Shown piece after piece: positions 1 to 38,781 of a stretch of DNA of 38,781 bases; position 1 is the stretch's first letter; each line of letters begins with the position of its first letter. The stretch lies in contig JAAZKF010000111.1 in the NCBI GenBank assembly GCA_012799975.1, positions 1-38,781 on the forward strand, read 5' to 3'. This stretch comes from Burkholderiales bacterium. Lineage in GTDB: Bacteria > Vulcanimicrobiota > Xenobia > Xenobiales > Xenobiaceae. The notes beneath the pieces were generated by a model, which searched no databases, was not told where the DNA came from, and was given only the letters and a program-made list of their open reading frames with translations. The position numbers and the translations under genes were made by a program.

Positions 1-170
1 ACCCCACCCACACCAGGGTGTGGGTGGGAGGGGCCCGTCTGCGTCGTCAGGCGCACCTCTGCGGTGCTCACGTAGTTTCCAACTACGCTCCGCTCCTCAG
101 AACGCACGCCTTCCTGGCATCCAGACTCGCCTCGATGGCCTCGGTTCTCACGCCAGGCGGCGGATTCAGG
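1..170 (+). repeat. MITE-like dispersed element, copy A (truncated by window start)
   Basis: Shares GTCTGCGTCGTCAGGCGCACCTCTGCGGTGCTCACGTAGTTTCCAACTACGCTCCGCTCCTC and terminal CACGCCAGGCGGCGGATTCAGG with copies B-E; 12-bp perfect hairpin CCCACCCACACC-AG-GGTGTGGGTGGG at 3-28. Confidence 0.95.
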
Positions 171-178
171 CAGACGGT

Positions 179-404
179 CGAGATTTTTGCCGGGCCTTCT
201 TCGACTGATACAATCGAGAACACTACCACTCCGCCCTGGCCTGGCTGATCCCTGAGACCGTCCACTACGGCCGCGCCGACGAGCTCCTCGCCTCGCGCCA
301 AAGGCTGCTGACAGGCCTACACCGCCAACCCGAGCAGGTTCATCGGCGGACCACCTCGGGCCACCCAACTGCCTGAAGCCGTTTGGATCAATCCACCAAA
401 CGCC
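179..404 (+). pseudogene. Remnant of IS3-family-type transposase (integrase core C-terminus), nonsense plus frameshift
   Basis: Reads RAFFD*YNREHYHSALAWLIPETVHYGRADELLASRQRLLT (frame 2), then after a 1-nt shift at ~314 AYTANPSRFIGGPPRATQLPEAVWINPP; resembles the C-terminal segment of IS3-family integrases (FFDWYN.EH.HS......P..VHYGRA...........P.RF......P..P..VWINPP). Confidence 0.8.
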
Positions 405-439
405 GCTTCAACTGGCGGTGCACTTCTTCCCCCGCCTGG

Positions 440-2164
440 TTACAGATCTGAAGTTCCCTTCTCGTCGGATTCAGCGGGTGCCAGCGGTGGTTCCGGTAAT
501 CGCCCGAAGAGGCAGAACCTCGTCGATTGATACAGAACAGGGCGGCCAGACCGGTGCAGGTCCACCACCAGGTCTTCAGGAGCCTTCCTCAGGTCCAGGC
601 AGAAAGCCTCGGTTTGCTTGGCCATGGGGGACGGTATGACGCCGAGGTAGTAACCCGGCATCTTCATCCCATCCGGGCGGTCCGCCAGGTAGTTCAAGCC
701 AGGAAGGTTGAACGCAACCAGCACCCCGTCCTTTCGGACCTCTTGCTGGATCATGCGGACCAGTTCGTTAATTTCCCGGACTTCAGATTCGGGGCCCCAC
801 ACCCGTCCCCGGACCGGGTCAAGAAGCACATAATGGCGCCTCTGCAATGTGCCACTGCGCAGACTGTCGCGAGCGGCCAGATGATAGGGGAGAATTCCGT
901 AGAATATGAAGGCCACGCTCAGGAAGATCCCTGCGCCGGTCACCGTCCACCGGTATCTCCCCCGAAGGCAGACCCATGCGAAAAGTAAGGCGGGGACGAG
1001 ATTGCGGAGTGCTCCCCAACTCAGCATATAAGAAGCCAGGAGCATCACCGTCGACAAGAGGTAAGCGGACTGGACCCGGGATTCGCGAAGACGGTCCGGC
1101 ACGAACCAAGGCAGCCAGAGAGGCACGGACAGGACGGCGATGCAGGGCCAGGCCAGGCCAAGCGGTGCACGGTTACTCTCGGGGACCAGGCTGCCCAGGG
1201 TCAGGAGCAGCCCGAAGGCTCCCAGGATGGGACGCGCTTGATGTAGAGGCATCACCGCCAGTCCAAGTAATCCGGCTCCCAGGGCCAGGATACCCGGCGG
1301 CACGGAGGGACAAGCGAACAAGGCGTTGCGATAAGCCATGAGACTGTTGGGATAAGCCAGAACGTCCATGGGGGCTGCAAGCTGCAGAACGGCCAGGAGC
1401 AGACCGGCCACGACGATCCCCTCAAGAAGCTCCGCCAGACGACGGGGCTGAAACGGCGGAGCCTCCGGCCTGCCCTGCCCCAGAACCAGCGTCGTGGTGA
1501 CCAGGCTCAAAGCCACCACGAAGGGTTCCTTGTGCCCCGAGACCAGGATCGCGTAGAAGGGTATCAGCGCAGCGACCGAGACCCACGCAGGCAGGGGAGC
1601 CGCGATGCGGGCCAGGGACATCGCGACCATGGCGATACCGAAGGGAGGTTTCAAAAGCCCGGCAACCCCGGCCAGGAAGCCCTGCCAGAAGGTGGCTCGG
1701 GCTCCGTCCCGATGGAGGATCAGGATCCAGCCGAGGACCAGGGGATAGACGTGATAGTCGCCGTAGGGGACATTCGCCACTGCCCAAGGACCCAGGAGAA
1801 ACTGGAGACCTCCCGCGGCCATCGCACCTGCTCTGCCCACCCTGAAGCGCATCGCCAGGAGAACTGTCAGCCCGACTGACAACGCATGGCACAGCCCGGC
1901 GACGAGGCGGACAGGATAGATCTCCATACCCCACCATGACAAGACGGGATGGTGCAGGAGGAACAGGTAGGGCCCGTAGGTAGAAAGGAAGTCCCGGTAG
2001 AGCACGCGTCCACGGGAATACTCTTCGAAGCCACGCAGCATGACGCCCTCCTCGGTGAGAAGGTTGTCCAGCCCGATGCTATAGTGGGCTATAATGGTTG
2101 CGTACACTGCTGTGGCCGCGGTGAGGGCCAGAGCGGCCCAGGGAACGGCGCGGCGCGTGGTCAT
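440..2164 (-). CDS. Polytopic membrane protein, probable GT-C/ArnT-PMT-like glycosyltransferase
   Basis: Many hydrophobic segments; N-terminal EEGVMLRGFEEYSRGRVLYRDFLSTYGPY resembles GT39-like proteins. Start moved to MTTRRAVPW (2164) from the ORF start at 2386. Confidence 0.7.
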   Translation of the reverse strand: MTTRRAVPWAALALTAATAVYATIIAHYSIGLDNLLTEEGVMLRGFEEYSRGRVLYRDFLSTYGPYLFLLHHPVLSWWGMEIYPVRLVAGLCHALSVGLTVLLAMRFRVGRAGAMAAGGLQFLLGPWAVANVPYGDYHVYPLVLGWILILHRDGARATFWQGFLAGVAGLLKPPFGIAMVAMSLARIAAPLPAWVSVAALIPFYAILVSGHKEPFVVALSLVTTTLVLGQGRPEAPPFQPRRLAELLEGIVVAGLLLAVLQLAAPMDVLAYPNSLMAYRNALFACPSVPPGILALGAGLLGLAVMPLHQARPILGAFGLLLTLGSLVPESNRAPLGLAWPCIAVLSVPLWLPWFVPDRLRESRVQSAYLLSTVMLLASYMLSWGALRNLVPALLFAWVCLRGRYRWTVTGAGIFLSVAFIFYGILPYHLAARDSLRSGTLQRRHYVLLDPVRGRVWGPESEVREINELVRMIQQEVRKDGVLVAFNLPGLNYLADRPDGMKMPGYYLGVIPSPMAKQTEAFCLDLRKAPEDLVVDLHRSGRPVLYQSTRFCLFGRLPEPPLAPAESDEKGTSDL

Positions 2165-2397
2165 TGTGGACACGGCGGCGGGCCTTCGGAGCCCTTCATT
2201 GCAATCCTGCCCTCTGTCAGCGATCGGACGATATGATCCACCCTCCGGATTGGCAGCCGGCCTGAATCCGGACCGAGCATCGTAGAGGCCATTGCTTAAC
2301 CCGCGCGGGTGCATCCCAGCGAGCGGCGAGGCAACCGACACGATATTCACACAGGCTGCTGACAGGGAACCACGCACCCCCGGCAAAGGGGCAGCGG

Positions 2398-3048
2398 ATG
2401 CAACTGGATTATTACGCCCACTCCTGTTTCGCCGTGACCGATGGCACGGGCCGCCGTATCCTGATCGACCCCTACGATCCCACGGTGGGCTATACCATGC
2501 CGAACCGGCCGGCGGAGGTGACCCTCGTCAGCCATGCCCACTTCGACCACGACTACCTGGCGGCCGTCCCAGGTCGCACCCGGGTCCTCCGTGGAGCCGG
2601 AGAGCACCGGTTTGAAGGCCTGACCATCCAGGGATTCACGGCCGACCACGATGAAGAGGGCGGAAGCCGGCTGGGTCACATCACCATCTTCCGCCTCGAG
2701 GTCGACGGGCGCTCGATCGTGCACCTTTCAGACCTGCAGGGCCCGCTGACCTCAGAGGTCCAGGCGCGCCTGCAGGGTGCCGACATCCTGCTCATTCCCT
2801 GCGGTGGGGGCGGCTACACCCTGGGCCCCCGGGAGGCCGCTGACCTGGTCCGCACGCTTCGCCCCCGTCAGGTGGTCCCGATGCACTATCGGACCCCCTT
2901 CCTGAACCGCAGCCGATTTCCCGATCTCCAACCGGTCGACCCTTTCCTGCAGGAATTCGAGTCCCGCCCACTGCGCGAATCCTCGTTGCGGCTCGGGGAC
3001 CTCGCGCCCGAAGGCCCGGAGATCGTGGCTCTCAGCCATATTTTTTGA
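2398..3048 (+). CDS. MBL-fold metal-dependent hydrolase (UPF0173-like)
   Basis: SHAHFDHDYL metal-binding motif, overall beta-lactamase-fold pattern, 216 aa. Confidence 0.85.
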   Translation: MQLDYYAHSCFAVTDGTGRRILIDPYDPTVGYTMPNRPAEVTLVSHAHFDHDYLAAVPGRTRVLRGAGEHRFEGLTIQGFTADHDEEGGSRLGHITIFRLEVDGRSIVHLSDLQGPLTSEVQARLQGADILLIPCGGGGYTLGPREAADLVRTLRPRQVVPMHYRTPFLNRSRFPDLQPVDPFLQEFESRPLRESSLRLGDLAPEGPEIVALSHIF

Positions 3049-3070
3049 AGCGGAGCCCCGGCCTCAAGGC

Positions 3071-4342
3071 TCAGTCCTCGGGCTTATGGGGGTCCACTAC
3101 ATGCGAGAACTCTTCGATGAAGCGCTCGGGGGTGATGCAACAGACGGCTGCCATCTGCCGCAGGCGATCCCGCGACTCGAAATCCTGGCGGGTCAAGCGG
3201 ATCATGTATTCCCGGGCGATCCGATAGGACAGCGAGCTGCAGTCTACGAAGCGGACCTTGGTGCGGCGGGTCTGCGGGCTGATCAAGTCGGCAAACCGCA
3301 ACGGCACGATCCGCTCACCCTGCACCGTGATCACTGCATTGGTGCCACCGTTCTCCAGGAACTCGACGGCCCCGTAGCCCAGGTTGCGGGTATAGTCGAT
3401 ATCGAAGGCGGTCGGGTCCACGCAACGCAACTCATACCCCAACTCCTGGTTGACGATCCGCAGTTTGATCCCGAATTCCTCCAGGCGACGGCGGATGGCG
3501 AACTTCAGGATATCTGAAAAGTTCAGTTCTCCCAGATGCAGATGCCCGTATTCGTCGCGTTCGAGGACCTCGAACTTGGAGAGGAACTTCTCGAGCTCTA
3601 CGGGATCGATCCTCTCCATGAAGCCTTCGGCGACGATGGCCACCCCGTGCTGGCGGCCCTCAGCCAGGCGTTTGATGATCGAACCGACGATCGTGTCGAC
3701 GATCAGGCTCAGGCCGACCTTCCCCGTGAACTCTTCCGGAATCAGGGTCAGGGTGGCCCCGGCCGATTTGCCGATCCCCAGGGCCAGGTGCCCGGCCTTG
3801 CGCCCCATGGCGACCACCACGAACCAACGCCCGGTGACCCGGGCATCCTGATAGTAGGTGGACACGATGCGGCTGCCCTCGGCGCGGGCCGTCTCGAAGC
3901 CGAAGGTGGGGATGCCAGCAGGCAGGGGCAGGTCGTTGTCGATGGTCTTGGGGATGTGGGCAAACTTCAGATCGTGCCCCATATGCCGGGAGTATTCGGC
4001 GATCCGGATGGCCGAATAGGCGGTGTCGTCGCCCCCCAGGGTAACCAGGTGGGTGATCTCCAACTCCCGCAAGGTCTCGACCGTATTGCGCAGCAGGCGC
4101 TCATCCCTGGTCGGGTTGGCTCGGGAGGTCCGCAGCAGGCTACCTCCGTGGAGGTGGATCCGACTGATCTTGGGGATGCTGAGGAACTCGATCTTCTTCT
4201 CGCCGTTCATCAGGTGCTGGTAGCCATCATAGATCCCGATCACCGAGTGGCCACGCTTGATGGCCTCGATCGTGACCGAACTGATGACCGAGTTGGTGCC
4301 CGGGGCAGGTCCTCCCCCGATGAGGATTCCATACTTGCGCAC
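3071..4342 (-). CDS. 6-phosphofructokinase, predicted pyrophosphate-dependent type
   Basis: GILIGGGPAPGTNSVI, TLGGDDTAYSA, IPKTIDNDLP motifs; Asp in GGDD and Lys in PKTIDND are PPi-PFK signatures. Confidence 0.88.
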   Translation of the reverse strand: MRKYGILIGGGPAPGTNSVISSVTIEAIKRGHSVIGIYDGYQHLMNGEKKIEFLSIPKISRIHLHGGSLLRTSRANPTRDERLLRNTVETLRELEITHLVTLGGDDTAYSAIRIAEYSRHMGHDLKFAHIPKTIDNDLPLPAGIPTFGFETARAEGSRIVSTYYQDARVTGRWFVVVAMGRKAGHLALGIGKSAGATLTLIPEEFTGKVGLSLIVDTIVGSIIKRLAEGRQHGVAIVAEGFMERIDPVELEKFLSKFEVLERDEYGHLHLGELNFSDILKFAIRRRLEEFGIKLRIVNQELGYELRCVDPTAFDIDYTRNLGYGAVEFLENGGTNAVITVQGERIVPLRFADLISPQTRRTKVRFVDCSSLSYRIAREYMIRLTRQDFESRDRLRQMAAVCCITPERFIEEFSHVVDPHKPED

Positions 4343-4471
4343 CGGATCACCTCTCTTCCTGGCCCGACGCCCCGGAACTCAGCAGAGGCGGGGTAACCTG
4401 TGAAAAAAAAGCGCTTCGCCTCGACAAGAAGGATCCCCTGCGCGGGAGGGGCCTTGAATTCGCCACCTAGC

Positions 4472-4649
4472 CCTGAATCCGCCGCCTACCGTGGCATTCG
4501 GCCGTCGAGGCGGGCCCGTCTGCGTCGTCAGGCGCACCTCTGCGGTGCTCACGTAGTTCCCAACTACGCTCCGCTCCTCGATGCACGCCTTCCTGGCATC
4601 CAGACCCGCCTCGATGGCCTCGGTTCTCACGCCAGGCGGCGGATTCAGG
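4472..4649 (+). repeat. MITE-like dispersed element, copy B (178 bp, complete)
   Basis: CCTGAATCCGCCGCC ... GGCGGCGGATTCAGG termini; flanks CTAGC (4467-4471) and CTGGC (4650-4654), 4/5 matching TSD. Confidence 0.95.
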
Positions 4650-4700
4650 CTGGCCGCCCGACGTGGACAACTCGGCCCGGGTCTGCTACGATTCCGAACC

Positions 4701-5693
4701 GTGAGTGACTCGGAAGGATATAATCCCGGAACCGCAGCCTACAAATACGAGCAGTTGCAGACCCGCAGCATGATCCGCTCGCTGCTGAGTCTTTTCGGCA
4801 GCCGACCGGACCCCACCCTGCTCTCCTTCGACCAGGTCCAGGCCCTGCTCCGCCCCGCCGCAGGGGTGTCGAGGGGAACCCGGATGATCCCCATCTCCCA
4901 TATCGTAGGCAGTGTGGGACGCTACCGGGACTTCGACCGGGCCTTCCTCCCCCTCAACCCGGCCTCTGAAGAACGCTGGAAGCGAATCGACGTGGCCATG
5001 CATGGTTCCAGCGGCCTTCCCCCCATCGACGTCTACCTGGTGGGCGAGGTCTATTTCGTTCGCGACGGGAACCACCGGGTCTCGGTGGCCAGGGCCAATG
5101 GCATGGAAGAGATCGAGGCCCGGGTGACCGAGATTCCGACCCGGGTGCCGTTGACCGCCGACCTGGACGTCGACGACCTGATCCGCAAAACGGAATACGC
5201 CCGATTCCAGGAAGAGACCGACCTGGACAAGTCCCGCCCCCAGGCCAACATCGACCTGACCGAGCCTGGTCGCTACGAACAGCTCCTCGAGCACATCGGA
5301 GTGCACCGCTACTATCTGGGCCTGGAGCGAGGTCATGAGGTCTCCATGCCCGAGGCCGCGCAGAGCTGGTATGACCACGTGTATCTCCCGGTGATCGAAT
5401 CGGTCCGCCAGAGCCGGGTCCTCGAAGAGTTCCCCCACCGGAGCGAGGCGGACCTCTACCTCTGGGTAGCCTGGCATCGCGAACGTCTCAAGAAGAAATA
5501 CGGGGTCCTGCCCCCGGACCAGGAGGTCGCCGCCGGTCTGGCGGAGCGTTTCAGCGAGCGCCCCCTGGCCCGCTTCCTGAAGATGCTGCGACGGATCCTC
5601 CAGGCTGCCGTGGCGGCGGCCCACGAGTCCCCCGCCCCTCCCGAGGCCGACAGACCATCGGACCCTGGCGAGGACCCGCCCGACCCGTCGTGA
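4701..5693 (+). CDS. ParB-like/DUF4032-type protein of unknown function
   Basis: ISHIVGSVGRYRDFDRAFLPL and VYFVRDGNHRVSVARANG resemble ParB-like folds. GTG start at 4701 (alternative ATG 4770). Confidence 0.65.
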   Translation: MSDSEGYNPGTAAYKYEQLQTRSMIRSLLSLFGSRPDPTLLSFDQVQALLRPAAGVSRGTRMIPISHIVGSVGRYRDFDRAFLPLNPASEERWKRIDVAMHGSSGLPPIDVYLVGEVYFVRDGNHRVSVARANGMEEIEARVTEIPTRVPLTADLDVDDLIRKTEYARFQEETDLDKSRPQANIDLTEPGRYEQLLEHIGVHRYYLGLERGHEVSMPEAAQSWYDHVYLPVIESVRQSRVLEEFPHRSEADLYLWVAWHRERLKKKYGVLPPDQEVAAGLAERFSERPLARFLKMLRRILQAAVAAAHESPAPPEADRPSDPGEDPPDPS

Positions 5694-6976
5694 GCTCTCC
5701 GCTACGCCTGGCCATGACGGCCGCCCACGGGGGTTATGGTTCCGAACAGGTCCCCGTGGGTGGGGGGGCCGCCATCTGCGAGCGCCTGTGCAGAACCTGG
5801 GGAGCCCGTCAGGATGTGGAACTCACCCTCCTGGTGCCGGGCCCCTCGGTCCCGCCGGGTCTGCGCTCGCTCCGCGTCGATGTCCTGGAGGGACGGACTC
5901 CCTCCTCGCTCGGGACCCTGAGTTACGCCCGTTTCTGCCGACGCTTCGAGAAGGTCCTGACCCGAACGCTGATCCGCCTGGCCCCCGACGCGGTCCTGGT
6001 CCACGACATCGCCGAGGCCCCGGACTTCCAGGCCCTGCACCGTCAAGGCATCCCTTGCGTGCCGATCCTGCACGTCGACGTCGTGGACTTCTTCTGCCGG
6101 ATGTATCTGGGCGGATGGGTGCGCCCCCAGGCGGCTGAAGCCTTCATGCGGCGGCTGCGCCCATGGCCAATCCTCCCTGACCTCTTGCGTCTGGTCTTCG
6201 ACAAGCAGGCCGCAGCGGCCCTCTGTTGCCCCCACCTGGTGGTGCCCTCCCGGGGGATGGCCGAAATCCTGGAAAAGACCTATCCCGAGATGGCACCTGG
6301 CCAGGTCGTCGTAGTTCCCTGGGGAGCCCCCGATGAAGAGCCCTCCGAGGCCGCCCTCCAGGCAGCGCGCAGCCGGTGGTCCCGGCGACTGGAGATCCCC
6401 GCCGAGGCCCCCGTGATCCTGACCTTGTCCCGTCTCTCACCCGAAAAGGGCCAGGACCTGCTGCTGGAAGCCCTGGCCTGGGGCGAGCAGCAAGGAGAAA
6501 TCCCGCCAGGCCTGACCCTGGTCGTCTGTGGCCAGGTCGCCTTCATGCAGGGGCCTGCCTTCCTGGAACGACTCCACCGGTTGGCGCGGAACCTGAGCCA
6601 GGTCCGGGTCATCTTCCCCGGCCACCTGGGTGGAGCCGAGAAACGGATAGCCCTGGAGAGGGCCGACCTCTTCGTCTCCGCCAGTCGCCACGAGAGCTAC
6701 GGCCTGACCACGATGGAGGCCCTGGCGGCGGGAACCCCCGTCCTGGCCCTGGAGACCCCCGGAGCCCGCCAAGCCCTGAGCCCGGATTGCGGGCGCATCC
6801 TGGCGCGAGGGGGAGACCTCCGGGCCAGGCTCTGGGACGAGATCCGGGACATGCTGGCAGACCACGGGCGCCTGGAGGCCATGGGCAGGGCAGCCCGGGA
6901 GCGCGCTGCCGCTCATCCCTTCAGCCTGGCCGCCGAGCGGCTACGCCTGCTCCTAGCCGGACTGAAAGATTCCTGA
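5690..6976 (+). CDS. Glycosyltransferase family 4 (GT-B)
   Basis: GGAAICERLCR, LTLSRLSPEKGQDLLLEA, SASRHESYGLTTMEALAAGTPVLAL; GTG start overlaps preceding stop by 4 bp. Confidence 0.85.
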   Translation: MSSPLRLAMTAAHGGYGSEQVPVGGGAAICERLCRTWGARQDVELTLLVPGPSVPPGLRSLRVDVLEGRTPSSLGTLSYARFCRRFEKVLTRTLIRLAPDAVLVHDIAEAPDFQALHRQGIPCVPILHVDVVDFFCRMYLGGWVRPQAAEAFMRRLRPWPILPDLLRLVFDKQAAAALCCPHLVVPSRGMAEILEKTYPEMAPGQVVVVPWGAPDEEPSEAALQAARSRWSRRLEIPAEAPVILTLSRLSPEKGQDLLLEALAWGEQQGEIPPGLTLVVCGQVAFMQGPAFLERLHRLARNLSQVRVIFPGHLGGAEKRIALERADLFVSASRHESYGLTTMEALAAGTPVLALETPGARQALSPDCGRILARGGDLRARLWDEIRDMLADHGRLEAMGRAARERAAAHPFSLAAERLRLLLAGLKDS

Positions 6977-6984
6977 ACCCCGCC

Positions 6985-8433
6985 TCAGGGGATCTGGACC
7001 GCGGGCCCCAGGAACTCGTCCACTTCCAGGAGCCGGACCGGCCCCAAACCCAGGGCCTCCAACTGAGGAGTCACCACCCGAGCATCCCCCACCACCACCA
7101 AGGCCATTTCTTCCAGGGCCAGGGTTCGGGTGGCCGCGCGCGCGGTGGAAGCCGCATCCACTTCCAGGAGGCGAGCGACGTACTCCGAGAAGTAGGCGTC
7201 CGGCAACCCGTACAGTTGCATCTCGAGAACCTTGGCAGCCAGATCCGTGCAGGTCTCAAACTCGCCGGGGAAGCTGTAGGCAGCATAGCTGCGCGCCTTC
7301 AGCAGCTCGGGCTCGGGGATGGGCTCAAGGATGGCCTCCAACTCGGAGAGGATCTCCCCCAGGGCCGCCCCCGTCTTGTCGGCCTGCACCGAGGTGCTCA
7401 CCAGGAAGGGCCCCGGGGCCCGGCGCATGGCGAAGCTGGAGCTGGCACCGTAGGTGAAGCCGTTGCGCTCGCGCAGATTCTGGTTGAGCCGCGAGGTGAA
7501 GGAACCGCCCAGGACGGTGTTGAGAATCTGCAAGGGGAAGAAATCCGGGGTGACCCGTTCCACACCGACCTTCCCGACGCGCAGGACGGATTGGGGAGAA
7601 TCGGGTCTGTCGACCAGGAAGATCCCCCGCCCCCGCGCGGGAATCGCACGGGTCGGAGCGTCGGACAAAGCCGGTCCCGAGGCCTTCCAGGAGCCGAAGC
7701 GGGAACCCAGGAGCTTCAGGGCCTGCTCGGGTTCCACGTCTCCCGTCACGACAAACGAGGCCAGAGCCGGATGGCACAACTGACGGTGGAAGTCCAGCAG
7801 ATCCTGGCGGGTCAGCCCGGCGAACTGGGCGGCCGTGCCGGAAGACGAGGTCCCATAGCGATGGTGCTCTCCATAGACCGTCCGGAGGAAGGCGGCATTG
7901 GCCAGCGAGGTCGGGTCCATCCGCATCTGCAGGAAGCTGGTCAGGAAGCGGGCCTGCAGACGGTCGACTTCGGCCTGGGCGAAGCGCGGACGCAGGACCA
8001 TGTCGGCCATCAGGTCCAAAGCCGGTTCCAGGCGCGCCGTGGGTACCCCCAAGGCGACCACGGTTCCGTCAAAACTGCAGTTGGCCGAGAGGTCGGCTCC
8101 CAACATGTCCACCGCCTCGGCGAACTCCAGGGAATCGCGCGCCCCGGCTCCTTCATCCAGGCAGGCCGTGGTGAAAGAGGCCAGACCGGCCTTGCCTGCC
8201 GGATCCTGCATGGCCCCGGCCCGGAAGAGCAGATTGACCGAGACCAGGGGCACCTTCTTCCGTTGGACGAACCACACGGGGATCCCATTGGGCAACTGCC
8301 GCTTCACGATCGGCTGCATCTTCAGGCCGGGTGGCAGGCCCGGCCGGGGAGGCGTCGTCCGATCGGGGATCCCGGCCTCGAGCGGGAGCGCGGCCAACAA
8401 GGCCAGCAAAAGTATGAGAAGAGCCCTCTTCAT
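6985..8433 (-). CDS. M16 family peptidase-like protein, HXXEH motif absent (non-catalytic partner)
   Basis: Signal peptide, LPNGIPVWFVQRKKVPLVSVNLLFRAGAMQDPAGKAGLASFTTACLDEGAG: M16 fold without HXXEH; 4-bp overlap with upstream M16 gene. Confidence 0.88.
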   Translation of the reverse strand: MKRALLILLLALLAALPLEAGIPDRTTPPRPGLPPGLKMQPIVKRQLPNGIPVWFVQRKKVPLVSVNLLFRAGAMQDPAGKAGLASFTTACLDEGAGARDSLEFAEAVDMLGADLSANCSFDGTVVALGVPTARLEPALDLMADMVLRPRFAQAEVDRLQARFLTSFLQMRMDPTSLANAAFLRTVYGEHHRYGTSSSGTAAQFAGLTRQDLLDFHRQLCHPALASFVVTGDVEPEQALKLLGSRFGSWKASGPALSDAPTRAIPARGRGIFLVDRPDSPQSVLRVGKVGVERVTPDFFPLQILNTVLGGSFTSRLNQNLRERNGFTYGASSSFAMRRAPGPFLVSTSVQADKTGAALGEILSELEAILEPIPEPELLKARSYAAYSFPGEFETCTDLAAKVLEMQLYGLPDAYFSEYVARLLEVDAASTARAATRTLALEEMALVVVGDARVVTPQLEALGLGPVRLLEVDEFLGPAVQIP

Positions 8434-9782
8434 CGGGTGGCCTCCTGTTCCGGAATCACGTAGAGTTCCACCCGGCGGTCCGCCGGCAGGAAGCGGCGCA
8501 CCACTGAACGGAGGTCTTCGGGAGAGATGGCCCGATAGCGGGCCAGGTCCTCCTCGAAGTAGTCGGGGTTCCCCGTATACATGTAGTAGGCGTTCAACTG
8601 ATCTGCTTTGGAGGAGGCGCGCTCGATGGCCTGGAGATGGGCGGCTTCCAGACCATTCAGGGCCCGGTCTATCTCCTGGCGTTTCGGGGGTTCCTGGTGC
8701 AGGAGGGCGAGTTCCTCGTCGATGACCCGCTGGACCTCGTCCAGGGTATGCCCGGGCCGGGGGATGAACTGGATCACGAAGAGGGAGCCCAAACGTTGGC
8801 TGAGCTGGGAAGCCGAGACCTGCTGGGCGATCTGCAGTTCATGGACCAGTCGCCGGTATAGGCGCGAGTTCTTGCTCCCACACAGGACCGACGCCACCAG
8901 GTCCATCTCGGCGTCTCCGGGCGTCAGGATGGCCGGCGTATGCCAGACCAGGAGCCCCAAGGGAAGCTCGACCCGGTCGGTCAGGGTCTTTCGCCGCACT
9001 TCCTCGAGCCGGACGGGGGGGGCACTTACCGGTGCTACCGGAGCTCCGGATTGGACATCCGAAAACCACTTCTCCACCAGGGCCCGGGTCCGGACCGGGT
9101 CGATATCCCCCGCCACCACCAGACTGGCGTTGTTGGGTACATAGTAGGTGCGGAAGAAGTCGGTGACATCCTTGAAACCGGCGGCCGAGATATCCTCCAG
9201 CGATCCGATTACCGGCCAACTGTAGGGGTGGGACTCCGGATAGAGCAGCCCCGGCAACTCCAGCCAGACCTTGCCGTAGGGTCGGTTGAGGTAGCTCTGG
9301 CGCATCTCGTTCTTGACCACGTCCCGCTGGCCATCGACTATATCAGGCGAGACGGACTTCAACAGGTGGCCCATCCGGTCGGATTCCAGGAAGAGCGCGA
9401 GCTCCAGGGCGTTGGAGGGAAGCGAGATATAGTAGTTCGTCCGGTCCTGGGAGGTCGAGGCATTGTTGTTGCCCCCGACTCCCTCCAGAAGCGTATCGAA
9501 CTCGCCCTCCCGGACGTGCCCCGAGCCCTCGAACATCAGATGCTCGAAGAGATGGGCGAAGCCGGTCCTACCGGGCTTCTCGTTGGCCGACCCGACCAGG
9601 TACCACAGGTTGGTGTGAACCACCGGCACCGTGTGGTCCTCGTGCAGGATCACGTTCAGACCATTGGGCAAGGTGAATTGAATATAGTCGACCGAGAGCC
9701 TCTCCTGGGGTTCAGCCAGGACGGGCCCGACCAGTAGCCAGAGTACGGCCAGGACGGACAGGATCCTGCGAGTCATGCGCAT
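8430..9782 (-). CDS. M16 family zinc peptidase (catalytic)
   Basis: LPNGLNVILHEDHTVPVVHTNLWYLVGSANEKPGRTGFAHLFEHLMFEGS with HLFEH; signal peptide after MRMTRRIL start. Confidence 0.9.
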   Translation of the reverse strand: MRMTRRILSVLAVLWLLVGPVLAEPQERLSVDYIQFTLPNGLNVILHEDHTVPVVHTNLWYLVGSANEKPGRTGFAHLFEHLMFEGSGHVREGEFDTLLEGVGGNNNASTSQDRTNYYISLPSNALELALFLESDRMGHLLKSVSPDIVDGQRDVVKNEMRQSYLNRPYGKVWLELPGLLYPESHPYSWPVIGSLEDISAAGFKDVTDFFRTYYVPNNASLVVAGDIDPVRTRALVEKWFSDVQSGAPVAPVSAPPVRLEEVRRKTLTDRVELPLGLLVWHTPAILTPGDAEMDLVASVLCGSKNSRLYRRLVHELQIAQQVSASQLSQRLGSLFVIQFIPRPGHTLDEVQRVIDEELALLHQEPPKRQEIDRALNGLEAAHLQAIERASSKADQLNAYYMYTGNPDYFEEDLARYRAISPEDLRSVVRRFLPADRRVELYVIPEQEATR

Positions 9783-9984
9783 CCTCCACAGACGAATCAG
9801 GCCTTGTTCGCCGCCTCCCGGGCGACTCCCCCACTCCGGGCTGCTTCGAAGAGCCGGGTTCCCGCCGCTCCGGCGACAACAAGGGAGTGTGGACTGGCAG
9901 CCCCTGCCCAGATGTGTTAACCTGCGGCGAGGGCCGCCGGTTCTACCCAGGGTTGGTCCACATCTTCCCGGGGAGGTCGCCGGC

Positions 9985-10902
9985 TTGAAACGCATTCTGG
10001 AGATTTCCGAACTCAGGGAGTTCTTCGGCTCCAATCCTCCCCAGGTTTCCTTCGAATTCTTCCCCCCCAAGACCGCCGAAGCCGAGGCCCGGCTCTGGAA
10101 GACCATCGTCCACCTCGAGCCACTGGCTCCGACCTTCGTCTCGGTCACCTATGGTGCGGGCGGCTCCACCCGGGAGCGGACCCACGGCACGGTTCGCCGA
10201 ATCCTGAACCAGACCGGGTTGACCCCGGCGGCACACCTGACTTGCGTGGGGGCTTCGCGCCAGGAGGTGGACCAGGTGGCCCGGGGCTACTGGGAGGCTG
10301 GAGTCCGCCACCTGGTAGCCCTCCGAGGGGATCCCCCGGCCGAGACGGGTGTGTATGTGCCACATCCCGAAGGTTACGCCCACACCAGCGACCTGGTCCG
10401 AGGGCTCAAGAACCTGGCAGACTTCGAGATATCGGTGGCCACCTTCCCCGAGGGGCACCCCGAGACCGTTTCGATCGACCTGGAGCTGGAGAATCTCAAG
10501 CGCAAGATCGACGCCGGAGCGACCCGGGCCATCACCCAGTATTTCTTCGACACCGACCTCTACTTCCGATTCCTCGACCGGGCCTCGGCGGCCGGCATCG
10601 ACATCCCGATCGTCCCGGGAATCCTGCCGGTCACCAGCGTAGCCAACCTGATCCGCTTCAGTCAGACCTGCGGTGCCACGGTACCCGAATGGCTCAACCG
10701 GCTCTTCGAGGGCCTGGACGACATCCCCCAAATCCGCAACCTGCTGGCCATGCAGGTGGCTGCCAGCCAGTGCCTGCTGCTGCGGCGCGCCGGGGTCGAG
10801 CACTTCCACTTCTTCACGATGAACCGAGCCGAGTTGACCTGGGCCCTGTGCCGGGTGCTGGGGCTGCAGACCTCCCCCATCCTCGACCAGGCCCTGGCTT
10901 GA
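9985..10902 (+). CDS. metF: Methylenetetrahydrofolate reductase
   Basis: VSFEFFPPKT, FVSVTYGAGGSTRERT, AAHLTCVGASR, ITQYFFDTDLYFRFLDRA, PGILPV. TTG start assumed. Confidence 0.9.
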   Translation: MKRILEISELREFFGSNPPQVSFEFFPPKTAEAEARLWKTIVHLEPLAPTFVSVTYGAGGSTRERTHGTVRRILNQTGLTPAAHLTCVGASRQEVDQVARGYWEAGVRHLVALRGDPPAETGVYVPHPEGYAHTSDLVRGLKNLADFEISVATFPEGHPETVSIDLELENLKRKIDAGATRAITQYFFDTDLYFRFLDRASAAGIDIPIVPGILPVTSVANLIRFSQTCGATVPEWLNRLFEGLDDIPQIRNLLAMQVAASQCLLLRRAGVEHFHFFTMNRAELTWALCRVLGLQTSPILDQALA

Positions 10903-10919
10903 GGCTCCGCCCGGGACAC

Positions 10920-10960
10920 AATAAGGACGGCCCCGATACTTGACCGGGGCCGTCCTTATT
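10920..10960. terminator. Bidirectional hairpin terminator between metF and ferredoxin
   Basis: AATAAGGACGGCCCCG-ATACTTGAC-CGGGGCCGTCCTTATT, 16-bp perfect stem between convergent genes. Confidence 0.85.
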
Positions 10961-11000
10961 GGGGTATCGAGGCCGGTTTGAAGGCTCCGGCCCGAAGAGC

Positions 11001-11240
11001 CTACTTGTAGAAGGCCGCGTTCTTGGCCGCGAAGTGCTTCATTTCCTCGGGGAGGTCCTCCTCGGGGAAGATGGCTTCCACGGGGCAAACAGAGGTGCAG
11101 GCTCCGCAGTCGATGCACTCGTCGGGGTTGATGAAATACTGATCGGACTCCTCGGTGCCATGAATGGCTTCCACGGGGCAGACCTCGGTGCAGGCCGTGT
11201 CCTTGACTCCGATGCAGGGCTCAGCGATGACGTGGGGCAT
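11001..11240 (-). CDS. Ferredoxin (3Fe-4S/4Fe-4S type)
   Basis: MPHVIAEPCIGVKDTACTEVCPVEAIHG...CIDCGACTSVCPVEAI. Confidence 0.9.
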   Translation of the reverse strand: MPHVIAEPCIGVKDTACTEVCPVEAIHGTEESDQYFINPDECIDCGACTSVCPVEAIFPEEDLPEEMKHFAAKNAAFYK

Positions 11241-11378
11241 GGGATCCTCCTCTATGGGCGGAACAAATTGAATTTTTCCAGGATTTCGCCCTTCTACCAA
11301 AGCAGGCGACTCCAGGTCCAATATGCGCAGGATGCCATATCCCAGAATTTCTTGCAGTGACCCCTGTCCGGATCAACC

Positions 11379-12266
11379 TCACAGGTTGGCCAGGGCCTCG
11401 GGATCCAGCAGGACCAGTTGACGGCCCTGCCCCTGGATCAAGCCCTCGCGGCGGAAACGCATCAAAGCACGGCTCAAGCTTTCGCGAGCCCCACCCAGAA
11501 GGGAGGCCAGCTCGGCGGTGGACATGGTCAGCTCGACCCGGATCGCTCCGGATTCCAGCTCCGTGCCCGAACGAGCCAATTCCACCAGGTGCCGAGCCAG
11601 GCGCTGTTCCAGGCTGAGCAAGGCCATCTCCTCGATCCGAGCCTCCAGGGCCTCCACGCGCTGACTGAAGGAGGATAGCAGGTTCCAGGAGAGTTCGGGG
11701 GAGCGGGCCAGAAGCTCGCGCAGACGGCCCTGGGGGAGCACCAGCAAGGTGCTGCCTTCCAGACAGGTGGCATTCGAAGAATACTGGCCGTCGGGTCTGA
11801 AAAGCGAGGTCTCGCCCAGGGTCTGGCACGGCGTGACCACGGCCAGGGTCTGTTCGCGCCCACCCTCGCTGACCCGATAGACGCGAACCCTTCCCTTCAC
11901 CAGGACCGGGAGACCCAGGCAGCGGTCCCCCGGCGAGAAGAGGCTCTGGCCCGGCAGGAATCCCTTGAAGCGAGCGCTGGCCGCCAACTCGATCAGAACC
12001 TGCTCGGGAAGGTTCCTAAAGAGCGGGACCTGACGAAGCCATCCGCGGACCCGGGACCAGCGCTGGGAATCGACCATGGTGGGCGCCTGAGTAGTCGGAT
12101 CCCCCAACTCCCGTCGAATCCGCTCCAGATCGACCTCGCTGAACGAGCGCCAGCCACGTCGATCCCGCGCGACCCCACTGATGCGACCTTCGCGGAACCA
12201 GCGCAACAAAGTGTTCCGGCTGACGCCCAACCGACCCGCTGCCTCACTGCAGGAGTAGACTCGCAT
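11379..12266 (-). CDS. Transcriptional regulator: MerR/excisionase-type HTH fused to cNMP-binding and Crp-type HTH domains
   Basis: N-term YSCSEAAGRLGVSRNTLLRWFREGRI; LFRNLPEQVLIELAASARFKGFLPGQSLFSPGD; LTMSTAELASLLGGARESLSRALMRFRREGLI. Confidence 0.82.
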   Translation of the reverse strand: MRVYSCSEAAGRLGVSRNTLLRWFREGRISGVARDRRGWRSFSEVDLERIRRELGDPTTQAPTMVDSQRWSRVRGWLRQVPLFRNLPEQVLIELAASARFKGFLPGQSLFSPGDRCLGLPVLVKGRVRVYRVSEGGREQTLAVVTPCQTLGETSLFRPDGQYSSNATCLEGSTLLVLPQGRLRELLARSPELSWNLLSSFSQRVEALEARIEEMALLSLEQRLARHLVELARSGTELESGAIRVELTMSTAELASLLGGARESLSRALMRFRREGLIQGQGRQLVLLDPEALANL

Positions 12267-12274
12267 GCCGCAAG

Positions 12275-12292
12275 TATATCCAGATATATCCA
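12275..12292. promoter_or_regulatory. Tandem TATATCCA direct repeats (10-bp spacing) just upstream of the fusion regulator start
   Basis: TATATCCA at 12275-12282 and 12285-12292; possible operator or promoter element. Confidence 0.3.
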
Positions 12293-12315
12293 AGCGAGCA
12301 AGAGGTAGATCTCAT

Positions 12316-12530
12316 CCTGAATCCGCTGCCTGGCGTGAGAAGCGAGGCCATCGAGGCGGGTCTGGATGCCAGGAAGGCGTGCATCGAGGATGCGGAGCGT
12401 AGTTGGAAACCACGTGAGCACCGCAGAGGTGCGCCTGACGACGCAGGCGGGTGCCTCCCACCCACACCCTGGTGTGGGTGGGGTCTCAACGCCTCGACGG
12501 CCGAAGGCCACGACAGGCGGCGGATTCAGG
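12316..12530 (-). repeat. MITE-like dispersed element, copy C (215 bp, complete)
   Basis: TIR termini; perfect 5-bp TSD CTCAT at 12311-12315 and 12531-12535; contains the 12-bp CCCACCCACACC hairpin also present in copy A. Confidence 0.97.
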
Positions 12531-12572
12531 CTCATGCGCTCCCCGCGCAGTCAGGAACCTACCCCATGATGA

Positions 12573-13484
12573 CTAGAAGAAGCGCCGGGCGCCCAGGTAG
12601 CGGGCCGAAAAGTATTCCTCTTCCAGGCTGCTGATCCGGACGAAGCCCACCGAGGAGGCGTGGATGAAGGCTCCCCGCCCCAGATAGACGCCGACATGCG
12701 AAGCTCCCGGAGCATAGGTCTCGAAAAAGACCAGATCGCCGGGTTGTTCCTGCCCGCGGGGAACCGAACGCCCCGCCATGAACTGCACGTCCGCAGTTCT
12801 GGGAAGCTGCACTCCGTGAAGGCCATACAGGTATTGGACGTAGCCCGAGCAATCGAAGCCCGACGGATCCTCCCCGCCCCAGACGTAGGGGACCCCCAGG
12901 TAGCGCCGTGCCGAGGTCAGAAGTGCGCGGATCGGACGCCCGCGACGAGAGGCCAGGCTGCTCCGTCCGGGGGTTGACCCTTTTCCCCCGGACACCTCGG
13001 GTTCCTCGGGCTCCTCGATTACCGGGGGCACATAGGCGGGGATCTCGATCATGCGGCCGTCGCTGCCGACCATGCGGTTGCGGAAGGGCGGAGTGCCGTG
13101 AACGGAGAGGACCCCTTGGGAACTGCGGACCCTGCCCTCGCCTGCAGAGGAGGCGGAGCGCAGCGGAGCCCGAGAGGTCGAAGACTTCGAGGCGTCCTCC
13201 TGGCCCGCGCCGCGCCCGGCGGTGGGTGTCTGGAGCGCGCCCTGCAAGCCTCGCCCGGGCGTCGGCAGGACCAGGATCATGCCTGGAACAAGCCCCTTGC
13301 CCTCCAGGATCTGCTTGGAGTTGCACTCCAAAACCGTGAAGGGGTCCAGCCCATGGGCTGCAGCGACCGACTCGACGGTGTCACCGGAGCGCACCTGATA
13401 GTAATTGTAGTCCGAGTGCGCCAGGGCTGGGTGCGCCAGAGCGCAACACAGCAGGAAGGCGCAGAACAAGGCGATTCTGGGCAT
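12573..13484 (-). CDS. LysM + NlpC/P60 cell-wall endopeptidase
   Basis: Signal peptide MPRIALFCAFLLCCALAHPALA; LysM YYQVRSGDTVESVAAAHGLDPFTVLECN; NlpC/P60 YVWGGEDPSGFDCSGYVQYLY, ASHVGVYLG. Confidence 0.9.
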   Translation of the reverse strand: MPRIALFCAFLLCCALAHPALAHSDYNYYQVRSGDTVESVAAAHGLDPFTVLECNSKQILEGKGLVPGMILVLPTPGRGLQGALQTPTAGRGAGQEDASKSSTSRAPLRSASSAGEGRVRSSQGVLSVHGTPPFRNRMVGSDGRMIEIPAYVPPVIEEPEEPEVSGGKGSTPGRSSLASRRGRPIRALLTSARRYLGVPYVWGGEDPSGFDCSGYVQYLYGLHGVQLPRTADVQFMAGRSVPRGQEQPGDLVFFETYAPGASHVGVYLGRGAFIHASSVGFVRISSLEEEYFSARYLGARRFF

Positions 13485-13506
13485 GCCAACAAGACCTTCC
13501 GCGGGG

Positions 13507-13590
13507 CCTGAATCCGCCGCCTGGCGTGGCATTCGGCTGTCGATCCGGGCCTGGATGGCCTCGGTTCTCACGCCAGGCGGCGGATTCAGG
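13507..13590 (+). repeat. MITE-like dispersed element, copy D (84 bp minimal form)
   Basis: Perfect 22-bp TIR CCTGAATCCGCCGCCTGGCGTG / CACGCCAGGCGGCGGATTCAGG; perfect 5-bp TSD CGGGG at 13502-13506 and 13591-13595. Confidence 0.97.
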
Positions 13591-13649
13591 CGGGGTCGAA
13601 GGGCATTCGCCGGGCCGCAGGGGAATCCCCCCTCCCGATTTCAGCCTCC

Positions 13650-15248
13650 TCAGCGCCGCCCCAGCAGGCGGCGACGACGCAGGCGCCCCGGGCCCCAATG
13701 AGCAGTTGGAGCAGCGTGCGCCCGGGGCGCGTCGGCCGCCTCCTCGATCGCCTCACGGGCCAGCATCTCGTTGATCGAGCGCGCTGCTCGGCGCCCCTCG
13801 CCCATCGCCAGGATCACCGTCGCCGCTCCCAAGACGATATCACCTCCGGCGAAGACCCGCTCCAGGCTGGTGGACCCGGTCTCGGGATCGACCACGATAT
13901 TCCCTCGGGAGTTGACCTCCAGCCCCGGGGTCGTCGAGGTCAGGAGCGGATTGGAGTTGTTGCCGATGGCCACCAGGACGGCGTCGGCCGGAAGCTCGTA
14001 GGTGTCTCCTTCGATGGGGAGGGGGCGCCGACGCCCTGAAGAGTCGGGCTCACCCAGGGCATAGCGCTGAACGGTGACCGCTCGGACCCGGCCCGACCCA
14101 TCCCCCAGGACTTCCAGGGCATTCTCCAGGAAGCGGATTTCGATCCCTTCCTCCAGGGCGTGTTCGACCTCCTCGGCCCGCGCCGGCATCTCGGCCCGAC
14201 TGCGGCGATACAGGACGATTACTTCCTCGGCACCCAGGCGACGCGCCATGCGGCATGCATCCATGGCCACGTTGCCGCCGCCCAGGACCACGGTCCGCCG
14301 ACTGACGAACATCGGCGTGTCGCTACGCCCCGGATGGATTCCTCCCATCATGTTGGCCCGGGTCAGATACTCGTTGGCCGAGAAGACGCCCACCAGATCC
14401 TCGCCCGGCATCCCCGTGAAGACCGGAAGCCCGGCCCCGCTGCCGATGAAGATGGCATCAAAGCCATCCTTGTCCATCAGGTCCAGGAGCTTGCGGGTGC
14501 GCCCGACCACGAAGTTGGTCCGGAACTCGACGCCCATCCGACGCAGAAGGTCGATCTCGGCGTCCACGACCTCCTTGGGCAGGCGGAACTCCGGGATCCC
14601 ATAGCGCAGGACGCCGCCGAGCTTGTGGAAGGCCTCGAAGACGGTGACCTGGTGGCCCTCCCGACGACAATCCGCGGCCACCACCAGGCCGGCGGGCCCG
14701 GAGCCGATCACTGCGACCTTGCGTCCCGAGGGAGATTTTACCCGAGGCACGGGGGCCTGAGCCTGGTTTCGTTGCCAGTCGGCCAGGAAGCGCTCCACCT
14801 TGCCGATGGCCACCGCCCGACCCACATCCTTGAGGCTCTTGCCTACGGCGCATTCCTGCTGGCACTGCCGCTCCTGGGGGCAGACCCGGCCGCAGATCGC
14901 CGGCAGGAGACTGGTGCGCTTGATCACCTCGAGGGCCTCCGAGAAGTCACCCTCGGCCGTCAGCCGCAGGAACTCGGGGATGTCGATGGCCACCGGGCAC
15001 CCCTTGACGCAGGCCGGCTTCTTGCACTGGATGCAGCGCATGCTCTCCAAGACGGCCTGGGCAGGGGTCAGGGGCTTCTCCACCTCCTCCTGCAAGCGTG
15101 AGCGCTCGCCGGGGTCCAACACGGGAGGAGTCTGCACGGGAATCGCCAGGCGATCCTTCATCTTCAGGATTCCCTGGCTGCGCAGTTCCTCCAGCAGGCG
15201 GCGCGCGTCGGCTTCCAACTTGTTGGGGTCCTCGACGTAACGGGGCAT
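13650..15248 (-). CDS. nfnB: NfnB/GltD-like NADPH:ferredoxin (or glutamate synthase small-chain) oxidoreductase
   Basis: CIQCKKPACVKGCPVAIDIPEF, CGRVCPQERQCQQEC, VAVIGSGPAGLVVAADCRREGHQVTVFEA, VLGGGNVAMDACRMA; adjacent to NfnA-like gene. Confidence 0.8.
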   Translation of the reverse strand: MPRYVEDPNKLEADARRLLEELRSQGILKMKDRLAIPVQTPPVLDPGERSRLQEEVEKPLTPAQAVLESMRCIQCKKPACVKGCPVAIDIPEFLRLTAEGDFSEALEVIKRTSLLPAICGRVCPQERQCQQECAVGKSLKDVGRAVAIGKVERFLADWQRNQAQAPVPRVKSPSGRKVAVIGSGPAGLVVAADCRREGHQVTVFEAFHKLGGVLRYGIPEFRLPKEVVDAEIDLLRRMGVEFRTNFVVGRTRKLLDLMDKDGFDAIFIGSGAGLPVFTGMPGEDLVGVFSANEYLTRANMMGGIHPGRSDTPMFVSRRTVVLGGGNVAMDACRMARRLGAEEVIVLYRRSRAEMPARAEEVEHALEEGIEIRFLENALEVLGDGSGRVRAVTVQRYALGEPDSSGRRRPLPIEGDTYELPADAVLVAIGNNSNPLLTSTTPGLEVNSRGNIVVDPETGSTSLERVFAGGDIVLGAATVILAMGEGRRAARSINEMLAREAIEEAADAPRAHAAPTAHWGPGRLRRRRLLGRR

Positions 15249-15270
15249 CAGGTTTCCTCCGAGCGGCTTC

Positions 15271-16293
15271 TCAAGCGTGGTGGTTCTTCTCGGCCAGGGC
15301 CTGCAGACGGCAGGCGTGGTCCCGGGCCTGCTTCTCCTGGTCGCGATAGGCGCCCAGACGAGCGATCATGTTGTCGAAATCGACCTGATGCCCGTCGAAT
15401 TCAGGCCCATCGACGCAGACGAAGCGGGTCTTGCCTCCCACGTTGACCCGACACCCGCCACACATCCCGGTGCCATCGACCATGATGGTGTTCAGGCTGA
15501 CCAGCGTTCGAACACCGTATGGCCTGGTAGTCTCGGCACAGAACTTCATCATGATGGGGGGACCGATGGCGATCACCAGGTCCGGGGGTTCGGGCCCCTC
15601 ACACAATTCCTTCAGTGGTTGGGTGACCAGGGCCTTGCGCCCGTAGGAACCATCGTCGGTAACCACGATGTATTCATCGACCAGGGCCCGCATTTCCGAT
15701 TCCAGGATCACCAGCTCCCGGGTCCGGGCCCCGGCGATCATCGTCAGATGATTTCCTGCCGCCTTCATTCCCTCGACTATCGGATAAAGCGGGGCGACCC
15801 CGATGCCGCCCCCGACTGCCAGCACCCGTCCATACTTCTCGATGTGGGTGGGCGTGCCCAGCGGCCCCACCAGTACGGGCAGGGTGTCTCCGACCTTCAG
15901 ACCGGCCAGTTCCCGGGTGGTCTTGCCGACCACCTGGAAGATCAGGGTTATCGACCCCTGCCGAGGATCCGCGTCCGCGATGGTGAGGGGAATCCGCTCG
16001 CCATACTCCACATCGGTCTGCAGGAGGATGAACTGTCCGGGCTTGCGCTCCTGGGCGATCAGGGGGGCGCGGACACGCATGCGCATGACATTTTCGGCCA
16101 GGGTCTCGACCGAAAGGATCTCGAACTCCGACGGAACCGATTCCAGGCTCCCCTCCGGCAGGTCCGCCACGGCCCCTGAACCATTGTTCGCGGGATCGGA
16201 AGAATCCTCGCTGAGAAGCCTCAGCCTTCTGCGCCGGGAAGGAGACAGACTGCCCTCTCCCAGGACGCGTGAGCTCTCGAAATCATTGTTCAT
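15271..16293 (-). CDS. nfnA: NfnA/sulfide dehydrogenase-type FAD/NAD-binding subunit with N-terminal extension
   Basis: EFEILSVETLAENVMRMRVRAPLIAQERKPGQFILL, VLAVGGGIGVAPLYPI, DGTGMCGGCRV...RFVCVDGPEFDGHQVDF. Confidence 0.82.
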   Translation of the reverse strand: MNNDFESSRVLGEGSLSPSRRRRLRLLSEDSSDPANNGSGAVADLPEGSLESVPSEFEILSVETLAENVMRMRVRAPLIAQERKPGQFILLQTDVEYGERIPLTIADADPRQGSITLIFQVVGKTTRELAGLKVGDTLPVLVGPLGTPTHIEKYGRVLAVGGGIGVAPLYPIVEGMKAAGNHLTMIAGARTRELVILESEMRALVDEYIVVTDDGSYGRKALVTQPLKELCEGPEPPDLVIAIGPPIMMKFCAETTRPYGVRTLVSLNTIMVDGTGMCGGCRVNVGGKTRFVCVDGPEFDGHQVDFDNMIARLGAYRDQEKQARDHACRLQALAEKNHHA

Positions 16294-16411
16294 ACTCTCC
16301 TCCAAAGCGGACGGCCCCGACCTCCTGGGGAGCCGGGACCGGCAACACCCAAACACCCCGACCCTAATCAGGCAGGCCCGGGGCTGCACTGCGCTGGATC
16401 ATCTTCGTGGT

Positions 16412-17386
16412 TCAGTAATGGTCGGTTTCGGGCCAGGGCTCTGCCGGAGCAGAAGAGTCCCGATTTTCCTCCGTTGTCGGGGGCACCGAAGGGACGGCTG
16501 CGGTCGCCAGGGCTACCATGAGGTCCTGCCTCCCTCCCGAGGGGATCAAGGTCAAGATCCCCTGTCCTTGCAGGATCTTCTCGGTCTCCAACACCTCGAA
16601 GAGGGCCTTGGCTACCTCAGGTTCCCGGGAAATCTGGCGCAGGGCCTCCCCGACCACCTGGGGACGAATGGCTGCCGCCCGGGCGAACTCGACGGCTGCC
16701 TGGCGCTCGGCACCACCCCGGATCAAACTGACCTGGTTGGCACCATCCTGGGTGATGGCCGCGGTCACCTGGCGCAGGCGATTGACCACCTTCTCTTCGA
16801 TTTGTCGCATCATGTTCCGGTCACGGAAGTGGACCTTGCGGATGTACACCGAACCCAGGCGATAACCCCATTCGCTGGAATGTGCCGAGACCTCGGCACG
16901 CACCGTCCGGCTCATCTGGTGGCGATTCTCCATCATGTCGGCCAGGTGCAGGTTGGAAAGGCAGCGCACCGTGGCGTTACGGACATTGGAGTCCAGCGAG
17001 CCGCGAGGGTCGGTGTTGCGGAACAGGAAGGCCTCGGGGTCGCTGATATACATCTCATACCAGACGCCGATCCCCATCGGGGCCCCCTCTTCGGAGTTGA
17101 CCGGCAGGCTGCGCAGGTACTGCTGGTCCATCCGCATGTCTACCACGTGACAACGGCCCAGGAATCCGACCAGCCAGGCATTGGGGATGCCCAGGCGCAG
17201 GGGCAGGAAGTGCAGCCCGGGCTCGTCCAGCTTGCCGATGACCTTGCCGAAGAGCTCGAAAACCAGACATTGCCTCTCGTGCACCACGACCATGGGCACC
17301 AGTCGGGTGAAGGCGAAGAGGATGATCGGGACGATCATGAAGCAGACAAAAAAAGTGAAGAATGCGCTGAAGAGGAAGCTATCCAC
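16412..17386 (-). CDS. SPFH/Band 7 domain membrane protein
   Basis: N-terminal TM segment, LGSVYIRKVHFRDRNMMRQIEEKVVNRLRQVTAAI, ERQAAVEFARAAA. Confidence 0.78.
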   Translation of the reverse strand: MDSFLFSAFFTFFVCFMIVPIILFAFTRLVPMVVVHERQCLVFELFGKVIGKLDEPGLHFLPLRLGIPNAWLVGFLGRCHVVDMRMDQQYLRSLPVNSEEGAPMGIGVWYEMYISDPEAFLFRNTDPRGSLDSNVRNATVRCLSNLHLADMMENRHQMSRTVRAEVSAHSSEWGYRLGSVYIRKVHFRDRNMMRQIEEKVVNRLRQVTAAITQDGANQVSLIRGGAERQAAVEFARAAAIRPQVVGEALRQISREPEVAKALFEVLETEKILQGQGILTLIPSGGRQDLMVALATAAVPSVPPTTEENRDSSAPAEPWPETDHY

Positions 17387-18350
17387 GGTCGGCCTCCTGA
17401 ATCACGTGACGGGCCTTGGCATACAGGCCCAACCGGACGTTGCGCAGGTAGGCCAGCAGTCCCCCCTCCTGGCGCAGGCGCCGCAACTGCTCGGCCATCT
17501 GGATCAGGGGTTCAACCTCCGCCTGGGCTTTGAGGGTCTCGATCTCGACAGCCCGGCGCGACTGAACGATCTTCTGGTCCGCTGAAGCCTGGGCCAGACT
17601 TATATCGCTCGAGACATAGTTGTGCGCGGTGTTGATCGCGGCCAGAGCAGACTCGACCTCATTGGGCGGGTCGATCCCCGTGATCAAGGCCGCGTTCAGG
17701 GTGATACCGTAGCGGGCTGTCGACGGCGTGCACTCCATCTCCATATAATCGTTGATGTCGCGAAGATTCTTGCGCAGGTCGTTGATCGAGACCCCACTGA
17801 CGTTCTGGATAAGGGTTTCTGAAGAATCCCCGGTTTCCTGGGGAGGGGCCTCGAAATTCGCCAGGCGCTCGCGCAGGATCGAGTGAACGAAGCCCATCAC
17901 ATGGGCCACGGGATTCTTGACGCCGAAAAGGTAGGCGTAAAGGTTCTGTTCCGAGATAGTGTAGCGGATCTGCCCCGTGATCCCGGTATTCAATTGGTCC
18001 TTGGTGACGGCCTCGAGGACCTCGCCTTCCTGGTTGGCCAGGGGGTTTTCAGGATCAAAGCCGATGCTGGCCGTCTGGGTCGCGACCGAGACCTTGTAGA
18101 TCCGTTCCCAAGGCATGCGGAAATAGGGTCCTCCGGGTGGGATGACCCGAACCCGCGGATAAGCGTAGCGCTCTTGCTCCTCGGCGCTGAGATTTTCGGT
18201 GACGGTCAGGTTCTCGGCCAGGCGCTCTGCCCGACCGAAGATGGTCTTGACCGCTCTCTCGTTGGGCCCCACGGTGTAGATCCCTCCGAGAAGGTAGCGG
18301 ACCACGAACCAGGCCACCACCCCGACGAACATTCCCGCCAGGGTGCCCAT
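17379..18350 (-). CDS. SPFH/Band 7 domain membrane protein
   Basis: VGPNERAVKTIFGRAER, VIPPGGPYFRMPWERIYKVSVATQTASIGF, SLAQASADQKIVQSRRAVEIETLKAQAE; overlaps downstream gene by 8 bp. Confidence 0.82.
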   Translation of the reverse strand: MGTLAGMFVGVVAWFVVRYLLGGIYTVGPNERAVKTIFGRAERLAENLTVTENLSAEEQERYAYPRVRVIPPGGPYFRMPWERIYKVSVATQTASIGFDPENPLANQEGEVLEAVTKDQLNTGITGQIRYTISEQNLYAYLFGVKNPVAHVMGFVHSILRERLANFEAPPQETGDSSETLIQNVSGVSINDLRKNLRDINDYMEMECTPSTARYGITLNAALITGIDPPNEVESALAAINTAHNYVSSDISLAQASADQKIVQSRRAVEIETLKAQAEVEPLIQMAEQLRRLRQEGGLLAYLRNVRLGLYAKARHVIQEADRG

Positions 18351-18457
18351 GGCATATCCTCCCTTTCAAGAGACTCCAGGGCGGCGAATTCTGGATGGAT
18401 GGGCCGGGTTCCTGGATGTCTCGGGGACAAGAATAGCCTCCGCGATTTCATGATAGG

Positions 18458-19147
18458 ATGGGTCTTGTCATGACGGAGGAACCGAGCACCATCCTGGTCG
18501 TCGACGACGAGGAGTCGATCCTGGAACTGCTGGACCTGGGTCTGGGTCGCGAAGGATTCCGGGTTCTGGCGGCGCGTACCGGAGCCGAGGCTTTGGACTT
18601 GTTCCGCGCCGAGAACCCGGACCTGGTAGTCCTGGATTGGATGCTGCCCGAAGTGGATGGGCTGGAGGTCTGCCGGCGCCTGCGCGCCTCGAACCAGGTT
18701 CCAATCCTGATGCTGACGGCACGCAACGACGTGGATGACCGGGTCCGGGGCCTGGAGACCGGAGCCGACGACTACCTGCCCAAGCCCTTCAAGTTCAAGG
18801 AACTCCTGGCTCGGGTGCGAGCCTTGTTGCGCCGGGCCGGTAGCGATCCCGGGAATCGCCTGGGATTCGACGATGTGGTCCTGGACCGCCGCGAGAGGCG
18901 CGTCACCCGAGCTGGCCAACCGGTAGAACTGACAGTCAAGGAATTCGAGATCCTGGAGTACCTGCTGCGCCACCCCCGCCAGGTCCTCTCGCGCGAACAA
19001 ATCCTCAACCAGGTCTGGGGCTGGGACTACCCCGGGGGGGCCAACGTGGTCGAGGTCCACCTCAGCGCCTTGCGGGCCAAACTGGGCGACTCGGACCGCC
19101 GGTTGATCCGGACCGTCCGGGGGGTGGGATATGCCCTCGGCTCGTGA
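18458..19147 (+). CDS. OmpR/PhoB-family response regulator
   Basis: ILVVDDEESILELLDLGL, VVLDWMLPEVDGLEV, DDYLPKPF; winged HTH. Start may be 18470. Confidence 0.92.
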   Translation: MGLVMTEEPSTILVVDDEESILELLDLGLGREGFRVLAARTGAEALDLFRAENPDLVVLDWMLPEVDGLEVCRRLRASNQVPILMLTARNDVDDRVRGLETGADDYLPKPFKFKELLARVRALLRRAGSDPGNRLGFDDVVLDRRERRVTRAGQPVELTVKEFEILEYLLRHPRQVLSREQILNQVWGWDYPGGANVVEVHLSALRAKLGDSDRRLIRTVRGVGYALGS

Positions 19148-20660
19148 ACGGAGAATCCTGCTCCCCGACCTGCCCCTGGCCTGGTTGGTAGCGGCCGGCT
19201 ACATCACCTGTCTGGTCGCCACCATCCTGCTGCTGGCCCTGGTCCTGCACCAATTGCTGGCCCGCTACCTGTGGTTCTCCACCCAGATGCGTCTGGTCGG
19301 TCAGGCTCGCAGCGCACTGGCTCTTACCGAGGGTGGTCGGGAACAGCGTCTGGCCCTCTCCGACCTGGCCCGACGCGAGCCCCATGAGGTGGTGCGTCTC
19401 CTGGCGGAAGCCGGTCTGACCTCCCGAATCCTGGACCCGCAAGGCCGGACCGTGGCCCAAGCCGGCCCGGAAGTCAAAGGGATGCCTCTACCCTCCCCGG
19501 AGCATCTCATCCGCGCGCGGAGCGGACGGATGGGGCGCCGTATGGTCGGGACGGCCTGGCTCGCGGAGGCCCCCCGCCGGCGCATGCTCCTGGTCCTGAT
19601 GCCCCTGGGCCCCCCACGGAGCTCGCCCCCCTGGCTCCAACTGGGGGCTCCCTGGCGCTTCGCCGAGGAACTCAACACCGAACTGGGCAGGATGCTCCTG
19701 TGGACGGGGCTGGGGGCCCTGCTCCTGGGCCTGGGTACCAGCCTGGTGATCGGCAGGCTCCTGGCCCGGCCGCTCCAGCACCTGGCTGCCACCGCCCACC
19801 GGGTGGCCGGCGGGGATCTCCAGGCCCGGGCCGGGCTCCCCGCAGGACGCAACGAGATCTCTGCGGTCGCTGCGGCCTTTGACGAGATGGTCGCGCGCCT
19901 GGAGCAGAGCTTCGCGGCCCAGAAGCGCTTCGTAGCCGACGCCTCGCACGAGCTCAAGACCCCCCTGACCTCGATCTCAGGCATGGCTGAGCTTCTCGAG
20001 CAGGCGACTCCTGAAGAGCAGCGCCGAGCCCTGGGCATCCTGCAGAAAGAAGCCAACCGCATGGGGCGGCTCATCGAAGAACTCCTGGCCCTGTCCCAAG
20101 CCGAGGAAATGCCACGAACCGAGAACTGGAGGATTTTCGACGCCTCCGGGCTCTTGCATGAACTGGCCGGGAGCTCATCCCTGATCGACCCGTCCCACCC
20201 GATCGAGCTGGTGATCCATGACCCTTTATGGGTCCGAGCCGACCATGACGGTCTGGCACGCGTGCTGCAGAACCTGCTGGACAATGCTCGCAAGCACTCC
20301 CCGTCGGGAACGCCGGTGAAGATCGAGGGGAGGGCGCTGCCGGGTCAGGTGGAGATCCTCATGCGGGACCAGGGACCCGGGATCCCGGAGCAGGCACTGC
20401 CCCACGTCTTCGAGCGATTCTATCGGGCCGATCCCTCGCGAGCCCGCAGCACAGGAGGAAGCGGCCTGGGTCTGGCCATCGTCCGGGAGATACTCCAAGC
20501 CCACCAAGGGCAGGCGCACCTGCGCAACCACCCTGAAGGCGGCCTGGAGGTCCTGATCCGCCTGCCTTCAGCGGATCTTCAGGACCAGACCCTTCCTTCT
20601 TCAGCTGCCTCCTGCAAAATGAAGACACAACCCACCGACACCGTGGAGGTCGAAAGATGA
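19131..20660 (+). CDS. Membrane sensor histidine kinase (HAMP, HisKA, HATPase)
   Basis: FVADASHELKTPLTSISGMAELLEQ, NLLDNARKHSPSG, DQGPGIPEQALPHVFERFYR, GGSGLGLAIVREI. Confidence 0.93.
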   Translation: MPSARERRILLPDLPLAWLVAAGYITCLVATILLLALVLHQLLARYLWFSTQMRLVGQARSALALTEGGREQRLALSDLARREPHEVVRLLAEAGLTSRILDPQGRTVAQAGPEVKGMPLPSPEHLIRARSGRMGRRMVGTAWLAEAPRRRMLLVLMPLGPPRSSPPWLQLGAPWRFAEELNTELGRMLLWTGLGALLLGLGTSLVIGRLLARPLQHLAATAHRVAGGDLQARAGLPAGRNEISAVAAAFDEMVARLEQSFAAQKRFVADASHELKTPLTSISGMAELLEQATPEEQRRALGILQKEANRMGRLIEELLALSQAEEMPRTENWRIFDASGLLHELAGSSSLIDPSHPIELVIHDPLWVRADHDGLARVLQNLLDNARKHSPSGTPVKIEGRALPGQVEILMRDQGPGIPEQALPHVFERFYRADPSRARSTGGSGLGLAIVREILQAHQGQAHLRNHPEGGLEVLIRLPSADLQDQTLPSSAASCKMKTQPTDTVEVER

Positions 20661-21238
20661 AGAACCTGAACCACTTCCTGCTGAGCGCCACCCTGGCCCT
20701 GAGTCTGGCGATGACCGGAATGGCCCTGGCCCAGGGGCCCGATTCCCGAGGGCCGGGGCCCAGGCGCCCGGGCTGTTGCCAAGTCAAACGGGGGGGCGGC
20801 CAAGGCCAGCAAGCCCCGCTGGCGCGGATGGCCCGCCATCTCAATCTCACCGACCAGCAGGTCCAGCAGATCGAGCCCATCATGAAGGAGTTCCGCGAGA
20901 AGGGGCAGGCCCATCGGCAGGCCCACCGCACCGCCTTCGAATCCATTCTCACGGCAGACCAGAAGGCCCGCCTGGCGCAGATGAAATCCGAGAACCGACG
21001 AGGTCCGCGCGGCTCGGGCTGGGCCCGGCTGGACCTGACCGACGAGCAGAAGGCCCGCCTGCAGTCGATGCGTGAAAAGGCCCAGGCCGAACGCCAGGCC
21101 GAAGTACAGACCCTGAAGGACCGGCTGGGAACCATCCTCACCGCCGAACAGAAGGAGAAGGCGGAGCAGTTCTTCAACCAACGCCCCCATCGGAAGGCTC
21201 CTTGCAGGAGGACTGACCCGAAATGCCCCAACTTCTGA
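20657..21238 (+). CDS. Spy/CpxP-like (LTXXQ) periplasmic protein
   Basis: Signal peptide; LTDQQVQQI, LTADQKARL, LTDEQKARL, LTAEQKEKA; overlaps kinase stop. Confidence 0.8.
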   Translation: MKNLNHFLLSATLALSLAMTGMALAQGPDSRGPGPRRPGCCQVKRGGGQGQQAPLARMARHLNLTDQQVQQIEPIMKEFREKGQAHRQAHRTAFESILTADQKARLAQMKSENRRGPRGSGWARLDLTDEQKARLQSMREKAQAERQAEVQTLKDRLGTILTAEQKEKAEQFFNQRPHRKAPCRRTDPKCPNF

Positions 21239-21260
21239 TTGATCAGTACTGAAGACCTGT

Positions 21261-21288
21261 AGATGGGCCCTCCGCGGAGGGCCCATCT
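21261..21288. terminator. Perfect palindromic hairpin after Spy-like gene
   Basis: AGATGGGCCCTCCG/CGGAGGGCCCATCT. Confidence 0.6.
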
Positions 21289-21324
21289 CGTCCCTGCGGA
21301 ACTGCGAGCGTGGATTGCCCCCCA

Positions 21325-21364
21325 GGGCATGCCAGGCCTGGCCATCAAAAGGCCTGGCATGCCC
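21325..21364. terminator. Second strong hairpin, 36 bp after the first
   Basis: GGGCATGCCAGGCCT-GGCCATCAAA-AGGCCTGGCATGCCC, 15-bp perfect stem. Confidence 0.5.
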
Positions 21365-21406
21365 CGAGAGAGAATCAGAAGGTCACCTTGGAGCGGAGGC
21401 GGACCG

Positions 21407-21799
21407 ATGAACGGCGTGCCCAGAGAACGGAGGAGACTCCCACGTTACGTCCTGCCGGGAGGAGTGCGCCCGGATGAAGACCACCTCGCCCCCCCTATCG
21501 AAATCCTGGACATCGGAGCGGGAGGCATCCGGTTTGAAACGGATCGCCGGATCCCCCCGGGACACCGGGTCCGCTTCTGGTTTGACTACTATATCATGGC
21601 TTTCAGGGTTCAATGCGAGGTGGCCTGGACCCGGCTGGGCCTGGATGGTGCCTGGGAACACGGCGCGCGCTTCGTCGACCTGAGCCGTTCCGAGACCGTC
21701 GTGGTGGAGCGCTACGTGCAAGAACTGCATCAGGTCCTCAAAGAACAGGGTCATCCCCTCCCGGAGGAATTCCTGGAGCACTCCGGAGACCCGGGCTGA
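21407..21799 (+). CDS. PilZ domain protein
   Basis: RRRLPRYVL (RxxxR) and LDIGAGGIRF (DxGxxG variant of (D/N)xSxxG). Confidence 0.72.
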   Translation: MNGVPRERRRLPRYVLPGGVRPDEDHLAPPIEILDIGAGGIRFETDRRIPPGHRVRFWFDYYIMAFRVQCEVAWTRLGLDGAWEHGARFVDLSRSETVVVERYVQELHQVLKEQGHPLPEEFLEHSGDPG

Positions 21800-21812
21800 G
21801 TCCACTGAGCCG

Positions 21813-22517
21813 ATGTGCGAGGCCCCCCCGCTTTTCAGATTTCAGGAGGCTTTTCAGTTGTCCAGGGCCTGGCCCGACCCTTCCGTTCCGGAAAAAATCC
21901 GCAAAAACACGGTGCGACTATTGCGCCCGTTCCGTCCGGACGGAGCGACGCTGCGCCTGATCCGTTGGGAGGATGAAAGCCTGGCGGTCAGCAAGGATTT
22001 CCTGGACAGCCCTCCGCTGTACCGTCGGACGGTAGGTCGTTTCCTGATCCGCCGCGAGGTTGGCGCCTATCGCCGACTTTCAGGGGTTCCAGGCCTGCCT
22101 CGCCTGCTGGCCCACCCGCACCCGGAAGTCCTGGTCCTGGAGCATATCCCGGGGACGGAGGTCCGACTCCTGGGGCCCGGAGAACTTCCGCCCGAGGCTT
22201 TGAGCCAACTGCGCCAGACCCTGGAGGAGATGCACCGGGCGGGCATCCTGCACATGGACCTGGGCCACGACAGCAACGGGGATTTCGGTCGGGATACCAA
22301 CATGATCTGGGCAGAGCACGGTCAGCTCTACCTGATCGACCTGGCCGGCGCCCTGATGATACCTCTGCCCCCCCCCCTCTTCCGGGCCCTGGCCCGTCAC
22401 GACCTGCTGGCCCTGACCAAGCTGCGCCGACGCTTCTTCGGAGGCACCGGGCCCGAGCCCGAGGAGGACCTCCCCCCCTGGGCCTGGAGGTTGTTCCGCT
22501 TCCTTCGGAAGGTCTAG
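21813..22517 (+). CDS. Protein kinase-like (RIO/LPS-kinase-type) protein
   Basis: LEEMHRAGILHMDLGHDSNGDFGRDTNMIWAEHGQLYLIDLAGAL, a catalytic-loop-like and DFG-like region. Confidence 0.65.
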   Translation: MCEAPPLFRFQEAFQLSRAWPDPSVPEKIRKNTVRLLRPFRPDGATLRLIRWEDESLAVSKDFLDSPPLYRRTVGRFLIRREVGAYRRLSGVPGLPRLLAHPHPEVLVLEHIPGTEVRLLGPGELPPEALSQLRQTLEEMHRAGILHMDLGHDSNGDFGRDTNMIWAEHGQLYLIDLAGALMIPLPPPLFRALARHDLLALTKLRRRFFGGTGPEPEEDLPPWAWRLFRFLRKV

Positions 22518-22534
22518 GAACCCGGCTGACCTCT

Positions 22535-22942
22535 TCAGATCCGGTGCATGTAGATGAAGAGCTCTTCCCTCTGGACCCGTATGGTGACCCCCAGCTTCTG
22601 CCCCTGGGCCTGAAGGTCCCGGCGCAGGGCCACCATGTTGGCTGTACTGCAGGCCGTGGTACGGGCGTGGATCAACAGGGCAAAACCGTCCGGTTGGGAG
22701 GTCTGCTCGATCCGCAGGATCTCCAGGCCCCGAGTCTCGAGCAGTGAATGGATGTGACCCACCAGCGAGGCCTGATAGGCCCCGTCCACCATGACCTGAT
22801 GGTCTCCTGCCACCACCCGGACCGGCGCCGGGGTCGGATTATCCATCTTCTCGTAACCGAAGACGGCCACCACGACGCGGCATCCCGACTCACACCGGGA
22901 GGGTTCGCATGAAAATCCGTTCGTCTGTAAGGTCTGATTCAT
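22535..22942 (-). CDS. ACT-domain protein (UPF0237-like)
   Basis: HIHSLLETRGLEILRIEQTSQPDGFALLIHART...LRRDLQAQGQKLGVTIRVQREELFIYMHRI. Confidence 0.72.
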   Translation of the reverse strand: MNQTLQTNGFSCEPSRCESGCRVVVAVFGYEKMDNPTPAPVRVVAGDHQVMVDGAYQASLVGHIHSLLETRGLEILRIEQTSQPDGFALLIHARTTACSTANMVALRRDLQAQGQKLGVTIRVQREELFIYMHRI

Positions 22943-25668
22943 TTCAGTCGCACCACCGTCACGCCCAGTCCTCCTTCATATATCTCACCCAACCGGTGCT
23001 CGGCCACCATCGGGTGTTTCTTGAGATAACGGGTCACTGCGGTCCGCAGTGCCCCGGTGCCCTTGCCGTGGATGATCTCCAACTTCTCGAGGTTGGCCAA
23101 CGAGGCCTCGTCGAGCCGATGATCCAATTCGAAGAGGGCCTCGTCCACCGTCATCCCGCGCAGGTCCACCCGGGTCGAGACCTCAGCCCGACGCGACTCG
23201 GGAAGGCGGACTACCTCCGAGCGGGGAGCCACCTGTTCCAGTTCATCGCAGTCCACCTTGACCCGGATGACTCCCACCTGGACCTCCACGCGCGACCCCG
23301 ACGAAGAGAGCACCGTCCCCTCCTGTCCGAAACGACGGACGTAGACGTGGGTCCCCGGCTCCATGGGCCGTAAATCCTGCGCGCGCTGCGGAGGTCGGGG
23401 GGCCAGACGGTCTACCCGCCTGGTCAACTCCTGAAGCTCGGCTTCCAAGGTCCGGGCTTCTACGCGAGCTTCCTGGTCCAGTTCATCCTGGGCGTGCCGC
23501 GCAACCGGGATTTCGGTCTCCGAACTGGTGGGCAGGAGCTCCTCGCCATCCTCGAGTTCCTCCTCCGTTGTCTGGTCGGGGAGGTCCGCCCGGTCTTCCT
23601 GAGGCCCTTCCGGAGGGGCGGGTTCCTCTTCAGAAGGAAGAGCGTCCTCTGCGGCCGGCGTCGGGTACCATCGTGCCGGTTCCGAGTCCGCCGGAGCATC
23701 GGGTCGGAAGCGGCGGACCGCCTCGCGGAGGGCCTCGGCCAGCTCGGCGGAGGCCACCGGGGAAAGTTCTGCCAGCAGTTCCAGATCCTCGGAACGGACC
23801 AGGGCTCCGGCCAGTTCGGCGGCCAGACGGCGGGCCTCTTCCAACGAATCCCTGCGGGCGCGTCCCAAAGAAGCCAGACGTTCGCGGAAGCTGCGCAACA
23901 TGCCATGCACCTGCGAGCGGGCTTCGGTCAGCAGTTCCCGAGCCTCGCGTCCCGCATCCCCCAGAAGCTGTTCGCGCTCGGTCTGGATCCCGGCCAGAAG
24001 CTCTTCATATTCCCGGCGCAGTTGCTCGGCCTGACTACGCTCGCCCTCCAGTATCTGGCCCAGGCGCTCAGCGGCGTCCCGCTCCTGCTCGAGCTCATCG
24101 AGAAGGCCCTCAACCTGGACGTGGTGACGGCCCAGATGCTCGCGAGCCCGCCGCTGCACCTCGAAGGGTAGCCCCAGACGGGCGGCGATCCGCAGAGCGT
24201 TGGAGCGACCCGGGATGCCCATGATGACCCGGTAGGTCGGTTCGAGGGTCTCGGAGTCGAACTCCACGGCGGCGTTGCTGATCCCAGCAGTTCGCGAAGC
24301 GAAGACCTTCAGTTCAGAGAGATGGGTGGTGACCACCGTCCGACAGCCATGCTCGTGCAGATATTCCAGAAGCGCCATGCCCAGGGCACTGCCCTCGGAC
24401 GGATCGGTGCCGGCTCCCAGTTCATCCAACAGCACCATGGTGCGCGGACCCGCCGCAGGCAGGATCCGGATGATCTGGGTCAGGTGCGAGGAGAAGGTCG
24501 ACAGGTTTTGGGCGATGCTCTGCTCGTCGCCGATATCCGCCCAGACCTGGTCGAGGAAAGGAAGGCGGGTCCCCGCTCGGGCCGGAACCGGCATGCCGGC
24601 CAGCGCCATCAGGGTGACCAGCCCCGTGGTCTTCAGCGAAACCGTCTTGCCCCCGGTGTTGGGCCCGGTGATGACCAGGGTCCGAACCTCGCCCGAAAGG
24701 TCCAGGGAGATCGGGACGACGTCCTCACCCGAGCGTTCCACCAGCAGCGGGTGACGTGCCTCCACCAGGTGCAATTCTCCCTCTTCGGTCAGATCGGGCA
24801 ACACACAGCCGACAGAGCGACTGTAGGCTGCCAGGGCCAGAAGGGCATCGAGATGCGCCAGTTCCTCGCCGGCCACCCGGAGTTCCTCGGCCTGGTGGGC
24901 CACCAGGCCGGAGAGGCGGGCCAGGATGGCCTCGACCTCCTTGGCCTCGGCCAAAGCGGCCGCACGCACGCGGTTTCCCATCTCCAGGATGGCCCATGGT
25001 TCCATGAATACCGTGGCGCCACTGGCCGACTGGTCGATCACCAGCCCGGGGAACTGCGAGCGGTGCTCCTGCTTGACGGGCACCACGAATCGACCGTCCC
25101 GCATGGTCACCAAGGGTTCCTGCAGCATGCGCGTGAATGCAGACGAGCGGATCAGCCGATTGAGATGGTCCTGGACGCGGGCCTGCAGGGTCGCCAACTC
25201 GCTGCGCAACTGGCGCAGGCGAGGCGAAGCCGAATCCAACACGCGGCCGTCCACCGACAAGGCCCGGAAGATCGCCTGTTCCAAGGCGGCGAAGGCGGGC
25301 AATCCCAGAGCTCGGTCCGCCAACAGGGGATGGTCGTCCTGGTGCTCGCGCAGGTAGCGCCCGGTCTTCCTGGAGGCGACCGTCAGGTCCCCCAGGGCCA
25401 GCAGATCCGCAGGCTGCAGGCTGCGTCCCTTCTCAGCGCCCTGCAGGGCCTCCCGACAATCGCGCAGGCCACCAGCGCCGATTCCCACTGCCTGATCGTG
25501 CAGCCTCAGGGCTTCACGCAGCTCCTCCTGTCGGCGTAGGGCCTCCTCCAGGGTGTCCGCCGGCTCGATCTGCAGCACCCGCTCGGATCCTGGTTCCCAA
25601 TGGGCATTGCGAGCCACGATGGCCAACACCTTGTCGAATTCCAGGACGCGTCGGGAGTGGGGATCCAT
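22939..25668 (-). CDS. mutS2: Endonuclease MutS2 (MutS ATPase + Smr domain)
   Basis: LVITGPNTGGKTVSLKTTGLVTLMALAGMPVPA, VLLDELGAGTDPSEGSALG, C-terminal Smr VDLRGMTVDEAL...IIHGKGTGALR. Confidence 0.95.
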   Translation of the reverse strand: MDPHSRRVLEFDKVLAIVARNAHWEPGSERVLQIEPADTLEEALRRQEELREALRLHDQAVGIGAGGLRDCREALQGAEKGRSLQPADLLALGDLTVASRKTGRYLREHQDDHPLLADRALGLPAFAALEQAIFRALSVDGRVLDSASPRLRQLRSELATLQARVQDHLNRLIRSSAFTRMLQEPLVTMRDGRFVVPVKQEHRSQFPGLVIDQSASGATVFMEPWAILEMGNRVRAAALAEAKEVEAILARLSGLVAHQAEELRVAGEELAHLDALLALAAYSRSVGCVLPDLTEEGELHLVEARHPLLVERSGEDVVPISLDLSGEVRTLVITGPNTGGKTVSLKTTGLVTLMALAGMPVPARAGTRLPFLDQVWADIGDEQSIAQNLSTFSSHLTQIIRILPAAGPRTMVLLDELGAGTDPSEGSALGMALLEYLHEHGCRTVVTTHLSELKVFASRTAGISNAAVEFDSETLEPTYRVIMGIPGRSNALRIAARLGLPFEVQRRAREHLGRHHVQVEGLLDELEQERDAAERLGQILEGERSQAEQLRREYEELLAGIQTEREQLLGDAGREARELLTEARSQVHGMLRSFRERLASLGRARRDSLEEARRLAAELAGALVRSEDLELLAELSPVASAELAEALREAVRRFRPDAPADSEPARWYPTPAAEDALPSEEEPAPPEGPQEDRADLPDQTTEEELEDGEELLPTSSETEIPVARHAQDELDQEARVEARTLEAELQELTRRVDRLAPRPPQRAQDLRPMEPGTHVYVRRFGQEGTVLSSSGSRVEVQVGVIRVKVDCDELEQVAPRSEVVRLPESRRAEVSTRVDLRGMTVDEALFELDHRLDEASLANLEKLEIIHGKGTGALRTAVTRYLKKHPMVAEHRLGEIYEGGLGVTVVRLK

Positions 25669-25751
25669 GGCCGCGACTGGTTCGCAGCCGAGAAGGCACC
25701 TCCTGCGTTGTAGGCTTTCAGCGACCGTTTGCGAATAACTGCCCCAATAAC

Positions 25752-28292
25752 ATGACCACCAAGCGCTTCCTCCCACTGCGGACGCGGCTTCTGCTCTCGG
25801 TCGTCCCGCTTCTGCTCCTGTTCATGGCCTTCAATTTCGTGGTGATCCTGCATCACGAGACGCGGAACCTGACCCGCGAAACCGAGAAACGGGCATCATC
25901 CCTGGCGGCCGGCCTGTCGATCCTGTCGGCGGAGGCCATGCTGACCTTCTCGAACTACCTCCTGGACCAGAACACGGCCCGTTTCGGAAGCCTTCCCGAT
26001 GTAGCCTACTGCATGGTCCTGGGGCCCGATGGCGCCATCCGTGCCCACTCGCAGAGCTCAGAGGTGGGCCGCCGCTACCAGGACACGCTCACCCGGAGCG
26101 CCGTCTCCACAGCCATTGAACGCATCGAATACCAGGTATGGGAAGGCCGGAAGATACTGGACGTGGCCACCCCCATCCGGGTGGGCGATCGGCGCCTGGG
26201 AACGGTCCGGATCGGCCTGACGTTGGACGGCAGGGACCAGGTCCTGGAGCAGTCGCGACGCTACCTCGTAGGTCTGACCCTGGTCCTCCTGTCGGGAGCC
26301 CTGCTCTTCACCGCCTTCATCGCCCGCTGGTTCACCGACCCCCTCCTGAACCTGGCGGCGGTCTCGCGAGACTTGGCCCAGGGCAACCTGGATGCCCGCG
26401 CCGACACCGGCCGCCGCGACGAAATCGGATTTCTGGGGGAGGGCCTCAACCGGATGGCCCGGCGCCTCCAATCACAGGTGGAGCGTGAGAGGCTGGCCCG
26501 AGAAAAACTGCAGGAGAGGGTTCGGGACCTTCTGGACTTTGCCGACGGGGTCATGTCGGGGAACCTGCACGGCCAGGCCACTGTCGAGGACCTCGATGAG
26601 ATGGGGCAGTTGACCATGGCGGTCAACGAAATGGTCCGCCACCTGCGCAGCCTCCTGGAAGAGGAGCGGGCCAGCCGGGCCAACCTGGAACAGTCCAAAC
26701 AGGCTTTGGAACAAGCCCATGAGAAGCTCAAGGAGGTCGACCGACTCAAGAGCGAGTTCCTCAACACGGTAAGCCACGAGTTGCGCACCCCCCTGACCTC
26801 GATCAAGGCCTTTGCCGAGATCCTGCTGGAGAACCCGGCCGAAGACCCGGAAACCCAGATCGAGTTCCTGGGGATCATCAACAAAGAGGCCGACCGGCTC
26901 ACCCGGCTTATCAACAACCTGCTGGATCTCTCACGGATCGAGGCGGGCAAGATGAAGTGGGACTTCCAGGAGGTAGACCTGGACGAAGTCGTCTCCTGCG
27001 CCGCCGCCACCCTCCGAGGGGCTACCGAGAAGAAGGGTGTGCATCTGGAGGTCTCTCACCGCCCCGGGATGCTGGTCCGGGGCGATCGGGACAAGCTGAT
27101 CCAGGTATTGACGAACTTGCTCGGCAATGCGATCAAGTTCACCTCGGAAGGTGGAAGGATCCGCGTGGCCGCCTGGAAGGGCGAAGACCATCACGAGATG
27201 ACCGTCGAGGACACGGGCATCGGCATCCCCGAGAAGTTCCTGGAGGTGATCTTCGAGAAGTTCGGCCGCGTAGATTCGTCCGAAACCCGGGAGATCAAGG
27301 GAACCGGATTGGGGCTTTCGATTGCCCACAGCATCGTACAGGCCCACTCCGGCGAGATTTCCGTCGAGAGCACGGAAGGGCAGGGCAGCACCTTCCGGGT
27401 CGTCCTTCCCGCCTTGAAGCAGATGGAACGCCCCCGGATGGCCCTTCCCCACCGCCTGCTGAGTGAGCCGGGGACGGGCCGAACCGTCCTGGTCGTGGAT
27501 GATGAAGAGAATATCCGCCGCCTCCTTCGTTACATCCTGGAGGGCGAAGGATTCCGGGTCCTGGAGGCGCAGAACGGCCGACAGGCCATGGACATGGCGC
27601 TGGAAAACCATCCCGACGTGATCACCTTGGATATCATGCTGCCTGACAAGGACGGATTCGAAGTCCTGAAGGACCTCAAGGAGAATCCCGAACTCCAGGC
27701 CATTCCGGTGGTGATCCTGTCCATCATCGAGGACCGCGAGAAGGTCTTCCGCATGGGCGCGGCGGGATTCCTGTCCAAGCCGATCGACCGCGACGCCCTC
27801 TTGAACCGCATCCACGAGCTGACCGCCGGGATCAGCCTGAAGGATCGCGAGGTCCTCCTGGTTGACGATGACGAGGCCACGCTCCAAGCCCTGACGGCCA
27901 CCTTCCAAGCGCGGGGTTTCCGGGTCCGAACCGCCCGGGATGGAGAGAAGGCCTTGGGCGAAATCGCTCGGAAACACCCGGCCATCGTGGTGTTGGACCT
28001 GAACATGCCCCGGATGTCCGGGCACGAGGTGATCCGGGAGCTGAAGCGCAATTCCCAGACAGCCGCCATCCCCATCCTGGTCCTGACGGGGTCTCCGCCC
28101 GACGAGCACACCCACGCCCTGGGGATGGGCGCGGACGCACTGCTCACCAAACCTTTCTCACTGGACGAATTGACCGACCTGGTGCGCAACACCCTGGCCG
28201 AAGCGACGGTGGTAGGGGCAAGTTCTCCAGCCCCTCCCAGCCCACCCGCCCCGACGGCGGGTGCCGCCGCCACGGAACCGACGGAGGAGTAG
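25752..28292 (+). CDS. Hybrid sensor histidine kinase with two C-terminal receiver domains
   Basis: Two TM segments around a periplasmic sensor region, HAMP, FLNTVSHELRTPLTSIKAFAEILLE, HATPase motifs, REC1 ITLDIMLPDKDG, REC2 VVLDLNMPRMSG. Confidence 0.94.
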   Translation: MTTKRFLPLRTRLLLSVVPLLLLFMAFNFVVILHHETRNLTRETEKRASSLAAGLSILSAEAMLTFSNYLLDQNTARFGSLPDVAYCMVLGPDGAIRAHSQSSEVGRRYQDTLTRSAVSTAIERIEYQVWEGRKILDVATPIRVGDRRLGTVRIGLTLDGRDQVLEQSRRYLVGLTLVLLSGALLFTAFIARWFTDPLLNLAAVSRDLAQGNLDARADTGRRDEIGFLGEGLNRMARRLQSQVERERLAREKLQERVRDLLDFADGVMSGNLHGQATVEDLDEMGQLTMAVNEMVRHLRSLLEEERASRANLEQSKQALEQAHEKLKEVDRLKSEFLNTVSHELRTPLTSIKAFAEILLENPAEDPETQIEFLGIINKEADRLTRLINNLLDLSRIEAGKMKWDFQEVDLDEVVSCAAATLRGATEKKGVHLEVSHRPGMLVRGDRDKLIQVLTNLLGNAIKFTSEGGRIRVAAWKGEDHHEMTVEDTGIGIPEKFLEVIFEKFGRVDSSETREIKGTGLGLSIAHSIVQAHSGEISVESTEGQGSTFRVVLPALKQMERPRMALPHRLLSEPGTGRTVLVVDDEENIRRLLRYILEGEGFRVLEAQNGRQAMDMALENHPDVITLDIMLPDKDGFEVLKDLKENPELQAIPVVILSIIEDREKVFRMGAAGFLSKPIDRDALLNRIHELTAGISLKDREVLLVDDDEATLQALTATFQARGFRVRTARDGEKALGEIARKHPAIVVLDLNMPRMSGHEVIRELKRNSQTAAIPILVLTGSPPDEHTHALGMGADALLTKPFSLDELTDLVRNTLAEATVVGASSPAPPSPPAPTAGAAATEPTEE

Positions 28293-28296
28293 CTGA

Positions 28297-28671
28297 ATGC
28301 CCAAGACCATCCTGGTGGCCGACGACGAACCCTATGTGCTCCGCTCCTTGGAGTTCATCCTGAAGAAAGAGGGGTATCGCGTCCTCACCGCTACCGACGG
28401 GCAAGATGCGTTGGAGAAAATCCGCCAGGAACTCCCCGACCTGGTCTTCCTGGACATCCAGATGCCCCGAATGGACGGGAACACGCTCTGTCAGACCCTC
28501 CGCAAGGAGCCCACGACCCGCGACCTGCGCATCATCATGATCACGGCCAAGGGCCAGGAGGCAGACCGCCTCCAGGCCTTGGAATCCGGGGCCGACGAGT
28601 TCATCACCAAACCCTACTCGCCCCGCAAACTGGTCGAACGCGTTCGGGAAATCCTGGGCCCGTCTGCCTGA
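28297..28671 (+). CDS. CheY-like single-domain response regulator
   Basis: ILVADDEPYVLRSLEFIL, LVFLDIQMPRMDGN, DEFITKPYSPRKL. Confidence 0.93.
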   Translation: MPKTILVADDEPYVLRSLEFILKKEGYRVLTATDGQDALEKIRQELPDLVFLDIQMPRMDGNTLCQTLRKEPTTRDLRIIMITAKGQEADRLQALESGADEFITKPYSPRKLVERVREILGPSA

Positions 28672-28809
28672 AACCTCCCCGACGCGACTCCCGCCTGACC
28701 GGATGGCAACAACTGCGTCACCCTACTCCCTCCGGCCGCTCCTAGAATCGGGGCACATAAATCCTGAACCCACCGTATTCAGGATGAATCCGGAGGTCTT
28801 GAAAGTCCG

Positions 28810-28968
28810 ATGCTGATCCCGTCCAACCATCTGCTGGCCATGCCCCTTGCCCGGATGGGGTGGGGCGCCCGGCCCTCCACGTGCATCCAGGCCCCTGCCG
28901 AGGTCTTCGGCCCTGCTCGTCCCGAAGACTTCCAGGGCCTGTACGGCGGACCGGTCTTCGGGGCCTGA
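28810..28968 (+). CDS. Possible 52-aa small ORF of unknown function
   Basis: ATG...TGA: MLIPSNHLLAMPLARMGWGARPSTCIQAPAEVFGPARPEDFQGLYGGPVFGA; GGAGG upstream but with long spacing; below the ORF-track length cut-off. Confidence 0.25.
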   Translation: MLIPSNHLLAMPLARMGWGARPSTCIQAPAEVFGPARPEDFQGLYGGPVFGA

Positions 28969-29015
28969 ATCCTTGCCAGGGTTGGAGACCTCCCGGGGCG
29001 AAAAGTGCTTCGCCC

Positions 29016-30368
29016 ATGACCACAAGCCCAGTCCTGCTTCCGGATCCTGGCCTGCTTGAGCCCTTCAACGATTCCCTGAAGGGTGCAGGCTTCGTCCTTA
29101 CCGACCCTGGAGGGAAGGCCCTCCGCGTCGCCGCCAACCCTTGTGGAGGCTGGGACGATGAATGCCTGGTCGGCCCCCTTTGTCCCCATGGTTGGTCCGT
29201 ACGCCGGGCCCCGATCACGGTCTCGGGGGGGGTGGTGGGCTTTCTGGTCGAGCAACGCGCCCCCGACAGTCCAGCCCCCGACCTCTTCGAGGCGGTTCGG
29301 AGATTGTTGGCGGACGGGGCTCAGACCCGTCTGGACCTGGACAGCACGGTGGCCGAGCTGGTCGAGAAATACGAACTGCTCTCGGTCCTGTACGATTCGG
29401 CCGCCACCATCGTCAGCATCAGCAGCCTGGAAGAGGTCTCCCAACGCATCCTGGACGAGGCTGTTCAGACCCTGGAGGTGGAGTACGCCTCCTTGATGCT
29501 GATAGAAGAATCCGGCACCTCGCTGCGCGTGGCGGCGGCCCGAGGCCTCCGCGGCGACAGTGGCGGCAAGACCTCCATCGAACTGGGCGAAGGCATCGCG
29601 GGCTACGTGGCCCGACAAGGCAAGCCACTGCTGGTCGAAGACCTCTCTACCCACGAACTGGCCTGCCAGGCGACTCGGGAGGAATACCGACCCGGATCGC
29701 TGCTCTCGGTGCCCTTGAAGGTCAAGGACCGGGTCCTGGGGGTTCTCAACGTCCACAAGACCACCGGTCCTCCCTTCCGAACCGGGGACCTCAAACTGCT
29801 CTCGGCCCTGGCGGACCTGGCCGCGCTGTCGATCGAGAATGCCCGGACCTATCAGAATGCGATAACCGACCGGCTGACGAGCCTGTACAACTACGGATAT
29901 TTCAAAGAGCAGTTGGAGGCTTCGCTGGAGGCGGCACGAAAAGCGGGGGCCACCCTGTCTCTTGTGATGTTCGACATCGACCATTTCAAGAACTTCAACG
30001 ACAAGAATGGTCACGAACTGGGCAACATGGTCCTGGTGGGAGTGGCCGCCATCTGCCTGGCCAACTGCCGCCAGAAAACCGACCGGGTGCCGGATCTGGT
30101 GGCCCGCTACGGGGGTGAGGAATTCATCATCATGCTGCAAGGAGTCCCCCGCGACGATGCCTTCCGGGTAGCCGAACGCATCCGCAGGCTGGTGCAGGAC
30201 GAACCCTTCGAGGGAGCCGAGAACCAACCCGGAGGCCGGGTTACCATCAGCCTCGGGGTCGCCTCCTTCCCCGACGACGCCCTGACCAGCGATGCCTTGA
30301 TAAACCGGGCCGACGAGGCCCTCTACCGTGCCAAGAGGAGCGGTCGCAACAATGTCCAGCTCGCCTGA
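29016..30368 (+). CDS. Diguanylate cyclase: N-terminal Cys-rich (PocR-like?) + GAF + GGDEF
   Basis: GEGIAGYVARQGKPLLVEDL (GAF); RVPDLVARYGGEEFIIM (GGEEF with RxxD I-site); N-term NPCGGWDDECLVGPLCPHGWSVRRAPITVSGGVVGFLVEQ. Confidence 0.88.
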   Translation: MTTSPVLLPDPGLLEPFNDSLKGAGFVLTDPGGKALRVAANPCGGWDDECLVGPLCPHGWSVRRAPITVSGGVVGFLVEQRAPDSPAPDLFEAVRRLLADGAQTRLDLDSTVAELVEKYELLSVLYDSAATIVSISSLEEVSQRILDEAVQTLEVEYASLMLIEESGTSLRVAAARGLRGDSGGKTSIELGEGIAGYVARQGKPLLVEDLSTHELACQATREEYRPGSLLSVPLKVKDRVLGVLNVHKTTGPPFRTGDLKLLSALADLAALSIENARTYQNAITDRLTSLYNYGYFKEQLEASLEAARKAGATLSLVMFDIDHFKNFNDKNGHELGNMVLVGVAAICLANCRQKTDRVPDLVARYGGEEFIIMLQGVPRDDAFRVAERIRRLVQDEPFEGAENQPGGRVTISLGVASFPDDALTSDALINRADEALYRAKRSGRNNVQLA

Positions 30369-31509
30369 GTCCCCCGACCAGGCTCTGCCCGAAATTCCCC
30401 GCTCGGCGCCCTTGTGGCCCCTGGTGATCGTGGCCTTCCTGGCCGGGCTCACGGGCATCTTCCTGATGCTTCCTCAAACCGCGCCCCCGCCGCCTCAGCG
30501 CGTCGCCTCGATCCCGGCGGAAGAATCCACCTCGTCGCCCGCGATTCCGGGGGCCTTCCAACTGATCCATGTGGGTGGGGCCGACTCCACCTTCGGCCAG
30601 ACCGCCCAGCTCCTGGCCAAGCAGATCCGGGACCTCAGCCAGGGCAGCTTGAAGGTGGAGGTCCTGTCCGACGGGAGGTTCCAGGGCCGGAAGTACGGCG
30701 AACTGGCCTTGATGCGCATGCTTCAGGAGGGTCGCTTCGCGTTGGCCTTCCTCTCGACGGCCCCGATGACCAACGTCGACCCCGCGCTGGCGGTCCTGGA
30801 TCTCCCATTCCTCATCGACTCCTATGAGCATGCCGACCGGGTCATGGACGGCCCCGTCGGTCGGGATCTGCTGGACACCTTGGAACCGGCGGGCCTGGTC
30901 GGGCTGGGCTTCCTGGAGACAGGCTTCCGCGTCCTGTCCTCTTCGGTGCCACTCCCCGATCTGAAGTCCCTGGAAGGTCGCCGGATCCGCGTCATGCAGA
31001 GTCCAATCCAGGTGAACTTCATCCGGGCCCTGGGAGCCGAACCGGTCCCCTCGGCAGTGGACCGCATCCACGAAATGGGAAGGCAGGGCTTCATCGACGC
31101 GGCCGATCGCTCCTATCCCACCTACTGGGATTTCAAACTGTACGAGGTCCACCGGCACCTCACCGAGACCAACCACGCCTACTCGTGCAAGGCGATGGTG
31201 GCCAATCTGCCATGGTGGAAGGGCCTGACCCCCGAGGTGCGCCAGGCGATCATGACCGCTGTCCGGGAAGCAGAGATGGGGCACCGTCTCCGTCAGCGCC
31301 AGGAAGAGGCCCGCGTGAAGAGCCTGGCTACGCGCGAGCGCATCACCATCCACACCCTGTCTGCCGCAGAACGCGAACGGTTCCGAACCCGTGTTCAGCC
31401 TCTGCTGGACACCTTCAAGCGGACCCACGGCCCGGCTCTGATCGAAAGGATCCGCGCCCAGGCAGTGGACCAGGACGTCCGCAGCATGGGGACCGACCAG
31501 GCCCCCTGA
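30352..31509 (+). CDS. TRAP-type (DctP family) substrate-binding protein, N-terminally membrane anchored
   Basis: QLLAKQIRDLSQGSLKVEVLSDGRFQGRKYGELALMRMLQEGRFALAFLS, DLPFLIDSYEHADRVMDG, KSLEGRRIRVMQSPIQVNFIRALGAEPVP. Confidence 0.85.
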   Translation: MSSSPESPDQALPEIPRSAPLWPLVIVAFLAGLTGIFLMLPQTAPPPPQRVASIPAEESTSSPAIPGAFQLIHVGGADSTFGQTAQLLAKQIRDLSQGSLKVEVLSDGRFQGRKYGELALMRMLQEGRFALAFLSTAPMTNVDPALAVLDLPFLIDSYEHADRVMDGPVGRDLLDTLEPAGLVGLGFLETGFRVLSSSVPLPDLKSLEGRRIRVMQSPIQVNFIRALGAEPVPSAVDRIHEMGRQGFIDAADRSYPTYWDFKLYEVHRHLTETNHAYSCKAMVANLPWWKGLTPEVRQAIMTAVREAEMGHRLRQRQEEARVKSLATRERITIHTLSAAERERFRTRVQPLLDTFKRTHGPALIERIRAQAVDQDVRSMGTDQAP

Positions 31510-31511
31510 AG

Positions 31512-31563
31512 GATGGCCCTCTACAACCGGAGGCTGCTGCCATTCGTGCTGTAGAGGGCCATC
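31512..31563. terminator. Hairpin between convergent TRAP binding protein and permease genes
   Basis: GATGGCCCTCTACA ... TGTAGAGGGCCATC, 14-bp perfect stem, 24-nt loop; no clear T-tract. Confidence 0.55.
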
Positions 31564-31598
31564 AAAAACAAGTTCTACTCGGAAGTCGGCTCGGGGCT

Positions 31599-33218
31599 CT
31601 AGATATCTTCCTCCGGCCTCGGCTCGGTGCTCTCACGGGTGAAGGAGAGCCCGAAGAACAGGATCGCCAGGGCCAGGTATCCGGAGGAGAACTGGTAGGG
31701 GATTGCCCGCAGGAAAGGCTCTGGAATATTCCACGGCAAGTACATGTTGCCATCCGGATAGACCGAGTGGATCACGCCGAAGAAGGCCAGGCCCGCCAGG
31801 ATAACCAGGTAGACGGCTGCCTGGCGAAGTTTCCGGTCGATCAACAGGGCCACCCAGGCGCCCCAGAGCATGGAAGTCAGGATGAAACCATTGCCCAGGG
31901 CGATGGTGACCAGGTCGGCGTTCAGGAACTGCTCGGTCCTGGTGGCAAGTTCTTTTACCATGTTTGCGAACTTGGCGGCATAGCCCATCTGGATCTCCAC
32001 CACCCGCGCCAGGTTCGGGAATAAGGCCATGGCGACGGCCGGGCCGTGGATAGGGGGGCAGGTCTGGAAGGCCTGGACGACGATATCCAAAGCCACGAAG
32101 ATCAGGATCGGCGCCAACACCGCTTTGGGGATGGCCGCCACGATGAAGCCGATGAAGCCCAGCATGCCGCCCAGGCCCACGAAAAGGCCGGTCAGCAAGG
32201 TGTAGCCTGCCCGGCTGCCCATGGTCTTGTAGGCCGGCTGGCCGATGTAGGGGGTGGACTGGGCCACACCGCCGCAAATTCCGGCTACCAAAGTTGCGAT
32301 GGCCTCGGTCAGCAGTATGTCCCGGGTGTTGTAGTCGTCGCCGGCAACTCGGGCGCTTTCGGTGACGTTGATGCCGCCCACCACCGTCAGGATGGCGAAC
32401 GGAATGGCGATGGGCAGGAACATCAGGCCATCACGCAGGCCGTGCACGAACCCCAGGTTGGGGATGGGCAGGCCCATCGTCAGTTCCATCTTGGGCCAGA
32501 CGATCTCACCCCCCACCAGGCCGTAGGCGGCCAGGGGGTAGTACAGGGCCGTTCCGAGAACAACTGCCGCCAGGACGCCCGGGATGTTGAAGGGAAGGCG
32601 GATCCGGGCCACCAGGGTGTAGAGGATCAGACCCAATGAAATCAGGCCCACCAGCGGGGCGCCCATGACTTCCAACAGCGGTATGAAGCCGATCAAGGCC
32701 AAGCCAACCCCGGCCAGCGAACCCAACAGACCGGCCTGGGGGATGATGCGCTGCAGCCAGTTGCCGGCAAAGGAAAAGACGGTCTTGAAAATGCCGATGT
32801 AGACCATCACGGCCATGCCGACATACCAGGTCTGCATGGCGGCTGCCTGGTCATCCATGCCCTGGCCCTGATACATCTTGAAGGCCGGCCCCAGGACCGT
32901 GAAGGCCACGCCGATGGTCGAGGGGGTATCCAGTCCCAGCGGCATGGCGGTGACCTGCCGACCGGTCCGCTTGGCCAACTGGAAGGCCATCCAGGTGTAG
33001 ACCAGGTCGCCGAACAGCACACCGAAGGCCGTCCCGGGGAACATCCGGGTGAAGACGATGTCGGCGGGCATCTCGAAGGTCTGGATCAGGATCATGGCCA
33101 TGAACGACAAGACCGTGACGTTGTCGAACATCAGGCCGAAGAACCCGTTCAGGTCTCCGGGGACGAACCAGCGGTAGCGAAACCCCTCCTTCGGATCCAT
33201 GACAGCGGACTGGGACAT
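31599..33218 (-). CDS. NCS2/AzgA-like (xanthine/uracil-type) permease
   Basis: Polytopic; MPLGLDTPSTIGVAFTVLGPAF, GGINVTESARVAGDDYNTRDILLTEAIATLVAGICGGVAQSTPYIGQPAYKTMGSRAGYTLLTG. Confidence 0.75.
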   Translation of the reverse strand: MSQSAVMDPKEGFRYRWFVPGDLNGFFGLMFDNVTVLSFMAMILIQTFEMPADIVFTRMFPGTAFGVLFGDLVYTWMAFQLAKRTGRQVTAMPLGLDTPSTIGVAFTVLGPAFKMYQGQGMDDQAAAMQTWYVGMAVMVYIGIFKTVFSFAGNWLQRIIPQAGLLGSLAGVGLALIGFIPLLEVMGAPLVGLISLGLILYTLVARIRLPFNIPGVLAAVVLGTALYYPLAAYGLVGGEIVWPKMELTMGLPIPNLGFVHGLRDGLMFLPIAIPFAILTVVGGINVTESARVAGDDYNTRDILLTEAIATLVAGICGGVAQSTPYIGQPAYKTMGSRAGYTLLTGLFVGLGGMLGFIGFIVAAIPKAVLAPILIFVALDIVVQAFQTCPPIHGPAVAMALFPNLARVVEIQMGYAAKFANMVKELATRTEQFLNADLVTIALGNGFILTSMLWGAWVALLIDRKLRQAAVYLVILAGLAFFGVIHSVYPDGNMYLPWNIPEPFLRAIPYQFSSGYLALAILFFGLSFTRESTEPRPEEDI

Positions 33219-33399
33219 GGGGCGGGCGAACCTCCAGGTGGTTCCTCCCGGTTCAATGTACCGGGAGATGGATGAGCCGCAACTTCTCGACCGAAGGGTG
33301 CGAACCTTTCCCGAACCCGACCTTCGTGGTGAAGGCTCCGCGAAGGTCGGGGCGAATCCCTCATGAAAGTCATGCCAACCTGGGAGGTCATCGGATCAC

Positions 33400-34149
33400 G
33401 TGAGAAGCTCGAACCCGGTCCTCGGGGAGAAAACCTTCATCCGCTTCGTGGAGGAGGGCCCCGCACCCAACACCAACACCATGACCCTGCCGGGGGTCAT
33501 CAACAAAACGGCCTTGCTGTTCCTGCTGCTGGTCGCCGCGGCCACGGTGACCTGGGTCCAGGCGGCCAATAACCCAGAGAGCGCCATACACCTGATTGCG
33601 GTCGGGTCCGTCCTGGGCTTCATCGTGGCCATGGTCACGGTCTTCAAGCCGGAGTGGTCTCCCTTCACTTCCCCCGTCTACGCCCTGTTGGAAGGGCTCG
33701 TCCTGGGCGGAATCTCGGCCTTCTTTGAGATGCTGTACCCGGGAATCATCATGCAGGCGGTGGGCTGCACCTTCGGCACCATGTTCTGCCTGTTGGCTGC
33801 CTACCGCTCGGGGCTGGTCCAGGCCACCGAGAACTTAAAGTTGATGGTGGTCTCGGCCACCGGCGGCATCGCACTGCTCTATCTGGTCAGCTTCGGACTG
33901 CGCCTCTTCACCAGCTACTCCATCCCCTTCATCCACGAGGGCGGCTTCTGGGGCATCGCCTTCAGTCTGTTCGTGGTGGCCATCGCCGCACTGAACCTGG
34001 TGTTGGATTTCGACTTCATCGAAAATGGTGTTGAAGCCGGTGCTCCCAAGTTCATGGAGTGGTACGCCGCCTTCGGCCTGATGGTGACCCTGATCTGGCT
34101 GTACCTGGAGATCCTCAAACTCCTGGGCAAGTCACGCAGCCGCAGCTGA
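33400..34149 (+). CDS. Bax inhibitor-1/YccA family membrane protein
   Basis: MTLPGVINKTALLFLLLVAAATVTW, seven hydrophobic segments, FDFIENGVEAGAPKFMEWYAAFGLMVTLIWLYLEIL. Confidence 0.9.
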   Translation: MRSSNPVLGEKTFIRFVEEGPAPNTNTMTLPGVINKTALLFLLLVAAATVTWVQAANNPESAIHLIAVGSVLGFIVAMVTVFKPEWSPFTSPVYALLEGLVLGGISAFFEMLYPGIIMQAVGCTFGTMFCLLAAYRSGLVQATENLKLMVVSATGGIALLYLVSFGLRLFTSYSIPFIHEGGFWGIAFSLFVVAIAALNLVLDFDFIENGVEAGAPKFMEWYAAFGLMVTLIWLYLEILKLLGKSRSRS

Positions 34150-34181
34150 AGGGCAGAGCACGGATCCGCCAAGGGTCCTTG

Positions 34182-34220
34182 AGAGAAGAGCCCGGAGCGC
34201 CTGCCGGGCTCTTCTCTTTT
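34182..34220. terminator. Rho-independent terminator
   Basis: AGAGAAGAGCCCGG-AGCGCCTG-CCGGGCTCTTCTCTTTT. Confidence 0.9.
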
Positions 34221-35356
34221 CAGTTTCCGTGAACCACCGGGAGGTGGACGGTGAAGGTCGTCCCCTCCCCCGGGGTGCTCTGCACCTCGATCCGGCCTCC
34301 GTGAGCCTCGACGATCTCCAAGGCCACCGACAGGCCCAGACCGGTGCCCCCCAGTTCTGCTCCTGGCCCATCCAAGGTGCGATAGAAGCGTTCGAATATG
34401 CGGGGAAGGTCCTCCGAGGTGATCCCCACCCCGTCATCCTGGACCACGACCAGGACCTCCCGGTCCTGAAAAGCCGTGCGAACCAGAACCTTGCCTTCCC
34501 CACGCAGACCGGTGAAGCGGACGGCGTTATCGACCAGGTTGACCAGGGCGCGTTGCAGCAGGTCGAAGTCCAGAGTCAACCAGGGCAGGTCTTCGCCATG
34601 TTCGATCTGAAGTTCCACGCCCTTGTTGGCGGCCACCGGGCGAAACATCTCCAGCGCCGCTTCCACGATGGGTTCCAGTCGGCCACGAGTCCGGAATATG
34701 GTCGGAGCCTCTCCGGAGTGGGCCGTCTCTTCCAGGGACATGACCAGGCGGACCAGACGATTGGTCTCCTCATTGATGATCTGCAAGAAGCGATGGGTGA
34801 TCTCGTGGTCCCGATAGCTCCCCTCCAGGAGGGTCTCGACGAAACCCTTGATGGAGGTCAGCGGCACCGAGATACGCTGGATCATGTCCTCGATGATCTG
34901 GTCTAGACCCCGCTCGATCTTCTGGACCCCGGCCATGTCCCGTAGCACCGCGATGGCTCCCAGATTCCGCCCCCGACTGGTGCGCACCGGTGTCATCTGG
35001 ACCGCGAAGAGCCGATTCCCGGGGAAGACCATGACCTGCTCGCTGGGCACGGGGTCGCTGGACTTGACCAGGCCGATGAAGGCGCGGGTAAATTCGTCCA
35101 GAGGCAGGACCTCCAGAACGCTCCTCCCTATCGCTTCCTTGGGTTTCACGCCGAAGAGGCGACCAGCCAGGCGATTGAAGACGCGCAGGTCGCCGCTGCG
35201 ATCTATCCCCAGGCAGGGGTCCGAGAGATTCTCGATCAAGGCATCAGCAAGCTGTCCTTCAATGCGGGGAGGCAAGGACTCAGGACCTCCGCAGGACCAG
35301 GAGGGGACCAACAAGGGAGAGGCCACGCCCGATCCAGAAAGAGAATTTTCCCCCAA
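34220..35356 (-). CDS. PAS-containing PhoR-like histidine kinase homologue with degenerate H-box (His to Gln)
   Basis: PAS GIDRSGDLRVFNRLAGRLFGVKPKEAIGRSV; QIIEDMIQRISVPLTSIKGFVETLLEGS; intact N/G1/F/G2 ATPase boxes; no obvious TM. Confidence 0.88.
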   Translation of the reverse strand: MGENSLSGSGVASPLLVPSWSCGGPESLPPRIEGQLADALIENLSDPCLGIDRSGDLRVFNRLAGRLFGVKPKEAIGRSVLEVLPLDEFTRAFIGLVKSSDPVPSEQVMVFPGNRLFAVQMTPVRTSRGRNLGAIAVLRDMAGVQKIERGLDQIIEDMIQRISVPLTSIKGFVETLLEGSYRDHEITHRFLQIINEETNRLVRLVMSLEETAHSGEAPTIFRTRGRLEPIVEAALEMFRPVAANKGVELQIEHGEDLPWLTLDFDLLQRALVNLVDNAVRFTGLRGEGKVLVRTAFQDREVLVVVQDDGVGITSEDLPRIFERFYRTLDGPGAELGGTGLGLSVALEIVEAHGGRIEVQSTPGEGTTFTVHLPVVHGN

Positions 35357-35365
35357 AAAAAGAAA

Positions 35366-36064
35366 TCAATCGGTCTGCTCTTCGAACTGGAACTTGTAGC
35401 CGATTCCGTGCACAGTCTTGAGTTGCCGAGGAGAAGAGGGTTCATCCTCGATCTTCTGACGCAGACGCCTCATGTGCACGTCGACCGTCCGCGTATCCCC
35501 CAAATAATCGTATCCCCAGAGCTGCTCGAGCAGAAAGTCGCGCGTGAAGACCTTGCCGGGATTGGTCGCCATCAACTTCAGCAGGTCGAACTCCTTGGGT
35601 TTGAGCTCTACCACCTGCCCGTTCTTGCGCACCTCGTGCTTGACCAGGTTGATGCTCAGGTTATCGAAGGTGATCTCGTCCTTCTCTTCCGAACGGGCAC
35701 TGGTCCGGCGCAGAACGGCCTTGACCCGGGCCACCAGCTCGCGGGGTGAGAACGGCTTGGGCACATAATCGTCAGCCCCCAGTTCCAAGCCCAGGATCTT
35801 GTCGATCTCCTCGCCCTTGGCGGTGGCCATGATGATGGGGGTCTTCATCTCACGCCGCAGGATCCGGGTGACCTCCAGACCGCCCTGTCCTGGCAGCATG
35901 ATGTCCAGGATGATCAGGTCGGGGCGGTCCTGGCGTGCAACGTTTACGGCTTCGATGCCATCATAGGCACAGATGACTTCGTACCCCTCCTTTTCGAGGT
36001 TGTACTTGATCAATTCGACGATGTTCCGTTCATCATCGACCACCAGAATCCGCTCTTTCGCCAT
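35366..36064 (-). CDS. PhoB/OmpR-family response regulator
   Basis: ILVVDDERNIVELIKYNLEKEGYEV, LIILDIMLPGQGGLEV, DDYVPKPFSPRELVARVKAVLRR; winged HTH. Confidence 0.94.
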   Translation of the reverse strand: MAKERILVVDDERNIVELIKYNLEKEGYEVICAYDGIEAVNVARQDRPDLIILDIMLPGQGGLEVTRILRREMKTPIIMATAKGEEIDKILGLELGADDYVPKPFSPRELVARVKAVLRRTSARSEEKDEITFDNLSINLVKHEVRKNGQVVELKPKEFDLLKLMATNPGKVFTRDFLLEQLWGYDYLGDTRTVDVHMRRLRQKIEDEPSSPRQLKTVHGIGYKFQFEEQTD

Positions 36065-36113
36065 CCAGCCCTCCCTTTTCCCGGCACACCTTCCCCAGCG
36101 ACGGGAAAACTGC

Positions 36114-36890
36114 TCAGGGCAGACAGATTCCTGCCGCCATGCGCCCCGTCACCTTCTGGTCTCTCCGGTAGGAATAAAACAAATCCTCGCGGCACGAGGT
36201 GCAGACCCTGCTGATACAGACCTGTGCCTCGGGCACCCCGACGTCCAGGAGGATTTCGAGGTTGGCACGCCAGAGATCGACGTTGAACCTATTCCCCTGG
36301 CCCCGCACCAGTTCCTCCCCGGGAAACCGGCGCAGGAAGGGGTCGGCCACATCCTCATGCACCTCAAAGCAGCACGGTCCGATGGCCGGGCCTATAGCCA
36401 CCTGAAGATCGGCCGCACATGAGCCGTATTCTGCAACCATCGCGCAGACGGTGGCCCGAGCCACGCCCTGGAGGGTTCCCCGCCAACCGGCATGCGCCAG
36501 GCCGACGACCTTGCGTACGGGATCGTGGAACATAATCGGGACGCAATCCGCGGTGGTGATCATCAGCGCGACCCCGGGCCGATCCGTGATGCAGGCATCA
36601 CCTATCCGCCTCGTAGGAGGCTGCGATTCCAACCGCACGACCTGGGCTCCGTGCACCATATTGAGAATGGGGACCAGCGGAAAACCCCACTCCCGCTCCA
36701 GGCGAAGCCGGTTCTCGTGGACCCGCCGGGGGTGGTCGCAGGTCGTCTGCCCGATGTTCAGGGCCTGGTAGGGCCCCTGGCTGACGCCTCCCAGGCGAGT
36801 CGAAAAACCGTGAGGCACAACCAGGTTGGGGAAGGTCAGGTAACGGGCCTGTCGACCCTTAAGGACAGCGGGCGCGAGGTCGTCGGACAT
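36114..36890 (-). CDS. pgeF: Polyphenol oxidase/YfiH-family (laccase-domain) protein
   Basis: HGFSTRLGGVSQGPYQALNIG, MVHGAQVV, TTADCVPIMFHDPVRKVVGLAHAGWRGTLQGVA, AIGPAIGPCCFEV. Confidence 0.9.
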   Translation of the reverse strand: MSDDLAPAVLKGRQARYLTFPNLVVPHGFSTRLGGVSQGPYQALNIGQTTCDHPRRVHENRLRLEREWGFPLVPILNMVHGAQVVRLESQPPTRRIGDACITDRPGVALMITTADCVPIMFHDPVRKVVGLAHAGWRGTLQGVARATVCAMVAEYGSCAADLQVAIGPAIGPCCFEVHEDVADPFLRRFPGEELVRGQGNRFNVDLWRANLEILLDVGVPEAQVCISRVCTSCREDLFYSYRRDQKVTGRMAAGICLP

Positions 36891-38578
36891 GGGTGGGAGG
36901 CGATTCGGGCTGCTCGCGCCCGGTCCTTCAAGAGCAGATCTACAGACCAGGGCGAGGCCAGGTGACCCCATGGCAGAGGCCAGGCAGAATCCCTTGGGGT
37001 GAAGGCTTCCCGGGCCACGTCGATCCCTTCCTCCTCCAAAGCCTGCATCCAGGCCCGGAAAGAGGGGTTCCGAAAAACCGAGGCGATGACCCTGGCAAAG
37101 CGGCGATCCCCTCGAGCCAACAGCCCCTGGAGCAAGGCCCAGCGGGGCGACTCGGCGTGCACCTGGACTCCGCCCTCTCCGCCCAGGGCCCGTTCGACCT
37201 TCTTCATCCGGGCCGAGACCATCTGGCGGGAGGCCATGGCCTCCCATTGGAACGGGGTGGCCGGCTTGGGCACGAATTGACCCATCGAAAGCGTGATGCG
37301 TCCCCCCGAGCGTCCCTCTTCGCACTGGATCCGACGTGTCCGGCGAACCAGCTCGACCAGGGCTTCCACGTGCTCGTCCTCCTCCTCGGGCAGGCCGATC
37401 ATGGAATACATCCGCAGATTCCGGACACCTTTGCGGAAGACCCGACAAGCTGCATCCAGATACTCGTCGCCGGTGAATCTTTTGTTGATCGCCCGGCGCA
37501 GACGGTCGGAGCCGACCTCGGGAGCCAGGGTCAGGGTCTGCGCTCCACCGCGAACCAGGGCCTCCAGAAGCGAATCCGGAAGGCGATCTGCCCGCAGCGA
37601 GGAGAAGGAGACCGACCCTCCACGGTCCAGAAGTCGTTGACAGAGATCGTCGATCTGGGGATGATTACCGACCGAGGCCGAAATCAGGCCCACTCGATCG
37701 GTCGATTCCAGCAGGTTCTCAACAACCTGCCAGAGGCGGTCCACCGGTTGCCACCGGACCCTGGGATAGGAGAATCCGACCGTGCAGAAGCGACACAGGT
37801 AGGGGCACCCCCGTGAGACCTCGACCAGTCCGGAACGCCCGAACTCGGTGTCGGGGGTCAGGATCTGCGAATAAGCCGGGGACTCTTGGAAGGCTGCCGG
37901 GGTCCGATGGCAGGGCTCGAGCCGGGGGGGTGCCCCGGGTGTCGCCACCAGCCCCGCAAAGCGCCCGTCTTGGTAGCGCGGTTCATAGAGCGAAGGGACG
38001 TAGAAGCCCGAGAGCTGGGCCAGGGCCTCCAGACGAGCGCGTCGGTCCCGCTGTGCCCCCCGGCGCAGAGATTCGATCAGGGGCCCGACCAGGCCTTCGG
38101 CCTCGCCCAGGGCGAAGAGGTCGACGAAATCGGCGAGGGGCTCGGGGTTGAGCAGGGTGATGGCCCCTCCCACCAGCACGAGGGGCTGGTCCGCGGTCCG
38201 CTCCTCGGAGAAGATTGGCAATCCCGCCAGATCCAGCATCAAGGCCAGATGGGGGTAGTCGTTCTCGTAGGACACACTGAAGGCGACCAGGTCGAAGTCG
38301 CCCACTGGTCTCTGGCTCTCCAGGGTGAAGAGCTGCCTGCCGCAGTCCCGATATTCGCGGAGTTCTTCCGGGTCGGGGAGGAAGAAGCGCTCGCATGTGA
38401 CTCCGGGGGTCCCATTGAGCATGGCATAGACGGCCTGCATCCCCAGGTTGGACATGCCCACGAAGTAGGTGTTGGGATAACCCAAGGCCACCCGCACATC
38501 CCCTCCCGAGGCGGGCCGTAGCAAGGCCGTCTCCGCAGCCAGGCGACGCTCGGCATTCTGGATCAGATGCCACGACAT
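36836..38578 (-). CDS. Radical SAM protein (B12-binding-type N-terminus, TIGR03960-like)
   Basis: GLVEVSRGCPYLCRFCTVGFSYPRVRWQP (CxxxCxxC), SFSSLRADRLPDSLLEALVRGGAQTLTLAPEVGSDRLRRAINK, MYSMIGLPEEEDEHV. Confidence 0.88.
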   Translation of the reverse strand: MSWHLIQNAERRLAAETALLRPASGGDVRVALGYPNTYFVGMSNLGMQAVYAMLNGTPGVTCERFFLPDPEELREYRDCGRQLFTLESQRPVGDFDLVAFSVSYENDYPHLALMLDLAGLPIFSEERTADQPLVLVGGAITLLNPEPLADFVDLFALGEAEGLVGPLIESLRRGAQRDRRARLEALAQLSGFYVPSLYEPRYQDGRFAGLVATPGAPPRLEPCHRTPAAFQESPAYSQILTPDTEFGRSGLVEVSRGCPYLCRFCTVGFSYPRVRWQPVDRLWQVVENLLESTDRVGLISASVGNHPQIDDLCQRLLDRGGSVSFSSLRADRLPDSLLEALVRGGAQTLTLAPEVGSDRLRRAINKRFTGDEYLDAACRVFRKGVRNLRMYSMIGLPEEEDEHVEALVELVRRTRRIQCEEGRSGGRITLSMGQFVPKPATPFQWEAMASRQMVSARMKKVERALGGEGGVQVHAESPRWALLQGLLARGDRRFARVIASVFRNPSFRAWMQALEEEGIDVAREAFTPRDSAWPLPWGHLASPWSVDLLLKDRARAARIASHPCPTTSRPLSLRVDRPVT

Positions 38579-38646
38579 CGTGCTGAGAGTCTAGCAGATC
38601 CGAGAAGGACGCACACCAGAAATTCGCCCCGACCTAGCAGCCTGCA

Positions 38647-38781
38647 CCCCTGAAACCGCCGCCTGGCGTGAGAACCGAGGCCATCGAGGCGGGTCTGGAT
38701 GCCAGGAAGGCGTGCATCGAGGAGCGGAGCGTAGTTGGAAACTACGTGAGCACCGCAGAGGTGCGCCTGACGACGCAGACG
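38647..38781 (-). repeat. MITE-like dispersed element, copy E (truncated by window end)
   Basis: CCTGAAACCGCCGCCTGGCGTGAGAACCGAGGCC...GCGCCTGACGACGCAGACG; 63 bp (38719-38781) is the exact inverse of 36-98 in copy A. Confidence 0.95.

Follow-up and report, generated by a model that had tools for sequence, protein, structure and literature searches.

Four genes on the minus strand of the window (the whole stretch of DNA that was analysed, 38,781 nucleotides) encode, in order, a radical SAM protein, PgeF, a response regulator, and a sensor kinase homolog without a phosphoacceptor histidine. The radical SAM protein (36836..38578) is TIGR03960-like by profile search, and synteny makes it the first gene of a conserved cluster. 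PgeF (peptidoglycan editing factor, Cu-oxidase_4; 36114..36860) was identified from TIGR00726 (178 bits, cut-off 141) and from synteny; it is the upstream neighbor of the regulator. The regulator (35366..36064) belongs to the OmpR/PhoB family, and a profile and residue check confirmed that its receiver is intact (D10, D11, D54, T81, and K103 are all kept), as a preliminary description of this locus had stated. Also on the minus strand of the window (31599-33218) is a 539-amino-acid permease-like membrane protein that has no match in Pfam or NCBIfam. It is conserved (84% in the sister species and 63% in genome G005).

The His-less kinase

The kinase homolog (34220..35275, minus strand, 351 amino acids) is a soluble protein with the domain order PAS-HisKA-HATPase_c and no transmembrane segment. 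The input PAS domain (34934..35245) scored 47.4 bits against Pfam, HisKA scored 30.7 bits, and HATPase_c scored 107 bits. Translation most likely starts at the TTG at 35275, rather than at 35356: in the three sister species this codon is ATG, and GGAGG lies about 10 nucleotides upstream. The predicted structure confirmed the fold (mean pLDDT of 84), but the domain arrangement in the model is uncertain (pTM of 0.56), so we made no use of interdomain geometry.

The minus-strand frame reads ...EDMIQRISVPLTSIKGFVETLLEGSY..., and the codon at the HisKA His position is CAG, encoding Gln (plus-strand positions 34877-34879). In a profile alignment to VicK (PDB 4i5s), this column pairs with the His of HELRTP. 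The rest of the H-box has decayed as well: the window's sequence is M-I-Q-R-I-S-V-P-L-T, in which residues 134-139 (I-Q-R-I-S-V, 34865..34882) replace S-H-E-L-R/K-T, with Arg for Glu at H+1 and Val for Thr at H+4. In contrast, the four boxes of the ATPase domain that an orthodox autophosphorylating HisKA kinase should have are all present: the N box (NLVDNA, 34523..34540), the G1 box (DDGVGI, 34421..34438), the F box (FERFYR, 34379..34396), and the G2 box (GGTGLGL, 34331..34351). Thus, the central claim of the preliminary description, that the His is lost while the ATP-binding domain is intact, holds.

That description had also labeled the pair as PhoR-like and PhoB-like, which is poorly supported. 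The scores fall short of the phosphate-regulon equivalogs (176 bits against a cut-off of 334 for TIGR02966 and the kinase; 254 against 296 for PhoB, TIGR02154, and the regulator). Also, we found no match to PhoU (PF01895) in the window's genome, which is 96% complete, while 13 of 14 control genomes were positive. We therefore rejected a phosphate-regulon identity. By sequence, the solved relatives nearest to the kinase are VicK (4i5s) and HK853; by fold, the nearest is a WalK model (9a5d). The best score for the regulator was to YycF/WalR. These scores are also below the cut-offs (213.5 bits against 725 for WalK and 289.5 against 340 for YycF), and PnpS scored 235 bits. Overall, the kinase family is nearer to WalK/VicK than to PhoR, with WalK/WalR as the nearest kind of system rather than one to which it belongs. 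WalK/VicK and PnpS/PhoR are its nearest intact relatives by profile and fold and share the PAS-DHp-CA order, but the window's kinase differs from them in lacking a transmembrane segment and an acceptor His, and it misses every equivalog cut-off.

Distribution and history of the histidine loss

We will refer to the family of the window's kinase as HK1. Among 18 genomes from the same class as the window, 16 encode an HK1 ortholog, and none of these has His at the acceptor position: seven have Arg, six have Gln, two have Glu, and one has Ala. (The kinase match in G013 is a different kinase and was left out of this count.) The codons vary as well (CGG, CGC, CAG, CAA, GAG, and GCC). In contrast, all ten HK1 orthologs that come from elsewhere in the phylum (seven other families) retain the His. 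The preliminary description had asked whether Gln is conserved among orthologs. The absence of His is conserved, but Gln is not. It had also noted that His in close relatives would count against a genuine loss; the sister species carry Arg. Nor does another histidine seem to have taken over, as no other His column is conserved among the orthologs.

In a maximum-likelihood tree, the His-less proteins form one side of a single branch (support 83/86, and present in 82% of bootstrap trees). Judging from this tree, the loss of His is one change, in the ancestor of the class. The Gln in the window is most likely a recent step from Arg, as the other three species of the window's genus have CGG at this codon, so "His to Gln", as the preliminary description put it, does not describe the last step. 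In a scan of named genomes, the kinases among the matches listed were 24-39% identical and their adjoining regulators were at most 58% identical, and His was present wherever the H-box aligned. Our literature search for earlier His-less kinases turned up DivL, ChrS, FasBC, and cases of the RetS/GacS type, none of them from this family.

Sixteen of the class genomes contain both the regulator and the His-less kinase, and in the other two (G013 and G004) neither gene was found. The regulator protein is 100% identical in four species at dS values of 0.24-0.64, and it is 92-94% identical across families of the order. This extreme conservation, along with the constant PgeF neighbor, suggests that the regulator has a central function, perhaps in the cell wall, although PgeF as a hint of cell-wall control is a lead only.

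Conserved parts and selection

To see which parts of the protein decayed with the His, we compared mean column entropies between the ten His-bearing orthologs and nine non-redundant His-less orthologs. The H-box rose from 0.43 to 1.96 bits, while the adjoining half of DHp helix 1 (PLTSIKGFVETLLEGSY, 34814..34864) was nearly unchanged, at 0.40 bits in the His-bearing proteins and 0.45 bits in the His-less ones. Helix 2 went from 0.62 to 0.80 bits, the N box from 0.70 to 1.08, and the G1 box from 0.59 to 1.01; the F box (0.78 and 0.71) and the G2 box (0.55 and 0.53) did not rise. The decay is confined to the H-box; elsewhere in the DHp domain, conservation is close to that of the His-bearing orthologs. 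In HK853-type kinases, the preserved half of helix 1 is the surface on which the regulator docks.

The ATP-contact residues are the most rigid part of the protein. Every full-length sequence has N248, D251, N252, D282, G284, G286, G311, G312, and G316, and this includes the copy in G010, which is fast-evolving, sits on a long branch, and has an eroding docking helix. (A253, I287, F296, R301, and L317 in the same boxes are also invariant.) That the ATP site has been kept in G010 even as the docking helix erodes points to an ATP-dependent role. Within the genus, pairwise dN/dS for the His-less kinase is 0.08-0.16. Together with the residues kept, these low ratios imply strong purifying selection on the kinase for something besides accepting phosphate. 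A replaced acceptor across a lineage, in a protein under purifying selection, is the pattern of a DivL-type protein, and the window's kinase, which has no acceptor, is strictly speaking a pseudo-histidine kinase; it very probably still binds ATP.

The phosphatase motif E/DxxT/N, whose place is immediately behind the His, is absent from all 16 of the His-less orthologs (the window's protein has RISV), which counts against the phosphatase-like role that the preliminary description had offered. Already in six of the ten His-bearing HK1 orthologs (for example, L049 and L051-L053), the Thr at H+4 is replaced by Ala or Val, so the loss of phosphatase function in HK1 may have preceded that of the His in the window's class.

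HK2 and the role of the His-less kinase

Outside the class, the cluster in most genomes is radical SAM - PgeF - regulator - HK1 - HK2, where HK2 is a second kinase that adjoins HK1 and has an intact H-box. In most copies, HK2 has a degenerate GGDEF-like N-terminal domain followed by HisKA and HATPase_c. Among the HK2 genes, which include L056:6463-7734 and L043-L059, the GGDEF-like N-terminus has no GG(D/E)EF motif in the class copies that we read, which suggests that HK2 joins a sensor domain that has degenerated to a kinase that is intact. Within the class, HK2 was detected in 13 of 18 genomes, and HELRTP is present in all 11 whose H-box was read. In G015 and G017, HK2 has stayed close to HK1, and in the window's genome it is unlinked (G000:C350:25462-26730), with HELRTP intact and with a dN/dS within the genus of 0.13-0.15. 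G013, which is 97% complete and in which neither the regulator nor the His-less kinase was found, does have HK2.

We propose that the His-less kinase is an ATP-binding, acceptor-less partner that acts on HK2, either as a modulator or by phosphorylating it in trans, with one regulator shared between them; we would give this about an even chance of being right. The ancestral five-gene cluster had two kinases, HK1 and HK2, and one regulator. When HK1 lost its phosphoacceptor in the ancestor of the class, HK2 kept its own, and it would now carry phosphate to the regulator. HK1 would have become an ATP-dependent regulatory subunit that senses via its PAS domain and pairs with HK2, so that its ATPase domain either phosphorylates the His of HK2 in trans or alters the conformation of HK2. 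Docking of the His-less kinase on the regulator might be an added route. ATP binding, the pairing, trans-phosphorylation, and the effect on the regulator and its direction are what we infer from the sequences. The preliminary description had supposed that another kinase phosphorylates the regulator, and HK2, as its operon neighbor outside the class, gives that idea a specific candidate. Another piece of evidence is that, in the docking half of helix 1, HK2 is the nearest to the His-less kinase in the window's genome, at 12 of 15 positions, although the margin is thin (the next kinase has 11 of 15). Against our proposal, HK2 is unlinked in the window's genome, and it was not detected in G007 (90% complete) or in four less complete class genomes, which makes an obligate pairing of the two kinases doubtful. 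Also, the phosphate could come from another kinase, or the regulator might act unphosphorylated.

Other systems offer partial precedents. In Corynebacterium glutamicum, the pseudokinase ChrS forms a heterodimer with its intact paralog HrrS, which phosphorylates the regulator (PMC9491836). This resembles the pairing of a disabled kinase with an intact paralog that we propose here from sequence, but ChrS was disabled by a frameshift in its CA domain that evolved in the laboratory, and not by a natural, lineage-wide loss of His. In group A Streptococcus, the ATPase and acceptor functions are proposed to be divided within the FasB/FasC heterodimer (PMC12675982). That system also has two kinase homologs and one regulator, and it is a precedent for such a split. 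However, the proposed pseudokinase FasC lacks the needed ATPase domain and provides the His, whereas the kinase described here has kept its ATPase domain and lacks the His, and the Fas proteins are membrane-bound and of another kinase type.

The main rival to our proposal is that the protein works in the manner of DivL, a pseudo-histidine kinase of Caulobacter (PDB 4q20): its docking helix would bind the regulator, perhaps in its phosphorylated form, and would report its state or sequester it, with no catalytic use for the ATPase domain. We regard this as possible, if on balance improbable. DivL itself is known to work so (PMC4211667), and its structure is among the fold matches. DivL likewise has PAS, DHp, and CA domains and a lineage-conserved non-His residue at the acceptor position, with the other boxes kept, and neither protein is expected to have autokinase activity. 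The conservation of the docking half of helix 1 and the constant co-occurrence with the regulator also speak for this explanation. On the other hand, DivL can do without its ATPase domain, which has a weak affinity for ATP (PMC4211667), whereas the ATP site here is rigid and outlasts the docking helix in G010. Furthermore, with the receiver fused to a DNA-binding domain here, an output that reaches past the regulator would need a further partner, and none is known. The acceptor position also differs, as it is Tyr nearly throughout in DivL and is Arg, Gln, Glu, or Ala here, with the whole H-box decayed; and DivL serves CckA/DivK, whereas this gene adjoins an OmpR-family regulator. DivL is not an ortholog of the window's kinase, as it matches only at the level of the fold and of HisKA, with 28-30% identity.

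The absence of HK2 from G007 and its unlinked position in the window's genome would also fit a pathway that uses a different kinase (for example, one of the other HisKA proteins: HisKA is matched 19 times in the window's genome, and 17 of these matches have the His) or a regulator that is controlled mainly without phosphorylation. This seems unlikely because all of the catalytic residues of the receiver are kept and because HK2 is the ancestral operon partner. With its ATPase and docking parts intact, the protein might still be an enzyme that acts on the regulator, whether it removes phosphate or works as a kinase with another acceptor residue. We consider this very unlikely, given the missing phosphatase motif, the lack of another conserved His column, and a replacement residue that is not fixed. 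Finally, CAG is one base away from CAC or CAT, and the G010 copy is on a long branch, so one might suspect a sequencing error or a decaying relic. This is the least probable of all: 15 other class assemblies also lack the His, with varied codons, which rules out a sequencing error. We rejected a pseudogene on the dN/dS ratios and the open reading frames (a contig end truncates one copy), and four families all retain the ATP and docking residues.

To return to our proposal of a partner for HK2, a bolder form of it is that, throughout the class, acceptor-less HK1 does the sensing while its ATPase domain serves the His of HK2 in trans, and that this split kinase controls a near-invariant, possibly cell-wall-linked master regulator. 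This version is doubtful, but if it is true, then a system of two kinases and one regulator was turned into a split kinase throughout a bacterial class. Lineage-wide loss of the acceptor with a rigid ATP site is rarely documented in natural histidine kinases, and DivL is the main example in the literature that we searched. The loss at the base of the class, the His-bearing orthologs, and the probable intact partner would make up a before-and-after series of a kinase becoming a regulatory subunit. The system also makes it possible to test directly if, in nature, the ATPase domain of one kinase serves another in trans.

The window's genome encodes a second HisKA protein without His at the acceptor position (L076, G000:C75:15631-15804, minus strand). 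Its H-box reads GVVAELATPI, with Ala in place of the His; its open frame is 469 amino acids, and a receiver match lies in a frame of equal length right beside it.
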